From Saccharibacter sp. 17.LH.SD (GTDB taxonomy: Bacteria > Pseudomonadota > Alphaproteobacteria > Acetobacterales > Acetobacteraceae), in NCBI RefSeq assembly GCF_009834805.1, contig NZ_WVHO01000012.1, forward strand, positions 1 to 64,000: 64,000 bases of DNA. Reading direction: 5' to 3'. Shown piece by piece: positions 1 through 64,000 of this stretch. The notes under the pieces were generated by a model. The model worked only from the letters and a program-made list of their open reading frames with translations, made no database searches and was not told the origin of the DNA. Each line of letters begins with the position of its first letter. Position 1 is the first letter of the stretch. Both the position numbers and the translations under genes were made by a program.

Positions 1-698
1 GCGCCAGCAGAGGCATTGTTGACCGAAATTGTATCGGAAGCTGAACCACCAATAATCGTGTCACCATTCCCCACATGAGCTAACAACGAGCCATGGGACG
101 AAGAAGCATCAAAGAGGACGCCGCTTTTGTCGCCTTTCACACCTTCATAAAGGGTAACACCATTCTTATTCTGTGAACCACCCACCTCAAATTGTAGCTG
201 CGTATTCCCTGCATTGGTGCCCACATAATGATACACCACGCCCGATCCAGCATAAATAGTAGCATTACCGGCATGAAGACTCTCGCTTCCCTGCCCACCG
301 ACGAAGGTCAGAGAACCACCAACCGTAACTCGATTATCCGTACCAGGCTGAAAAACATGCAAATCATCTACGGCAGAAATGGTGTCTCCCTGACCGCCAT
401 AAATTGTATTATGACTTCCAAGGTTGTTGATGAATTTATTCTCGCCACCATTGACTGTGCCAACATCGAGGCTGCTCGACGAAGCTACCCCCGTAGGAAG
501 ACCATCCGATGCATCCAACGAACGCATCGAAATACCACCACCGTTACCTGCAACACTATCACTTCCGGAGGGAATTCCTCCTCCAATGGCATTACCAACA
601 GATTTCTCAAACTGGCCACCAAGCGTGTTTACCCGATTCCCCGAAATCGGTATCGAGAACGGCCTACTGGAGGCACCAATTACGGTAACGACTGGCAT
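1..698 (-). CDS. Secreted beta-repeat protein, copy A (partial, C-terminus beyond window)
   Basis: The frame is open from an ATG at 698 to the window edge (232 codons), so the C-terminus is missing. Its first 35 or so residues are nearly identical to copy B at 1034-2359 (MPVVTVIGAS, then NRVNTLGGQFEKSVGNAIGG). The rest is rich in Gly, Ser, Asn and Thr, with hemolysin-like turns such as GGQGDTISA and GGSASDTIS. Unlike copy B it has only one LPTG/SSSS unit in the linker. A GAGGGTG Shine-Dalgarno sits just before the ATG, as in copy B. No Sec signal is visible. By analogy with the C-terminus of copy B I infer a type I secretion substrate or surface protein. Family and function are not recognised. 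Confidence 0.7.
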   Translation of the reverse strand, partial: MPVVTVIGASSRPFSIPISGNRVNTLGGQFEKSVGNAIGGGIPSGSDSVAGNGGGISMRSLDASDGLPTGVASSSSLDVGTVNGGENKFINNLGSHNTIYGGQGDTISAVDDLHVFQPGTDNRVTVGGSLTFVGGQGSESLHAGNATIYAGSGVVYHYVGTNAGNTQLQFEVGGSQNKNGVTLYEGVKGDKSGVLFDASSSHGSLLAHVGNGDTIIGGSASDTISVNNASAG

Positions 699-1033
699 AC
701 ACCCTCACCATCTATCTAGTGGTCATCCGAGTATTTTAATTTACGTATCAAAAGCAATCACCAGAACCATACGAGTCCTGCTCAAGGTCCTCTTATAGTT
801 ACAAGACCAGAATAGACCATGTCAAATATTCAAAAAAAACAAAGCCTAGTTTTTCACTATCTCCTTAGTTTTATTGATTTTTATTATAAGATCTATTTTC
901 TCTTCCATACCTCAAGATCAAGTCGCCCACCAGTATTTTGGGCTCCTTGAACATAGCTGATCATTTAAACTAAGGCCTATATCTGACGGGTAATTCACTA
1001 TTCCCTTCCTAATGCAAGAAACTCCGCAATACC
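699..1033. promoter_or_regulatory. Intergenic leader of copy A, duplicated from copy B
   Basis: This is the gap between the two paralogues. About 120 bp next to the copy A start (699-820) can be aligned with the sequence upstream of copy B (2360-2480), including the shared stretch CCTGCTCAAGGTC. The duplication therefore carried its leader and probably its promoter. The rest (about 830-1033) is AT-rich and I see no gene in it. Confidence 0.5.
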
Positions 1034-2359
1034 TCATTTAATCGCGTGAAAATCATTTCGCGTCAGATGGGTATCATTTAAGAACGTAATCTGCGTTTGG
1101 TTATCCAAGGTAATCGTTGTATTACCACCGCTAACTGTTGCCGTATCCAAAACATGCTGTAGATCGCTCATCTGGGAGGCAGAAACGCCAACGACATTAC
1201 CCGCAGCACTTCCAAAATCGGTAATCGTATACCGCGTATTCCAGTCTCGTGATCCACTTAGAAAATCAAAAAGATTTGGTGCTCCACTCCCTCCAGTGAG
1301 AGACGCACCACCTGCCCACGGTGATGCCGAAAGTGTATCAGAGGCCGAACCACCTATAATGGTATCACCATCACCAGCAACAGCCATTAGTGACCCATGT
1401 GAAGAAGACGCGTTTAAATACGTCATACTCTGGATATGGCCAGCTCCCCCATTCACTAATCCATTATAGTAACTAACCCCATTATTCTTATTCTGCCGTC
1501 CTATATTATCCAACTGCAGTTGCGTGTTGCCGGGATTGATACCATTAAAATAAATTGTCACCCCGATAAGCTCAGAACCAAAACCAACAGTCCCAGAAAT
1601 GGTAGCATTTGACGCTTGAATAGTCTCAGCCCCAGTCCCTCCCAAGAACGTTAGGGCTCCGCTTACAGAAATAGCATTATGATCGCCAAAACTCTGAGCA
1701 GATAAACTCCCTGAGACTGTAATAGAGCTATGATCTAAAGACCAAGCCTCCAAATTACCCGTAGCAGAAATGGTATCATTCATCCCACCAACAATCGTAT
1801 TATTCTGCCCAAGGAAAAGACGATTATTCCCCTCTGCCGTATCCGTTATAGTATTTCCATCGCCATAATGGGCGGTTACTCCAGATGCTGTGATATATTG
1901 ATTGGAATGCGATATTCCTCCAACCGTATCCACTCCAGTAGGAAGACTACTTGAGGAGGCGGCACCGGTAGGAAGGCCTCCCGCCGCACTAGCATTCCCA
2001 ACGGGGAGACTACTCGCCGCGGATGACCCCGTTCCACTCGCTGACCCCACGTTGCCAACAGGAAGGCTACTTGCCGTGGAAGAACCCGTCAGCACTCCCC
2101 CGTCAGCCGAACCAGAATTGTCAACAGGAAGACTGCTTGCAGTTGATGAGCCTACAGAAATGCCACTACTGGAACCTGTTGTCCCTGCTGAGGCACTACC
2201 TCCCGTCCCAGAAACACTATCACCACCAGTAGAAACACCACCTCCGATAGCATTGCCAACTGATTTCTCAAACTGGCCACCAAGCGTATTCACTCGGTTC
2301 CCCGAAATCGGTATCGAGAACGGTCTATTAGAGGCACCAATGACGGTTACGACTGGCAT
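1034..2359 (-). CDS. Secreted beta-repeat protein, copy B (RTX-like)
   Basis: A 441-residue protein in four visible parts. Residues 1-35 are the block shared with copy A. Residues about 45-150 are a low-complexity Gly/Ser/Ala linker with repeated ASSLPVGN or SSLPTG units. Residues about 160-365 are beta-helix-like repeats with GGMNDTISA and GGSASDTLSA turns, resembling hemolysin-type repeats. The last 75 or so residues carry a NTTITLDNQTQITFLND strand pair and LTRNDF, the kind of C-terminal module seen in type I secreted repeat proteins. No N-terminal signal peptide is visible, which fits type I export. Start chosen at the ATG behind GAGGGTG. Adhesin or matrix protein is an inference; the exact family is unknown to me. 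Confidence 0.7.
   Translation of the reverse strand: MPVVTVIGASNRPFSIPISGNRVNTLGGQFEKSVGNAIGGGVSTGGDSVSGTGGSASAGTTGSSSGISVGSSTASSLPVDNSGSADGGVLTGSSTASSLPVGNVGSASGTGSSAASSLPVGNASAAGGLPTGAASSSSLPTGVDTVGGISHSNQYITASGVTAHYGDGNTITDTAEGNNRLFLGQNNTIVGGMNDTISATGNLEAWSLDHSSITVSGSLSAQSFGDHNAISVSGALTFLGGTGAETIQASNATISGTVGFGSELIGVTIYFNGINPGNTQLQLDNIGRQNKNNGVSYYNGLVNGGAGHIQSMTYLNASSSHGSLMAVAGDGDTIIGGSASDTLSASPWAGGASLTGGSGAPNLFDFLSGSRDWNTRYTITDFGSAAGNVVGVSASQMSDLQHVLDTATVSGGNTTITLDNQTQITFLNDTHLTRNDFHAIK
1938..2150. repeat. Imperfect tandem repeats inside copy B
   Basis: Four related units around GGAAGACTACTTG occur at about 1941, 2003, 2060 and 2126, spaced 57-66 bp. They encode the ASSLPVGN-type linker units on the minus strand. 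Copy A has only one equivalent unit, so copy number has changed between the paralogues. Confidence 0.6.
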
Positions 2360-2531
2360 ACACCCTCAACATCTCTTTAGTGGCCACCTGAATCGTCCAA
2401 TTTTACATCACGAAAACAGTCACCAAGACTACACAAGCCCTGCTCAAGGTCTCCCTACCGATACAGGATCGGAACAGAATATGCCCAACAATCCACAATC
2501 CCAAACTTATTTTTCATTATCCTTTTATTTT

Positions 2532-4595
2532 TCACGCCTTTTTGTTCTGGGACGGCCTCATTACATCATGCCCAGCGGATAGGGCGACCAAACTTTCTAC
2601 CCATAATTGGGCATTCCCATCTGACGGCGCCCGCCAATCCCCACGCGGTGATAATGCCCCACCCGCCAGTATTTTAGGCCCATTAGGCATGGCAGAACGC
2701 TTAAACTGACTTGTGGCAAAGAAGCGCTCTACAAACACCGTCATCCAATGCACTATATCGGACAGTTGATACGCTATTTTATGATTTTCAGGATAATGGA
2801 CGGGCCATTCTCCTTTCTCGCGTTTCCCCCATGCTTTTTCCTGTAAAAAAGCAATTCTGCAGGGGCTAAAGCCATAACGTAACACATAGTAAAGCGTGAA
2901 ATCTTGTAATGGGTAAGGACCTATTTTCTTCTCAGTACTTTGGATTCCTTGACCCGTATTAGGCACGAGTTCTGGCGATATCTCTGCTGTAACAATACGC
3001 TCCAAAGTTTCACGGCACGCTGAAGAGAAATGTTCTTCCTGTCGCGCTACCCAACGAATCATGTGCTGGATCAAGGACTTCGGCAATCCCGAATTCACAT
3101 TATAATGCGCCATTTGGTCACCAACACCATATGTACACCAGCCTAACGCAATCTCTGATAGATCCCCTGTCCCAATAACAATCCCATGATGATAATTAGC
3201 CAACCTGAAGAGAAAGTCCGTTCGTAAACCCGCTTGAACATTTTCAAACGTCACATCATAGACAGGTTCGCCCTTCGCGTAAGGATGACCAATTTCCTTC
3301 AACATCGCTTCTGCTGTGGGACGAATATCTAATAGGCCACTATCAACACCGAGATGCTCCATAAGCGCTTGCGCTAATGCTAGGCTTTCTTTCCCTGTCG
3401 CAAATCCCGGCATTGTCCGGGCGACGATCGTGTGCCGAGGCCACCCCATCTCATCAGCCGCACGCACCGCCACCAAGAGGGCTAAAGCACTATCAAGCCC
3501 ACCAGAGACCCCTATCACCATCCGTTGAGAATGCGATGCCCGCAAGCGTTGGCACAGAGCGTGAACTTGTATCTTCCAGGCTTCCCAACAATCTTGATCC
3601 AACGTCTGGGGATTGTTGGGAACAAAGGGAAAGCGCAACACCTCCCGTCTTAATCCACGATCCTCTATAGGTGGAGCTAAAGTGAAGGGTATCTTACGGA
3701 AGGTTTCCTCTTTCGTCGCAAAATACCCGCTTCGCATCCGCTCTTGGCGGATTAATTCAAGGTCAATATCGGCCACGATGAAAGTATCATGCTGAGGGAA
3801 GCGCTGCGAACGCTCTAATAATTGCCCAACCTCGTGAAGAGTAAGCTGACCATCCCACGCTAAATCTGTCGTCGACTCTCCTTGCCCAGCGGCCGCATAT
3901 AAATACGCGCCCATTATTTTCATCGATTGTACAGAACAAAGCTTTTCACGCTCTTCGGCACGCCCAACCGTCACAGGAGACGCTGAGAGATTAGCAATAA
4001 CGGTCGCCCCTGCGAGAGCTTGATGCGTACTCGGAGAAAGAGGAGCCCATAGGTCTTCACAAATCTCCACCCCTAATATCAGACCCTGAATATCGGTGGC
4101 TGGAAACAGCAAATCTGTCCCAAATGGGAAACTACTTCCCCATAGATCAATAGACCCTCGGCAATCAGCCCCACTCGAAAAATGACGTGGCTCATAGAAC
4201 TCGCGATAACGCGGCAAAAAAGTCTTCGGCACGACGCCTAAGAGACGTCCCTTGTGGATGATAGCCGCACAATTATAGAGAGCATCACCCCGCCTCAATG
4301 GAAGTCCGACAACAGCAACCGTCATCACATCATGACTTGCATCAATCAAATAGCGAAGAGCCCGCTCCGCTTCATCAAGAACGAGTTGCTGAAAACGCAA
4401 ATCATCTAAACTGTATCCCGTTATCCCCAACTCGGGAAAAACAGCAATCGCCACACCTTGCTCAGCACATTTTCTCCATGTCTGGAGAATGGCATTCGCG
4501 TTCACCATCGGTTCAGCCAAAGAAACCGAGACGGTGCAGGCCGCTACACGGGCAAAACCCTGTCGATATAAACAACGAAATGACGACAGATTCAT
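2532..4595 (-). CDS. nadE: Glutamine-dependent NAD+ synthetase
   Basis: Makes NAD+ from nicotinic acid adenine dinucleotide, ATP and glutamine in the cytoplasm. The N-terminal half is a carbon-nitrogen hydrolase (glutaminase) domain with the expected triad: Glu in FPELGITGY, Lys in VPKTFLP and Cys in VEICEDLW. The C-terminal half is the synthetase with the ATP-pyrophosphatase loop SGGLDSALAL. At 687 residues it has the usual two-domain length. I chose the ATG at 4595 because AGGAGG lies nine bases upstream; an in-frame ATG at 4619 would add eight residues. It is followed leftward by the repeat proteins and preceded by dsbB. Confidence 0.95.
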   Translation of the reverse strand: MNLSSFRCLYRQGFARVAACTVSVSLAEPMVNANAILQTWRKCAEQGVAIAVFPELGITGYSLDDLRFQQLVLDEAERALRYLIDASHDVMTVAVVGLPLRRGDALYNCAAIIHKGRLLGVVPKTFLPRYREFYEPRHFSSGADCRGSIDLWGSSFPFGTDLLFPATDIQGLILGVEICEDLWAPLSPSTHQALAGATVIANLSASPVTVGRAEEREKLCSVQSMKIMGAYLYAAAGQGESTTDLAWDGQLTLHEVGQLLERSQRFPQHDTFIVADIDLELIRQERMRSGYFATKEETFRKIPFTLAPPIEDRGLRREVLRFPFVPNNPQTLDQDCWEAWKIQVHALCQRLRASHSQRMVIGVSGGLDSALALLVAVRAADEMGWPRHTIVARTMPGFATGKESLALAQALMEHLGVDSGLLDIRPTAEAMLKEIGHPYAKGEPVYDVTFENVQAGLRTDFLFRLANYHHGIVIGTGDLSEIALGWCTYGVGDQMAHYNVNSGLPKSLIQHMIRWVARQEEHFSSACRETLERIVTAEISPELVPNTGQGIQSTEKKIGPYPLQDFTLYYVLRYGFSPCRIAFLQEKAWGKREKGEWPVHYPENHKIAYQLSDIVHWMTVFVERFFATSQFKRSAMPNGPKILAGGALSPRGDWRAPSDGNAQLWVESLVALSAGHDVMRPSQNKKA

Positions 4596-4634
4596 GGGTT
4601 CTACCCTCCTTATTCTCACAATGAGCTGGAAACT

Positions 4635-5156
4635 CTACCCCCGTCTGACATCACGAAACAAATGTGCCGCCCCTACTAAAGCGGTGACGAGAACTGTTAA
4701 GGCATAGATCCCAGACAAGGTTGTCATCGACAGGGGAAAGCCAAAAAGATAATCCGGCTGGTCACATGGTTTCGTCGGCCTTACGGGAAGCTGTTTCATC
4801 CACGCATCAAAATTTTGCGCATGGACAGCGCCGACATGGCATTCCGCTGCCGGGCTCGGCCACCATCCCTGTTCTACACCAACATGCATCACAGAAAGAC
4901 CAAAACTCACCAATAAACACATAATCCCCATGAGAACTGGCCATCGTGCATAACGTGGAGACAAAACAAGCGTTAATATCCCCAATGCGATTAAGACCCT
5001 CCATGGGCGCCGCTCCCATAAACACAATTCACACGGCACAAGATGCAGGTAGTGCTCAGCTCCCAAAGCCACTAACAACGCACAAAGACCCGACAGCACG
5101 AAAAGCCCGCCTATAAGCCAAACGCTCTTCCTCTGCCATTGTCCAACCAACAACAT
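4635..5156 (-). CDS. dsbB: Disulfide bond formation protein DsbB family
   Basis: An inner-membrane quinone reductase that reoxidises the periplasmic thiol oxidase DsbA. The 173 residues contain four hydrophobic segments, a CELC redox pair (Cys42 and Cys45) in the first periplasmic loop, and two further cysteines in the second loop (near 105 and 130), as the family requires. It lies about 40 bp upstream of nadE on the same strand; no functional link is implied. The Shine-Dalgarno is weak. Confidence 0.9.
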   Translation of the reverse strand: MLLVGQWQRKSVWLIGGLFVLSGLCALLVALGAEHYLHLVPCELCLWERRPWRVLIALGILTLVLSPRYARWPVLMGIMCLLVSFGLSVMHVGVEQGWWPSPAAECHVGAVHAQNFDAWMKQLPVRPTKPCDQPDYLFGFPLSMTTLSGIYALTVLVTALVGAAHLFRDVRRG

Positions 5157-5210
5157 AATATTTGTTCAAGCTCCGTTATACTGCATGAGAAGAGAGACTC
5201 AGCCTCACCA

Positions 5211-5885
5211 CTATGAAGGCGGCACAAGAGGGATAGCCCCTGATGTGTCTGGAGCCGAAGGTGGTGGCATCTCTTTGTTAGGTGCAGGTGGTTGAGAAGG
5301 CTGTTCCGGAAGCAAAGACATAGGCCCATTGCCAGAGTTTTGCGACGCTACTGGAGCGTCATGCACGTTATCAGCATCAACATGTGGTGATGATGCTGTT
5401 GAAATAACGGGCACTTGTGGCTGCGGCAAAGGCCCAGGGTCTGGTGCAACATTATGCCCCTGACATCCAACAATTTGGACATCGTATAACGCACTTGCAT
5501 ACACCCCCAGAGAAGGACTGCTTACAAGCATCCACCCATCAAATGGAGGGGTTTCTTTCACTTGTGTTTCTTCAATATGAAGCTGTGCGGCTGAATCAGC
5601 AGGCAATGTTGGTGGCCTCTGCAAACATGCAGAAGCCTGAATTGTTAGGCTGCGAAATGTCTCCGTTTGCCCCACAGGAACCGTGAAATAATCAACATGT
5701 GAATCCAATCGATTCATCACACGCAGAACGACTTCTGAGCGCCCCTGCCATGTATTAGCAGCGTAAACAGCCGGCGGAGCTATCCCACGCACTCCTGCTT
5801 GACTTGTGCAAACGGTCGAAAACAACAAACCCAACCCGACGACACCTAGCACACCAAGCTTCTTACCATAAGAAACGCTATTCAT
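5211..5885 (-). CDS. DUF2155 domain protein, exported
   Basis: The 224-residue protein begins with a signal peptide (hydrophobic run LGVLGVVGLGLLFS, cleavage probably after SQA). The DUF2155 core follows at about residues 45-135, with the motif GRSEVVLRVMNRLDSHVD and a Cys pair (SACLQRPP and QIVGC). The last 85 or so residues are Pro/Ser-rich and probably disordered. AAGGAAAG precedes the ATG. In alphaproteobacteria DUF2155 genes often sit near mlaD-type genes, as here. The biochemical function is unknown; an envelope role is inferred from the signal peptide and neighbours. Confidence 0.85.
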   Translation of the reverse strand: MNSVSYGKKLGVLGVVGLGLLFSTVCTSQAGVRGIAPPAVYAANTWQGRSEVVLRVMNRLDSHVDYFTVPVGQTETFRSLTIQASACLQRPPTLPADSAAQLHIEETQVKETPPFDGWMLVSSPSLGVYASALYDVQIVGCQGHNVAPDPGPLPQPQVPVISTASSPHVDADNVHDAPVASQNSGNGPMSLLPEQPSQPPAPNKEMPPPSAPDTSGAIPLVPPS

Positions 5886-5920
5886 TTCTTTCCTTCAATT
5901 CCTACAATCGCTGATCGCTC

Positions 5921-6145
5921 TTAAGGAAAAGGCTCCGTCAATTGAGCCACAATTTTTTCAAAACGCACCCGCATAATGGCAGGATCAACCCCCATCAACA
6001 CAGCATCATCGTAAGCATCTTGTAGGACTTGGCGCAACTCAGCCTCATTCTCCCGTAGCATGCGCAATTTTTCCGTGCATGTCAGCTTTTGGCCATGACA
6101 GTCAGTCCAAAAAGGAAGAATTTCTGAAGCTACCTCATCACTCAC
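5921..6145 (-). CDS. Small conserved-type protein, unknown function
   Basis: A 74-residue soluble, acidic, helical protein with a central heptad-like stretch (residues 22-45, LRMLRENEAELRQVLQDAY) and two cysteines (near 16 and 23). It starts at a GTG overlapping the mlaD stop by four bases (GTGA), which implies translational coupling and supports it being real. I do not recognise the family. Its position between mlaD and DUF2155 suggests an envelope-related or accessory role, but this is a guess. Confidence 0.6.
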   Translation of the reverse strand: MSDEVASEILPFWTDCHGQKLTCTEKLRMLRENEAELRQVLQDAYDDAVLMGVDPAIMRVRFEKIVAQLTEPFP

Positions 6146-6702
6146 TGCAGCTTTGTCCCCGCCGTAGGTGCCCCAGCCGATGATGAAGAAGAACCATCCT
6201 GGTTCTTCTTTTGCAAAGAGTCCGTTACCGAGAAGATAAATTTACTCAGCAATTGTTCCAGACTAATCGCGCCTTGCGTTTCACTAATCGCACTCCCTGC
6301 TTGAAGCACTTTTGTGTCTCCACCTGGTGTCAATGCAATATACTTCCCACCCAATAAAGAGTCTGACGTGATAATAGCGCCACTATCGGTCGGCAAATGC
6401 ACATTCGGGGCTACCGTGAAAATCACCTGAGCCTGGAAATCATGTGGATCAATTTGCGTGCTGACCACATGCCCAATCGTTACCCCAGCCAATCGCACAT
6501 CAGACCCAACAGTCAGCCCATCAATATGACTAAATGATGCCCGCAGGGGGTAACCCCCATCGCTTTTTTCATGGCGTCCTAACAAAGCCAACACCACCAA
6601 CGCTGCCAACAAGACAGCAACGACTAAACCAACCACGAGCTCCAAACGAGTCTGCCACGCTTGTCTGGTGGATAATGTTCCACCGGAGATCTCTAACGCC
6701 AT
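6142..6702 (-). CDS. mlaD: MlaD-type MCE-domain lipid transport protein
   Basis: The periplasm-facing, membrane-anchored substrate-binding subunit of the Mla phospholipid transport system, which keeps the outer membrane asymmetric. It has one N-terminal membrane segment (residues 20-42, VVGLVVAVLLAALVVLALL) and one MCE domain at about 50-135, with the typical DGLTVGSDVRLAGVTIG and SDSLLGGKYIALTPGG motifs. The C-terminal 45 residues end in a Ser/Ala-rich tail. AGGAGG lies four bases before the ATG. The permease and ATPase genes (mlaE, mlaF) are not in this window. Confidence 0.9.
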   Translation of the reverse strand: MALEISGGTLSTRQAWQTRLELVVGLVVAVLLAALVVLALLGRHEKSDGGYPLRASFSHIDGLTVGSDVRLAGVTIGHVVSTQIDPHDFQAQVIFTVAPNVHLPTDSGAIITSDSLLGGKYIALTPGGDTKVLQAGSAISETQGAISLEQLLSKFIFSVTDSLQKKNQDGSSSSSAGAPTAGTKLQ

Positions 6703-6932
6703 GCGGCCTCCTATAGCTTGCTATCAGATACCCAATAATCCCACTCTCGAACTATGATAGCATACACCCTTTCTTTTAGGCTCTAGCGAACTCCATCCCG
6801 CACGTCCAATTTTCGTAATAAAGGGACCTTAAAAGGTTATCCCCTATATCCCCATCTTTCGGGGTATTATTCCTTATTTTTTGCCTTTTTAGGCGGTTCC
6901 CCGCACTCTGATCGAGTACTAGAGTTATACTC

Positions 6933-8468
6933 ATGAAAGCGCATCTTCACTGGAATGGCGTTCGCATGAGAACGCTTCAGATCAGCACGGACCCGGACAG
7001 CAATATGCTGCGTTCGGTAACGTTACCGTCTGCCTGGGGCGACGCCGCCGCCCAGGCACTTGCTCAACTCACCATAACAAGTGATGGCCCCGTCCGCCTC
7101 TCATCAGAAGCGGCACGTTGGGTTGATCTCATCGATGCCACTCCCCCACTATCTGGAACACCGAAGGAAACCCCGCCTGTTGGCCGTAGCCTTTCGTGCC
7201 TTCTCCTGATGCGTCATATGGCACCCAATAGGGCTTTATGGCAGCGTCTTCCTGATGAACAGCCAGGTTTTGTTCTGCGCCTTTCCGGCTTTGTTCAAGA
7301 AGGCATATTCTCACCAGAACATTTTGTTGCTTGCTTAAAATTGGCTTGTGATAGTTTACGCCGTCTGAGCATTGCCCATCATGCAGAACGCAGTGGTGAA
7401 TTGCCTCTTTTTGATGATGTAAAAACAGCCCAAACAACACAGCCCCCTGCTGGAATTTTACTCCTTACAGATCTTGATGCCTGTTTGGCGGCGGTCGGGT
7501 TAGATTACGATAGCGACGCTGCACGCCAAATGGCCCAAGCTATTGCCGGGCTTACGCGTGTTGTCGCCCGTGCGGGAACCGTCACCCCTGCGCCACTGTT
7601 TTCTTGCCCTGCTTTCCCAGAATTTGAACATACCGCCGTATCCATCACCACGGCCATTGGAAACACTGCGAACTTAGCCCCCTTGGAAACAGGTTTTTCC
7701 TCACCTGGACCAATTGAAGCACTTCTTGGCGTCGAGGCCTGTGGTCTAGGGCCCATTTTTTCCTTTCTTGACGAGCAAGGACATCTCCGTAACTCCACGA
7801 CAAACCGACTGGCTCATCGTGGTTTAACCCCTGAAAAAGCGCTTGCTCTCGCCTTGGATGGTGTACGCCCCCTTCCACAACCAGACGGGCACTCTCATGA
7901 ACGGATGCAAAATAGCCTGGTCGGTTTATGTGACTACCTTCCCCCGCGCCCAGAGCCTGAAACTGAAGATGCAATCACTCGTTTAGAACGAGGTGTGCGC
8001 CGCCCACTCCCGACGCGCCAAAGTGGATTCAGCCAACGTGCCTCTATCGGCGGGCACCGTATCTTTATCCGTACGGGCGAATTTGAGGATGGATCACTCG
8101 GTTCTCTTACCCTTACACCACCGCGTGAAAGCCCCATGGCCCGTGGGTTAATGGAATGCCTGGGTCAAGCTGTAAGCATTGGTCTCCAGTTTGGAGCCCC
8201 ATTGAAAGCGTTTGTTGACCAATTTGCTTATACACGCTTTGGCCCATGTGGAACGGTGGAAGGAGACCCAACAACAACCTACGCAACATCTGTCGTGGAC
8301 TATACATTCCGTGCTCTCTCGGAAGCCTATCTTGGCCATCATATGCCGGATGCTCCTGCTGACCATACAGCTGAAGGACAAGACACTCCGATGCTTCCAT
8401 TTGGAAACGAATCCCCAAGAAACCGGGAAAAGTCTTCTAGCAAACACCGTCTTCGTCTCGTTGGATAG
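6933..8468 (+). CDS. TSCPD-domain protein related to B12-dependent ribonucleotide reductase, probably not a reductase
   Basis: A 511-residue protein. Its C-terminal part (about 345-465) matches the C-terminal region of class II, adenosylcobalamin-dependent ribonucleotide reductase (NrdJ): RRPLPTRQSGFSQ, GGHRIFIRTGEFEDG, SIGLQFGAPL, RFGPCGTVEGD and ATSVVDYTFR. Around 175-215 there is a reductase-like helix pair (LAAVGLDYDSDAARQMAQAI). It is far shorter than NrdJ and lacks the NPCGE-type active-site motif, so I infer a degenerate or repurposed paralogue. Function unknown. It stands alone, divergent from mlaD and 174 bp upstream of the F0 operon. Confidence 0.75.
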   Translation: MKAHLHWNGVRMRTLQISTDPDSNMLRSVTLPSAWGDAAAQALAQLTITSDGPVRLSSEAARWVDLIDATPPLSGTPKETPPVGRSLSCLLLMRHMAPNRALWQRLPDEQPGFVLRLSGFVQEGIFSPEHFVACLKLACDSLRRLSIAHHAERSGELPLFDDVKTAQTTQPPAGILLLTDLDACLAAVGLDYDSDAARQMAQAIAGLTRVVARAGTVTPAPLFSCPAFPEFEHTAVSITTAIGNTANLAPLETGFSSPGPIEALLGVEACGLGPIFSFLDEQGHLRNSTTNRLAHRGLTPEKALALALDGVRPLPQPDGHSHERMQNSLVGLCDYLPPRPEPETEDAITRLERGVRRPLPTRQSGFSQRASIGGHRIFIRTGEFEDGSLGSLTLTPPRESPMARGLMECLGQAVSIGLQFGAPLKAFVDQFAYTRFGPCGTVEGDPTTTYATSVVDYTFRALSEAYLGHHMPDAPADHTAEGQDTPMLPFGNESPRNREKSSSKHRLRLVG

Positions 8469-8642
8469 TCCTTAGAAAAAGGGGAAGTCCAAATTCTGCC
8501 ACAAGCAATAACAAAGTCTGGATCGTTGTTGACATTTTCCTACAGCCACGAGTAGCCTTAACAACGTTAGGAGATGAAGGTTCTCCTCAGAATTGAAGAA
8601 ACCTTCGCCTCTGTTGTGTGCAGAGTTTGAGGACCGCCGATT

Positions 8643-9002
8643 GTGGATCATCTCTCTTCCAATGTGAGACAGCGTTTTGAAGAACGTTTAGCTCAGGCGG
8701 AAAATCGGCAGCTCCCTCAAAGGAAGATGCGCCGTGGTGTTATGGGAAAAGGGGAGAGCTCCTCTTTTGGTATGGCAGTGCGGGTTGGCAGTGACTTGAT
8801 CGCCGGAGTTGCGGTTGGCGTGGGGATCGGTTATGGCCTTGATCACTGGACGGGGCATAAGCCTTTGTTCTTGATCATCTTTACTCTGCTCGGTTTTGGT
8901 GCCGGCATGAGAAATGTTTGGCAAATTGTGAATGCCCCGGCCCAAGAAGCCGGGACGCAAAAAGACGGGAGAAGCCAGCGTGGCCAGCGGATCGACGATT
9001 GA
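8643..9002 (+). CDS. atpI: ATP synthase protein I
   Basis: A membrane protein encoded first in many atp operons; in other bacteria it helps assemble the c-ring. The 119-residue product starts at GTG. A basic N-terminal third is followed by two hydrophobic segments (about 48-68 and 75-95) with GVAVGVGIGYGLDHW and the family-typical GFGAGMRNVW. Its end overlaps the start of atpB by about 23 bases, so it is the first gene of the F0 operon. F1 genes are absent, as expected in alphaproteobacteria, where F0 and F1 are separate. Confidence 0.88.
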   Translation: MDHLSSNVRQRFEERLAQAENRQLPQRKMRRGVMGKGESSSFGMAVRVGSDLIAGVAVGVGIGYGLDHWTGHKPLFLIIFTLLGFGAGMRNVWQIVNAPAQEAGTQKDGRSQRGQRIDD

Positions 9003-9729
9003 CGCGCTCGGGCAGTTTGAGCTGCATCCGATTCTTGGTTCTTTCGGTGAGGCGCTGTGTTTATCTCAGTCCCCGCTGTTTATGGTCATAGCCGTTGTAC
9101 TCGTCCTTGCATTCCTCTATATTGGAATGCGGCCGGCAGCTGTGGTGCCTGGGCGCCTACAAGCATCGGCTGAGATGAGCTACGATTTTGTCCGAGAGTT
9201 GGCTGTTGGTACTATTGGTGAAAAGGGAACAGCGTTTTTTCCTTTTGTGTTTGCGCTGTTTTTCTTCATTTTAACCGGTAATTACCTTGGCTTACTGCCT
9301 TTTTCTTTTACTTTTACGAGCCACATTGCAGTAACTTTGGCCCTTGCCATCACTGTCTTTGTCATTTCTATTTTGACGGCTCTACGTTATCAGGGGTTGG
9401 GTTTCTTTAAGCACTTTATGCCAGAGGGTGCGCCTTTGGCTCTAGCGCCTATCCTTATCCCTATTGAAATTCTTTCCTACATTTCCCGCCCTGTAAGCCT
9501 CTCTATTCGTCTTTTTGCGAATATGGTGGCTGGGCATGTTTTGTTGGAAGTCTTTGCAAGTTTCACGATTATGCTTGCCGGTCTCGGGGTCTTCGGCCAT
9601 GTCTTGGCTGTTGCTCCCATTGCGATTAACATCGCTCTGACGGCGCTCGAACTGCTCGTAGGGTTTTTGCAGGCCTATGTGTTTGCAATCCTCACTTGCA
9701 TCTACCTGAGTGAAGCGACAGCCCATTAA
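8980..9729 (+). CDS. atpB: ATP synthase F0 subunit a
   Basis: The proton-channel stator subunit of F0. The protein has about six membrane segments. The region SIRLFANMVAGHVLLEV carries the essential Arg, and the C-terminus has the conserved ALELLVGFLQAYVFAIL. I chose the GTG at 8980, giving MASGSTIDALGQFELHP, because GGGAG lies upstream and subunit a usually begins with this IDALGQFELHP block. An in-frame ATG at 8932 would add 16 very basic residues. Confidence 0.95.
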   Translation: MASGSTIDALGQFELHPILGSFGEALCLSQSPLFMVIAVVLVLAFLYIGMRPAAVVPGRLQASAEMSYDFVRELAVGTIGEKGTAFFPFVFALFFFILTGNYLGLLPFSFTFTSHIAVTLALAITVFVISILTALRYQGLGFFKHFMPEGAPLALAPILIPIEILSYISRPVSLSIRLFANMVAGHVLLEVFASFTIMLAGLGVFGHVLAVAPIAINIALTALELLVGFLQAYVFAILTCIYLSEATAH

Positions 9730-9788
9730 GGTTGTTGTTTTACCCTTCATCGCTTTTGTCATTGACCTGACTTAAAGGAATCTGACCC

Positions 9789-10016
9789 ATGGACCTCCTT
9801 CACCCCGCTCGCGAAATTGGTGCCGGTCTCGCTGTTATTGCTCTGGCTGGTGTCGGTGCCGGTATCGGTAACATCTTCGCCGCTTTGGTGAATTCCATCG
9901 CACGCAATCCAGCTTCTCGCCCCCACGTCTTCGGCTTGGGAATGCTCGGCTTTGCTCTGACAGAAGCGATCGCACTTTTCGCACTGTTGATCGCCTTTCT
10001 TATTCTCTTCGTTTAA
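9789..10016 (+). CDS. atpE: ATP synthase F0 subunit c
   Basis: The 75-residue rotor-ring proteolipid. Two membrane helices flank the polar loop [11 protein letters not shown]. The first has the Gly-rich pattern GVGAGIGNI. The second carries the proton-binding carboxylate as Glu ([17 protein letters not shown]). AAAGGAA lies upstream. It is followed 11 bases later by the b' gene. Confidence 0.97.
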
Positions 10017-10027
10017 GGAGATGATTG

Positions 10028-10588
10028 ATGCGCCTGACGCCCCGTTTCCTCCTGTCTGCCGCCCCTCTTGCGGCCTTACCGGGCCGGGCCGTGGCGGAAG
10101 GCATGCCCCAGCTCCACTTCGGTGATCCCCTTCTCCAAGGGCAAGTGGTCTGGGGAGCCATCATTTTTATCATTTTCTATGTCATTCTTAGTCGCTCTGC
10201 CTTGCCACGCGTGGCAAGTGTTTTAGAAAAACGTCAAGAACGAATTCAGGGTGATCTAGCTCTCGCGCGCAAAGCCAAACAGGCAGCAGACCAAGCTCAG
10301 CATGAATTGCTTGAAGCTCGGAATGATGCGGCGGAACGGGCACGTGTCGATATTCAGAAGATACGTGACATGGCTAAAGCAGATGCTCAAAGCCAGACAG
10401 AAGCAACAGCTACCCGTCTAGAAGCTGAGATTCGTCAGGCTGAGAAGGAAATTGTTGCAGCTCGGGACAATGCATTATCTCACCTCTCTGAGATTGCCTC
10501 ATCAACTGCAACATCGCTGACAGAACGTTTGTTAGGCCACGCAAACGATGAGATGGTGTCAAACGCTGTCGAACGTGCCCGTGGCTAA
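10028..10588 (+). CDS. ATP synthase F0 subunit b' (b-type stator)
   Basis: The first of two b-type subunits that form the peripheral stalk. The 186-residue product has a signal-like N-terminus (residues 3-22, ending AVAEG), one membrane helix (about 38-56, VVWGAIIFIIFYVIL), then a long charged coiled coil with Ala/Glu/Arg heptads. I chose ATG 10028, seven bases after AAGGAG, over the TTG at 10025. A heterodimeric b/b' stalk with b' encoded first is the rule in alphaproteobacteria. Confidence 0.88.
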   Translation: MRLTPRFLLSAAPLAALPGRAVAEGMPQLHFGDPLLQGQVVWGAIIFIIFYVILSRSALPRVASVLEKRQERIQGDLALARKAKQAADQAQHELLEARNDAAERARVDIQKIRDMAKADAQSQTEATATRLEAEIRQAEKEIVAARDNALSHLSEIASSTATSLTERLLGHANDEMVSNAVERARG

Positions 10589-10602
10589 AGGGAAAGACGA
10601 CC

Positions 10603-11103
10603 ATGTTTCATGAACCCCGTTTTTGGACGTCTTTGGCTTTCATTTTGTTCTTTGTTATCTTTGGCCGCAAAATTTGGCTCATTGTCGCATCGAAGCTTGA
10701 TGATCGCGCTAACATGATTCGCGGACAGTTAGATGAAGCAACACGTTTACGGCGTGAAGCGGAACAATTGCTGGAAAGCGCTAACCGTGAACGTGAGCAC
10801 GCTCTTGAAGAAGCGCAACAACTTATCGCTGCTTCAAAAGCCGAAGCCGAAGCTCTCAAACAACGCACAGCACGCGAGGCAAATGAACTTATTGCCCGCC
10901 ATGAAAAGCAAGCACGTGACCGAATTCAAGCTGCAGAGCGGATTGCTCTACGCGAAATTCGCCACCGGGCTGCTGATCTCGCAATCGCTGCAACACGTGA
11001 TGTTGTTCAAGAGCGGCTTACGCAGGATCCAGGATTGGCTAAACAACTTCTCGATACTGGTCTTAATGACTTGTCAAAAGCCCTTCGTCGAGAAGCAGCT
11101 TAA
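10603..11103 (+). CDS. atpF: ATP synthase F0 subunit b
   Basis: The second stalk subunit, 166 residues. A short N-terminal membrane helix (FWTSLAFILFFVIFG) is followed by a continuous coiled coil of about 130 residues, rich in Ala, Glu and Arg, which reaches up to F1 in the assembled enzyme. It follows b' by 14 bases and the glycosyltransferase gene starts 8 bases after its stop, so the transcript may read through into the envelope genes. Confidence 0.92.
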   Translation: MFHEPRFWTSLAFILFFVIFGRKIWLIVASKLDDRANMIRGQLDEATRLRREAEQLLESANREREHALEEAQQLIAASKAEAEALKQRTAREANELIARHEKQARDRIQAAERIALREIRHRAADLAIAATRDVVQERLTQDPGLAKQLLDTGLNDLSKALRREAA

Positions 11104-11111
11104 TTCCCCTT

Positions 11112-11864
11112 ATGACAACACCCGCACATTCTCAGCCTCAGCTTGCTGTCGTCATCACAGTTTTTAACGAGGCTGAAAATGTTATTCCAGTGTGCCAGGA
11201 GCTTGGCAGCATCCTGGCTTCTCTTTCATCACCAAATGAAGTTGTTATTGTTGATGATGGCAGCTCCGATGCGACTTTAGAAAAACTTTTCGAAGCTCGT
11301 CGTACAGTTCTTCCTCAGCTGCGCATTTTTTCCCACTCACGTCGCCTTGGTAAATCTGCAAGTCTCCGAACCGCTATTCAAGCCGCCCGTGCTCCTTGGA
11401 TCGCTACAATGGATGGGGATGGACAGGACGATCCAGCGACGATCCCTCATATGCTACAAACAGCTTTAGCCTATGATAAACAGTGCAAAATTCCACTCAT
11501 CGTTGCTGTAAGACGTCATCGTCGCGATCGTTTGTCACGTCGCGTCGCAACATTATGCGCGAATAAACTGCGCTCCTTTATTCTTAAAGATGGATGTCCC
11601 GATACAGGAGCCCCCTTAAAGCTCTTCCCTCGTGACCTGTTCCTTGCCATGCCTCAATTCGAGGGGCTTCACCGTTTTCTCCCTGCTCTCATGAATCGCT
11701 ACGGTGCACAGCTAGTTTGCCTAACGACACAGCACCGCCATCGCCTCAGCGGAAGTTCTAAATATACAAACCTCGGTCGCGCTATTGCCGGCATACGTGA
11801 CTTATTGGGCGTTCTATGGCTTCAAGCGAGAGCGCGTCCTTCAGGATACCCTACAGAATTATAA
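11112..11864 (+). CDS. GT2 family glycosyltransferase, polyprenyl-phosphate sugar transferase type
   Basis: The 250-residue GT-A fold enzyme resembles dolichol-phosphate mannose synthase and ArnC-type enzymes, which charge a lipid carrier with a sugar at the cytoplasmic membrane face. Visible motifs are VITVFNEAENV near the N-terminus, EVVIVDDGSSD (first Asp motif) and ATMDGDGQDDP (DXD region), with a basic RRHRRDRLSRR segment after it. No C-terminal membrane helices are present. It is followed 48 bp later by a GT39 transferase, which would use the lipid-linked sugar; the pairing recalls ArnC/ArnT. The sugar and acceptor cannot be read from sequence. Confidence 0.82.
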   Translation: MTTPAHSQPQLAVVITVFNEAENVIPVCQELGSILASLSSPNEVVIVDDGSSDATLEKLFEARRTVLPQLRIFSHSRRLGKSASLRTAIQAARAPWIATMDGDGQDDPATIPHMLQTALAYDKQCKIPLIVAVRRHRRDRLSRRVATLCANKLRSFILKDGCPDTGAPLKLFPRDLFLAMPQFEGLHRFLPALMNRYGAQLVCLTTQHRHRLSGSSKYTNLGRAIAGIRDLLGVLWLQARARPSGYPTEL

Positions 11865-11912
11865 CTATTCTCACATAACACCTTCTCATCTGTATGAAAT
11901 TATCTTTGCTTT

Positions 11913-13583
11913 ATGCTTTTGCGTGCTCGCCATTACGTAATTCTTGCTCTTCTCACTTTGTTCTTAGCACTGCCTGGTCGTCTGACACTCCCGCCCCTCG
12001 ATCGAGATGAACCTCGTTACATGGAAGCCACTGAGCAAATGCTCAGTTCAGGTAATTTCCTTGATATTCGCTTTCAAAATCAGCCGCGTTACCTTCAACC
12101 TGCTGGCATTTATTGGCTTGAAGCAAGCTCTGTTAAATGTGCCGAACTCTTTTTCGGCCCTCATATACGTCATGAAGCATGGCCATACCGTATTCCGAGT
12201 TTAATAAATGCCAGTCTCATCGTCCCTTTAACAGCGTGGATTGGAGCCTGTCTTTTTAGCGGGGAAGTTGGAATACTCGCCGCTCTCTTTTTAATGGCAT
12301 CAACCGTTTTTGCGGCGGAAAGCCGCATGGCCACGATAGACACAACTCTTCTTCTCGATATTCTTGTCGTAGAAGCTCTTTTATTACGCCATTTCCAAGA
12401 CCGTAACACGCACCAACAAACGCAGCGTCGCTTCACATGGGCTTATTGGCTCGCCATGGGCGTTGGTCTTATGCTGAAAGGACCAATTGTTCTTATCCCT
12501 GGCTTAGGGACACCCATTGCCTTATCTCTTGTAGAACGAAATTTTTCTCTTTGGCGCCGTCTGTCCCCTCAATGGGGATGGATTCTTATGATCGCAGTTG
12601 GACTTCCATGGTGTATCGGCATTGGCATCGTTAGCCATGGGGCCTTTTTCACACACGCTATTGGCCATAACCTATTGGGTAAGATCGGACATGCTCAGGA
12701 GTCTCACGGTTTTCCCCCTGGTTATTATCTTCTCATTGCCCTTCTTTCCTTCTGGCCTGGGTCTCTTTTTGCAGCGCGCGCCTTGCCAGGAATATGGCAT
12801 CACCGTCGGACCCCTTCTGTCCGGTTCCTTTTATGTTGGATCATCCCTCATTGGATTTTTTTCGAACTTCTAGCGACCAAATTACCTCACTACGTTCTCC
12901 CAACATATCCAGCCCTAGCTATTCTAACAGCAGCCTCCCTTCTTGTGTGGAAGAAACAATATTTACCACGGTTGGGAAAAGCGATTCTGTCACTCTATGC
13001 AGGCTTGTGGCTTCTCGCGGGTATCGCCTTTTGTTTTGCTGGAACCCTATTGCTCATCTATATGGAGCATCTCATATCAATCCGCGCGACGATTGCTTTA
13101 TGTGGCAGTTTGCCCCTTTTGCTCATTGCCACAAAATTTCTCTATCATCATCGCCCTCGTGACGCGGCTTATTGTGCCATTGGTAGCGCTCTTCTGATCC
13201 ATATGGGGATTTTTCTTGCCGTTATTCCTTCTCTGTCACAGATACAACTCTCTCCTAGAATAGCAGCGACTTTCCTACAAAATCGTCCATGCTCTAACAG
13301 TGTTCTGATTTCAGCCTCTTATTATGAACCAAGCCTCGTCTTCCTCGCAGGGGAAAACACACGTCTCTTATCCCCAAGCCTGGCAGCACAAAGCCTTCAT
13401 GATCACGCACGCTGTGATAGCGCTCTCATTGACCTCAAAGATGCTGCTTCTTTTGAAGAAACGCTTCACCATCTCGGGATGAAAAGCCAGCCCTATGCCC
13501 ATTTATCGGGCCTTAATTACTCCACAGGTCACAAAATCAACGCAACCCTTGTGAGAGCAATACCGCTGGATCACCCTAAATAG
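11913..13583 (+). CDS. GT39/ArnT-like integral membrane glycosyltransferase
   Basis: A 556-residue polytopic protein with about 11-12 hydrophobic segments and a soluble C-terminal domain (from about residue 430). The first loop has the PMT/ArnT-type acidic signature LDRDEPRYMEATEQML, followed by FQNQPRYLQPAGIYWLE. Such enzymes move a sugar from undecaprenyl phosphate to lipid A or another acceptor on the periplasmic side. The preceding GT2 gene is the likely donor-forming partner. The start codon lacks an obvious Shine-Dalgarno. Substrate unknown. Confidence 0.85.
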   Translation: MLLRARHYVILALLTLFLALPGRLTLPPLDRDEPRYMEATEQMLSSGNFLDIRFQNQPRYLQPAGIYWLEASSVKCAELFFGPHIRHEAWPYRIPSLINASLIVPLTAWIGACLFSGEVGILAALFLMASTVFAAESRMATIDTTLLLDILVVEALLLRHFQDRNTHQQTQRRFTWAYWLAMGVGLMLKGPIVLIPGLGTPIALSLVERNFSLWRRLSPQWGWILMIAVGLPWCIGIGIVSHGAFFTHAIGHNLLGKIGHAQESHGFPPGYYLLIALLSFWPGSLFAARALPGIWHHRRTPSVRFLLCWIIPHWIFFELLATKLPHYVLPTYPALAILTAASLLVWKKQYLPRLGKAILSLYAGLWLLAGIAFCFAGTLLLIYMEHLISIRATIALCGSLPLLLIATKFLYHHRPRDAAYCAIGSALLIHMGIFLAVIPSLSQIQLSPRIAATFLQNRPCSNSVLISASYYEPSLVFLAGENTRLLSPSLAAQSLHDHARCDSALIDLKDAASFEETLHHLGMKSQPYAHLSGLNYSTGHKINATLVRAIPLDHPK

Positions 13584-13600
13584 ACTTTTTGAGAGAACCG

Positions 13601-13676
13601 TGGTGGAACTGAGGGGAATCGAACCCCTGGCCTCCTCATTGCGAACGAGGCGCTCTCCCATCTGAGCTACAGCCCC
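13601..13676 (-). tRNA. tRNA-Ala (anticodon CGC)
   Basis: A 76-nt cloverleaf on the minus strand. The acceptor GGGGCTG pairs with CAGTTCC (two G-T pairs), the D arm is GCTC/GAGC, and the anticodon loop TTCGCAA lies within CCTCG/TGAGG. The T loop is GTTCGATTC and the 3' CCA is encoded. The anticodon CGC reads GCG alanine codons. Confidence 0.95.
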
Positions 13677-13876
13677 ACGATATACCCCTTGTAATGCATC
13701 ACGCGTATGGGGTTTTGTCAATAAGACCTCCTATTTTCCGCTACCAAATACAGCTTCTATTGTGCTCTATACCGAAAGCCGATAGGTTCGCTCCAACATC
13801 CCAAAAACGGCATCATTGAGAGGTCCTAACCTCGTTCAGGACCATCCGTCCTAACATGCTCTATGAGAGGTCTTTC

Positions 13877-14203
13877 GTGAACTTTTTAACGTTTTATATC
13901 CAATTCATGAAAATCATTACGCAGGTCCTCCATGTTTATGTCTGGATTATCCTCGCTTATTGCCTCATCTCCATGCTTGTCAGTTTTGGCATTTTTGATA
14001 TTCGCAATAATCGCTTTCTCTATAGCCTTGTTAACACCCTATCACGCCTTGTGGAGCCCGCATTACGGCCCATCCGAGCAATCCTACCCAATATGGGCGC
14101 CATGGATTTTTCGCCGCTCATTCTTCTACTGATAATAGATTACGTTGTACCGTTTATTTTAAACGAGATATTCCGCCTCATTTACGCGTCTTCTGCCTTT
14201 TAA
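13877..14203 (+). CDS. YggT family membrane protein
   Basis: About 108 residues with two or three hydrophobic segments and the YggT core: a first helix with YVWIILAYCLISML, the amphipathic segment VEPALRPIRAILPNMGAMDFSPL, and a last helix LILLLIIDYVVPFIL. Members are linked to osmotic stress and to division or FtsZ-ring organisation in other bacteria; the mechanism is unclear. I chose GTG 13877, six bases after AGAGG; an ATG at 13856 would add seven residues. Confidence 0.85.
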   Translation: MNFLTFYIQFMKIITQVLHVYVWIILAYCLISMLVSFGIFDIRNNRFLYSLVNTLSRLVEPALRPIRAILPNMGAMDFSPLILLLIIDYVVPFILNEIFRLIYASSAF

Positions 14204-14226
14204 AAAATACTTTTCCCGTATTTTTA

Positions 14227-14256
14227 AGGGGCTTCCCATCAATCGAGGAAGCCCCT
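14227..14256. terminator. Hairpin between convergent yggT-type and beta-barrel genes
   Basis: Perfect 10-bp stem AGGGGCTTCC / GGAAGCCCCT with a 10-nt loop, located between two converging genes. There is no good U-run on either strand, so it is a probable but not canonical terminator. Confidence 0.5.
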
Positions 14257-14263
14257 CTCCTCA

Positions 14264-15259
14264 TCAGAACATCGCAAAAACAGCACATTGTGGCTGAATA
14301 GACCGGGACGTATTGTGCCCAGCAACGGGTAAAATGACACCGGCAATAGCACCAACATCGGCTGTAAAGTTATATTCAATAGCAGGGCCGACGTTAAACG
14401 CGCCAGACCATCCTGTTCGCGTGTGAATCTGCTCTCTTGTAAACCGATTTATCCCTCGGACAGAACTTGAAGCCGACCATGTATGGTAGAGATCCAAAGC
14501 AAAAACCCAACGCTTTGTAATACCAAGCTCGACAGAACCCCCATCATTTCCGAAGGCTCCTGGGTGAGCAACCCCTTTAAAACCATTACTCGTGCCATAA
14601 CTACTGATATTACGCAGACGAGCATCGGTTACGGGCTGCCGTGCCTGCACCCATAAACGGACACGCATCGCATGCTTAAAGAAAGGCAATGCAAACTGTG
14701 TATGCGCCCCGTAACGAATAAACCACCCGCCTTGTCCAACACCTTCTGAGGCATTAGCCAAATTACTATAATCCCCAGTAGGGGCTTGGAATCCTAAATA
14801 GAGAGAGATAGAAGGCGTGTAATGAGGCGTCAAACGATACTGAAACTCTACAGGTAAATCATTAAACTTCATTCCCGAAGGCTTCGCATGCCCTCCCCAA
14901 CTATAACTGTAAGTTGGGAGCAAATAGAAAGACAAATGACTTGTCAGCCCATACTTAAACAATGTCGATTGTGAGATGGAATCCTGACCACCAGCATGAT
15001 GTGTCTTTAGGTGACCGTTAGAATTGAACGTCCCCGCAGGAACACCTGCCGCTACATAAGGCTCAACAGCGATCATCCCCGGCGTAGGCAAAGCAGGCGA
15101 TGGAGAATAGAGCGATCCTGTATACCATTGTTCCGGTAGTGGCTTGTCCGCGCTATCACTTGCTTGAGCCGTTGTCCCTGCGAAAGCAGCTTCCTGGCAA
15201 CTCGCAGCAATAGAAACAACGCTAGACAACACTAACGAAAAATACAGGGATTTGCTCAT
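14264..15259 (-). CDS. Outer-membrane beta-barrel protein, MetA-pathway (phenol degradation) transporter-like
   Basis: About 331 residues with a signal peptide (SLYFSLVLSSVVSIAAS, cleavage near AFA). The mature part shows alternating aromatic and hydrophobic beta strands typical of a barrel: SFYLLPTYSYSW, SISLYLGFQAPTGDY, MRVRLWVQAR, KRWVFALDLYHTW and PAIEYNFTADVGAIAGV, ending in Phe. The pattern resembles the Phenol_MetA_deg group of putative transporters, but I am not certain of the family. The start could be 15259 or an in-frame ATG at 15274; neither has a strong Shine-Dalgarno. It lies downstream of tldD on the same strand. Confidence 0.6.
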   Translation of the reverse strand: MSKSLYFSLVLSSVVSIAASCQEAAFAGTTAQASDSADKPLPEQWYTGSLYSPSPALPTPGMIAVEPYVAAGVPAGTFNSNGHLKTHHAGGQDSISQSTLFKYGLTSHLSFYLLPTYSYSWGGHAKPSGMKFNDLPVEFQYRLTPHYTPSISLYLGFQAPTGDYSNLANASEGVGQGGWFIRYGAHTQFALPFFKHAMRVRLWVQARQPVTDARLRNISSYGTSNGFKGVAHPGAFGNDGGSVELGITKRWVFALDLYHTWSASSSVRGINRFTREQIHTRTGWSGAFNVGPAIEYNFTADVGAIAGVILPVAGHNTSRSIQPQCAVFAMF

Positions 15260-15321
15260 AAGCAGGGAGTCCATGTCTAAAGGAAAATTTATATCTGTTA
15301 ACGATTACGCCATCAAAAGGA

Positions 15322-16809
15322 TTAAGATGCAATACCCCCGATGGTTAATCCCTCCACTTTTAACATGGGCTGCCCTACCCCAACGGGTACGCTCTGCCCT
15401 GCTTTCCCACATGTTCCAATTCCTGGATCGAGTTGCATATCGGGCCCAATCATTGAGATCTGTCGCATAACCTCAGCCCCACTCCCGATTAACGTCGCCC
15501 CTTTGACGGGAGCTGTAATTTTGCCATCCTCAATCAAATATGCTTCTGAAGCCGCAAATACGAATTTGCCAGATGTGATATCGACCTGGCCGCCACCAAA
15601 ATTAACGGCATATAATCCCTTTTCTATAGAGTGAATCATCTCTTCTCCTGATGAATTCCCTCCTGCCATAATGGTATTTGTCATACGAGGTGTTGGCGCA
15701 TGAGCATAGGACTCACGCCGTCCATTTCCTGTTGGCTGATGCCCCATTAATCGAGCACTTAAACGGTCATGCAAATAATTGCGTAAAATACCATCTTCAA
15801 TTAAAATATTACGATTTGAAAATGACCCCTCATCATCTATTGTTAACGAACCTCGACGTTCCGGTATCGTACCATCATCAACGACAGTAACACCGGGGGA
15901 AGCAACACGTTGACCAATTTTCCCGCTAAAAACGGACGTCCCTTTCCGGTTAAAATCACCTTCCAAGCCGTGCCCAACAGCCTCGTGTAACAAAATACCG
16001 GGCCACCCAGCACCTAACACAACTGGCATCTCACCCGCTGGTGCCGGCCGCGCCTCTAAATTCACCAATGCCTGACGCAACGCTTCACGCGTCATGTCTT
16101 GCCATGTCGTTGGTTCCATTAAACGAGCCAGTGCATAGCGTCCGCCCTGCCCTGCCCGACCACTCTCCCGACGTCCATCTTTTGCGACGACAACGGTTAT
16201 ATCAAGCCTCACTAATGGCCGCACATCGACCATTGATTTTTTTGAGGAACCGTCAAAATAGCGTGGTCGTAGAATGTGAATGACCTGCCACTGTGTATGC
16301 AGTGTTGCGTTAATCTGAACAATGCGGGAATCTAGAGCACGTCCGTAACGATCAATGTCACTCAACAAAGACGCACGCTCAGAAAAATCACCTCCCTGAA
16401 CTGGATGTGCACTATCATACAGATTCACACGGACCTGAGACTCATCAGAGGCCAACGCTTTCTGTCCAAGCCGAGACGATTGAGGTTGTAAAATATGCAA
16501 CCCTTCAGCAGCCCGCGTTAATGCATCCATCCCTAAGACATCGGAATGTGCAAAAACGGTTTTCTCTCCTTGAACACCACGTAAGCCAAACCCAGAAGAA
16601 CGATGAAAGCCCGTATCTCTTAAGGCCCCATCTTCCAGACTCAGCGTCTCATCTTCTCGATATTCGAGAAACAACTCACCATCATCCATCCCCTCAAGAC
16701 GATGATTAAGAAGTTTCTTGACCTCATCAGGCGTCCAGGATGTCGTCGAAGCATTAAAAAACAAGGTATCTGAAACACTGGATGCTTCAGAAAGAGAAAT
16801 AGACGCCAT
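15322..16809 (-). CDS. tldD: Metalloprotease TldD
   Basis: TldD and TldE form a zinc protease that trims peptides (microcin B17 maturation, CcdA turnover in E. coli). The 495-residue protein has the zinc motif HEAVGHGLEGD in the middle and conserved blocks LEDGALRDTGFHRSSGFGLRG near the N-terminus and SYAHAPTPRMTNTIMAGG after it. I chose the ATG at 16809, seven bases after GGAG; an upstream in-frame start would add 14 residues. Its TldE/PmbA partner is not in this window. Confidence 0.92.
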   Translation of the reverse strand: MASISLSEASSVSDTLFFNASTTSWTPDEVKKLLNHRLEGMDDGELFLEYREDETLSLEDGALRDTGFHRSSGFGLRGVQGEKTVFAHSDVLGMDALTRAAEGLHILQPQSSRLGQKALASDESQVRVNLYDSAHPVQGGDFSERASLLSDIDRYGRALDSRIVQINATLHTQWQVIHILRPRYFDGSSKKSMVDVRPLVRLDITVVVAKDGRRESGRAGQGGRYALARLMEPTTWQDMTREALRQALVNLEARPAPAGEMPVVLGAGWPGILLHEAVGHGLEGDFNRKGTSVFSGKIGQRVASPGVTVVDDGTIPERRGSLTIDDEGSFSNRNILIEDGILRNYLHDRLSARLMGHQPTGNGRRESYAHAPTPRMTNTIMAGGNSSGEEMIHSIEKGLYAVNFGGGQVDITSGKFVFAASEAYLIEDGKITAPVKGATLIGSGAEVMRQISMIGPDMQLDPGIGTCGKAGQSVPVGVGQPMLKVEGLTIGGIAS

Positions 16810-16960
16810 CAGAATTCTCCAGCAGAAACGATACAAAAAATGTGACACCAATTGGGTATTATTGTTTCACACGCAACAAGTTTTACGCAACCTCTCGACA
16901 GATGGAGGAATGTCCCTTAATCGTTTCTAAAGCAGTTTAGAACATGCGAAGGCACAAACC

Positions 16961-18415
16961 ATGGCCAAAAAGACGTCATCCTCCTCAAAAACTTCTTCTC
17001 CAAACAAAGCCGCCATCAAGCGCGTCTTTGATCTCATTGAAGAACATAGTGTTGAATTTGTAGATCTCCGTTTCACAGATCCTAAGGGGAAATGGCATCA
17101 CACCACACAAACAGTTTCCACCATTGAAGAAGATAGCTTCGTTGATGGATTTATGTTTGATGGTTCCTCTATCCAAGGATGGAAAGCGATTAATGAATCA
17201 GACATGGTTCTTCTCCCTGACCCAGAAACGGCGGTCATGGATCCATTTGCTGCCCGTCCACAACTCATTTTGTTCTGCGATATCGTTGATCCTCGCACCA
17301 AAGGATTTTACAACCGCGATCCTCGCTCAACAGCCAAACAAGCTGAAGAATATCTAAAAAATAGTGGCCTTGGTGACACTGCTTTCTTCGGCCCAGAAGC
17401 AGAATTTTTCGTTTTCGATAACATCATTTTTGGTACTGGTGAAAATTACAGCACCTATAAGATCGACAGTATTGAAGGCCCAGATGCTTCGTTAAAAGAC
17501 TATCCAGAGGGCAATATGGGCCATCGCCCTGCCCGTAAAGGTGGATATTTCCCTGTTGCCCCTGTTGATAGCGAAACAGACCTCCGCGCTGAAATGCTTG
17601 CAACCATGGGCGAGATGGGACTGCCGATTGAAAAACACCATCATGAGGTAGCCCGTAGCCAGCACGAACTCGGCACAGCCTTTGCAACGCTCGTAAAATC
17701 TGCGGACTTCATGCAGATTTACAAATATTGCGTGCACAATGTTGCGCATTCCTACGGGAAAACAGCAACATTCATGCCTAAGCCAATCGCTGGAGATAAT
17801 GGTTCAGGCATGCACGTTCACCAATCCATCTGGAAAAATGGTAAGCCCAGCTTTGCAGGCAAAGGCTATGCTGATCTTTCCGATGAAGCACTCTACTATA
17901 TTGGTGGGATCATTAAGCACGCAAAGGCACTCAATGCCTTTACCAACCCTTCTACGAACTCTTACAAGCGCCTTATCCCTGGGTTCGAAGCTCCTGTTCT
18001 GTTGGCTTATTCTTCCGCTAACCGTTCTGCTTCATGTCGTATCCCACATGCAAGCAGCCCGAAAGCAAAGCGCGTTGAGGTTCGCTTCCCCGACCCCACA
18101 GCAAACCCTTACCTCGCCTTCAGTGCACTTCTGATGGCAGGCCTTGATGGTATCCGTAACAAGATCCATCCAGGAGAGGCGATGGATAAAGATCTTTACG
18201 AGCTTCCTCCAGAGGAGCTTAAGACGATTCCAACCGTCTGTGGTTCTCTCCGTGAAGCTTTAGAAGCTCTCCAAAAAGACCATAAGTTCCTACTTGAGGG
18301 AGATGTCTTCACGAAAGACCAGATCGAAAGCTACATCGCTCTCAAATGGGAAGATGTATACCGCTTCGAGCATGCACCTCATCCAGTAGAATTTGAGATG
18401 TACTACTCCGTCTAA
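16961..18415 (+). CDS. glnA: Glutamine synthetase, type I
   Basis: ATP-dependent ligation of ammonia to glutamate, the main nitrogen-assimilation step. 484 residues with the GS beta-grasp domain ([14 protein letters not shown] and FDGSSIQGW) and the catalytic barrel: [36 protein letters not shown] and the NRSASCRIP loop. Tyr413 in [11 protein letters not shown] is the expected adenylylation site, so control by GlnE is likely. The 12 or so extra Ser/Lys residues at the N-terminus are unusual. No glnB precedes it, although glnB-glnA is common in alphaproteobacteria. A strong terminator follows. Confidence 0.97.
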
Positions 18416-18437
18416 TTTTAGTTAGACGTATGTTCCC

Positions 18438-18471
18438 CCACCCTTCTTTTTAGAAGAAGGGTGGTTTTTTT
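18438..18471 (+). terminator. Rho-independent terminator of glnA
   Basis: Perfect 11-bp stem CCACCCTTCTT / AAGAAGGGTGG, 5-nt loop, then seven T. It starts 23 bp after the glnA stop. Confidence 0.92.
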
Positions 18472-18493
18472 ATGCTCAAATAAAATATTTGCT

Positions 18494-18531
18494 TAAAAAA
18501 AAGCGCATTCTCGATTGAGAATGCGCTTTTT
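18494..18531. terminator. Bidirectional terminator between glnA and the fructokinase gene
   Basis: 12-bp stem AAGCGCATTCTC / GAGAATGCGCTT with a GATT loop, flanked by an A-run on the left and a T-run on the right. It can therefore end transcripts from both converging genes; its main role is probably for the leftward fructokinase. Confidence 0.88.
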
Positions 18532-18571
18532 CTTCACATACAACGAAAAGAAACGTCAGCTTTATAAAATG

Positions 18572-19519
18572 TTACGAAGCGCCTGTCTCATCGATATCCC
18601 ACAACCAAGCAGCCCCACGCACACCTGAGCTATCCCCATGACGATTCTGCACGATAGGTGTTGTACATGGCGATGTAATCACGTGACGAGGCAACAATTT
18701 CGGCACCCGTTCATAAATTGATGCGAGGTTCGAAACCCCCCCACCCAATACAATGACGTCTGGATCCAGGAAGTTAACAACCTGACCACATGCCCGTGCC
18801 AGACGATCCATATAGAGATCTAACGCACGAATAGCGGCTTGATCACCATTTTTCGCGGCATCTTCGATCCCGCTAGGAGAGTGATTCCCTTCACCTTTCC
18901 ATTCAACCGCTAATGCTGGACCACAAAGATAACGTTCTTGGCATCCTTCATTCCCACAGAAACATTTCCTCATTGGAAGATCATCTTCCGTCGCCCAAGG
19001 AAGCGGAATATGTCCCCATTCTCCAGCAATATGATGATGGCCTGAAAGGATGCGCGCATTAGCGACAATACCGCCCCCCATGCCTGTTCCTAAAATCACG
19101 CCAAGCACCGTGCTATACCCTGTGCCCGCACCATCAGCGGCCTCGGAAAGGGCAAAGCAGTTCGCATCATTCTCAATCCGCACAGGACGATTTAAGGCTG
19201 CTTCCAAATCCCGCCCAAAAGCGTGATTATTCAACCACGTCGCATTAGAGTTCCGCACTAACCCGGTTTCAGGCGAAAGAGACCCTGGAATCCCTACCCC
19301 TAAAGTTGAGGTTGGTTGTGTGGCAGACATACGATGAGCCGGCACACAACCTACCGTATTCTCTGCCTTTATCACCAAATCACGCACGGCAATAACAGCA
19401 TCTTCATATTTACCGGGATTAGGAACGCGCTCACGCACAATCTCTTTCCCTGCACGATCCAATGCCAACACCTCAATTTTTGTGCCGCCAAAATCAATGC
19501 CAAAACGATAGTCAGCCAT
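18572..19519 (-). CDS. mak: ROK-family fructokinase (Mak-like)
   Basis: Phosphorylates fructose, and possibly other hexoses, with ATP. 315 residues with the ATP-binding DFGGTKIEV loop at the N-terminus, GVGIPGSLSP, NDANCFALSEA containing the catalytic Asp, VILGTGMGGG, and the ROK zinc site C186-F-C188-GNEG-C193 with His in AGEWGH. Overall it resembles E. coli Mak (TWLN and PLPW motifs), which is why I prefer fructokinase over glucokinase or an N-acetylglucosamine kinase. It follows the monooxygenase gene by 16 bases and probably shares its transcript. Confidence 0.85.
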   Translation of the reverse strand: MADYRFGIDFGGTKIEVLALDRAGKEIVRERVPNPGKYEDAVIAVRDLVIKAENTVGCVPAHRMSATQPTSTLGVGIPGSLSPETGLVRNSNATWLNNHAFGRDLEAALNRPVRIENDANCFALSEAADGAGTGYSTVLGVILGTGMGGGIVANARILSGHHHIAGEWGHIPLPWATEDDLPMRKCFCGNEGCQERYLCGPALAVEWKGEGNHSPSGIEDAAKNGDQAAIRALDLYMDRLARACGQVVNFLDPDVIVLGGGVSNLASIYERVPKLLPRHVITSPCTTPIVQNRHGDSSGVRGAAWLWDIDETGAS

Positions 19520-19535
19520 AATTCATTCCCCCGTC

Positions 19536-19838
19536 TTACAATGCAGGTTCCAAAGGTTGAAGCGTTAATACTTCGAGTTTAGCGCCCTGCGCTTTCACTG
19601 TTTCGGCTAACTCTCCGAAGTGAGATGAGGCTAAATGCGTCTTAAAACCTTCCTGTGATGCCCAAACTTCACCAACAGTAAAACGTCCTACTTTCTCAGC
19701 ATCTCGCGCGATCTCATAACGCCGACAGGCTTTCTCCTTCAAGGAATGAGCCGCACAACGACGAATAACTTTTTCAATCGCCGAAGCCTTATCGGCATCG
19801 GTCGTAATAATTGCAAGAATATGAATAGCTTCACTCAT
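19536..19838 (-). CDS. Antibiotic biosynthesis monooxygenase (ABM/YgiN) family protein
   Basis: A 100-residue dimeric ferredoxin-like fold protein, with the ABM pattern IHILAIITTDADKASAIEKVI, then C-R-RYEIARDAEKVGRFTVGEVWAS, then FKTHLASSHFGEL. Relatives are quinol monooxygenases (YgiN), heme-degrading enzymes or Lsr autoinducer enzymes; short members cannot be assigned a substrate by sight. It is the first gene of a two-gene unit with the fructokinase. Confidence 0.75.
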   Translation of the reverse strand: MSEAIHILAIITTDADKASAIEKVIRRCAAHSLKEKACRRYEIARDAEKVGRFTVGEVWASQEGFKTHLASSHFGELAETVKAQGAKLEVLTLQPLEPAL

Positions 19839-19948
19839 TTCGAAGCTTCCTTTCCGGTGATGTCTCTTTTTGCATGACTTGCTTATTCACAAGATGCAAG
19901 CATCTACAAAACACAGTTCCGTGACACTTCTTCAGAACACGTAATCTC

Positions 19949-22816
19949 CTACACATCCTCATCAGAAATGTAAGAGGCAATCTCAGGACACGAACAAATC
20001 AAATGCCTGTCACCCCATACATTATCGACTCTTCCTACAGGCGGCCAATATTTCTCACCTTTTAATGCAGCAGGATAAACACCTTCACGACGCTCATACA
20101 CACGCTCCCAATCAGAGACTAAATCCTTCGCCGTATGCGGTGCATAATGAAGCGGGCTCTCTTCTAAAGAATACTTCCCTTGTTCAATCGCCTTTATTTC
20201 CTCACGAATAGCGAGCATTGCTTGGCAGAACCGATCCAGCTCATAACGGCTCTCAGATTCTGTTGGCTCAATCATCACGGTTCCCGGTACAGGGAAACTG
20301 ACCGTAGGGGCATGGAAACCAAAATCGACCAATCTTTTGGCAATATCGTCGACACTGACCCCGGTTTGATCTTTAAACGGCCGTAGATCCAAAATGCACT
20401 CATGTGCAGTTAGGCCGTTTTCACCACGAAAGAGCACCGTGTAGGCTCCTTTCAATTGGCGTGCGATATAATTCGCATTCAAAATAGCCATGATGGACGC
20501 CTGTCTGAGTCCATCATCACCCATCATTATAATGTAAGCAGCTGATATCGGCAGAACCGCAGCCGATCCATAAGGCGCCGCTGACACAATATTCTGATAA
20601 TCACCGCCCTGCGCCATCGGTAGAAACGGCGCAAGATGCTTCTTAACGCCAATAGGCCCCATACCAGGCCCACCCCCACCATGCGGAATGCAAAAGGTCT
20701 TATGCAAATTGAAATGGGAGACATCCGCCCCATAGCAGCCTGGCCGCGCTAAGCCCACTTGTGCGTTCAGATTAGCGCCGTCCAAATATACTTGGCCGCC
20801 TGCTTCATGAACCAAGCGACAAATCTCTGTGATGCGTTCTTCAAACACACCATGTGTTGAAGGATACGTTACCATAATGGCCGCAACCTGCCCCTCAAAA
20901 CGCTCTAATTTCGCCTTGAGATCATCGACATCCACATTCCCAGCATCATCACAAGCGACGACAACAACCTTCATTCCTGCCATTTGTGCGGAGGCAGGGT
21001 TGGTTCCATGCGCTGATGCTGGAATTAAACAGACCTGACGCTGATCTTCCCCCCGGCTATGATGGTAAGCACGGATCGCCATCAGGCCAGCGAATTCTCC
21101 CTGCGCGCCAGAATTAGGCTGAAGCGATACAGCATCATACCCAGACAGAACGCATAGCGCATTCTCCAAATAGGTATAGAGCTCCTTATATCCCTCTTTC
21201 TGATCCTCTGGGGCAAAAGGATGAATTTGAGCAAATTCAGGCCATGTAATCGGCTGCATGGCCACCGCAGGATTGAGCTTCATCGTACACGAGCCCAGCG
21301 GAATCATACTACGATCCAGAGCAAGATCCTTATCTGATAAACGGCGCATATACCGCATCATCTCTGTTTCAGACTGATACAGGCTAAAAACAGAATGTGT
21401 CAGTGCCAGCTCTTGTCGTTTCAGAACCAATGGAAGTGCATCATCAATCGCCAACTCTGCATCAAATGATGCCAATTGTGCCTCTGTCGCACCAAAACAT
21501 GTCCATAGGGTCTGAATCGTGTCCGAAGTCGTTACCTCATCATATGAAATACCCACTCGTCCGTCGCCAAAATCACGCAAATTGATTCCAGCTTTTTGGG
21601 CTTGTGCCACATAATGAGAGGCCTTGCTTCCCAGCTCCAACGTCACCGTATCAAAAAAGGTTTTGTTAAGCCGCGTTATGCCTAATGCCTGAAGCCCTAC
21701 CGCTAAAATAGCGGTATATGCATGAATACGTTCCGCAATGGCACGAAGTTCTTTAGGGCCATGATAAAGCGCATAAAAAGCTGAAATCATGGCTGGAAGG
21801 GCTTGCGCCGTACAGATATTCGACGTCGCCTTCTCCCGACGAATATGCTGTTCTCGCGTTTGTAACGCCAAACGCAACGCAGGAGCTCCAGTGCGGTCAC
21901 GTGAAACACCCACAATACGCCCAGGTATATGACGTTTATAGGCTTCCTTTGTCGCCATAAACGCGGCATGTGGGCCACCATTTCCCAATGGCATCCCATA
22001 ACGCTGCATCGAACCTACAGCGATATCTGCCCCCAATTGAGCAGGGGATTCCAACAGCTGAAGCGCCATCGGATCGCAGGTCAGTGCAACGATCGCGCCC
22101 TGTTGATGCAATCTTTCGATAGCCGCCCGCCAATCATACACCTCACCTGAAGATCCAGGATAAGGGAGTAAAGCGCCAAAGAATTCACCTTCAGGCCACT
22201 CTTTTTCGAAGTCAGCTGTAACAACCTCCCATCCTTGTGGACGAGCACGTGTCTGCAAAACAGCAAGAGTTTGTGGGTGAATATCATGATGCACCAAAAA
22301 CCGATTGGTTTTTACTTTCCCCACACGCTGGGCCATTCCCATCGCTTCAGCACATGCGGTTGATTCATCTAAAAGGGACGCGTTAGCAACCTCAAACCCG
22401 GTCAGCTCACTCACAAGCGTCTGAAAATTCAATAACGCTTCTAAACGTCCTTGACTGATTTCAGGCTGATACGGCGTGTAAGCTGTATACCATGCTGGGT
22501 TTTCCAAAACATTGCGTTGAACCACAGCCGGTAAGATTGTGTCATAGTACCCCTGACCAATCATAGACGTCATATTTTGGTTACGTGAGGCTATATGCCG
22601 TAACCAAGAAAGTGCTTCAGCCTCTCCTATCCCCTGGCCGATGCCTTCTTTTTTGTCATCTTCAAAAGCACGAATGCTCTTTGGTACAACCTGCTCGACC
22701 AATTCATCCAGAGTTTTTAGCCCCAAAGTCTGAAGCATAGCGGCTTGATCTTCTAATGAAGGACCAATATGGCGACGACTAAAAGACATCGTCTGAGCAG
22801 GCCACGTAAATGACAT
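19949..22816 (-). CDS. gcvP: Glycine dehydrogenase (decarboxylating), P protein
   Basis: The pyridoxal-phosphate decarboxylase of the glycine cleavage system, which passes the aminomethyl group to lipoyl-GcvH. 955 residues, the fused single-chain form with two aminotransferase-like halves. The PLP lysine is Lys706 in [19 protein letters not shown]. Other family motifs seen are RHIGPS at the N-terminus, MIGQGYYDT, and [12 protein letters not shown] at the start of the second half. It is last in the gcvT-gcvH-gcvP operon, 57 bp after gcvH, and under the glycine riboswitch upstream of gcvT. Confidence 0.98.
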
Positions 22817-22873
22817 ATAAACCTCGATAACTATCGATGAGGAAACAAAAAGAGGCTGACGTAAAAAGCCTTC

Positions 22874-23236
22874 TTAGAGCTTTTGCTGATACTGTTCAGC
22901 GCTTAACAAGCGATCAAATTCTTCAGGAGAAGCAAGCTTTACCTTCACAATCCATCCCTCACCCTCTGGAGCACTATTAATCAGTGATGGATCATCTGAG
23001 AGCTTCTCATTAAAGCTCAAAACAGTCGCTTGCAGGGGGGTATAAATATCTGAAGCCGCTTTGACAGATTCAACAACGGCGACTGCTTCACCGGCTGCTA
23101 GTTCTGTCCCTGCTTCCTTCGCTTCAACGAAGACAACATCACCTAACTCTTCAGCAGCATGATGTGTAATACCGATTGTTGCGGTATCACCCTCAAGATT
23201 TACCCATTCATGAGTTTCAGTATAGCGTGTGGTCAT
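22874..23236 (-). CDS. gcvH: Glycine cleavage system H protein
   Basis: The lipoyl carrier protein that shuttles the aminomethyl intermediate between GcvP, GcvT and dihydrolipoamide dehydrogenase. 120 residues; the lipoylated Lys is Lys59 in VVESVKAASDIYTPL. The N-terminus TTRYTETHEW is characteristic. I chose ATG 23236 because it gives this canonical N-terminus and has GGAGAGAG just upstream; a longer frame reaches back into gcvT. Confidence 0.97.
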   Translation of the reverse strand: MTTRYTETHEWVNLEGDTATIGITHHAAEELGDVVFVEAKEAGTELAAGEAVAVVESVKAASDIYTPLQATVLSFNEKLSDDPSLINSAPEGEGWIVKVKLASPEEFDRLLSAEQYQQKL

Positions 23237-23255
23237 TCTCTCTCTCCTTATGTGC

Positions 23256-24392
23256 TTAACGTTTGAAGCCAGGGGGAACAAAAGGCATTGCTTTCACAGT
23301 TACCGGGACCATACGACCTCGTAACGACGCAAAAACACGTGTCTCGGGTGAGGCTTTATCGCAGCTCACATACCCCATTGCTACTGGACCCTGAACTGTC
23401 GGCCCAAAACCACCAGATGTGACACGTCCGACCTTTTCTTCACCCGTTTCATCCGCAAACAACTCTACACCTGCCCGAATGGGCGCACGCCCTTCTGACA
23501 CAAGGCCAACGCGTTTGCGGTAAACACCATCTTCTAATTGCCGGGAAATTGTTTCCGCTCCAGGATATCCTCCTGCGCGCTCTCCTCCTGGACGCCGAAC
23601 TTTCTGTATGGCCCACATCAAAGACGCTTCAACAGGTGAGGTCGTCTTATCTATATCCTGCCCATACAGGCACAACCCAGCTTCTAGACGTAACGAATCA
23701 CGAGCGCCGAGCCCTACAGCTTCAACATCGGGATGCTCAAGCAATTTACGCGCAACACGTTCAGCAAGTTCAGCAGGCAGCCCAATTTCAAAACCATCTT
23801 CGCCTGTATAACCAGAACGTGATATCGTTACGGGCGCACCATCAAGCACTGTATCAATACAATCCATAAAACGCATTGTCGGTGCCTGAGGGAAAAGATC
23901 AGCGATCACCTCAACAGCCTTCGGCCCTTGTAGCGCCAAAAGAGCTCGATCAAATTGACGTTTAACCTTACAGCTTTCAGCTAAAGCTTGTTCGATATAA
24001 TCAGCGTCACTTTCTTTATTCGCGGCGTTAACAACAACAAAGAGCCCCCCTTCTTGCCGGGCCACCATCAAATCATCACGAAGGCCACCTTGATCATTCG
24101 TGAGTAACGCATAACGTTGACGCCCCACTGGCAAGCTCTGAAAATCCATAGGGACAAGCGCTTCAAACGCCTCTGCCGCCACACTGCCATTGCCTTGCTG
24201 GCGTGGCTGAATGCGTAATTGCCCCATATGTGATACGTCGAACAAACCCGCTTTTTTACGTGTATGTTGGTGCTCTTCCATCACCCCTAAAGGATATTGC
24301 ACCGGCATTTCATAACCAGCGAACGGCACCATCTTAGCGCCTAAAGATATATGAAGATCATAAAGTGGTGTACGCTGGAGAGATTCATTCAT
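23256..24392 (-). CDS. gcvT: Aminomethyltransferase, glycine cleavage T protein
   Basis: Transfers the methylene group from aminomethyl-lipoyl-GcvH to tetrahydrofolate, giving 5,10-methylene-THF and ammonia. 378 residues with family motifs [39 protein letters not shown] (folate site), [18 protein letters not shown], and the C-terminal barrel ending FVPPGFKR. I chose the ATG at 24392, downstream of the riboswitch terminator; the TTG further upstream lies inside the terminator T-run and cannot be the start. Confidence 0.96.
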
Positions 24393-24420
24393 CAGCTCAA
24401 CGGCCCCGACAGAAATGGAC

Positions 24421-24620
24421 AAAAAACCCCTGCCACAGATTCACAACCTGTAGCCCGGCACCCCTTCTGTCCTTCCGCCTGAGATCATTATCCCGTCGGC
24501 GAGTGCTGCCGCACCTCTCTCCAGAAATAAAAAATACCGTTACGGTTCATTTGCCTGAGAGTTTCCGGGGCGGTTGCTCCTTCGGCGTTAGCTGGAAAAC
24601 TAAACTCTCCCGTAACGGTA
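24421..24620 (-). promoter_or_regulatory. Tandem glycine riboswitch (two aptamers and terminator)
   Basis: On the minus strand, aptamer 1 spans 24620-24535. It has an 11-bp P1 (TACCGTTACGG with its perfect complement at 24610-24620) and the conserved glycine-aptamer strings GGGAGAGT, CGCCGAAGGAGCAA and AAACTCTCAGGCAAA. Aptamer 2 spans about 24526-24461 with TCTGGAGAGAGG, GCCGACGGGATAA, ATCTCAGGCGGAAGGACAGA. It is followed by a hairpin (TGCC..CTACAG / CTGTGGCA, 24431-24460) and six T, a terminator-type expression platform. This arrangement usually turns on gcv genes when glycine is in excess. Confidence 0.93.
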
Positions 24621-24667
24621 GCACTACTCTGCCAAGTTCCCCTGAACCTGGCAATCCTCGCTTGCCA

Positions 24668-25516
24668 CTATTTTGCCTTCGAAAGGCCTTTTTCCAATTC
24701 CGTCAGAATATCCGGTTTTAAGTGTGCGCTTTGTGCCTCTGTTGGAAATTGTCCTAATGTTACCTCTTCCGCATAACGCCGCAGGGCTTGCTCCATTTGC
24801 TGACCAATTTCCGCAAACCGATACGCATGTCTTGGGGATTTCCCCTCAAACAACCCTAACACATCATGCCACACTTGCACTTGACCATCACAGCCAGCCC
24901 CAGCCCCAATGCCAATCGTCGGGATCGTCAATTCACGCGAAACAAGAGCAGCCAGTTCAGCAGGGATAACCTCCAACACAACAGCAAAAGCACCCGCCTC
25001 TTCCAACGCTTTGGCATCATCAATCAATTTACGAGCCGCGTTGACCTCCCTTGCTTGCACACGCAAGCCAAGCTGGTGCTGAGATTGTGGCGTAAGCCCT
25101 AGATGCCCCATAACCGGCACGCCCATCTCTGTCAGACGCCGCACAATCGGTGCAATTTCAACGCCGCCCTCAAGCTTTAAAGCTTGACCTCGCCCTTCTT
25201 GCATAACACGCCGGGCCGACGTCACGGCATCTTGTTCTGTTGCATAACTCATGAAAGGCAAGTCCACGACCACAAGAGCCGTTTGACTACCGCGCATGAC
25301 CATCTGCGCATGCAGAATCATATCCTCCACGCGCAATGGCAACGTTGTCTCATGCCCATGCACAACCATCCCAAGAGAATCACCTACTAAAATCATCGGC
25401 ACGCCAGCACGCTCAGCAATGAGTGCCGAGGAATAATCATAGGCCGTTACCATCGGAATACGACGCCCTTCCGACTTCATTTTTCTAACATCAGCAACGG
25501 TTGTACGACGCGCCAT
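24668..25516 (-). CDS. panB: 3-methyl-2-oxobutanoate hydroxymethyltransferase
   Basis: The first committed step of pantothenate synthesis: adds a hydroxymethyl group from 5,10-methylene-THF to 2-oxoisovalerate. 282 residues with family blocks TVADVRKMKSEGRRIPMVTAYDY, VGDSLGMVVHGH, LPFMSY, KLEGGVEIAPIV, GHLGLTPQS and TIGIGAGAGCDGQVQVWHD. I chose ATG 25516, the usual N-terminus. It lies leftward of speE by 22 bp. Both of its substrates link to neighbours: folate one-carbon units (gcv) and 2-oxoisovalerate (ilv). Confidence 0.96.
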   Translation of the reverse strand: MARRTTVADVRKMKSEGRRIPMVTAYDYSSALIAERAGVPMILVGDSLGMVVHGHETTLPLRVEDMILHAQMVMRGSQTALVVVDLPFMSYATEQDAVTSARRVMQEGRGQALKLEGGVEIAPIVRRLTEMGVPVMGHLGLTPQSQHQLGLRVQAREVNAARKLIDDAKALEEAGAFAVVLEVIPAELAALVSRELTIPTIGIGAGAGCDGQVQVWHDVLGLFEGKSPRHAYRFAEIGQQMEQALRRYAEEVTLGQFPTEAQSAHLKPDILTELEKGLSKAK

Positions 25517-25538
25517 GAAATAAGTTTCCTTCCAATCG

Positions 25539-26414
25539 CTACCCCTCTGATAGGGGAAGATGCCTCGCAATATAGGGAGGAAGGTTAAAAGCGCCTATAT
25601 GAATTTCTGGCGTCCAATAATGACAAACCTCGTGCAACCCTGCGTCCTGGGCACGTGATCGAAGCAATTCGATATTGAGTTCGTAGGGATGGGAGCCCTT
25701 TTTTGCCATGGCTAGGGTCATAAATCCGCCAACATATGTTGGAACTGCCGCAAGATACGCCGTAACATGAGGAAAAAATTGAGCACGTCGCAAACTTGTT
25801 TCCCGTAACTCTTCAGCCTGCATGAAAGGGACGCCACATTGATTGACGATAATCCCTTCCGACGAAAGAATACGTTCACAATTTCTATAAAACTCATCTG
25901 TGAATAATACTTCACCCACACCAATAGGGTCTGTACTATCTACAATAATGACATCAAAAGAATTTTTTTCCGATTTCAAAACATAATCAATACCATCGCC
26001 AATAATCACATCAGCTCGTGGATCATTCCAAACATCTCCAGCAATATCGGGGAGGTATTTTCGGGCTAAATCAACAACAACCCCGTCAATCTCCACCATA
26101 ACTGCTTTTTTAACAGTATGATGCTGCAGGACACGACGTAAAACACCACCGTCTCCTGCACCTATAATCAAGACGCGTTCTGCTTTAGGATGCATTAATA
26201 ACGGAACATGAGAGATCATTTCTTGATAAACGAATTCATCTCGTTCTGTAATCTGTACGATCCCGTCCAACATAAGAACACGCCCATGACTGGCACTCTC
26301 AAAAATAACAATTTCTTGAAACTCAGATGTCACATGCGCTAATTCACGAACAACTCGAAAACGTTGTCCCCAGTCGCTATAAAGACTTTCATTCACCCAT
26401 AGATCAGTAACCAT
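25539..26414 (-). CDS. speE: Spermidine synthase (polyamine aminopropyltransferase)
   Basis: Transfers the aminopropyl group of decarboxylated S-adenosylmethionine to putrescine. 291 residues with LMLDGIVQITERDEFVYQEM (active-site strand), the nucleotide-binding IIGAGDGGVLRRVLQH, DIIVDSTDP (catalytic Asp) and GGFMTLAMA. GGGGAG lies five bases before ATG 26414; the GTG at 26417 is an alternative. It is paired with speD, which makes its co-substrate, 101 bp upstream. Confidence 0.96.
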   Translation of the reverse strand: MVTDLWVNESLYSDWGQRFRVVRELAHVTSEFQEIVIFESASHGRVLMLDGIVQITERDEFVYQEMISHVPLLMHPKAERVLIIGAGDGGVLRRVLQHHTVKKAVMVEIDGVVVDLARKYLPDIAGDVWNDPRADVIIGDGIDYVLKSEKNSFDVIIVDSTDPIGVGEVLFTDEFYRNCERILSSEGIIVNQCGVPFMQAEELRETSLRRAQFFPHVTAYLAAVPTYVGGFMTLAMAKKGSHPYELNIELLRSRAQDAGLHEVCHYWTPEIHIGAFNLPPYIARHLPLSEG

Positions 26415-26515
26415 CACATCTCCCCTTCACGCAACGAAGGATCAGCTGAGCTTGTATTCTTTCTTAAAGATACAAACTCAGCCTTTTCATCTCTAATTAC
26501 GATAGAAAATTAATC

Positions 26516-26995
26516 TTATGCTGCTCGTAAATGACGTTGCATAACGCGGCCACGACGAAACGTATCCATTTCTATTCGCCCAGCTTGAAAAAGCTGCTGC
26601 ATCACAGGAATAGACATGTGTGGGTCACATGCCCCGCACATAAACACATCAACAGCGGCAAAATTACGCTCTGGCCATGTATGAATAGAAATATGACTTT
26701 CTGCGAGAACCAACACGCCTGACACCCCACCATTCGGTGTAAAATGGTGGAAATGACCATGCAAAATAGTAGCTCCTGCAGCATCCGCTGCACGACGCAA
26801 TATACTATCAATACGTTCTGGATCATCAAGATTCTGGGCGTCCCAGAAATCAATTAACAGGTGATTGCCTGCGAACTTCTCGCCATCATGCGAGATGAAA
26901 TAGTCCTTATTTTCGGCATTAGCCGATATTGTGTCAGCGTTCTGGATATCTCTCGGAAGATCCGATACCATCCCCAGTTGAGCAAGTGCGTTCAT
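26516..26995 (-). CDS. speD: S-adenosylmethionine decarboxylase proenzyme
   Basis: A pyruvoyl enzyme that decarboxylates S-adenosylmethionine for spermidine synthesis. 159 residues, of which the first 30 or so are an extension relative to the typical 120-130-residue bacterial form. The self-cleavage site is Glu99-Ser100 in LAESHISIHTWPE; Ser100 becomes the pyruvoyl group. HGHFHHFTPNGGVSG and DVFMCGACDPH are also conserved. The ATG at 26995 follows GGGGG by six bases and overlaps the stop of a 21-codon upstream frame as TGATG. Confidence 0.95.
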   Translation of the reverse strand: MNALAQLGMVSDLPRDIQNADTISANAENKDYFISHDGEKFAGNHLLIDFWDAQNLDDPERIDSILRRAADAAGATILHGHFHHFTPNGGVSGVLVLAESHISIHTWPERNFAAVDVFMCGACDPHMSIPVMQQLFQAGRIEMDTFRRGRVMQRHLRAA

Positions 26996-27060
26996 CACGT
27001 ACCCCCAAACCAGTAGACAGCCTGTTGGGCAATATGCCCCCTTGGGCCAAGGAGGGCCAT
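26995..27060 (-). CDS. Possible 21-codon leader ORF of speD
   Basis: ATG at 27060 opens a 21-residue frame (MALLGPRGHI, then AQQAVYWFGGT) whose TGA shares its A with the speD ATG. A GC-rich hairpin (CCCCCTTG / CAAGGAGG, 27037-27055, 3-nt loop) lies inside it. The architecture is that of a translationally coupled leader peptide. The Shine-Dalgarno is poor (AGAGGG some 15 bases upstream), so it may be chance. Confidence 0.3.
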   Translation of the reverse strand: MALLGPRGHIAQQAVYWFGGT

Positions 27061-27115
27061 TTACTAAACAACATCCCTCTTAAATACAACTATTTATTCT
27101 CAGCATACTTAACAT

Positions 27116-27156
27116 AAAAAAGCCCTTTCCTCAGTCTGAAATACCGAAGAAAGGGC
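27116..27156 (-). terminator. Rho-independent terminator of ilvC
   Basis: On the minus strand an 11-bp stem GCCCTTTCTTC / GAGGAAAGGGC (one G-T pair) is followed directly by six T. It lies 20 bp after the ilvC stop and separates it from speD. Confidence 0.88.
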
Positions 27157-27176
27157 CTCTTCTAGCGAAAAAACAA

Positions 27177-28226
<1,050 letters not shown>

Positions 28227-28312
28227 CTAATGAGGGCCTAAGTGACCCCACTTTCTGGCTAAAGGGCCTTACCCCACAACCAGATGGTTCATCCTTTTAG
28301 GTTAACCTAATT

Positions 28313-30100
28313 CTAAACGAGGCGCTTTCCCTCTTCGGTCAGCTCTGCTCCCCCCACGACTTTACCAGACCCTAGGAGCATCTGATCATGAGTGGCACCT
28401 GACGGAATCATCGGGTAGCAGCTTTCTTCCTCTGTCACATGGACATCCACCAAGACAGGTCCATCATGGGCCAACATAGCCTCAATCGTGCTATCAAGTT
28501 CACCCAATGTCGTCGCGCGCAGCCCCTTAATCCCAAAGGCCTCTGCTAATTTTACAAAGTCAGGCAATGCATCACTATATGACTGTGAATAACGCGAGTT
28601 ATGGACCAATTCCTGCCATTGACGGACCATCCCCAAATAATGATTGTTGAGGATGAAAATCTTCACCGGTAGGCGATATTGAACAATCGTTCCCAACTCT
28701 TGAATATTCATGAGTGTGGAAGCTTCCCCGGCAATATCAATGACCAAAGCATCCGGATGGGCAACTTGGACCCCCTCAGCAGCAGGAAGACCATATCCCA
28801 TCGTTCCCAGACCGCCAGAGGTCAACCAATGACGTGGCGCATCAAACCCAAAAAACTGAGCTGCCCACATCTGATGTTGTCCAACCTCAGTAGAAACAAA
28901 CGTATCACGTCCGGTCTTTTTCGATAGCTCATAAAGACGACGCACTGCGTGTTGAGGTTTAATGGACGCCTTTGCATCTTTACCTTGCTCGTAGCCAAAT
29001 CCATTAATGGCACGCCAGGCAGCAATATCCTGCCACCATGCTGAAAGATCGGATGGCTTTGTATCACCCCACGCCGCTAAAAGAGCTTTAAGCGTCGCCT
29101 TTAAATCCCCCTGAAGTTTGACATCCGAGGGGATAATTTTGCCAAACTCACGAGGGTCGATATCTGCTTGGATTTTAAAGGAATGTGGCGAAAACCCATC
29201 CACGCGCCCCGTTACACGGTCATCAAACCGCGCGCCCAGCGCAATCAACACATCACAATCATGCGCGGCCATGTTGGCTTCAACAGCCCCATGCATGCCT
29301 AACATACCAAGAAAATGATCATTTGATGCAGGGAAAGCCCCAAGCCCCATCAAGGTTGAGGTAACAGGGAACCCCGTACGTTTTGCGAGCTCACGCAATA
29401 AATCGGATGCTTCATCCCCTGCATTGATAACACCACCCCCCGTATAGAATAACGGCTTTTTAGCCTTCTTCATCGCGTCGACAGCACGGGCAATGGCCGC
29501 TTCATCCACGCTCTCTTTTGCAGGTGCTGCAGCACTTTTCTGAGGAGCCGGTGGTAATGGAGCTTCAGAAACCGTGATATTTTTAGGAAGATCAACCAAT
29601 ACAGGCCCCGGGCGTCCGCTCCGTGCCAATTCAAACGCCTCACGCAACGTCGGTGCTAACTCAGCGGGATCACGCACCAAGGTACTCTTCTTCGTTACAG
29701 GGCTTGTAATCCCGACAACATCGGCTTCTTGGAAGGCGTCCTTTCCGATCAAGGGCACAGGAACTTGACCCGTCAGGCAAACGATCGGGATGGAATCCAT
29801 CTTTGCGTCCGTCAAACCCGTAACGGCGTTCGTCGCTCCAGGGCCTGACGTAACAAGCACAACACCAACTTTGCCCGTTGACCGTGCATAGGCCTCGGCT
29901 GCATGCACCGCTGCCTGCTCATGCCGGACTAAGATATGACGAATTGTTTTGCGTTCGAACAAAGCATCATAGATTGGCAAAACAGCACCGCCTGGATAAC
30001 CGAAGATAACCTCTACGCCTTGCTCTTCAAGAACACGTAGAACAACCTCCGCACCGGTCGGAACCATGAGAGATGTCGTAGTTGATTCATGAGCAGGCAT
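28313..30100 (-). CDS. ilvB: Acetolactate synthase, large (catalytic) subunit
   Basis: A thiamine-diphosphate enzyme that condenses pyruvate to acetolactate, or with 2-oxobutyrate to acetohydroxybutyrate. 595 residues in the three-domain family layout: GYPGGAVLPIYDAL and the catalytic Glu in RHEQAAVHAAEAYARSTG at the N-terminus, FAD region in the centre, and a diphosphate-binding GEASTLMNIQELGTIVQYRLP near the C-terminus with GD replaced by GE. AGGAG lies five bases before ATG. The gene follows miaA by 33 bp. The regulatory subunit gene ilvN, usual next neighbour, is missing here. Confidence 0.95.
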   Translation of the reverse strand: MPAHESTTTSLMVPTGAEVVLRVLEEQGVEVIFGYPGGAVLPIYDALFERKTIRHILVRHEQAAVHAAEAYARSTGKVGVVLVTSGPGATNAVTGLTDAKMDSIPIVCLTGQVPVPLIGKDAFQEADVVGITSPVTKKSTLVRDPAELAPTLREAFELARSGRPGPVLVDLPKNITVSEAPLPPAPQKSAAAPAKESVDEAAIARAVDAMKKAKKPLFYTGGGVINAGDEASDLLRELAKRTGFPVTSTLMGLGAFPASNDHFLGMLGMHGAVEANMAAHDCDVLIALGARFDDRVTGRVDGFSPHSFKIQADIDPREFGKIIPSDVKLQGDLKATLKALLAAWGDTKPSDLSAWWQDIAAWRAINGFGYEQGKDAKASIKPQHAVRRLYELSKKTGRDTFVSTEVGQHQMWAAQFFGFDAPRHWLTSGGLGTMGYGLPAAEGVQVAHPDALVIDIAGEASTLMNIQELGTIVQYRLPVKIFILNNHYLGMVRQWQELVHNSRYSQSYSDALPDFVKLAEAFGIKGLRATTLGELDSTIEAMLAHDGPVLVDVHVTEEESCYPMIPSGATHDQMLLGSGKVVGGAELTEEGKRLV

Positions 30101-30133
30101 AGAAGCTCCTATTCCAAGGCCGCGAAACGGCCT

Positions 30134-31123
30134 CTAGGTGTAAAGACCCGTCGAAGAGAGGTCAATTCGATTTAACATAAAATTTTCTATTTTTTGTATT
30201 TCACTTTCCAAAAGTTTCTCATTTATATCAAATCTGTGAAATGAAATGATAGAATCCCCCTCTTTCCCCAGTGCATGATGACGAAACCACGTCGCCTGAC
30301 GACGCGTATACCGCCCTGTTGCGCGCACAGCCATTTCCGTCGCTTCTTCCAAAGAGGAATCCCCATTTAAAACATGCGCAAGCTCTGGCACCCCATGCGC
30401 ACGCATCACTGGGAGAGTAGGAGGGAGTTTTTTGGCTAGAAGTGCCTTCACTTCTTCGAGAGCGCCAACGCGTATCATGCGCTCAAATCTCACGGCGATC
30501 GCCGCCCGCAATTGATCCCGCGGCGGGTCTAACCGAACTGAGACAAAACGACATGGGGCAGGAGGAAGAGCGACCTCCTCTTGCCAGGAAGATAAGCCCC
30601 TTCCTGTGCCAATTCTTACTTCCCAAGCACGTGCAATACGCTGAGAATCCTGCGGATTAAGGCGAGACGCTGTTTGGGGATCCAACGCCAAAAGACGTTC
30701 ATATAAGGCTGGGGCTCCAATCTCTTCCAAAAGAGTGCGTGCTTCTCGCCGCGCCTCTTCACCAGGGTCAGGAACCTCAACAAGCCCATCTGTAAGGGAA
30801 CGCAGATACATGCCCGTCCCACCACAGAGAATGGGCACACGCCCTTCCTGCCAACAACGTTGCATTTCCGATAAGGCTTGTTGACGCCACCATGCAACAC
30901 TCCCCGCTTGTGATGCTTCCAACACCCCATAAAGACGGTGCGGTACTGCCGCTTCATCCTCCGCTGCAGGACGTGCCGTTAGAATATGCAAATCGTGATA
31001 AACTTGCATGGAATCTGCATTGATGACTGTACCGCAACACAGCTTTGCCAAATGAAGCGCTAATGCTGACTTGCCCGAACACGTTGGTCCGGCCACAATG
31101 ATCGCGTTTTCAGAAGCATTCAT
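30134..31123 (-). CDS. miaA: tRNA dimethylallyltransferase
   Basis: Adds the isopentenyl group to A37 of tRNAs reading UNN codons. 329 residues with P-loop GPTCSGKSALALHLA, NADSMQVYHDLHILTARP, GGTGMYLRSLTDG, and the terminal RYTRRQATWFRHH motif. The last 30 or so residues are a lysine/isoleucine-rich tail from AT-rich DNA. It is the first gene of a leftward unit with ilvB and ilvC and is divergent from serB, with 45 bp between starts. Confidence 0.95.
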   Translation of the reverse strand: MNASENAIIVAGPTCSGKSALALHLAKLCCGTVINADSMQVYHDLHILTARPAAEDEAAVPHRLYGVLEASQAGSVAWWRQQALSEMQRCWQEGRVPILCGGTGMYLRSLTDGLVEVPDPGEEARREARTLLEEIGAPALYERLLALDPQTASRLNPQDSQRIARAWEVRIGTGRGLSSWQEEVALPPAPCRFVSVRLDPPRDQLRAAIAVRFERMIRVGALEEVKALLAKKLPPTLPVMRAHGVPELAHVLNGDSSLEEATEMAVRATGRYTRRQATWFRHHALGKEGDSIISFHRFDINEKLLESEIQKIENFMLNRIDLSSTGLYT

Positions 31124-31168
31124 CGTGCTGTTCTGGCCCTACCTTCTGAACTGTTAGCGAGAACTATC

Positions 31169-32068
31169 ATGTCCCTTCCCTATGTTCTTACCCTTGTCGC
31201 CAACCGACGCAACGGTACCCTACCGAAAGAAGCGATTGATATCGCCCGTAATTTGGTCAAAGGCGAGGCCCCTGTCGTCCTTTCTGAGGGAGAGGCTGTT
31301 GATATTCCTTGTCCTACCCCAGAAGCTGGTGCCGCAACACACGCCACCATCCGTGCAGCGTTAGCTTCCCTTAAGGTTGATGCTCTGCTCAATAAATCAC
31401 GTGGTCGTCGCAAAGCCATCCTTATTTCCGACATGGATAGCACCACTTTTGCCGGGGAAACACTAGACGAGCTCGCCAAACGCACCGGTACGGGAGAAAA
31501 GATTGCCGAAATCACAAACCGTGCGATGAATGGTGAGATGGACTTCGCAACGTCTCTGCGTGAACGCACCATTGTTCTTGCTGGTCAGCCTGAATCCCTG
31601 CTCGACGAAGTACTACACGTCCTTAAATTAAGTGACGGTGTTCGTGAACTTGTCCAAACCATGAAAGCACACGGCGCCCGTACGGCACTGATCTCTGGTG
31701 GCTTTGATTGGTTCACGGCTCGTGCCGCTCCGCTCTGTGGCTTCGACGAGCATTACGGTAACGATCTTGAAATTAAAAACGGTATTATCACAGGCCAACT
31801 CCTCGGCCCCATCCTTGGCCCTGAAGAGAAAAAACTTCACCTTGAGCGGATGTGCGAAGAGCGTGGCGTTAAAATACAAGCCAGCATCACAACGGGGGAT
31901 GGCGCAAACGATATTCCTATGCTGCAAGCAGCCGGGATGGGCATTGCTTTCCACGCAAAGCCAAATGTCCGCAAAGTTATTGACCGTCAGGTGAATTTCT
32001 GCGGGATGCGTGCTCACATCTTCGCCCAGGGTTATCCAGCTTCTGCCATTGTTGGTAGCGAAGATTAA
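31169..32068 (+). CDS. serB: Phosphoserine phosphatase
   Basis: The last step of serine synthesis, a HAD-family hydrolase. 299 residues. HAD motif I is DMDSTTFAGETLDELA (nucleophile Asp in DMDST), motif II is ALISGGFDWF and motif III/IV GDGANDIPMLQAAGMGIAF. The N-terminal 90 or so residues form the extra ACT-like region of the long SerB type. Serine made here feeds glycine and the gcv system. It converges with the dciA-like gene with a 4-base overlap of stops. Confidence 0.94.
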   Translation: MSLPYVLTLVANRRNGTLPKEAIDIARNLVKGEAPVVLSEGEAVDIPCPTPEAGAATHATIRAALASLKVDALLNKSRGRRKAILISDMDSTTFAGETLDELAKRTGTGEKIAEITNRAMNGEMDFATSLRERTIVLAGQPESLLDEVLHVLKLSDGVRELVQTMKAHGARTALISGGFDWFTARAAPLCGFDEHYGNDLEIKNGIITGQLLGPILGPEEKKLHLERMCEERGVKIQASITTGDGANDIPMLQAAGMGIAFHAKPNVRKVIDRQVNFCGMRAHIFAQGYPASAIVGSED

Positions 32069-32598
32069 TTCTTACGGTGGCGTGACTGGGCGGCAATATG
32101 GCCGCCCAACCGCTCTAGAGCTTCACGCAAAGGCCCCTCTTCCATATCCGATACAATAAAAGGTCGAGAGGATAGTTTTCGTCTCTTAGGTAGTGAAGTC
32201 ATTATTGTACGATCTTGTATAATTTTTAATTGCTGTATGACAGCATCACCACGCAATCCACACGCCATATTAATCTGCTCTATAATTCTTGGCATGCCAT
32301 ACTGAATTTCCATCGCCACAGGACCAGAACAACGGATCGTTAACACGCCGGGTCGTAAGCGGCATGGTTCACTTTGCTGGGCCAAATGGGGGCCCACAAT
32401 ATGCTCCCAATCCATGACAAGACGCACAAAAAGTGGTGACTTTCTCCGAAAAGCTTGGCGAGTCAGCGCCGGAATGAGCGCACCAATCATCCGAGCACCT
32501 GAACGTGATGATTCAACCACTTCTTTTGGTATTTTAACGGGTGAATGAGACACCCTTTTTTGGCCTCTGCTCTTGTCGAATGGCTGTTTCTTCGTCAT
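32065..32598 (-). CDS. DUF721/DciA family protein
   Basis: About 177 residues. The central domain (about 55-140) matches the DUF721 pattern: LFVRLVMDWEHIVGPHLAQQSEPCRLRPGVLTIRC, then AMEIQYGMPRIIEQINMACG. DciA proteins are the ancestral loaders or assistants of the replicative helicase DnaB, so a replication role is likely but not proven here. Both ends are basic. I chose ATG 32598 behind AGGTGG; a GTG at 32604 is also possible. The gene is divergent from mutY, with starts only about ten bases apart. Confidence 0.8.
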   Translation of the reverse strand: MTKKQPFDKSRGQKRVSHSPVKIPKEVVESSRSGARMIGALIPALTRQAFRRKSPLFVRLVMDWEHIVGPHLAQQSEPCRLRPGVLTIRCSGPVAMEIQYGMPRIIEQINMACGLRGDAVIQQLKIIQDRTIMTSLPKRRKLSSRPFIVSDMEEGPLREALERLGGHIAAQSRHRKN

Positions 32599-32608
32599 AT
32601 CCACCTAC

Positions 32609-33670
32609 GTGATACTTGATGCACCTTCTCTACTCCGCTGGTATGATCGCCATCGCCGTGACCTCCCTTGGCGCGCAAAAAATGGCCAAGACGCTGACCC
32701 TTACCATGTATGGCTCAGTGAAATCATGCTGCAACAAACCACTGTTCAAACAGTACGTCCTTATTACGAGCGTTTTCTCAAACGCTTCCCACACATTCAT
32801 GATCTTGCTCAAGCACCACAAGCAGATGTTTTACAGCTTTGGGCTGGTCTAGGCTATTATGCCCGTGCACGTAATCTCCATGCATGTGCTCAGCACATTG
32901 CTGAGCAAGGCACTTTTCCGCGTGATCTCGACTCATTGCTCAAACTCCCTGGGATAGGGGCATATACAGCACGTGCGATTGCTTCAATCGCCTTTAATCA
33001 ACCAGTCGTTCCCGTCGATGGTAATGTTGAGCGTATTACCGCACGTCTCTTCAATATAGAGGATCCTCTTCCTACATCACGGCCTTTGCTGGCACGCCAC
33101 GCCTCCACACTGAATGCTCATCTTGACGCTCAAAAACGCCCTTCTGATTTTGCTCAAGCTCTTTTTGACCTTGGGGCAACATTATGCACGCCGCGCAACC
33201 CTTCCTGCTTAACCTGCCCCTTACAAAAAAACTGCCAAGGCCTTGAAGCCGGTCAGGCAGACACTCTCCCACGCCGCCTCCCCAAAAAGCCGCGCCCCAA
33301 TCGTTATGGGGTTTATTTCCGTCTCATCAAACCTGATGGCGCCATATTATTACGCCAACGTCCCTCCCATGGGCTCCTCGGCGGGACAAACGAATTACCA
33401 GGAACCCCATGGGAGGATCAGCCTTGGGACTTTCACGATGCTTTAACATTTGCGCCTTATAAGGGCCCATGGCGTCATCGTGGACAGATAAAGCACATAT
33501 TCAGCCACTTTACTCTTTATCTCAATGTCTATGAATATTTACTTTCTGATAACGAATTACAGCATGACATAAAACCATCATTTGGAAAATTTCTTTTCCT
33601 TAATGAATCCATTCTTTCAGGAGCTATGAAAAAATGTATTCTCATTGGAAAAACTGACCCAGTATTGTAG
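32609..33670 (+). CDS. mutY: A/G-specific adenine glycosylase
   Basis: Removes adenine mispaired with 8-oxoguanine. About 353 residues: helix-hairpin-helix LPGIGAYTARAIASIAFNQ with the catalytic Asp in VPVDGNVERI, the [4Fe-4S] ligands C-x6-C-x2-C-x5-C in CTPRNPSCLTCPLQKNC, and a C-terminal MutT-like domain (RYGVYFRLI, then KHIFSHFTLYLNVYEY). The likely start is GTG 32609, giving MILDAPSLLRWYD, close to the usual MutY N-terminus; a TTG at 32573 would overlap the divergent dciA-like gene. Confidence 0.93.
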   Translation: MILDAPSLLRWYDRHRRDLPWRAKNGQDADPYHVWLSEIMLQQTTVQTVRPYYERFLKRFPHIHDLAQAPQADVLQLWAGLGYYARARNLHACAQHIAEQGTFPRDLDSLLKLPGIGAYTARAIASIAFNQPVVPVDGNVERITARLFNIEDPLPTSRPLLARHASTLNAHLDAQKRPSDFAQALFDLGATLCTPRNPSCLTCPLQKNCQGLEAGQADTLPRRLPKKPRPNRYGVYFRLIKPDGAILLRQRPSHGLLGGTNELPGTPWEDQPWDFHDALTFAPYKGPWRHRGQIKHIFSHFTLYLNVYEYLLSDNELQHDIKPSFGKFLFLNESILSGAMKKCILIGKTDPVL

Positions 33671-33704
33671 AATAAGTTGCTATAATTAGGAGGAATTATT
33701 TAAT

Positions 33705-34337
33705 ATGAGTGATTCAACATTGTTGACGCATCTATGGCTTCTCGATTGGTTTGGACATATCATTGACCACGATCCCATTCGCGATGAGTTAATCCGCCGC
33801 CCTTTCACACCCTACAATTATCCAGATCTTTTTGCTTTAGCACCACTCCCTTTGAAACTCCCTGCGACAGCCATGCTCCGCAAACGTTCCACTCTCCCAC
33901 GCGCTTTCCCTGATCTCGAAATGGTTGACGCGGGGGACAATCTCATTGGACTACGCGTTAAAGAACGTAACTCCTGGTTTAGCATTAACCCACGCAATGA
34001 GCTAACACACTTCAACGCTGCAAGCTTAATGGGATGGGAAAAATTTAGCCCACTAACCATAGAGATGTTCAATGGTCTCTCTGCTTTAATTGATCGAAAT
34101 AGCTCAGCAATTCTTGATTCTGAGGGCAAGGAGTGTGGCCCCGCTCACTTCCGTCCTGAAGGTGATAATGTTGTCGTTCTTCAAGATTTCCAGTTTTGTA
34201 CAGGACGCAACGCCCGACAATTACATGCCATTGGAGAACTCACTCCAGGCAATGAAACAACAATTACTCTACAGGGCTGGGGGGCAGATACTCAACAAAC
34301 GTTCACTATAAGATGTTTAAAAGAATCAAAAAGCTAA
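33705..34337 (+). CDS. Hypothetical protein, soluble, unknown function
   Basis: 210 residues with no signal peptide or membrane segment. AGGAGGAATTATTTAAT precedes the ATG, so it is well translated. Visible features are an N-terminal LLTHLWLLDWFGHIIDHDPIRDELIRRPF block, a middle with NSWFSINPRNELTHFNAASLMGWEKF, and a beta-rich C-terminus. I do not recognise a family. It follows mutY by 35 bp and may be co-transcribed, and it is followed by a terminator hairpin. Confidence 0.7.
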   Translation: MSDSTLLTHLWLLDWFGHIIDHDPIRDELIRRPFTPYNYPDLFALAPLPLKLPATAMLRKRSTLPRAFPDLEMVDAGDNLIGLRVKERNSWFSINPRNELTHFNAASLMGWEKFSPLTIEMFNGLSALIDRNSSAILDSEGKECGPAHFRPEGDNVVVLQDFQFCTGRNARQLHAIGELTPGNETTITLQGWGADTQQTFTIRCLKESKS

Positions 34338-34358
34338 TCCCATATCAATTTCACTAAA

Positions 34359-34384
34359 GGGCAGGAAATAATACCTTCCTGCCC
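34359..34384. terminator. Terminator hairpin between convergent genes
   Basis: 9-bp stem GGGCAGGAA / TTCCTGCCC with an 8-nt loop, 22 bp after the hypothetical gene and between it and the converging glutathione transferase gene. A short T-stretch follows after about ten bases. Confidence 0.6.
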
Positions 34385-34456
34385 CTACTCATTTTAAGTC
34401 ACTCAAAAATACTATCAGCACATTATAAATATTTATTCCTTAATTATCATAACTCG

Positions 34457-35089
34457 TTACTGATTGTTGTTAGATGCCTTCAAAACTTTATGAACAGAAG
34501 AATCTTTGGACATTGTATCCATAAACTGGGAAAGAGTTTTATAATTCTTCCAACTCGCTGTCCCAGGCATCGGCGTGGACCACCGTGTCATGATATAAGC
34601 ATAAGCATCCGCAACACTACGTCTGCCTCGATAAACATGGAGCCCACCAGAAGTCTCAATAAGATTATTCAAATGCTCCAAAACCCGTGCAACCCTAGCA
34701 TAGGCTGATTCTTTTACCGCAGAAATTCCAGACGAACTTGTTTCCGTTGTAAATCGTTGCGGAGCAAAATAAGGCCAGAAAGCCGGATGGAAATCACCTG
34801 TAAGAAACGACATTGTTTCAGTAAATTCCAATACCCCTTCTTTATCGGAAACAGCGCCAAGTTTTGCAGCAGGTGCCAAGTGAGCAACATATTGCAAAAT
34901 GGCATCAGCTTGAGTGTAAGGCCGCTGAGCCCCAATATCCAAAGCAGGAACAAGTCCTAAAGGATTGATTTTGAGGTAACTCTCAGCATGAGGATCTACT
35001 TTTTCAACCTCATGTTCAAGACCAGCCCATTCTAGAGCAATCCAGCACGCTAGAGCACATGTTCCTGGTGCATAATATAGTTTCAACAT
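34457..35089 (-). CDS. Glutathione S-transferase family protein
   Basis: 210 residues with the thioredoxin-like N-terminal domain LKLYYAPGTCALACWIALEWAG, whose Cys11 is in the position of the beta-class GST cysteine, then NPLGLVPALDIG (cis-Pro) and YTQADAILQYVA (glutathione gamma-Glu contact). The helical C-terminal domain is of normal length. Probable role is glutathione-linked detoxification or redox protection. It lies next to catalase but on a separate transcript. The substrate is unknown. Confidence 0.88.
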   Translation of the reverse strand: MLKLYYAPGTCALACWIALEWAGLEHEVEKVDPHAESYLKINPLGLVPALDIGAQRPYTQADAILQYVAHLAPAAKLGAVSDKEGVLEFTETMSFLTGDFHPAFWPYFAPQRFTTETSSSGISAVKESAYARVARVLEHLNNLIETSGGLHVYRGRRSVADAYAYIMTRWSTPMPGTASWKNYKTLSQFMDTMSKDSSVHKVLKASNNNQ

Positions 35090-35235
35090 GTCAATTTCCT
35101 TATGCAGGGCCTCAGGATGAGGGGCTCACACCCAGCTTCAACGAGTGATCCCTTCCTTTCAACCCAAAGCGCTTTGCGCAGACTGATGATATCGAAAATC
35201 CAATACAGAAGCACATTAATAATATCATATTAACG

Positions 35236-35267
35236 AAAAAGCCCCCCTGACATGATATCAGGAGGGC
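35236..35267 (-). terminator. Rho-independent terminator of katA
   Basis: On the minus strand a 10-bp stem GCCCTCCTGA / TCAGGGGGGC (one G-T pair, 7-nt loop) is followed by five T. It lies 60 bp after the catalase stop. Confidence 0.82.
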
Positions 35268-35326
35268 CTTCTAATATGCTCTTCATAAGAACCCCTTATA
35301 TGTTAAGGGACTCTTCTTCAAGCAGC

Positions 35327-36763
35327 TTAGCCTTTCAGCGCCTTACGAACACCTTCAGCCCAAGCTGGGTCAGCTTTCTCAAAATGAGCAAGCTGACGAT
35401 CAATGATGTGCTGAGGAACACCGGCCATGGCACCAGCTATGTTCTTATAAAAACGCTGTTTTTGAGCATCATCAAAGAGACGATACAAATTACCCGCTTG
35501 TGTGTAATCGTCACCGTCAGAACGATGATCATAATAAGCTGCATCACCGCTCACCCGCAAAGGTGGCTCGATAGCGCTTCTGTCCTCAACTGGACCACCA
35601 AAGGAATTTGGCTCATAGTACTCGCCATCACCATTCTTTGGTGAATCAAAGCGCATTGGCCCATCCAAATGATAGTTCTTAACAGGGAATTTCGGACGGT
35701 TAACCGGAAGGGCCTCATAATGTGTGCCAACGCGGTAACGGTGCGCATCAGCATAAGCAAAGATACGTCCCTGAAGCATCCGATCAGGTGAGAAACCAAT
35801 CCCTGGAACAATATTGGATGGCGAGAAAGAAGCCTGTTCAACCTCTGCAAAATAATTGTCTGGGTTACGGTTCAATTCCATTTCACCGACTTCGATCAAT
35901 GGATAGTCTTTATGAGACCATACTTTCGTTACATCGAATGGGTTGAAATTGACACGCTCAGCCTCAGTCTCTTCCATTACTTGGATGTAAACTTTCCAAC
36001 GTGGGAAGTCACCACGCTCGATGGCGTTGTAAAGATCAGCCTGCGATGACTCACGATCCCCACCAACAACCTGAGCGGCTTCTTCATTCGTGTAGAACTC
36101 ATGGCCCTGCTGGGTTTTGAAGTGGAACTTCACCCAGTAACGCTCGCCTTTCTCATTCCACAAAGAATATGTGTGGCTACCATATCCGTTGATGTGACGG
36201 AAACCTTTTGGCAAGCCGCGATCCGACATCAGAATAGCGACCTGATGCAAGCTCTCGGGGCTTAAGGACCAAAAATCCCACATCGCAGTTGCAGAACGCA
36301 AATGTGTACGAGGATGACGCTTTTGCGTGTGAATAAAGTCTGGGAACTTCAAAGGCTCACGGATGAAGAAAACTGGCGTATTGTTCCCAACAAGATCCCA
36401 GTTACCGTCTTCTGTATAGAACTTCAGCGCGAAGCCTCTTACGTCACGTTCTGCATCGGCAGCACCAGCTTCACCAGCAACTGTTGAGAACCGAGCAAAC
36501 ACCTCTGTGGTTTTACCAACCTTTGAGAAAACCTTCGCGCGCGTGTATTTGCTGATGTCATTGGTAATGGTCAATTTACCATGAGCACCTGACCCTTTTG
36601 CATGCACCGTACGCTCAGGAATACGCTCACGATTTTGATGAGCTAGTTTTTCCAAAAGCTGATAATTCTCTAACAACATTGGTCCCCGAGGACCGGCCGT
36701 CTTGCTGTCTTGGTTATTTGGCCATGGGGCACCAGCGGTCGTACGTAGTGTTTTATCAGACAT
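35327..36763 (-). CDS. katA: Heme catalase, small-subunit (clade 3) type
   Basis: Breaks hydrogen peroxide into water and oxygen. 478 residues, the short monofunctional heme catalase length. The catalytic His is His54 in [13 protein letters not shown], the distal Asn is Asn127 in [10 protein letters not shown], and the heme-ligand Tyr lies in [20 protein letters not shown] lies before the ATG. A Fur-type operator lies 196 bp upstream. Acetic acid bacteria generate peroxide in aerobic oxidation, so an abundant catalase fits. Confidence 0.97.
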
Positions 36764-36958
36764 GTTAAGGTCTCCTGCCTTTATCTATCTGGTTACGAAG
36801 AATAATTTATCCTACCAAAGAGTAAAGAGGATTAATCTTGTCTCTATTATCGATTCACTTGATGTTCCTCTCAAATGAACCCTTGCGCATTGTAAGATGA
36901 CTCTTCTTTCATTCAGAGTCTATTCTTAGAATTGAAATAATTAATTATTATGTATTAG

Positions 36959-36981
36959 ATGATAATGATTATCATTATCAT
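36959..36981. promoter_or_regulatory. Near-perfect Fur box upstream of katA
   Basis: GATAATGATTATCATTATC at 36961-36979 matches the classical 19-bp Fur box GATAATGATAATCATTATC at all but the central, symmetry-neutral base. The palindrome extends to 11-bp arms (36959-36981). It lies 36 bp after the CorA-family gene stop and 196 bp before the katA start, both on the minus strand, so katA or an unseen small RNA in the leader is the likely target. Confidence 0.8.
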
Positions 36982-37016
36982 TTTTATGCGCTTCAACGAC
37001 TTATAAACACTCTTTA

Positions 37017-38096
37017 TCACAGTAATCTTACTAACTTCATAATGATGAACGTAACGGCCATAGCAAGGAAACAGAAAACCCCTGCAAAAACAGTTCCCCA
37101 ACTCCCAACAGCAAGAAACATGCCGCCCGTATTCATACCAAAAAATCCCGTCACAAACGTTGCAGGCAGCATCAACGTCGTCACGATAGTGAGGATATAA
37201 AGGCGACGATTTGTTTCTTCTGCCTGGCCAGAACCTAACTCATCCTGCAAAGAACGTGCACGATCTTGTAAGGCAATAAGATCATCCAAGGCTGCATGAA
37301 TTTGCTCTTCTGCACGATCACGCAAATCATCCTCTGCCCATTCTGGTAATTCTAAATCCTCATCGCGTAACACACGATCGATCGGCATCACCACACGCCG
37401 AAGTTCTGTCGCTCGCCGGCGGACCTTTCCGACGATCCCCCCGAGATGCCCCAAATCAGACCCATGCTCAATCGTGAGCAAAACATCTTCAGCGCGATCC
37501 AATTCGTCATCTAGCTGGGCTAATTGGCGTCTCACCGTTCCTGTAAAATCACGTAGAATACGGTCAATCACCCCAGCGGGATTTTTGGGGATGTGATGGC
37601 CATGAAGAGAGCGATAAGCCGCTCCCAAAACAGGGATAGGCGTCCGACGTGTTGTGATAAGAATATGTTGTCGCATAGCAAATCGCCATGCACAAATTTC
37701 CCGATCTTCCTCAGCGAGAGCATCATCAAATGCTGGCAAGGCTCCCCATACGGTATCGTCTTGCGCTTCTAATGCGATATTGTACTCTGTTTCCGCGAGC
37801 ATAGCGCCAACTTCTTCGGGCATTCCTTTAAGATGGGCAACATGCGCGCGCGCCGAGCTGTGTACTGTATCAAAATGTAACCACACCCAACTATCCGGTG
37901 TGTTGACCAATTCTCCTTCATCGAAAGAAGCCGAAAGAATCGCATCAACAGCCTCAGCATCTAATGACTCAATCTCTTTTCCTGGTGTCACCTTGATAGC
38001 CCACACCAGCCCTCTTGCGACACTCGGCTTCTTTTCTCCCCGTAAAGAGGGATCTAAGACAGTAAACGGGAAGTTGCGAGCAGTATGATCGGGCAC
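37017..38096 (-). CDS. CorA/ZntB-family divalent cation transporter
   Basis: 359 residues. A large acidic, helical cytoplasmic domain is followed by two C-terminal membrane helices (about 295-315 and 330-352), with the family signature FFGMNTGG between them (GMN loop). The long stalk helix includes LLTIEHGSDLGHLGG and RRVVMPIDRVLRDE. The N-terminal VWLHFDTVHSSARAHV resembles ZntB more than Mg-specific CorA, so zinc or magnesium transport is possible. It stands upstream of the Fur box and katA on the same strand. Confidence 0.85.
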   Translation of the reverse strand: MPDHTARNFPFTVLDPSLRGEKKPSVARGLVWAIKVTPGKEIESLDAEAVDAILSASFDEGELVNTPDSWVWLHFDTVHSSARAHVAHLKGMPEEVGAMLAETEYNIALEAQDDTVWGALPAFDDALAEEDREICAWRFAMRQHILITTRRTPIPVLGAAYRSLHGHHIPKNPAGVIDRILRDFTGTVRRQLAQLDDELDRAEDVLLTIEHGSDLGHLGGIVGKVRRRATELRRVVMPIDRVLRDEDLELPEWAEDDLRDRAEEQIHAALDDLIALQDRARSLQDELGSGQAEETNRRLYILTIVTTLMLPATFVTGFFGMNTGGMFLAVGSWGTVFAGVFCFLAMAVTFIIMKLVRLL

Positions 38097-38380
38097 AGCA
38101 TCCTCCCATTATGGCAAACAAACACTAGAAAATGCCACAGAGCGAAATTCGAATTTTTCAATCAGTTTATCACCGTTTAAACGGCCCCTTTGTCTGACAT
38201 GACATCTTGTAATACGCAACATTGAACCATCTTTTAAAGTAAAATAAAATGACACTCTCACCTATGCTTTCCACCATTCCCACAACGCATTATAGTCCCC
38301 ACACCGCCATGGGGGCTTTGAGCCTGCCTCATTTTTCCTCATGCGACAGCATTACCTTGACCGAATAGTAAGGAAAATTC

Positions 38381-39676
38381 ATGGCTACGCAGGACTATAA
38401 AGTACGCGATATTTCCCTCTCTGATTGGGGACGTAAAGAGATTTCCATTGCTGAAGGTGAAATGCCTGGCTTGATGGCACTTCGCCAAGAATATGGTGAG
38501 AGTAAACCTCTTAAAGGGGCGCGCATTGCAGGTTGTCTGCACATGACCATTCAGACGGCTGTTTTGATTGAGACACTTATTGCTCTCGGCGCAACCGTTC
38601 GTTGGTCTTCTTGTAATGTTTTCTCCACACAAGACCAAGCAGCAGCAGCCATCGCGGCAGCAGGCATTCCTGTGTTTGCGTGGAAAGGCCTATCAGACGA
38701 AGAATTCTGGTGGTGCATTGAACAAACCATCAAAGGCCCAGATGGTTGGACACCCAATATGATCCTTGATGATGGTGGTGATCTCACAACATTAATGCAC
38801 GAAAAATACCCTGAAATGCTGAAAGATATTCGTGGTATTTCAGAAGAAACGACGACGGGGGTTCATCGTCTTTGGGAGATGGAACGCAAAGGCTCTCTCA
38901 AAGTTCCTGCTTTCAACGTCAATGATAGTGTCACGAAATCCAAATTCGACAATTTATATGGTTGTCGCGAAAGTCTCGTCGATGCCATCCGCCGTGGTAC
39001 TGACGTGATGATGGCTGGAAAAGTCGCTGTTGTCGCTGGGTATGGTGATGTTGGTAAGGGATCTGCGGCTTCTCTCCGGAATGCAGGGTGCCGCGTTCTT
39101 GTCACTGAGGTTGACCCAATCTGTGCTCTACAAGCCGCTATGGAAGGATATGAAGTTGTCACGATGGAAGATGCTGCTCCACGCGGTGACATCTTCGTAA
39201 CCTGCACTGGTAATGAAGATATCATTACTATTGAACATATGCGCGCCATGAAAGATCGCGCTATTGTTTGCAATATTGGTCACTTTGATAGCGAAATTCA
39301 AGTTTCCGCACTGCGTAACCATAAGTGGATTAATATTAAGCCACAAGTTGACGAAATTGAGCTTGCTCCAAATCGCCGCATTATCCTTCTCTCTGAAGGG
39401 CGTTTGGTCAATCTTGGAAATGCAACGGGACATCCTTCCTTTGTCATGTCTGCTTCCTTCACCAATCAAACCCTCGCTCAAATTGAGCTTTGGACAGCAA
39501 AGCCTGGAACTTACGAGAATAAGGTCCATACGCTTCCAAAGATTTTGGATGAAAAAGTAGCGGCCTTGCATTTAGCCAAAGTTGGCGCCAAGCTCTCGAA
39601 GATGACACAACGCCAGGCCGATTATATCGGTGTGTCTCCGACTGGCCCATTCAAACATGATCTTTACCGTTACTAA
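38381..39676 (+). CDS. ahcY: Adenosylhomocysteinase (SAH hydrolase)
   Basis: Splits S-adenosylhomocysteine into homocysteine and adenosine, keeping methylation reactions running. 431 residues with substrate-binding [31 protein letters not shown], the NAD-binding loop [23 protein letters not shown], and C-terminal KHDLYRY with the conserved Lys and Tyr that close the neighbouring NAD site. The 284-bp upstream gap has a short G/C stem (38294-38300 / 38311-38317) but I see no recognisable SAH or SAM riboswitch. Confidence 0.97.
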
Positions 39677-39694
39677 GTCTGTCTACACCGCTCT

Positions 39695-39715
39695 CCTGCC
39701 TTCCATAAAGGCAGG
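39695..39715 (+). terminator. Hairpin after ahcY
   Basis: 8-bp stem CCTGCCTT / AAGGCAGG with a 5-nt loop, 18 bp after the ahcY stop and just before the DUF3597 gene. No T-run follows, so it may only partly reduce read-through. Confidence 0.45.
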
Positions 39716-39744
39716 AAGCTCTACCGTTAGAGAGGAAATGTTCC

Positions 39745-40161
39745 ATGGGAATCTTTAGTGATATTGTTTCATCAGTATCTAATTTTGCTCACAAACTGAC
39801 AGGCTCTTCACCAGATACATCACAGGATTCTAATGCAGCACCTGCTCCAGAATCTAATGATAAAACGCAGCAACCGGCGCCTACTCCTGAAGCTAGCGTT
39901 GCTCATGTTGATGTTGAAGCGGTTCTCAAGGATCTTGCAAGCAAAGCGAGCACTCCTCTGAACTATCAGACATCCATTGTCGATCTGCTAAAGTTGCTCG
40001 GCCTTGATAGTTCTCTGGAAGCCCGGCGCACCCTTGCTGACGAGCTCCATTATACGGGTGATAAGAACGATACAGCCACTATGAATGTATGGCTCATTAA
40101 GCAGGTTTACACAGAACTTGCTCAAAATGGCGGCAAAATCCCCGCTAATTGGGGACACTAA
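39745..40161 (+). CDS. DUF3597 domain protein
   Basis: 138 residues: an N-terminal GIFSDIVSSVSNFAHKL segment, a Pro/Ala/Ser-rich linker (about 25-55), then the DUF3597 domain VDVEAVLKDLASKAS, NYQTSIVDLLKLLGLDSSLEARRTLADELHYTG, ending NGGKIPANWGH. The domain looks like a small helical fold related to LysM-associated proteins; its function is not known. AGAGAGGAAATG precedes the ATG. It probably shares the ahcY transcript. Confidence 0.85.
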   Translation: MGIFSDIVSSVSNFAHKLTGSSPDTSQDSNAAPAPESNDKTQQPAPTPEASVAHVDVEAVLKDLASKASTPLNYQTSIVDLLKLLGLDSSLEARRTLADELHYTGDKNDTATMNVWLIKQVYTELAQNGGKIPANWGH

Positions 40162-40176
40162 TACGTTAGTTTAAGA

Positions 40177-40224
40177 AAAGAGTACTCCCTCGACTCTTCA
40201 TTAAAAATCGAGGGAGTACTCTTT
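40177..40224. terminator. Strong bidirectional terminator hairpin
   Basis: A perfect 17-bp inverted repeat AAAGAGTACTCCCTCGA (40177-40193) with its exact complement at 40208-40224 and a 14-nt loop. It lies between the converging DUF3597 and sucB genes; A and T bases at the stem ends allow it to act both ways. Confidence 0.85.
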
Positions 40225-40229
40225 AGAAC

Positions 40230-41336
40230 CTAAACATCCAGTAATAAACGCCGCGGATCTTCAATAAGTTCTTTCAAACGGACTAAGAAGCTGACCGCTT
40301 CTCGGCCGTCTATCAAACGATGGTCGTAAGAAAGAGCAACATACATCATGGGACGAATGACAATCTCTCCATTACGCGCTACAGGACGATCCTGGATCGC
40401 GTGCATTCCTAACACACCGGATTGACCACTATTAACGATCGGCGTCGAGAGAAGCGAGCCAAAGATACCACCATTCGTGACAGTAAAACTTCCACCGCCA
40501 AGCTCATCCAGCGTTAATTTTCCATCCCGCGCACGTTTCCCATAATCCGCAATACGACGCTCCAGCTCTGCAAAAGTCATATCCTCAGCACGACGTAAGA
40601 CCGGGACAACAAGTCCACGCTCTGTGCCAACCGCAATGCCTAAATTAACATGATCACGATAAATGACATCATCACCATCAATTTGTGCATTGATGATGGG
40701 ATATTCCTTAAGCGCTCCAATCACGGCCTTCGCAAAAAAGGACATGAAGCCTAAACGAGCCCCCTCATGTTTTTTGGAAAATGCATCTCGATAGACAGCT
40801 CGAAGCTCTTTGACAGCCGTCATATCAATTTCATTGAACGTCGTTAGAATAGCCGCTGTATTTTGTGCTTCTTTTAAGTTACGCGCGATCGTTCTACGCA
40901 ACCGGCTCATGGGGACACGGTGCTCACCCCCTCCTGAGAGGGACGTAGAAGGCTCTGGAGCCACATTAGAGGATGGAACCTCTGGTTCCTTCTTAGGAGC
41001 CGAAGAGACCTCTGAAAAAGGCTGAGACAGTCTATTTTCTTGTTCTGTTGATTCTGTTGTCTTACTGGGCTCTATTTCCGGTTGTACTGTCGGGGCAACG
41101 GCATTATCATCAATGGCTGCAATTACCTGTCCGACCTCAACATCTTTACCCTCGGGCTCTATGTGCATCAACACGCCACTCGTAGAAGCCGTCACCTCGA
41201 GACTAACTTTGTCCGTTTCAAGTTCCAGGATATTATCGCCTAGCTTCACATAATCACCTGGCTGTTTTAACCAATGTGCTATTGTTGCTGTGTTAAGGCT
41301 TTCTCCCAAATCGGGTACCTGGATTTCAACCGTCAT
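40230..41336 (-). CDS. sucB: Dihydrolipoyl succinyltransferase (2-oxoglutarate dehydrogenase E2)
   Basis: Core of the 2-oxoglutarate dehydrogenase complex. 368 residues: an N-terminal lipoyl domain with [11 protein letters not shown] (lipoyl Lys), a Pro/Ser/Glu linker, a shortened E1/E3-binding segment around [18 protein letters not shown], and the catalytic domain ending [33 protein letters not shown]. It is about 30-50 residues shorter than typical E2, mostly in the linker. I chose ATG 41336 with AGGAG upstream. Neither sucA (E1) nor lpd (E3) is adjacent, which is unusual. Confidence 0.92.
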
Positions 41337-41480
41337 TCTGACTCCTGCCATATAGATTTGGAAATAGGCATGGGCTCTTCAGTGGTTAAGAGCCTTTTAT
41401 CGTTTGTAAAAAGAATACCTTATTTTTGTTGCAAACGGAAAGGGGATTCCCTTCGCACTCTTTTGAGGACATATCACACT

Positions 41481-42083
41481 ATGACAACTTCTTTGTCGTT
41501 CTTTTTGAATTCGCCTCATTTATCAACGCACACACGAACGTTGTTGCTCGAGCGTATAAATCAAGAAAAAGCCCTGCCTCAATATCTTTCACCCAAAGCT
41601 TTTTCTCTATTGAAAATAGTATGTGATGACATTCTTCCTCAGGAGCTCCTTATAGGAAATACTCATCTCAATCTTGCTGTTATGATTGATCACACTTTTG
41701 CAAGTTCACGTGATGGATGGCGGTTTGCCGAATTGCCTTCTGATCTTGAGGCGTATGAAGCTGGTCTAATGACATTAGAAGCCCATGCCTATGATCTTTT
41801 TAAAACGCGTTATGAAAAACTAACATCCGATCAACGAGGCTCTCTTTTAGACCATGCTTATGATGGAACATTTTCACCTTTTGTTTCTCAAGCGCCATTA
41901 ACACCCGTTCAAATGTCTCTATGGATACGCGACGTTCGAGCTGACATCCTCTCCTGTTTTTTATCTCATCCAATACCCCAAACTCTTCTTGGGTTGTCTG
42001 CAAATTTAACCGGTGGGGATGATCATTTGGAAGGATTTCCATCTATCTCTGCCAATGAAAGAAAGCCATTCGAAGCAGAGTGA
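41481..42083 (+). CDS. Gluconate 2-dehydrogenase subunit 3-like protein
   Basis: About 200 residues. The pattern YLSPKAFSLLKIVCDDILPQE and the central SSRDGWRFAELPSDLEAYEAGLMTLEAHAYDLF resemble the gluconate 2-dehydrogenase subunit 3 family, the small partner of membrane GMC dehydrogenases. Family members often carry a Tat signal; I see none here, so export would depend on the partner or occur otherwise. I chose ATG 41481; the frame is open much further upstream, into the divergent sucB region. The GMC gene follows after 352 bp. Confidence 0.65.
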   Translation: MTTSLSFFLNSPHLSTHTRTLLLERINQEKALPQYLSPKAFSLLKIVCDDILPQELLIGNTHLNLAVMIDHTFASSRDGWRFAELPSDLEAYEAGLMTLEAHAYDLFKTRYEKLTSDQRGSLLDHAYDGTFSPFVSQAPLTPVQMSLWIRDVRADILSCFLSHPIPQTLLGLSANLTGGDDHLEGFPSISANERKPFEAE

Positions 42084-42118
42084 TCTTGTTTCTATGTTGA
42101 AAAAAAGAGTGTCGGTGT

Positions 42119-42439
42119 GTGATGACGAAAGAAATATCATCTCTCTTAATAAAAAGAAAAGATAAAGAGATTGAGGATGTAAAGGTTGCCTGTGAGTACT
42201 GTGGTACCCGGCTTTCTAAAAATGTACCCCAGTTTACTCACACTGTGTACAACTTTAAGAGCAAGGCATATCAACGGTTGCAGGATCTTATCCAGAATTG
42301 TCCACAGACCCCCTGTGTACAATCCCCTTTTTATAAGGGGGTACAGTACCGTCCACGAGATTCAGTACGTCAACGGGTACATGGCCGTACAATCCCCATG
42401 TACCCCAGTACACTCACAAACATGGATGTCCCTTTATGA
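42119..42439 (+). CDS. Doubtful 106-codon ORF across the GTAC repeat cluster
   Basis: The frame starts near 42119 and ends by overlapping the GMC start codon as ATGA, which could mean translational coupling. It contains one CxxC (VACEYCGTRL) and otherwise no recognisable domain. The GTAC repeats fall in different codon phases, so they are DNA-level, not protein-level, repeats. No Shine-Dalgarno is evident. I regard coding as unlikely but not excluded. Confidence 0.22.
   Translation: MMTKEISSLLIKRKDKEIEDVKVACEYCGTRLSKNVPQFTHTVYNFKSKAYQRLQDLIQNCPQTPCVQSPFYKGVQYRPRDSVRQRVHGRTIPMYPSTLTNMDVPL
42195..42412. repeat. Cluster of 12 GTAC-centred repeats
   Basis: Twelve GTAC tetramers occur in about 220 bp, where less than one is expected by chance. 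Larger repeats include ATGTACCCCAGT-N2-ACTCACA twice (42222 and 42398), GTACAATCCCC twice, TGTGTACAA twice, and the palindrome GGTACAGTACC. Two sites one mismatch from the DnaA box TTATCCACA also lie here (TTATCCAGA 42289, TTGTCCACA 42299). The region separates the two dehydrogenase genes. Role unknown: operator array, replication-type repeats or a foreign fragment. Confidence 0.7.
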
Positions 42440-43983
42440 GCCCTGAAATGCAGCATTTTTCATGTCATGATGAGGTTGATACCGTTGTGATCGGTACCGG
42501 GGCAGGTGGAGCTCCTTTAACGGCCGAATTGGCGCGTTACGGCCGTCGTGTTGTGGCGTTGGAAGCAGGTCCAGTTTTTGATGCTAAAAATTATACACCA
42601 GATGAAATAGGAGCAGGCGCCCTTTACTGGTCGCATGAACGTTTGTCTGGTGGCGAAAACCCACAAGCATTTGGTGGGAATAATAGTGGAACTGGCCTTG
42701 GAGGATCTCTTCTTCATTATGGAGCCTTTGTTCCTCGGATGGACCCCAGGGATTTCCACTTAAAAACGGAGACAGGCCAAGGAGAAGATTGGCCTTTCGA
42801 CTATAAAGCACTTCTTCCCTATATCGAACGTGTTGAAGAGTTTATTGGTGTAAGCGGACCTAATCCATATCCATGGGATGAAAAGCGTCGCTATGCTTAT
42901 CCCCCTCCTGCGCGCAATAGTGCAGCGCAGAAAATGCGAGAAGCCTGCGATCATTTAGGATTACGCTCTTCTGACGGTCCAGTCGCTCTGATTACGCGTG
43001 GCCGTGACCAGCCTTATTACGGTCAGCGTGATGCTTGCGTTAATTGTGGGGCGTGCCATCAAGGATGCCGCAATAGTGCAAAGTCTGGCGCTGATAATAC
43101 GTGGTTACCGGCTGCGAGGGCCCATGGAGCGGAGTTGCGTACTGGTTGCATGGTGACGGGTTTTGAGCGTGACACACAGGGTCGTATTTCAGCCGTGCTT
43201 TATGTGAAGCAAGGACGAGAAGAAAGACAAAAATGTCGCTCAGTTGTCATTTCAGCCGGTGCCGTGGAGACGGCACGGTTACTCCTTCATACCGGACTTT
43301 CAAACAGTTCTGGGCAGGTAGGTCGGAATTATATGACGCATATATCGACCCAGGTATGGGGTGTTTTTGATGAGGAAACATATCCTAATAAAGGGTACCC
43401 ATCTTTAACGATTACGGAAGACATGGTGCGTCCTAAGGATGCCGATTTTGCTGGCGGTTATTTGCTTCAATCGCTTGGGATGATGCCAATCACATGGTCT
43501 GTTGGCTTGGCACGGGCCGATCGTCGCCGGGGGGATGCCCTTAGTCGCGCATTGCGGCATTATAATAAAAGTGCTGGGATTGGCATGCATGGGGAAACGT
43601 TACCACGTGATGAAAATCGGGTGACATTATCTGATGAGCGGGATGATTTTGGTCTGCCCAAGCCTCGAATTGATTATACATATGGTCCTAATGAGAATGC
43701 GATGGATCGCCACGCAACGCGTTTAATGACACGATTATGGGAATCCGTTGGAGCGCAGGATATCCGTGTTTTTAGCCGAGCCGCTCATATGATTGGTACA
43801 TGTCGGATGGGACACGATACTGGAACGTCCGTTGTGAATCCTCAGGGCCGTAGTTTTGACATTGAAAATCTTTGGATTAGCGATCATTCAACTTTTCCAA
43901 GTGCGGGGGCTGCCAATCCTGCTTTAACCATTATGGCGCTATCGTTGCGGACTGCGGAGGCAATGATGAAGGCTGGCTATTAA
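42436..43983 (+). CDS. GMC-family FAD oxidoreductase (gluconate/sugar dehydrogenase large subunit type)
   Basis: 515 residues. The FAD-binding loop is VVIGTGAGGAP at about 18-28, followed by ALEAGP. FGGNNSGTGLGGSLLHYGAF is the second GMC block. The C-terminus has the catalytic region SDHSTFPSAGAANPALTIMA with the His/Asn pair. A cysteine cluster CVNCGACHQGC at about 201-211 resembles the iron-sulfur motif of membrane sugar dehydrogenase alpha subunits, so electron transfer to a cytochrome or quinone is plausible. A subunit 3-like gene lies upstream, but no cytochrome c subunit follows. The substrate is unknown. Confidence 0.85.
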   Translation: MSPEMQHFSCHDEVDTVVIGTGAGGAPLTAELARYGRRVVALEAGPVFDAKNYTPDEIGAGALYWSHERLSGGENPQAFGGNNSGTGLGGSLLHYGAFVPRMDPRDFHLKTETGQGEDWPFDYKALLPYIERVEEFIGVSGPNPYPWDEKRRYAYPPPARNSAAQKMREACDHLGLRSSDGPVALITRGRDQPYYGQRDACVNCGACHQGCRNSAKSGADNTWLPAARAHGAELRTGCMVTGFERDTQGRISAVLYVKQGREERQKCRSVVISAGAVETARLLLHTGLSNSSGQVGRNYMTHISTQVWGVFDEETYPNKGYPSLTITEDMVRPKDADFAGGYLLQSLGMMPITWSVGLARADRRRGDALSRALRHYNKSAGIGMHGETLPRDENRVTLSDERDDFGLPKPRIDYTYGPNENAMDRHATRLMTRLWESVGAQDIRVFSRAAHMIGTCRMGHDTGTSVVNPQGRSFDIENLWISDHSTFPSAGAANPALTIMALSLRTAEAMMKAGY

Positions 43984-44265
43984 TTGTCATTTAGTGATCT
44001 AGAAAAGCTTGACATAGCTTTCCTCCTTTTCTAAAGGATAGGGCGATCAATAAGGGCGGAGATAGCCGTTCTGAGATCGTTCCCTCCGCATTGGATACAC
44101 CATTTTCATCTTGAAGCCTCTCCAAGAGGGGTTTTGACGTTTTAAACTTGTGAAATAGTGCGTTGATATGTGGCTTCTTATTGGGAAGTCCTTTCTGCCG
44201 AACGGTGTATCTTTAATTTATTTGTCCGATCCTGTCCTCCTGGGCACATCAAGGCGCATATTTTC

Positions 44266-45561
44266 ATGCATCTCGCCGAATTAAAGAAAAAATCTCCCGC
44301 TGATTTGTTGACCTTTGCTGAAGAATTGGAGATTGAGAATGCGTCGTCTCTGCGCAAGCAGGACATCATGTTCGCTATTCTCAAAACTCTCGCAGAACGC
44401 GATCAGGTCGTTTATGGCGAAGGTACACTTGAGATCCTCCCTGATGGATTTGGCTTTCTCCGGAGTCCAGAAGCCAATTTTCTTCCTGGACCCGACGATA
44501 TTTACATATCTCCGACTCAAGTGCGTCGTTTCGGTTTGCGCGCTGGGGATACGGTAGAGGGTGAAATCCGCGCCCCTCGTGATGGTGAGCGCTACTTCTC
44601 TCTTCTAAAAGTTAATACCATCAATTTTGAAGCGCCTGAGACTGTCCGTTCTCGTATCAATTTTGATAATCTGACGCCTCTTTTTCCAGAACGGCGTTTA
44701 CGTATGGAAATTGAGCAAAAAGAAGAAGAGTCAAAGAGCGCTAAAGGGCGTGGACGTAAAGACCAGCGTGATTATACATCACGCGTGATTGACCTTGTTT
44801 CTCCGATTGGACTGGGACAGCGTGCGTTGATTGTAGCACCGCCGCGCACGGGTAAAACCGTCATGTTGCAGAGCATTGCAGCGTCTATTACGGCCAATCA
44901 TCCAGATGTTTTTCTAATTGTTCTTCTTATTGATGAACGACCTGAAGAAGTGACGGATATGGCGCGTTCTGTGCGTGGGGAGGTTGTCTCATCAACCTTT
45001 GATGAGCCCGCAACGCGTCACGTTCAGGTGACGGAAATGGTTTTGGAAAAAGCCAAGCGCCTTGTTGAACATAAGCGTGATGTCGTTATTTTGTTGGACT
45101 CCATTACACGTCTTGCGCGAGCTTATAATACGGTCGTTCCTTCATCAGGGAAAGTCTTGACGGGTGGTGTGGATGCTAATGCATTACAACGTCCGAAACG
45201 TTTCTTTGGTGCTGCGCGTAACGTTGAAGAGGGTGGATCACTCACCATTATCGCAACGGCGTTGATTGATACCGGATCGCGTATGGATGAAGTGATCTTT
45301 GAAGAGTTCAAGGGGACTGGTAACTCTGAGCTCATTCTTGATCGTAAGCTTTCCGATAAACGCACCTTCCCCGCGATTGATATTACGAAATCGGGAACTC
45401 GTAAGGAAGAGCTACTCGTGGATCGGGCTGCCCTTTCCAAAATGTGGGTTCTACGGCGCATCCTTGCCCCGATGGGAACAATGGATGCAATGGACTTCTT
45501 GCTCGACAAACTTCGTTACAGCAAATCCAATCAGGATTTCTTTGACGCGATGAATAACTAA
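44266..45561 (+). CDS. rho: Transcription termination factor Rho
   Basis: Hexameric RNA helicase that ends transcription. 431 residues. The N-terminal helical domain is [23 protein letters not shown], followed by the RNA-binding cold-shock-like fold with [22 protein letters not shown]. The ATPase core has the P-loop [11 protein letters not shown], the Walker [17 protein letters not shown], and the Q/R-loop region [27 protein letters not shown] chose ATG 44266, giving the standard N-terminus. It heads the rho-mnmE-mnmG-rsmG-parA-parB block typical of origin-near alphaproteobacterial DNA. The 282-bp gap before it shows no gene. Confidence 0.97.
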
Positions 45562-45568
45562 AGCGATG

Positions 45569-45593
45569 CGGGAAAGGATGATGTCCTCTCCCG
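45569..45593. terminator. Hairpin between rho and ogt
   Basis: Stem CGGGAAAGGA / TCCTCTCCCG (nine pairs, one mismatch, 5-nt loop) 8 bp after the rho stop and between converging genes. The T-run is weak. Confidence 0.5.
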
Positions 45594-45614
45594 TGTTTAA
45601 AAGGGTTGTTTAGG

Positions 45615-46064
45615 TTAGAGCCTGCCTTCGAGATCAAGAAGGCGGGCTTTGTCGTCTATGCCATTGAAGCCAGAATATCCACAGAGACCGTGTGCACCAA
45701 CAACACGGTGACATGGAACGAGTAACAAAATGGGGTTTGCTCCGACGGCGCGCCCAACCGAACGAGCACTTCCCCCAATTTCAGAGGCGAGGTCACTATA
45801 GCGGCGTGTGTGACCGTAGGGGATTTGTCTCAGGGCCTTCCAAACACATTTTTGATAGTCTGTTCCATGGAGCATGAGGGGAAGAGTGCTGAAATCGACG
45901 GGTTGGCCGTCAAAGTAATTTTGCAGAAGTTCCCTTACCTGTATCAAAAGAGGCGTTTCCGTTTGATCGCGCCCCCAGCCTTCATCGAGAGAGACAATAT
46001 ATCCCTCTTCTTCACTGAGAGTGAGCGCTCCAAAAGGGGAATGGAGAGAAAGTTGTGGCATAGG
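45615..46064 (-). CDS. ogt: Methylated-DNA--protein-cysteine methyltransferase
   Basis: Suicide repair protein that takes the methyl group from O6-methylguanine onto a cysteine. About 149 residues with the active site [20 protein letters not shown] and the DNA-binding helix [32 protein letters not shown] chose ATG 46064 ([15 protein letters not shown]); an upstream in-frame start at 46145 would overlap the mnmE start on the other strand. Confidence 0.92.
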
Positions 46065-46134
46065 AAAGTATGGCCTTTTGAAAAGGGGCGTCAATAAAGC
46101 TGATTTTCTGCTCACAGTGCTGTATGAAGGCGCT

Positions 46135-47430
46135 ATGAGTGCCACTACCCTATCACAAACGCCTACAATTTTTGCCCTGGCTACTGGTTTAGGGCGTGCT
46201 GCTATTGCCGTGATCCGTGCAAGTGGGTCTGAAAGTGCGCGGATACTGGAAGCTTTATGTGGCGCCCTCCCTCCTGCGCGTCATGCAAGTTTTCGTCCTT
46301 TGCGGTACCGCGGAGATGTACTTGATCATGCACTGATTTTATGGCTCCCGGGACCGCGTTCTTACACGGGGGAGGATAGTTTTGAACTTCATCTCCATGC
46401 GGGCCATGCGATTATAGAATCCGTTTCAGATGCTCTTACAGCATTAGGTGCGCGCCCAGCGGAACCAGGTGAATTTACACGACGTGCGGTGCAGGCCGGG
46501 CGACTTGATCTGTTACAAGCTGAAGCTATTGCTGATTTGGTGGATGCTGAAACACAAGCGCAACGTAAGCAGGCTTTGCAGCAGGCGGATGGTGCTCTTA
46601 GCCAACTTTACAATGGGTGGAGCCAGCGGTTGCGCCATGTTCTGGCACAGCAAGAAGCTCTTATTGATTTTCCAGATGAAGAGCTTCCACCAGAGGTTGA
46701 AAGAGCTTTGCTGGAAGAATGTGCTTCTTTGCGTCGTGAGCTGAGCGAGCATTTATCAGATGAGCGCGGTGAGATAACGCGCGAAGGGCTGAAAATCGTC
46801 ATTGCGGGGGCCCCAAATGTTGGGAAATCAAGCCTCCTTAATAGGCTTTGCGGTTTTGATGCGGCAATTGTAACGCATAAAGCGGGTACAACGCGGGATG
46901 CTATTCGTGTAGACTGGATTCTGGATGGCATTAAGCTTCGCTTGATTGATACAGCCGGCTTGCGAGAGACGGATGATGATATTGAAGCTGAGGGTATTAA
47001 ACGTGCCTTACAGCATGTGAAGAACGCGGATATGGTTCTGCATCTTGTCGGGCCAGAAGAGACATCGTCTCCTGTCATACCGGATGCAATAAAAATACGC
47101 ACGAAAACGGATTTAGCTCCCGCACGAGAGGGTGAAATAGGCATTCATACGCAGGATGAAACAGGGATTTCTGCCTTGCGTGATTATTTGAAGGCTCATA
47201 TCAAGCAGTTGATGTCTGAACGCTCAGCCCCGCCTTTAACGCGTGCACGTCACCGTGCTGGTTTGGAGGAAGCGCGCCGCCATTTGGAGCAAGCAGAGCA
47301 TGCTGTGTGGCCAGAGGTCCGCGGGGAAGAATTGCGTTTGGCTATGCAGGCCTTGGGGCGCTTAACAGGACATGTAGACGTTGAAGCGTTGCTGGATACT
47401 ATTTTTGGACAGTTTTGCATTGGGAAATAA
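46135..47430 (+). CDS. mnmE: tRNA modification GTPase MnmE
   Basis: With MnmG it makes the 5-(carboxymethyl)aminomethyl group at wobble uridine 34 of tRNAs. 431 residues: the folate-binding N-terminal domain ([21 protein letters not shown]), helical domain, and inserted G domain with G1 [13 protein letters not shown]2 AGTTRD and G3 DTAGLRE. The C-terminal FCIGK motif carries the essential Cys. I chose ATG 46135, the usual N-terminus. It is followed by mnmG after 8 bases. Confidence 0.96.
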
Positions 47431-47438
47431 GAGAAACC

Positions 47439-49298
47439 ATGACCACAAGCTATGATGTGATCGTGATTGGTGGCGGTCATGCAGGGTGTGAAGCTGCTGC
47501 GGCTTCTGCACGATTTGGTGCAGAGACGCTTCTATTAACCCAAAAACCTGAAACGATTGGCGCCATGTCCTGTAATCCAGCCATTGGTGGGATTGGTAAA
47601 GGCCATCTTGTCAGGGAGATTGATGCTTTTGATGGGTTGATGGGAAAAGCGGCTGATCGTGCAGGAATTCACTTCAAACTGTTGAATCGTTCCAAAGGGC
47701 CTGCCGTACATGGGCCACGAGCACAAGCTGATCGCTCACTCTATAAAAAAGCGATACAGGAGCTGTTGAATGAAACGCCTCATTTGACGATTGAAGCTGG
47801 GTCAGTCGGAGATTTGATCGTTCAAGAAGGACATGTTCGAGGCGTTGTGTGCGAAGATGGTCGTCAGTTCAAAGCGGGAGCTGTGGTCATCACGAGTGGT
47901 ACATTCTTGCGCGGTGTCATTCATACAGGGCATGTGAAAGAGTTAGCTGGACGGATTGGTGAGGCTCCAGCCACCCAACTTGGAGAACGTCTTGAAGCGC
48001 TGGGCCTTCGTATGGGGCGTCTCAAAACAGGGACTCCTCCCCGTCTTGCTCGAGACAGCATTGATTGGGACAATTTACCGGCTGATTATGGTGATGATGA
48101 CCCTGAAGCATTTAGTAGTTTGACGACGCATCTACCGGCTGAACAGCTCGTTTGTCGGGTGACTCATACAACGGCTAAAACGCACCAAATCATTCGTGAT
48201 AACCTCCATCTCTCTGCCATGTATGGAGGAGAGATTGTGGGACGTGGGCCGCGATATTGCCCTTCTATTGAGGACAAAATTATTCGCTTTGCCGAACGCG
48301 ATAGCCACCAAGTGTTCTTAGAACCAGAAGCTCTGCCCGGAAATCCTGGGGGTGATCTCGTTTATCCGAATGGTATTAGTACGTCGTTACCGGCATCTGT
48401 ACAGGAACAAATGATTGCGACCATGCCGGGTCTTGAAAAAGCACGTATCGTCACGCCAGGCTATGCCGTTGAATATGATTATGTTGATCCCCGAGAATTA
48501 CGTCCTTCTTTGGAATTAAGGCGCCTGCCCGGTTTGTATCTTGCTGGGCAAATTAATGGGACAACAGGGTATGAGGAAGCAGGCGCTCAAGGCCTTTTGG
48601 CTGGATTGAATGCGGCTCGTTCCGTTGGTGGGAAAGAGCCTCTCACGCTAGGAAGACATGAATCTTACCTGGGTGTATTAGTTGATGATCTAACACTTCA
48701 CGGCATTAGTGAACCGTATCGTATGTTCACATCGCGTGCTGAATACAGACTGCTTTTGAGAGCGGATAATGCTGACCTCCGTTTAACCCCTAAAGGGATT
48801 GAGGCTGGGTGTGTCGGTGTTGAGCGGCAGACATCCTTTAATGAGATGGTCGCGCAGATCGATCAGGCGATGGCAAAAGCGAATGAGAAGATCTATTTGC
48901 CCCAGCATCTTCAAGATCAGGGCATTGATATTTCTCAGGACGGACGGAGACGGAGCCTCATTGATATTTTGGCGACACAAGTGCGTGAGGAGCAGATTTC
49001 TGCGTTAGCACCATGGTTTGCTGAATTACCGTCTCGTATTCGCCGGCATGTACAGACAGAAGCACGTTATGGTGGGTATTTACGTCGGCAAGAGAGAGAT
49101 ATTCAGCAGCTTCAAAATGAAACAAACCTTCTCCTTCCAGATGACCTCGATTATAGCGCGGTTGGAGGGTTAAGCCGTGAAATGCAGGAGCGTCTTTCCG
49201 AAGCGCGACCTCCAAACTTTGCTGCTGCACAGCGTGTGCGCGGCGTAACGCCTGCGGCACTTATCGCTTTATTGGCTCACATTAGGAGCCGGTCATGA
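47439..49298 (+). CDS. mnmG: tRNA uridine-5-carboxymethylaminomethyl modification enzyme MnmG
   Basis: The FAD partner of MnmE in wobble-uridine modification. 619 residues with the FAD loop [12 protein letters not shown] at the N-terminus, [56 protein letters not shown] and the C-terminal [17 protein letters not shown] chose ATG 47439; the frame is open 24 bases upstream into mnmE. It overlaps rsmG by four bases (ATGA). Confidence 0.97.
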
Positions 49299-49873
49299 TG
49301 TCTGTTTCACGTGAAACACAAGAAAAGCTTGAAGCGTTTTCCTCGCTTTTAGAGCAATGGAACCGTCGTATAAATCTGGTAAGCCCGCGTGATATTCCTC
49401 ATTTATGGTCGCGCCATATTGGGGATAGTTTGCAGCTTACTTCCTTCATTCCAGAAAAAGCACATATTGCAGATCTTGGCTCTGGAGGGGGGTTCCCCGG
49501 TTTAATCTTGGCGATTGCGACGGGGAATCCGGTGACTTTGATTGAGTCAGACCACCGTAAATGTGCTTTTTTACGGGAAGCAAGCCGAGTTTGCGGTGCA
49601 CAGACGACGGTTATTTCAAAGCGCATAGAAGATGTTGAGATAGAACCAGCAGACATTGTGACGGCACGTGCTCTTGCGCCATTAAAAATATTATTGGGTT
49701 GGGCAGATCCGTTGCTTAAGGAAGATGGTTTTTGTCTTTTTTTAAAGGGAAGAAAAGCGCCCGATGAGTTGACCGAAGCCCGTCGTGACTGGCACATGAC
49801 GTATAACTCTCTGCCGAGCCGTACAAATGAGGACGGCGTTCTTCTCAGGATCAGTGATTTCAGACGTGTCTAA
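49295..49873 (+). CDS. rsmG: 16S rRNA (guanine527-N7)-methyltransferase
   Basis: Methylates G527 of 16S rRNA using S-adenosylmethionine. 192 residues with the SAM-binding motif [41 protein letters not shown]-type second motif, and [19 protein letters not shown]. It is shorter than the E. coli enzyme by about 15 residues, mostly at the N-terminus. A perfect parS site is embedded in codons 4-9. parA begins two bases after its stop. Confidence 0.95.
49303..49318. promoter_or_regulatory. parS centromere site (ParB binding)
   Basis: TGTTTCACGTGAAACA, an exact 16-bp palindromic match to the chromosomal parS consensus. It lies inside the rsmG reading frame, 0.56 kb upstream of parA. It marks origin-proximal DNA and is where ParB loads. 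Confidence 0.95.
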
Positions 49874-49874
49874 A

Positions 49875-50657
49875 ATGACCTCAAAGAATACTCGTATTAT
49901 TGCTGTCGCCAACCAGAAGGGAGGTGTAGGTAAAACGACAACGAGCCTTAACCTTGCGGCAGCCTTAGCGCAGTCTCAGCGTGTTCTTTTGGTGGATCTC
50001 GACCCGCAAGGAAATGCGTCAACAGGGCTTGGGATTGCGTATGGAGAGCGTAGTCGGGGAAGTTATAGTGCTCTTATGGGCGATGATGATCCCTCTTCTC
50101 TTCCACAGAAAAGTTCGATTGCTCAACTGGATGTGATTCCAGCTAATGGGGATTTGGCAGGCGCCGAGTTAGAGATGATTGACAGTGAACGGCGTGAATA
50201 TCGCCTTCATGACACATTGAAGTATGTTAAAGATAGTTACGATATCATTCTAATTGACTGTCCGCCGAGCCTTGGGCTTTTGACGTTGAATGCGTTGGTA
50301 TTGGCTCAAAGTGTTTTGGTGCCGTTGCAATGTGAATTTTTTGCGTTGGAAGGAATTAGCCAATTAGTGCGCACTATTGAGCGTATTCGTCGTGCGTTTA
50401 ATGCAGATCTTCATCTCGAGGGGATCGTGCTGACGATGTATGATCGCCGCAATAATTTTTCGGCTCTTGTGGCTGAGGATGCTCGGAATTTTTTTGGGGA
50501 AAAGATGTTTGAGACGCTTATTCCAAGAAATATTCGCATCCCAGAAGCGCAGAGCCACGGCCAATCCGTTTTAGAATACGCACGGCGTTCCACGGGGGCA
50601 GAAGCTTATATGGCGTTAGCTGACGAACTCCTCAAACGATTGGAAAGAAAGGGCTGA
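49875..50657 (+). CDS. parA: Chromosome partitioning ATPase ParA
   Basis: Deviant-Walker ATPase that moves ParB-parS complexes to segregate origins. 260 residues with the signature loop VANQKGGVGKTTTSLNLAAAL, LLVDLDPQGNASTGLG, and DIILIDCPPSLGLLTLNAL. The C-terminal IPEAQSHGQSVLEYARRSTGAEAY is also typical of chromosomal ParA. I chose ATG 49875, directly after the rsmG stop; a longer frame runs back inside rsmG. parB follows after 4 bases. Confidence 0.97.
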   Translation: MTSKNTRIIAVANQKGGVGKTTTSLNLAAALAQSQRVLLVDLDPQGNASTGLGIAYGERSRGSYSALMGDDDPSSLPQKSSIAQLDVIPANGDLAGAELEMIDSERREYRLHDTLKYVKDSYDIILIDCPPSLGLLTLNALVLAQSVLVPLQCEFFALEGISQLVRTIERIRRAFNADLHLEGIVLTMYDRRNNFSALVAEDARNFFGEKMFETLIPRNIRIPEAQSHGQSVLEYARRSTGAEAYMALADELLKRLERKG

Positions 50658-50661
50658 CCCA

Positions 50662-51549
50662 ATGGCTAAGAAAGGACCTCCCCGACGGTTGGGGCGTGGA
50701 TTAGCTGCTCTTTTAGGAGACCAAGTTTCAGAGTTAGCGCGCGCGGGCACGACACCGAAGGAAGAAGGGATATCTATGCACCAACCTGGCGTGTTGGCTA
50801 TTGATCTTTTGGCACCAAGCCCCTTTCAACCCCGTGTTTTTATGGACCCCGATCATTTAAGTGAGTTGGCGGATTCCATTCGATCTCGCGGTGTTATTCA
50901 GCCGATTCTGGTGCGTCCAGATCCTGAAAAAGAAGGGCGGTATCAAATTATTGCCGGTGAACGGCGTTGGCGTGCGTCGCAACTCGCAGGCTTGCATGAA
51001 GTGCCTGTCCACATTCGTGTTTTGGATGACACGGATGCTATGGCTGCGGCTATGGTGGAGAATCTTCAGCGGTCAGATTTAAATCCCGTTGAAGAAGCGA
51101 TGGGACTTCAAAGGCTTTTGCAAGATTACAGCCTAACGCAAGAAGAGCTTGCGGGGGCGGTTGGAAAATCACGCTCTCATATTACAAATACAGTTCGGTT
51201 GCTGAATCTTCCAGAAACTGTGCTGCAGCATTTACGTGACGGTCTGCTGAGTGCGGGGCATGCACGTGCATTGCTGGGACATCCCTCCCCTATTACGGCC
51301 ATGAAACTTGTGCTTGATAAAGGATTAAATGTTCGGCAAACCGAAGCCCTTGTTGCGCAAGCTAATCGAAAAGAAGGATCGCCTGTTAGAAAGGCCGCTC
51401 AGCTTCCTGAGATTGCGAAGTTGGAAGAAGACTTATCGACCCGTTTGGGATTAAAGGCGCAGATTCGGTTTAATGGGAAAGGTGGGACTCTAAAAATCAA
51501 TTATGGCTCATTGGAACAGTTTGAAGAATTGATGAAATTGTTTCGGTAA
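50662..51549 (+). CDS. parB: Chromosome partitioning protein ParB
   Basis: CTP-dependent DNA clamp that loads at parS. 295 residues: the ParA-interacting N-terminus RRLGRGLAALLGD, the nuclease-like N domain with LRP-type box QPILVRPD and IIAGERRWRASQLAG (CTP-binding motif), the helix-turn-helix QEELAGAVGKSRSHITNTVRLL, and a C-terminal dimerisation domain RIRFNGKGG-like segment near 270. It ends the operon and is followed by tRNA-Lys. Confidence 0.96.
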   Translation: MAKKGPPRRLGRGLAALLGDQVSELARAGTTPKEEGISMHQPGVLAIDLLAPSPFQPRVFMDPDHLSELADSIRSRGVIQPILVRPDPEKEGRYQIIAGERRWRASQLAGLHEVPVHIRVLDDTDAMAAAMVENLQRSDLNPVEEAMGLQRLLQDYSLTQEELAGAVGKSRSHITNTVRLLNLPETVLQHLRDGLLSAGHARALLGHPSPITAMKLVLDKGLNVRQTEALVAQANRKEGSPVRKAAQLPEIAKLEEDLSTRLGLKAQIRFNGKGGTLKINYGSLEQFEELMKLFR

Positions 51550-51623
51550 AAGGGTGAGAAAAGAAATTTCTTGCGTTCTTCTTTATCCTTTGATAGAAGC
51601 GCCCTCAACGACCTACCGGTTAT

Positions 51624-51699
<76 letters not shown>

Positions 51700-52025
51700 T
51701 AACTTGGTCGTTTTCCCCTGAATAAAATTGGTTGTTAGGGCAGCCGGAAAGTATTCTGTGTTTCTTTTTGAGGTTTATCTTTCTGGGTTGCTCGTTGTTT
51801 TTGTGTTGGTAATGGCCAAAAAAAGGTGGGGATTTTACGCGTCTTTTGTTGAACGATGGTTTGCTGTCCACTTTCTCCAGCATGGTCGCGTGGTTTATTT
51901 CTCTGCAAGAAAAAGCACTCTAAGATTTGATCGTTTAGATGTGTTAGATGGAGGCCTCTCTGTCCTATTGTCTTGCCAGGAAAAGTCATAATATGACGTT
52001 TTTTCAGATGATGAGATCCTGATTT
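51700..52025. other. Gap between tRNA-Lys and the tandem kinase gene
   Basis: A 326-bp stretch. Small open frames exist on both strands (for example 51728-51991 plus) but none has a Shine-Dalgarno or a recognisable product. I see no IS end or repeat. It marks the passage from the conserved parAB block to accessory envelope genes. Confidence 0.5.
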
Positions 52026-53429
52026 ATGCGTTCAGAGGTGTCTGTCCCCTCTCCTGTTTCTGGTCGGAAGCAGCCGGTCATTGCGCTTATCGGTTGTGAT
52101 GGTAGTGGGAAGTCGACGGTTGGAGCAGCTCTTTTGGAAGAGTTGTCCAAAGAGCGGCCAACGGTGTTTTGTCATTTGGGAAAGCAGGCAGGGAATTTGG
52201 AACGTGTCTTACACCCAGTGCCATTTATTGGGCCTTGGGTGAGTAGGCGCGCCCATAAGGAAAATAAGCGCACACAGTCGGGAGAAAAATCAACCTTTAC
52301 GGCGGTTATTACGGGGTTTATCCTCTCGATGCGTCGTGTTGTACGGTTCTCTAAGATGCGCTTGTTGCACAAAAGAGGGTTCGCGATTTTAACAGATCGT
52401 TATCCTCAAAATAACGTTCCAGGGCCGATGGATGGCCCCACTTTGGCAAATTTGAAAACGTCTGGGAAGTTTTCTCAGCTTTTGAGTCGCGTTGAGCGGT
52501 CATTCTATGCACGGATGGCGCGTTTCAAGCCAGATCTCGTTATTCGATTGAATGTTGATATTGAAACGGCGTTGAAGAGAAAGCCAGATCATCTCCGTTT
52601 TAAATTGGAACGGAAAATTAGTGATATTTCAAAACTGACCTTTGACGGGACACCCATCTTAGATTTGGATTCGACAAAGCCTCTTGATGACGTTTTGTCT
52701 CAAGCAAAAGCAGCTGTACATAAGGTTGTCGATGTTTATCCAAGACCCCGCGCCGGTGCTCTCATTTCTTTAGTAGGCTGTGATGGGTCAGGAAAATCCA
52801 GTTTAAGCGAGGATCTCGTTAAAACGCTTAATTATAAGAAGCCCACAATGTACGGCTATCTTGGCCTTGGTACGGGTGATTTAGGGCGTCGAATTGGTCA
52901 TTGGCCGATTATCGGCCGCATGTTGGAAAAAAAACTACAGAGCAAAGCTAAAAAGACACGGACAAAAGGAGAAAAAATTCCAGGCTTCGTAACAGCGCTG
53001 GTTATTTTCTGCTTATCAATTGTGCGCTTGTCCCGTTTTCGGCGTGTTCAGAAGGCGGTTGAAGATGGGTATTTCGTCATTACAGATCGTTATCCACAAG
53101 CGGAAATTCCTGGTCAATGTGATGGTCCTGGCTTATCTGCCGGTCGAACGAACAATCCATTCATTCGTTTGTTAGTGCGATGGGAGCAAAAAATTTATCA
53201 AAAAATGGCCGATTATAGGCCTGATCTCGTCATTTTTTTAGATGTTGACATAGAAACGGCGTTGCAGAGAAAGCCCGATCATGATCGGGAAACGTTGGCA
53301 CCTAAATTTGATATTATGCCTCGCCTTACATTTAATAATGCTCCCAAAGTTACACTTGATGCGCGTCGTGCGTACTTGACAGTCCGTGAGGATATTTTAG
53401 AAACATTACGTCGGCGGGGTTTAATGTGA
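52026..53429 (+). CDS. Tandem thymidylate-kinase-like P-loop protein (internal duplication)
   Basis: 467 residues made of two copies of the same domain of about 225 residues. Each has a P-loop (LIGCDGSGKSTV at 21-32; LVGCDGSGKSSL near 249-260), a VxRFSK/VRLSRF segment, the kinase motif ILTDRYPQNNVPG or VITDRYPQAEIPG, and PDLVI-L-VDIETAL-RKPDH. The set resembles dTMP kinase and related nucleotide kinases. Both P-loops look intact. The tandem arrangement is unusual. It sits beside a flippase and the dTDP-rhamnose genes, so a link to nucleotide-sugar or polysaccharide chemistry is possible but unproven. Its end overlaps the next gene by nine bases, tail to tail. Confidence 0.75.
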   Translation: MRSEVSVPSPVSGRKQPVIALIGCDGSGKSTVGAALLEELSKERPTVFCHLGKQAGNLERVLHPVPFIGPWVSRRAHKENKRTQSGEKSTFTAVITGFILSMRRVVRFSKMRLLHKRGFAILTDRYPQNNVPGPMDGPTLANLKTSGKFSQLLSRVERSFYARMARFKPDLVIRLNVDIETALKRKPDHLRFKLERKISDISKLTFDGTPILDLDSTKPLDDVLSQAKAAVHKVVDVYPRPRAGALISLVGCDGSGKSSLSEDLVKTLNYKKPTMYGYLGLGTGDLGRRIGHWPIIGRMLEKKLQSKAKKTRTKGEKIPGFVTALVIFCLSIVRLSRFRRVQKAVEDGYFVITDRYPQAEIPGQCDGPGLSAGRTNNPFIRLLVRWEQKIYQKMADYRPDLVIFLDVDIETALQRKPDHDRETLAPKFDIMPRLTFNNAPKVTLDARRAYLTVREDILETLRRRGLM

Positions 53430-54290
53430 CGTTTCTTTCTCCCCTCTTGATAAGAAGGCGTTAATGCGCTCGATGATTTTAGAGGGAGGTTGAAATCGGT
53501 CACGGTGGTAGCTTTGCGTTCCATTGAGTTTTTTCTCAATGATCGTGTCGTGCATATCTCCCATCATACCGTTAACCGTCGCTAGATATTCTGACAGTTG
53601 GTTAAGCTGATGCGATGGCCGTATTGTGCGTAAAGTATCGTTAAAAGAGACACGCCGACTGATGATTTTACGCATAACATGAAACTCATGACCCGTCGTT
53701 GATTGAAGTGTTGTCATGAGACGAGCGAGCTTTTTATTTTGTTTCTTTTGGTAGTTGAGAATATCCTCGGGAGATCCCAGGCGGATGATGATCAAAGGAA
53801 GTCGAATAAGCCAATAAAATGGGGGCGTGAGCATATACCATAGGAGGAGGCCATTAAGTAATGTGGCTGTACGCTGGTGGTTTTTAAACGCATCCTGCAT
53901 ATTTCCCATAATAATTGTAATAATATGGAGCAAAATGGGGTAGCGGTGCGACTGGGCGAAGTTTGCACATGCAAAGCGCATATGTTTGAACTTGGCACGT
54001 GCATATTTAAAATCACGTTGTTCTTCAGGGCTAGCATGACCCGAGCACGCAATCTTTAGTGTAAGACGACTGAAGGCACGTCTATTTACGCCCTGTTCCA
54101 GCAGCTGCCAGCAAAGACGATAACCCTCTCCAACCTCCTGTGGTGTACAGAGAGGGAGGACATTTGTAGGGAGCGGCGTATCGAAGTGAGGGACGTCATC
54201 CAACAAGATATACTCAAAAACAGTGTCCAGCTGTTCTTGCGGAGCTTCAGGCTTGTCAAAACGGGATTTTAAGAAGCGGAAAGGAATCAT
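53421..54290 (-). CDS. Hypothetical protein with central hydrophobic segment
   Basis: 289 residues. There is an N-terminal acidic part, Cys/His-containing helical regions (FKHMRFACANFAQSHRYPI), a hydrophobic segment near 145-170 (LLNGLLLWYMLTPPFYWLI), and a basic C-terminal helical region HVMRKIISRRVSFNDTLRTIR, faintly like CHAD-type helices. I do not recognise the family. It is downstream of the flippase by 38 bp and probably in its operon, so a polysaccharide-related role is a reasonable but weak inference. Confidence 0.6.
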   Translation of the reverse strand: MIPFRFLKSRFDKPEAPQEQLDTVFEYILLDDVPHFDTPLPTNVLPLCTPQEVGEGYRLCWQLLEQGVNRRAFSRLTLKIACSGHASPEEQRDFKYARAKFKHMRFACANFAQSHRYPILLHIITIIMGNMQDAFKNHQRTATLLNGLLLWYMLTPPFYWLIRLPLIIIRLGSPEDILNYQKKQNKKLARLMTTLQSTTGHEFHVMRKIISRRVSFNDTLRTIRPSHQLNQLSEYLATVNGMMGDMHDTIIEKKLNGTQSYHRDRFQPPSKIIERINAFLSRGEKETSH

Positions 54291-54328
54291 AACTCAATCA
54301 TACGACAAAGGGGTAAGAACGTGAAAAG

Positions 54329-55672
54329 TCAGGAGGCGATGTCTTGCTCGTGCGGTGGAATAATGAATCTACGCCGCAAAAAGGTGATCATGGTTAACCC
54401 AAAGGTGAGCAATGTGAGGAAGATCATGCCAATTGTATAAGCAAACCCTACGCCATTAAGGCCATAACGATGGCCCATCGTGATGAGTAAGGGGATATAC
54501 ACGGCAACAGCGATGAATTGTACATACATGATGTATCGTGCACGTCCTGCTGTGTAGAGAACGCCTTCCATGGATAAGCCAGCCATGAAGAAAATTAAGG
54601 AAGGTGACATCCAGACCATGAGTTGCGCTGCATCAGCGTAGCGATGCCCAAAAATGCTAATGACAGGCTTACCGCCAATATAAACAACCAACGTAGCGAC
54701 AATACCAATCAGTGCAGATAAGAGTGATGTATGGAGAGCTAAACGCCACGGTTCTTGTGTACGAGGATCTAAGCGTACCACCTCTGGATAATAGCTTTTT
54801 TCGAGTAATTTGGCTGGTCTCTGCACGGAATCAAGAAAAGTGGTTGCTAGTCGATAAAGACCGGATGCCGACGTTCCTAAGATACGCCCAATGATCAAAT
54901 TTGTAACGGGCTCCCAAGCTGATTCTAAGACCACATTGATGCTTGTAGCCCATACAAAACTCCATGATCCTTTGGGCATTTCGCGTGTTGCGCGGAAGAG
55001 GTCTGGGCGGAAAGCATCACGTAGATTATGACGTTTTAATTCTATCCAGGCTGTGATCCACATATAAAGTTGGCCTGCTAGGGCTCCAAGAAACCACGCC
55101 CAGACGAAACCAACCAAACCACCTTTTGTAAAGAAGACAATGGCGCACAGGATGGCACGAACAGTAGGTGTGACAACTTGTTGATTCGAGACGATATCAA
55201 CACGGTCAAATAGACGGAGAATGCCGTAAACACTGGAAGCACTCATGCCTGGAATGAGGATGCAATAGAGAAGGACAAGGTGTTTATGGTGCGCGTGAAT
55301 CCCTAAAGGATGACTGAATAAAAGGAGAGCCCCAACACCTGCGATTGTACCGATAAGGCTTGTACAAAGATCGAGGCCAAGGGCAAATTGAATGGTCGTT
55401 TTTACACGATCCCGGTTTCCGTTCTTCCAGGGGATTGACGCATAATGGAGGACAATCTGCCAGCTCTGAAACTGGGCGATGGAGCTCACACTTTCGGCAT
55501 AGGCCCCGATCATTGTAAGCACACCAAAATCATGCGGGCGCAAACCACGACCGGTGCAGATTAAGGCAACAAGCCCTAAGAGGGCTCCAATAAATTTTGT
55601 AGATCCTAATTTACCCGTATTTTTTAAAATAGATTTAAAAAGAGTGTCACTACGAAACCACCATTTCGTCAT
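54329..55672 (-). CDS. Oligosaccharide flippase family protein (Wzx-like)
   Basis: 447 residues with about 12-14 hydrophobic segments of the MVF/MATE-type polysaccharide exporters. It starts FKSILKNTGKLGSTKFIGALLGLVALIC and has GRGLRPHDFGVLTMIGAYAESVSSI, the usual LG-fold N-terminus. Such proteins flip lipid-linked oligosaccharide units across the inner membrane. The stop-start overlap (ATGA) with the phosphatase upstream indicates coupling. The nearby dTDP-rhamnose genes suggest a rhamnose-containing cargo. Confidence 0.85.
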   Translation of the reverse strand: MTKWWFRSDTLFKSILKNTGKLGSTKFIGALLGLVALICTGRGLRPHDFGVLTMIGAYAESVSSIAQFQSWQIVLHYASIPWKNGNRDRVKTTIQFALGLDLCTSLIGTIAGVGALLLFSHPLGIHAHHKHLVLLYCILIPGMSASSVYGILRLFDRVDIVSNQQVVTPTVRAILCAIVFFTKGGLVGFVWAWFLGALAGQLYMWITAWIELKRHNLRDAFRPDLFRATREMPKGSWSFVWATSINVVLESAWEPVTNLIIGRILGTSASGLYRLATTFLDSVQRPAKLLEKSYYPEVVRLDPRTQEPWRLALHTSLLSALIGIVATLVVYIGGKPVISIFGHRYADAAQLMVWMSPSLIFFMAGLSMEGVLYTAGRARYIMYVQFIAVAVYIPLLITMGHRYGLNGVGFAYTIGMIFLTLLTFGLTMITFLRRRFIIPPHEQDIAS

Positions 55673-56370
55673 GAGTGCGTTTCTCCAAAATCAGGGAGAG
55701 AGTTAACGCATATGATACGCCACGACCCTTCAATATATTCGATAATGGAGACGGATAGATTCTGGATAGTAAAATAAAGCGCTGTATCAGGTGAAATTGA
55801 GAGACAGTGCGCGAGAGCCATGCGGATAGCACCACCATGGCTTAGAATGATCATGTCCTGTTTTGGGTGTGTCTCTGCTAGATGATCAAGTGCCCGGCCG
55901 ACACGACGTTTAACTGTCTCCATATTTTCTCCGCCTGGAGGTGTTTCCATGGCTGAAATGGACCAGAAAGGATGAGGAGGTTGGTGCAGGAGTGACGGAA
56001 ATTTGTCATGGGGCGTCCCACTCCACTCCCCGATTGATTGTTCGGTAAAGGCTTGGTTTATTTCAATAGGGTGTGAGATTTTCCCAGCAGCTTGAATGGT
56101 CGCTCCTGTGTCTTGAGCCCGTTTGAGCGGAGAGCTAAACCAAAGGGCCTTCGGAGGGAGTTGTTTTGCTAAAGCGGAATAGGCATTACGTTGTGTTTGG
56201 AGGGCCTGTGGGCAAAGGGGTACATCTAGGGTGCCATACATGGTCTGACGTGCCACTTCGTCAACAACCCCGTGGCGAATAAGCCAAAAACGCGTTGTTC
56301 CTGAGGGGAGGCCTGGTCCGTCAAGAAAATGAGCCTGAGGGTCGATCTTTTTGTGCGTCCTTGTTTTCAC
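55669..56370 (-). CDS. Histidine phosphatase family protein
   Basis: 233 residues of the phosphoglycerate-mutase-like branch. The catalytic RHG is in TRFWLIRHGVVDEVARQ, with SSPLKRAQDTGATIQAAG, a central Glu in EQSIGEWSG, and the second catalytic His in MIILSHGGAIRMAL. Related proteins include alpha-ribazole phosphatase and various sugar phosphatases. Being first in the leftward unit with the flippase, it may act on a polysaccharide intermediate. The substrate is not assignable. Confidence 0.85.
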   Translation of the reverse strand: MKTRTHKKIDPQAHFLDGPGLPSGTTRFWLIRHGVVDEVARQTMYGTLDVPLCPQALQTQRNAYSALAKQLPPKALWFSSPLKRAQDTGATIQAAGKISHPIEINQAFTEQSIGEWSGTPHDKFPSLLHQPPHPFWSISAMETPPGGENMETVKRRVGRALDHLAETHPKQDMIILSHGGAIRMALAHCLSISPDTALYFTIQNLSVSIIEYIEGSWRIICVNSLPDFGETHS

Positions 56371-56748
56371 AAGTCAGGTCTCCGTTCTTCCATGACAAGG
56401 GCGCATAGCGAGGAATAAGATTTGCTTCAAGAAGAACTTTCTCATTTTATGTCTTATGAGGGAGGTCTCTTCAATGAAGAGGTAGGACAAAGATCTCATT
56501 GCTTTCTCGTAAGGGAGAGGACTATAGAAGACAAAGAAGAAAAATATTAATAAAAAGTAAAATAAAATATGCCTGATCATTGGGGGTATTTGCAATAATT
56601 GATAAAAATAGATAATATTTTCATCTAATTAAGGGATAATTCATGGGGTAACATTCAAAGACGGTCCCTTTTTTCTGACCGTGTCGGCTAAATTACTGGG
56701 AAATGAAGGAAGGGGATAATTTCTCTTTCAGGATAAGGGCTCTTCTTT
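56371..56748. promoter_or_regulatory. AT-rich divergent promoter region of the flippase and rfb units
   Basis: A 378-bp AT-rich gap between divergent transcripts. A small inverted repeat GACGGTC / GACCGTG lies near 56661-56685. No credible gene: a 73-codon minus frame (56374-56595) is of low complexity. Promoters for both units should lie here. Confidence 0.5.
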
Positions 56749-57804
56749 ATGCGTATTCTTCTGACGGGTGGGTGTGGTTTTATAGGCTCGGCTGTTGTGC
56801 GATATCTTATTGAACAGACGTCGCATGATGTACTCAATGTTGATTGCATGACATATGCTGGGTCAGCTGAGAATGTCGCGTCTGTTTCAGAAAATGCGCG
56901 ATATCGTCACGCGTTAGTCAATATTATAGATGCGAAAGCTCTTAAGCCCCTTTTTGAATCCTATCAGCCAGAAGCCGTTATGCATCTGGCTGCAGAAAGT
57001 CATGTGGATCGTTCCATTGATGGGCCTGGGGCGTTTGTACAGACGAACGTCACAGGAACTTACACGCTATTGGAGGTTGCCCGCGGGTACTGGAATAAAT
57101 TATCCTCTGAACGGCAAAAGAAATTTCGGTTTCAGCATATTTCTACGGACGAGGTGTTCGGGCATTTGGATGAAAATGATCCTCCTTTTACAGAAAAAAC
57201 ACCCTACGATCCCCGGAGTCCCTATTCAGCGACGAAAGCTGCTTCAGATCATCTTGTCCGGGCATGGTACAGTACTTATGGCCTTCCCTGTTTGGTTACG
57301 AACACAACAAATAATTATGGGCCCTTCCATTTTCCTGAGAAGCTTATTCCATTAATGATTATCAAAGCGCTTCGAGGAGAAGAGTTGCCTGTTTACGGAC
57401 AGGGTAAGAACATTCGAGATTGGCTCTATGTTGAGGACCATGCTGAAGCACTCGTAAGAGCTGTTGAACGTGGCAAGCCAGGCGATACTTACGCAATTGG
57501 TGCACGACAGCCGCATGATAATTTAGAGGTTGTTAAGAAAATTTGTGCTATCCTCGACGAGCTACGGCCAGACGAGGCGGGGCCGCGTGAAAGGTTGATC
57601 CGTTTTGTGTCTGATCGTCCGGGCCATGATTTTCGGTATGAGATCGATCCATCCCATGCGGAAGAAGCGTTGGAGTGGAAAGCTACGCACGACTTGGATA
57701 CGGGATTACGTAAAACAATTCAGTGGTATTTGAATCATTCGGCGTGGTGGCAGCCCATTCTTGAGCATCGTTATAAGGGGCATCGCCTCGGAGGAGGATC
57801 ATGA
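56749..57804 (+). CDS. rfbB: dTDP-glucose 4,6-dehydratase
   Basis: The second enzyme of dTDP-L-rhamnose synthesis, a short-chain dehydrogenase-type enzyme using NAD. 351 residues with LLTGGCGFIGSAVVRYL, HLAAESHVDRSIDGP, ISTDEVFG (catalytic Asp-Glu), YSATKAASDHLVRAW (YxxxK) and NNYGPFHFPEKLIPL. It heads rfbBACD, the same order as polABCD in the Acetobacter pellicle polysaccharide locus. The rfbA start overlaps its stop. Confidence 0.97.
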   Translation: MRILLTGGCGFIGSAVVRYLIEQTSHDVLNVDCMTYAGSAENVASVSENARYRHALVNIIDAKALKPLFESYQPEAVMHLAAESHVDRSIDGPGAFVQTNVTGTYTLLEVARGYWNKLSSERQKKFRFQHISTDEVFGHLDENDPPFTEKTPYDPRSPYSATKAASDHLVRAWYSTYGLPCLVTNTTNNYGPFHFPEKLIPLMIIKALRGEELPVYGQGKNIRDWLYVEDHAEALVRAVERGKPGDTYAIGARQPHDNLEVVKKICAILDELRPDEAGPRERLIRFVSDRPGHDFRYEIDPSHAEEALEWKATHDLDTGLRKTIQWYLNHSAWWQPILEHRYKGHRLGGGS

Positions 57805-58727
57805 TTATATCATCGACCAAGACTATGCCTCAGACAAAGGGGATTTTGTTATCTGGTGGGTCTGGTACACGCCTTCACCCCATGACATTAGCGGCATCGA
57901 AGCAGCTCCTGCCTGTTTACGATAAACCGATGATTTTCTACCCGCTCTCCACGCTGATCCTTGCTGGTATTCGGGATATTATGATCATCACGACACCACA
58001 TGATCTTCCGCAGTTCCAGCGCTTGTTGGGTGATGGGAAGACTTTTGGGGTCCAGTTCACATACCGAGCGCAGCCGAGCCCTGATGGGATCGCTCAGGCG
58101 TTTCTTATTGCAGAAGATTGGCTCGCAGGCTCGCCTTGTGCCTTGGCGTTGGGCGATAATCTCATTTTTGCTGATCGCTTAGAGTTTATGCTTTTCAATG
58201 CAACGCGGCGGCAGCTTGGGGCCACTGTTTTTGCATATCAGGTTCGTGACCCAGAGCGGTATGGGGTTGTGACGTTTGATGAAACAGGGCGCGCATTAGA
58301 TATCATTGAAAAACCGAAAAATCCTGAATCCAATTGGGCTGTGACAGGATTGTATTTTTATGATCATCGTGTGTGTGAGATGGCGCATAAGGTAAAGCCA
58401 AGTGCGCGTGGAGAGCTCGAGATTACGGATTTGAACCATCTGTATCTTGAAGAAGGCACATTGCAAGTAGATCACCTTGATCGTGGTTGTGCATGGTTGG
58501 ATGCAGGGACTCCTGATAGCTTGATGCAGGCAGGCACCTTTGTTCAGGCTATTCAGTCACGGCAAGGGCTGTTGGTTGGGTCGCCAACGGAAGCGGCTTT
58601 CCGGATGGGGTTTATTTCTGTTGATCAACTTCGCGAACGCGGAGAGAGCATGCATAAAACAGCCCTTGGGCAGATGCTGATCAAAGTTGCGGATGGTAGC
58701 AAACATCCTTCCAAGCATAAGAAGTAA
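57801..58727 (+). CDS. rfbA: Glucose-1-phosphate thymidylyltransferase
   Basis: The first step of the pathway: joins dTTP and glucose-1-phosphate. 308 residues with the nucleotidyltransferase signature GILLSGGSGTRLHPMTLAASKQLLPVYDKPMI, LALGDNLIF, and VTGLYFYDHRV. The start at 57801 overlaps the rfbB stop (ATGA); an ATG at 57825 is a possible alternative. The C-terminus has a lysine-rich tail slightly longer than usual. Confidence 0.96.
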   Translation: MIISSTKTMPQTKGILLSGGSGTRLHPMTLAASKQLLPVYDKPMIFYPLSTLILAGIRDIMIITTPHDLPQFQRLLGDGKTFGVQFTYRAQPSPDGIAQAFLIAEDWLAGSPCALALGDNLIFADRLEFMLFNATRRQLGATVFAYQVRDPERYGVVTFDETGRALDIIEKPKNPESNWAVTGLYFYDHRVCEMAHKVKPSARGELEITDLNHLYLEEGTLQVDHLDRGCAWLDAGTPDSLMQAGTFVQAIQSRQGLLVGSPTEAAFRMGFISVDQLRERGESMHKTALGQMLIKVADGSKHPSKHKK

Positions 58728-58744
58728 GAGTTGGAGAGAATTTT

Positions 58745-59308
58745 ATGAAGGTTACCCCTCTTTCTCTATCTGAGGTTTTACTCATAACACCTCCCCGATT
58801 CGAAGATAGCCGCGGTTTTTTTTCTGAAACATATAATGTTCAACGGATGAAGGACGCTGGGATTTCCGAAACTTTTGTGCAGGATAATCAGAGTCTTTCA
58901 CGGCAGAAGGGGGTTGTGCGTGGGTTACATTGTCAGCTCGCGCCATATGCCCAGGGAAAGTTGGTTCGTGTGACGCGAGGCTCTATTTGGGATGTGGCTG
59001 TTGATGCGCGGACAGGCTCTCCCACATATGGGCAATGGGCTGGGGCAGAGCTATCTGCGTCAAACTGGTCGCAATTATGGATTCCAGCAGGGTTCCTCCA
59101 TGGTTTTGTCACGTTGGAGGAAAACACAGAGGTGCAGTACAAATGCACCGCTCTCTATAACAAAGCTTCTGAGCGGAGCGTGCGCTGGGATTGTAAAGAG
59201 ATTGGTATTGATTGGCCAGTTGACCCAGAACAGGTTGTTCTATCAGAAAAAGATCTTGCTTCTCCGTCGTTTTCTGCGGCCAAAGACTGGTTTTCTTACA
59301 CAGGATAA
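58745..59308 (+). CDS. rfbC: dTDP-4-dehydrorhamnose 3,5-epimerase
   Basis: The third step, a cupin-fold epimerase. 187 residues with PPRFEDSRGFFSETYN, FVQDNQSLSRQKGVVRGLHCQ (catalytic His), KLVRVTRGSIWDVAVD, IPAGFLHGFVTLEE, YKCTALY and the final DWPV segment. GGAGAG precedes the ATG. It is followed by rfbD after five bases. Confidence 0.96.
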   Translation: MKVTPLSLSEVLLITPPRFEDSRGFFSETYNVQRMKDAGISETFVQDNQSLSRQKGVVRGLHCQLAPYAQGKLVRVTRGSIWDVAVDARTGSPTYGQWAGAELSASNWSQLWIPAGFLHGFVTLEENTEVQYKCTALYNKASERSVRWDCKEIGIDWPVDPEQVVLSEKDLASPSFSAAKDWFSYTG

Positions 59309-59313
59309 TTGTT

Positions 59314-60207
59314 ATGATGTCTCCTTCACTCATCCTGGTTATTGGCCGCCAAGGACAATTGGCAACGTCGTTACGTCAGCTGGGAGGCACGGACGTTGCG
59401 ACCATTGGTCGCCCAGATTATGATTTGGAGCGTCCTGAGCAAATTGCTGATATCTTGGAGCGGTTAAATCCAAAATTTGTTGTTAATGCAGCGGCATGGA
59501 CGGCTGTGGATTTAGCTGAGAGTGAAGAAGCATCGGCGAAGAAGGCTAATCATACAGGGCCGGCCTTTCTGGCTCGAGAATGTATGACGCGTGATATTCC
59601 TTTCATTCATGTATCCACGGATTATGTCTTTGATGGACGCAAAGGGACACCTTATGTGGAGAGTGATCCAATTGCGCCAGCAACGGCTTATGGCCGAACA
59701 AAGGCTGCTGGTGAGCAAGCCATTTTGGCAATGAATGGTAAGAATATTATTTTGCGGACAGCGTGGGTCTATTCGGCGTATGGAAAGAATTTTGTGCGGA
59801 CGATGCTTAATGCTGGTGCAAAAAATCCGGTGTTACGTGTTGTTGGGGATCAACGTGGAAATCCAACAAGTGCAGATGATTTAGCCCGCGTTATTCTTGG
59901 TATTATAGCCAAAATCCGTGAAACAGGATGGAAGCCTGCCTATGCTGGAGTTTTCCATGCAACCGGTGGTGGGGACTCTGCAACATGGTATGATCTTGCC
60001 TCTGTTACATTGAAAGAGGCAGAGCGATATGGGCAACCATTGCCTGAAATTCAGGCCATTAAAACAGAAGACTGGCCTACTCCTGCCCCTCGCCCGGCAG
60101 ATTCACGATTAAGCAATGAGAAATTAGAACGTATTTTTGGTTTACGTCTTCCTGACTGGAAGCAGAGCGTTGCTGCGACTGTGCAGCGTCTTATGAAAGG
60201 CCTGTAA
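59314..60207 (+). CDS. rfbD: dTDP-4-dehydrorhamnose reductase
   Basis: The last step: reduces dTDP-4-keto-L-rhamnose with NAD(P)H. 297 residues with the nucleotide loop LVIGRQGQLATSL, VVNAAAWTAVDLAESEE, HVSTDYVFDGRKGTPY, YGRTKAAGEQAIL (YxxxK) and RTAWVYSAYGKNFVRTM. It ends the four-gene set. In Acetobacter the glycosyltransferase gene polE follows here; in this window an IS remnant and a 45-codon frame do. Confidence 0.96.
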   Translation: MMSPSLILVIGRQGQLATSLRQLGGTDVATIGRPDYDLERPEQIADILERLNPKFVVNAAAWTAVDLAESEEASAKKANHTGPAFLARECMTRDIPFIHVSTDYVFDGRKGTPYVESDPIAPATAYGRTKAAGEQAILAMNGKNIILRTAWVYSAYGKNFVRTMLNAGAKNPVLRVVGDQRGNPTSADDLARVILGIIAKIRETGWKPAYAGVFHATGGGDSATWYDLASVTLKEAERYGQPLPEIQAIKTEDWPTPAPRPADSRLSNEKLERIFGLRLPDWKQSVAATVQRLMKGL

Positions 60208-60220
60208 AGGAATAGATATT

Positions 60221-60358
60221 ATGTTGTGGAAACGCTCGGCTAAGGATCCTAGTGCTGTGCCTGTCATAGACATGAAGACCCTTATTATTATTCATGTCAT
60301 GTTGGTTGTGTTTATTTTTTTGCTTCATTGGAGAATTGTTACATTAAGTGATTTTTAG
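60221..60358 (+). CDS. Possible small membrane protein after rfbD
   Basis: A 45-codon frame with AAAGGAA eight bases before its ATG. It has a basic N-terminus, then one hydrophobic segment (about 20-36, TLIIIHVMLVVFIFLLH). It lies 13 bp after rfbD, so it could be co-translated. No family recognised; it might also be a remnant. It ends just before the IS remnant. Confidence 0.35.
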   Translation: MLWKRSAKDPSAVPVIDMKTLIIIHVMLVVFIFLLHWRIVTLSDF

Positions 60359-60362
60359 TTTA

Positions 60363-60762
60363 GGTTCTGTTAGAATTTAAGACAATCAACTGAAGCAGCG
60401 ACGTAGAGCACGGATATGAAAGATGAAGCTGTTTTTTCATAGCGTGTTGCCGCTGCCCTTCATTTCTTGAGCCTTGCCCAGAGATTTTCCACCAACTGTC
60501 TATTTCTGTATGCATATTGTGGGCAGCCAGCTATTAAGTCCCAGTTTAGAAGGAATGGCACGCCATTTCGTGCCATTCTGATGACGCCAGAAAATGGCTG
60601 AAACAGTTCATCTCAGATAATGTGGAGCTTTCTTACCTTTGGGGCGCTATTCTTCAATTAAGTGATTGAGGCGGAGTCACATCCTGTCAGAAATGACGCT
60701 GTCCGTCATACTCATCCCTTCCATATAGGAAGAAACGTTATTCCTTAAATTCTAACAGACCC
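60363..60762 (-). mobile_element. Degenerate IS5-family (IS427-like) remnant
   Basis: A 400-bp element bounded by 19-bp inverted repeats GGTTCTGTTAGAATTTAAG (60363) and GGGTCTGTTAGAATTTAAG (minus, ending 60762), one mismatch, with TA on each outer side. The minus strand encodes pieces of a transposase: a start with MTDSVISDRM, then a middle WRHQNGTKWRAIPSKLG, and a C-terminus VENLWARLKK-stop-RAAATRYEKTASSFIS. Stops, frame changes and less than half the usual length show it is dead. Confidence 0.85.
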
Positions 60763-61208
60763 TAAGGGCGCACAATGATCATAATCACAATAACCATCAT
60801 TAAAACGGTGGGGATTTCATTCACCAAACGGTAGAAACGTTCGTCATGCGTGTTTCTACCGCTAGCAAACCCCTTCCACCAACGCGCGCAGGCACCGTGA
60901 AACGCAAACATTCCCACAACACATAACAACTTCACCCACCACCAAGCAGCATGCCAGTCAATTACACCCGGAAGGGACGCTATAATAGCCCCTGTAAGAA
61001 GCGTCACACACATGGCCGGCGTCATGATCTGTCGCAATAAACGTTTTTCCATTAATGAAAAACGCTCACTCTCCGAAGAACCTTTTGACACTTGTGTGTG
61101 GTAAACAAAAAGACGAGGCAGATAAAACAATCCCGCCATCCAAGAAATAAATGCCATGACATGAAGGGCAAGAATCCAACTTAAATGGCCCATTAAAAAC
61201 AATGTCAC
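60762..61208 (-). CDS. hemJ: Protoporphyrinogen IX oxidase, HemJ type
   Basis: Membrane enzyme that oxidises protoporphyrinogen IX in heme synthesis. 148 residues with four hydrophobic segments and family motifs LHVMAFISWMAGLFYLPRLFVYH (conserved His), KLLCVVGMFAFHG, and the C-terminal YRLVNEIPTVLMMVIV. Its TAG stop is at the edge of the IS remnant, which supplied or duplicated the TA. It is in the same leftward unit as hemE, two steps earlier in the pathway. Confidence 0.9.
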   Translation of the reverse strand: MTLFLMGHLSWILALHVMAFISWMAGLFYLPRLFVYHTQVSKGSSESERFSLMEKRLLRQIMTPAMCVTLLTGAIIASLPGVIDWHAAWWWVKLLCVVGMFAFHGACARWWKGFASGRNTHDERFYRLVNEIPTVLMMVIVIMIIVRP

Positions 61209-61226
61209 GGCATTTACTCTCCTTAT

Positions 61227-61928
61227 CTACTTTTTGACGCCTGGCGCCACTTTAGCTTCTATCAATGGCAACACTTCGGACAAATGTTGCACACGTACAA
61301 ACCCTTCAACCGGCCAGTACGGTGGTAATGGATGCCCATCATCACGTAATAAAATACACGACATTCCTGCCCGGCGTGCCGCATCAGCTCCCGTATCGCT
61401 ATCTTCTACAACCACAGCTTCTGTCGGTAACACACCTTCCTGACGCGCGGCATAAAGATAAACCTCGGGATCTGGTTTTGGATGATGCATATCCACTGCC
61501 GAATGAATACGATCCTCTGGTAGATATGTATCCATTCCCGTACGATGAAATTTGGCTTCCATCTCAGCCATCGAAGAATTAGAGCCCACCCTTATCGGAA
61601 TATGATGGGCGACCAAAGCCTTTAAAAGCTCTGGAGCTCCATCAACAGGGGACGCCCCCTTCTTCATCATATCAACCAACCCCTGACGCAGCCGATCTGC
61701 CGTGTCAGGGGGGAGCGGATGTCCTGAAAGTTTACTGAGCTCACGCGCAACTTGAGGAAGCGCCTTCCCGGCAAAACGCTCCAACGCCTCTTGGTCACTC
61801 ATCTCCAAACCGATGGAACGGGCAAAACGTGCTGTCGCGTGACACGAAGGACGCTCACTATCAATGAGCACACCATCGCAATCAAAAATAACCAATTTCA
61901 GGCCATTTCTTAGCTCAGTAGCGGGCAT
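61227..61928 (-). CDS. HAD-superfamily hydrolase (phosphoglycolate phosphatase/beta-PGM type)
   Basis: 233 residues. Motif I LVIFDCDGVLIDSERPS (nucleophile Asp), motif II GSNSS, motif III KPDPEVYLYAA and motif IV VVVEDSDTGADAARRAGM. The cap domain is the small helical C1 type (about residues 30-100). Likely a sugar phosphate phosphatase or phosphoglucomutase; substrate not assignable. The start overlaps the hemE stop by one base, so it is in the hem transcript. Confidence 0.85.
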   Translation of the reverse strand: MPATELRNGLKLVIFDCDGVLIDSERPSCHATARFARSIGLEMSDQEALERFAGKALPQVARELSKLSGHPLPPDTADRLRQGLVDMMKKGASPVDGAPELLKALVAHHIPIRVGSNSSMAEMEAKFHRTGMDTYLPEDRIHSAVDMHHPKPDPEVYLYAARQEGVLPTEAVVVEDSDTGADAARRAGMSCILLRDDGHPLPPYWPVEGFVRVQHLSEVLPLIEAKVAPGVKK

Positions 61929-62986
61929 TACACGTTCCTTATTGTTTCAACCAATGTTGCCACATGCTCGGGTGGTGTTTGCTTCATCACCCCATGCCCT
62001 AGATTGAAGATATGAGCGCGCCCTTTCAAGGTATCACGTATCCGCTTCGCCTCCTGCACCAAACGCTCCCCGCCATTGAGCAACGTCATAGGGTCCAAAT
62101 TTCCTTGAAGCGTGATATGCTCAGGCACCATTTTGGCAATCTTAGGCAGGTCAGCAACCGTATCAAGTGCTAGAGTATTTATACCCGTCTTCGTCGCATA
62201 TTCCTCAACCATCACCCCACCTAAGCGTGGAAAGCCGATAATAGGCGTTTCAGGATGGTGCTTCCGAATATGCTCAACAATGATGCGCGTTGGCTCAATA
62301 ACGTAACGGCGAAACTCCTCAGGCGGAAGCAAGCCTCCCCAAGAATCAAAGAGCATTACCGCTTCCGCTCCAGCTTCTATCTGCCCACACAACATTTTTG
62401 CTGTATTACGTGTCAAAAGATCCATTAACGCATCATAAAGTGCTGGATTTTTCTGCATGAGCTGGCGCGTATGCATAAAATCACGCGATCCACCGCCCTC
62501 AATCATGTAGCATGATACGGTGAAGGGGCTTCCTGCAAAGCCTAATAATGTTGTTTCTTTAGGAAGTTCTTTTGTTAGTCGACGCAAAGCTTCCCGAACT
62601 GGAGCCGTTGCCTCCATCAGGCGATCTTCATCCAACATCTGAAGATCATGCTCTGAACGAATAGGAGACAGAATAGGCCCTCGCCCCTCTTCAAAACGCA
62701 GAGACTGGCCCATAGCCCATGGAAGAATCAAAATATCAGAAAAAAGAATGGCGCCATCCATGTGATAGCGACGAATAGGCTGAAGCGTCAGTTCAACAGC
62801 AATATCCGGGGTCATGCACCGTGTTAAAAAATCAGCCTTTTCCCGCTGAGCGCGAAACTCAGGAAGGTAACGTCCGGCTTGTCGCATAAGCCAGACAGGA
62901 GGTGGCCACACAGCCTCTCCTCGGAGAGCGCGAAGAAGGGGCTTAGTTTCAGCCATTGCTGAGGAAATCTTTTTTTCGTGAGACAT
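61928..62986 (-). CDS. hemE: Uroporphyrinogen decarboxylase
   Basis: Removes four carboxyl groups from uroporphyrinogen III to give coproporphyrinogen III. About 352 residues with PPVWLMRQAGRYLPEFRAQREKADFL (substrate-binding signature), FSDILILPWAMGQ, GFAGSPFTVSCYMIEGGGS, LFDSWGGLLPPEEFR and NLGHGVMKQTPPEHV. ATG 62986 gives MSHEKKISSAMAET; a later ATG (MAETKPLL) is also possible and no clear Shine-Dalgarno decides. It starts beside the oriC candidate, its usual place in alphaproteobacteria. Confidence 0.95.
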   Translation of the reverse strand: MSHEKKISSAMAETKPLLRALRGEAVWPPPVWLMRQAGRYLPEFRAQREKADFLTRCMTPDIAVELTLQPIRRYHMDGAILFSDILILPWAMGQSLRFEEGRGPILSPIRSEHDLQMLDEDRLMEATAPVREALRRLTKELPKETTLLGFAGSPFTVSCYMIEGGGSRDFMHTRQLMQKNPALYDALMDLLTRNTAKMLCGQIEAGAEAVMLFDSWGGLLPPEEFRRYVIEPTRIIVEHIRKHHPETPIIGFPRLGGVMVEEYATKTGINTLALDTVADLPKIAKMVPEHITLQGNLDPMTLLNGGERLVQEAKRIRDTLKGRAHIFNLGHGVMKQTPPEHVATLVETIRNV

Positions 62987-63260
62987 GATACCAATTGATA
63001 AAAGAAAAGAATGAGAGATGTAAGAGAAAATTGCAGGATTTGTGATCTTCTTATTCAATAAAATTCCACATTTTACCCACAGAAAAAATCAACAAAAAAT
63101 CCTTGTTTATCAAAGAGTGTAGGAGGTTATCCAAATTTTTCCACAATAGACTTGTATGTATATGTCATTCAAAAACGTACACATAATGGATTCTTCTAGA
63201 GCCATTTTTCTCAGGAATCATTCGCTATCATTACGCGTTAATTTGTCTAAACTTCCCCTC
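62987..63260. other. Candidate chromosomal replication origin (oriC)
   Basis: An AT-rich gap between divergent hemE and maf. Three sites differ from the DnaA box TTATCCACA by one base: TTACCCACA (63073), TTATCCAAA (63127) and TTTTCCACA (63137), all in the same orientation within 73 bp. In several alphaproteobacteria oriC lies next to hemE. The parABS locus is 12-14 kb away. No perfect box is present and the local strand skew does not clearly switch here, so this remains a candidate. Confidence 0.5.
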
Positions 63261-63875
63261 ATGATGAACTATTTTCCAACCCGCTTTCCCTTAATCCTTG
63301 CAAGCAGTTCTACAATCCGACAGCGCCTTCTGACCGAGGCGGGAGTAAAAGCCATCGCTATACCCGCTCATATTGATGAAGACGCTTTACGCAACAATGC
63401 TCAAAATAACTCTATTGCTGAAATGACGTATGCTTTAGCGAATGCAAAAGCGGATGCGATAAGCAAACAGAGCTCAGAGAACGACATTATTATCGCTGCA
63501 GATCAAATTCTCGAATGTAATGGCACTATTTTCGCAAAACCATCTTCAATAGAAGACGCGCGGCGACATCTACAATATCTCCGCGGACGAACACATACGC
63601 TCTATACCGCTCTTGTTTTATGGAAAAATAAAAAATGTGTATGGCAGCATCTCAGTACACCGCAGCTCACCATGAGAAATTTCTCTGACGCATTTTTAGA
63701 ACAGTATTTACGTTACGATAGCCATGAAATTATCCACTGTGTCGGGGCTTATCGAATGGAAGGTCCGGGAATCCATCTTTTCAAGCATATTGAGGGAGAA
63801 ATGGATGCTGTCTTAGGGCTACCAAGACTTCCCCTTCTTGAAGCACTTCGTTGTCACGCAGGGCTGATGACTTAA
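63261..63875 (+). CDS. Maf-like nucleoside triphosphate pyrophosphatase
   Basis: Hydrolyses modified or canonical nucleotides (dTTP/UTP or m7GTP in characterised members). 204 residues with LILASSSTIRQRLLTEAGV (start of fold and phosphate site), DEDALRN, ALANAKADAI, IIIAADQILECNGTIFAKP (the DQ general base) and ARRHLQYLRGRTHTLYTALVL. The R-S-P-R/SSSTIRQ variant suggests the second alphaproteobacterial Maf type. I chose ATG 63261; longer starts would run into the AT-rich origin region. Confidence 0.9.
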   Translation: MMNYFPTRFPLILASSSTIRQRLLTEAGVKAIAIPAHIDEDALRNNAQNNSIAEMTYALANAKADAISKQSSENDIIIAADQILECNGTIFAKPSSIEDARRHLQYLRGRTHTLYTALVLWKNKKCVWQHLSTPQLTMRNFSDAFLEQYLRYDSHEIIHCVGAYRMEGPGIHLFKHIEGEMDAVLGLPRLPLLEALRCHAGLMT

Positions 63876-64000
63876 CGGAAAGCCCCCTTCCCGCGTAACC
63901 ATCTCAGAAATGGTGGATTAGATTTTTTATCTTGCTAATCCATCACGAGAACGATATAGAGGCTCACGCACAGCTGGAAGTGCGATTGTGGGGCCATAGC
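63876..64000. other. Window end, no assigned gene
   Basis: 125 bp after maf. On the minus strand a frame is open from the edge to a TAA at 63927-63929 (last residues LPAVREPLYRSRDGLAR), which could be the C-terminus of a gene lying beyond the window. Another frame on the plus strand is also open, so I cannot decide. Confidence 0.25.

Follow-up and report, generated by a model that had tools for sequence, protein, structure and literature searches.

Introduction

In the chromosomal origin oriC of Escherichia coli, the tetranucleotide GATC is over-represented and SeqA favours its half-methylated form, and sequestration is apparently exclusive to a few Dam-bearing proteobacteria (PMC4285127, excerpt). 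In Caulobacter, the only experimentally located case as of 2007, and in Rickettsia, the gene hemE is the neighbour of the origin (PMC1914354, excerpt). The enzyme M.RsaI of the alphaproteobacterium Rhodobacter blasticus 28/5 methylates GTAC, with m4C as the product (PMC6256690). For acetic acid bacteria, no description of a GTAC-rich origin or of GTAC methylation was found among the matches listed in a literature search; in the excerpt of PMC4686929, the word 'methylome' appears in the reference list only. An oriC of Acetobacter cerevisiae has been predicted at the skew maximum near dnaA (PMC13209655, excerpt), which conflicts with the hemE location reported here.

The 64-kb stretch of DNA analysed here (the window) contains a dense array of GTAC sites. 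Judged from its sequence and that of its relatives, this array is very probably the core of oriC, the origin of chromosome replication, in the acetic-acid-bacteria branch of the Acetobacteraceae.

The GTAC cluster and its chromosomal setting

By motif count, 12 GTAC start within 42196-42408. The preliminary description, which had reported 12 GTAC in about 220 bp, is borne out: the top 215-bp interval of the 255,803-bp contig is this cluster, with 12 GTAC where 0.33 are expected (Poisson tail 2e-15), and the seven next-best intervals of the same length hold three each. Among the best intervals of all tetranucleotides in the contig, the cluster has the smallest Poisson tail. Over the whole window, on the other hand, 102 GTAC were counted against 112 ± 12 in dinucleotide-preserving shuffles, so that GTAC is overall neither rare nor common there; in the contig its density is 1.5 per kb, which is not common. 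The longer repeated units and two near-DnaA boxes are also present in the sequence where they had been described. The units ATGTACCCCAGT, GTACAATCCCC and TGTGTACAA each occur twice (the last at 42244-42252 and 42314-42322), and further units are GGTACAGTACC, TTATCCAGA at 42288-42296 and TTGTCCACA at 42298-42306.

The initial account had left room for the stretch being a decayed known gene. The 106-aa frame 42119-42439 across the array, the only frame over the stretch scanned, has no Pfam match, and a protein-coding source of the repeats was rejected on this ground. An RNA gene was rejected as well, with no Rfam match up to E 1 in 41400-43400. The genes and sites around the array are as follows.

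41478-42083, + strand, gluconate-2-dehydrogenase subunit 3-like protein, local neighbour only
42436-43983, + strand, GMC-family oxidoreductase, local neighbour only
44266-45561, + strand, rho (family scan from 44272)
46135-47430, + strand, mnmE (family scan from 46129)
47439-49298, + strand, mnmG (gidA)
49303-49318, + strand, perfect parS, TGTTTCACGTGAAACA, near the start of rsmG (49295-49873)
49827-51549, + strand, parA (frame 49827-50657) and parB (50662-51549), ParA- and ParB-type families

Two dehydrogenase genes had been named as the neighbours. More precisely, one of them encodes a GMC-family oxidoreductase and the other the gluconate-2-dehydrogenase-subunit-3-like protein; we infer that they are probably two subunits of one enzyme. 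The change of strand composition, whose left edge had been noticed at the array, is real: the cumulative GC skew, profiled over the 255,803-bp contig, has its minimum at 41,988, at a distance of about 0.2 kb from the core. The right arm beside the core encodes Rho, MnmE, MnmG, RsmG, ParA and ParB, and parS is about 7 kb from the core. The DnaA protein of the host has the usual domains.

Anatomy of the core

The elements of the core and its flank, in window coordinates, are listed below.

42120-42179, AT-rich flank, probable DNA-unwinding element (72-75% A+T in 40-bp steps)
42172-42427, - strand, predicted oriC core, holding all 12 GTAC (match to the 39-sequence model R1, 178 bits)
42189-42199, - strand, GTACTCACAGG, by alignment the counterpart of the relatives' outer DnaA-type box (.CATCCACAGG)
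42203-42228, - strand, GGTAC[AG]TT..GAA..GGGTACC block with two GTAC, the pattern of the collection scan
42244-42252, - strand, TTGTACACA, DnaA-box-like, central GTAC conserved in 107/107
42288-42296, + strand, TTATCCAGA, DnaA-box-like (the relatives' TCnGGATAA block)
42298-42306, + strand, TTGTCCACA, DnaA-box-like
42314-42322, - strand, TTGTACACA, second copy, GTAC conserved in 107/107
42350-42357, + strand, CGTCCACG, DnaA-box-like
42365-42411, upstream GTAC block, including TCCCCA at 42393-42398

The A+T content of the flank contrasts only modestly with the 47-62% of the 40-bp intervals in the core; in the consensus of the relatives, the flank is T-rich on the - strand. Exact TTGTACACA is found four times in the 2.1-Mb genome, and two of these copies are in the core. 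In Mycobacterium and Streptomyces, the sequence TTGTCCACA serves as the high-affinity DnaA box (PMC4285127, excerpt). Across the aligned cores (107 rows, omitting L030, L083 and L095, three of the 110 loci, which are cut near the element), the GTAC of the upstream block are conserved in 103 (42365), 104 (42387), 107 (42400) and 97 (42408) of the 107 sequences. In total, eight of the 12 window GTAC occupy alignment columns that 97 or more of the 107 sequences share, but two of these eight carry no weight, since those of the 42203-42228 block are part of the selecting pattern, and any locus found with it must have them. Two window GTAC lie inside DnaA-box-like sites; the others belong to conserved blocks outside the boxes or to positions specific to the lineage.

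With regard to the boxes themselves, the pattern TTGTNCACA, chosen after the alignment was made, occurs in 106 of the 107 cores and reaches there a 693-fold higher density than in the remaining parts of the loci. The E. coli-type consensus TTATNCACA is present in only two of them. As a separate observation, GAGTC-like sites (GANTC, CcrM-type) recur at the outer core edge of the relatives, which is the upstream end of the alignment, and GAGT and AGTC are likewise enriched at unconserved alignment columns.

Conservation among the Acetobacteraceae

By BLAST, the core is single-copy in its own genome, and copies of the array were found in 16 of the 100 genomes searched, its own counted. A pattern derived from the most conserved 26 bases was then scanned through 84,980 species genomes. 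It yielded 109 stretches, and the 80 that were listed have a single match apiece. The fetched loci, 109 in number, all belong to the Acetobacteraceae and cover 17 named genera. This breadth of conservation leaves the breakpoint scar proposed at first unsupported as such, though the origin has been relocated here.

Together with the window, 110 loci were oriented. In 97 of them hemE lies directly downstream of the core (65 by ORF clustering and 32 by tblastn, which was used where an antisense frame or the locus end hid hemE). The remaining 13, namely the window, Bombella, Saccharibacter and relatives, have the dehydrogenase small subunit downstream. On the other side, the gene maf is found in 87 of the 93 hemE-type loci with 900 bp of upstream sequence and in none of the 13 others. 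Skew was compared in 83 loci, among them the window, that have 1 kb to either side of the core (27 of the 110 have less than 1 kb on one side and were left out). The downstream skew exceeds the upstream skew in 78 of the 83; a strict minus-to-plus switch occurs in 57 of the 83, and 26 show no such sign change. The model R1, built from 39 diverse cores and used with a match limit of 1e-5, matches 115 of 397 family genomes with one match per genome, and three of 289 class genomes, all three from the family. Four matches of about 1e-4 in genomes without the methyltransferase treated below (G045, G122, G124 and G126) are too weak for this limit and were not counted.

In general, the array combines a skew minimum, a cluster of DnaA-box-like sites, and parS and parAB nearby, and it has hemE, the mark of hemE-type origins, at its side in most of the oriented loci, although not in the window itself.

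Relocation of the origin

In the lineage of the window, the origin is displaced from its ancestral place before hemE to the site between the two dehydrogenase genes. The ancestral place is still recognizable in the window.

61934-62950, - strand, hemE (protein-match range), neighbour of oriC in most relatives
63055-63156, - strand, decayed second copy of the oriC core, between hemE and maf (R1, 20.6 bits, E 5e-6)
63156-63875, + strand, maf (longest frame; Maf family from residue 45)

The gene hemE lies about 20 kb to the right of the core, and the relic at 63055-63156 has no GTAC at all and retains remnants of DnaA-box-like sites. In a second species of the genus, a weaker relic (L279 6205-6302, 13 bits, E 0.0005) stands upstream of hemE, and the stretches from G034 and G159, two further genomes, gave none. 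The GC-skew minimum tracks the new site; hemE and the relic sit in a stretch of falling skew, and both are inverted in the species of the window relative to the sister species. Just before the inverted hemE block, where the skew dips, there is a 22-bp inverted repeat (60360-60765, 95% complementary, 362 nt apart), which is probably an insertion-sequence remnant.

GTAC enrichment and a candidate methyltransferase

The 107 cores carry between 8 and 14 GTAC each, with a median of 12; outside the cores, the loci have a median of 0.39 per 300 bp. When the conserved columns are masked, GTAC is still the most enriched tetranucleotide, with 196 observed against 15.3 expected (12.8-fold), a figure to be taken as an indication and not as a test, because related sequences inflate it and misalignment may contribute. 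The persistence of the excess under masking suggests a role for GTAC as such, over and above any particular long motif, like that of GATC in the E. coli origin.

By searching the genome with two DNA-methyltransferase families, N6_N4_Mtase and MethyltransfD12, three methyltransferase genes were found. One is CcrM by its profiles (NCBIfam CcrM profile 615 bits, below the curated cut-off of 830); it has a RAMA domain, adjoins an RNase HII gene and was set aside. A Dam-family gene (107 bits, cut-off 115; L165 1441-2238, contig C9), whose surroundings we take to be phage-derived, was also set aside. The candidate is the third, a solitary N6/N4 methyltransferase of 271 residues encoded between mltA and an Smr-domain gene (L164 1411-2226, contig C9). 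It carries the motif TSPPYN, which is usual in N4-cytosine methyltransferases. No restriction enzyme was noticed in its own 3.7-kb locus, and none is annotated, in an incomplete gene table, as adjoining its two Paracoccus plasmid relatives. Relatives of the enzyme stand beside mltA in 24 of the 30 fetched loci.

Of the 397 family genomes, 170 encode the candidate enzyme, among them all 115 that bear the array; the Fisher value for this co-occurrence ignores common descent and is not to be read literally. Two sets of genomes without a strong array were compared upstream of hemE. The enzyme-positive set comprised 28 genomes, namely 26 of the 27 that R1 does not match at 1e-5 (the remaining one, G043, lacked a hemE match) and the weak-match genomes G142 and G152; the enzyme-negative set comprised 52 fetched of the 64 in a 120-genome sample, the other 12 being omitted as hemE was missing or near a contig edge, or by choice. 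Only two of the 28 enzyme-positive genomes reach at least four GTAC per 250 bp. Thus, the enzyme alone is insufficient for the array, and the idea that the array is a general consequence of the enzyme was rejected. The GTAC maxima of the 28 are somewhat higher than those of the 52 (Mann-Whitney p 3e-5, uncorrected for descent), but the same genome sets also differ in CATG and ACGT, two of the seven palindromes used as controls (p 0.01-0.02). Next to the hemE-proximal DnaA box, GTAC, mostly as GTACCCC, was found in 16 of 17 enzyme-positive versus 10 of 39 enzyme-negative genomes, after 24 of the 80 loci (11 positive and 13 negative) with no box of at least 8 of 10 had been dropped; without this demand on box quality, the counts are 16 of 28 versus 12 of 52. 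Many genomes that have no GTAC at this box show a TGCnTCCCC-like sequence instead.

In a tree of hemE from 60 genomes, seven changes were counted for one of the two traits and five for the other. Of three independent pairs on well supported branches, 1.8 went the same way, 0.0 the opposite way and 1.2 showed no change (sign test p 0.5), so the tree-based test is not significant. The most telling case is that of three small genomes, G108, G031 and G157, which have neither enzyme nor array. The hemE tree places their clade among the acetic acid bacteria, together with Commensalibacter, Neokomagataea and Gluconobacter, and the joint loss of enzyme and array counts as one event on this single-gene tree. 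The grouping is possibly false, owing to the single gene used and to the odd residue make-up in the rows of G157, G031 and Commensalibacter. Upstream of hemE, G108 has 14 copies of TTATCCACA, the consensus DnaA box, and no GTAC.

Proposed mechanism and alternative readings

Based on this anatomy, DnaA would bind an array of mostly non-consensus boxes, comprising the two TTGTACACA, TTATCCAGA, TTGTCCACA and the outer CACAG-type box, and would open the AT-rich flank at about 42120-42180. The GTAC sites may form an added layer over the DnaA boxes. In the reading judged most likely for this layer, which takes up the early suggestion of a methylation-site cluster and is held only tentatively, the mltA-linked solitary methyltransferase would methylate the array of about 12 GTAC, two of them within DnaA boxes, and half-methylation after replication would alter origin activity, as DnaA or another protein would bind new, half-methylated origins with an affinity other than that for old ones. 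The unusual density of GTAC, together with the conserved enzyme, hints at control of the origin by methylation as in E. coli. This reading is testable, since methylation inside TTGTACACA would directly alter a conserved base of the box.

Two further readings of the same oriC are each somewhat less likely. In the first, which is doubtful in our estimation, the non-box GTAC blocks (GGGGTACAT, GGGTACCCC and GTACCGAGTACC) bind some other origin-binding protein and there is no methylation. The conserved context around GTAC, for example GGGGTACATTTT..GAAA..GGGTACC and GGGGTACATG.GGA, fits a protein site equally well, and full sites of the alphaproteobacterial regulator CtrA (TTAA-N7-TTAA) are found in none of the 107 cores, which leaves room for another regulator. 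However, GTAC is also enriched at unconserved positions where the shared context is loose, as it would not be with one long motif, and the co-occurrence of the methyltransferase would then be a coincidence or a matter of common descent.

The second, also rather unlikely, takes the GTAC blocks for weak DnaA sites (TACCCCA/TCCCCA-like) and the GTAC excess for a by-product of a preferred weak box. In its favour, TTGTACACA is one position off TTATNCACA, the DnaA-box consensus, and TCCCCA occurs in 82 of the 107 cores. TT(G/C)TCCACA boxes known from Actinomycetes (PMC4285127, excerpt) and the weak DnaA-box classes in Caulobacter (PMC4468827, excerpt) may be counted on the same side. The blocks GTACCGAGTACC and GGGTACCCC are unlike DnaA boxes, however, and the 12.8-fold excess at unconserved columns is left unexplained.

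Readings without a chromosomal origin fare far worse. The iteron-like replication repeats suggested at the outset survive in so far as these are replication repeats of a chromosomal oriC. It is extremely improbable that they are plasmid or phage iterons integrated in the chromosome: the repeat-like look and the DnaA boxes would suit iterons, but a search of 72,556 plasmid and 50,697 phage records gave no match to the array, the core is conserved together with its chromosomal neighbours, and no Rep family occurs among its six annotated neighbours. An operator array controlling the dehydrogenase genes, another early suggestion, can hardly be upheld, for although the core stands beside the small-subunit gene in the window and in 12 other loci, the hemE flank of the 97 loci makes the element independent of the dehydrogenase, all 115 R1-positive genomes have a single match, and the core adjoins the GC-skew minimum.

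Implications and comparison with known systems

The origin defined here by sequence may aid annotation and vector building in acetic acid bacteria (Acetobacter, Gluconobacter, Komagataeibacter, Bombella and others), and the window documents an origin move of about 20 kb with a decayed copy left behind. If the methylation reading holds, initiation control via a short methylated palindrome would have arisen more than once with different palindromes, and the present system would be an origin-methylation system distinct from both GATC/Dam/SeqA and CcrM/GANTC. G108, G031 and G157 would then be a natural case of loss, in which, for G108, consensus TTATCCACA boxes dominate. The natural series of gains and losses is offered for testing GTAC methylation.

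Among described origins, the locus resembles the Caulobacter crescentus Cori and other hemE-linked origins in its ancestral hemE side, in boxes that deviate from TTATCCACA and in its AT-rich region (PMC1914354, PMC4285127 and PMC4468827, all excerpts). It differs from Cori in the missing CtrA sites and in the presence of the GTAC array, and from Caulobacter-type origins in its other neighbour, which is maf and not COG1806; moreover, the lineage of the window has left hemE. By description, the candidate enzyme may be likened to M.RsaI, but M.RsaI is part of a restriction system. As with GATC, Dam and SeqA in E. coli, a palindromic tetranucleotide is over-represented in the origin and a solitary methyltransferase is encoded in the genome; unlike in E. 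coli, the palindrome is GTAC, and the methyltransferase, a candidate only, belongs to a different family, and no reader protein is known. In this comparison, the element is of a known kind, an origin, with a lineage-specific architecture.
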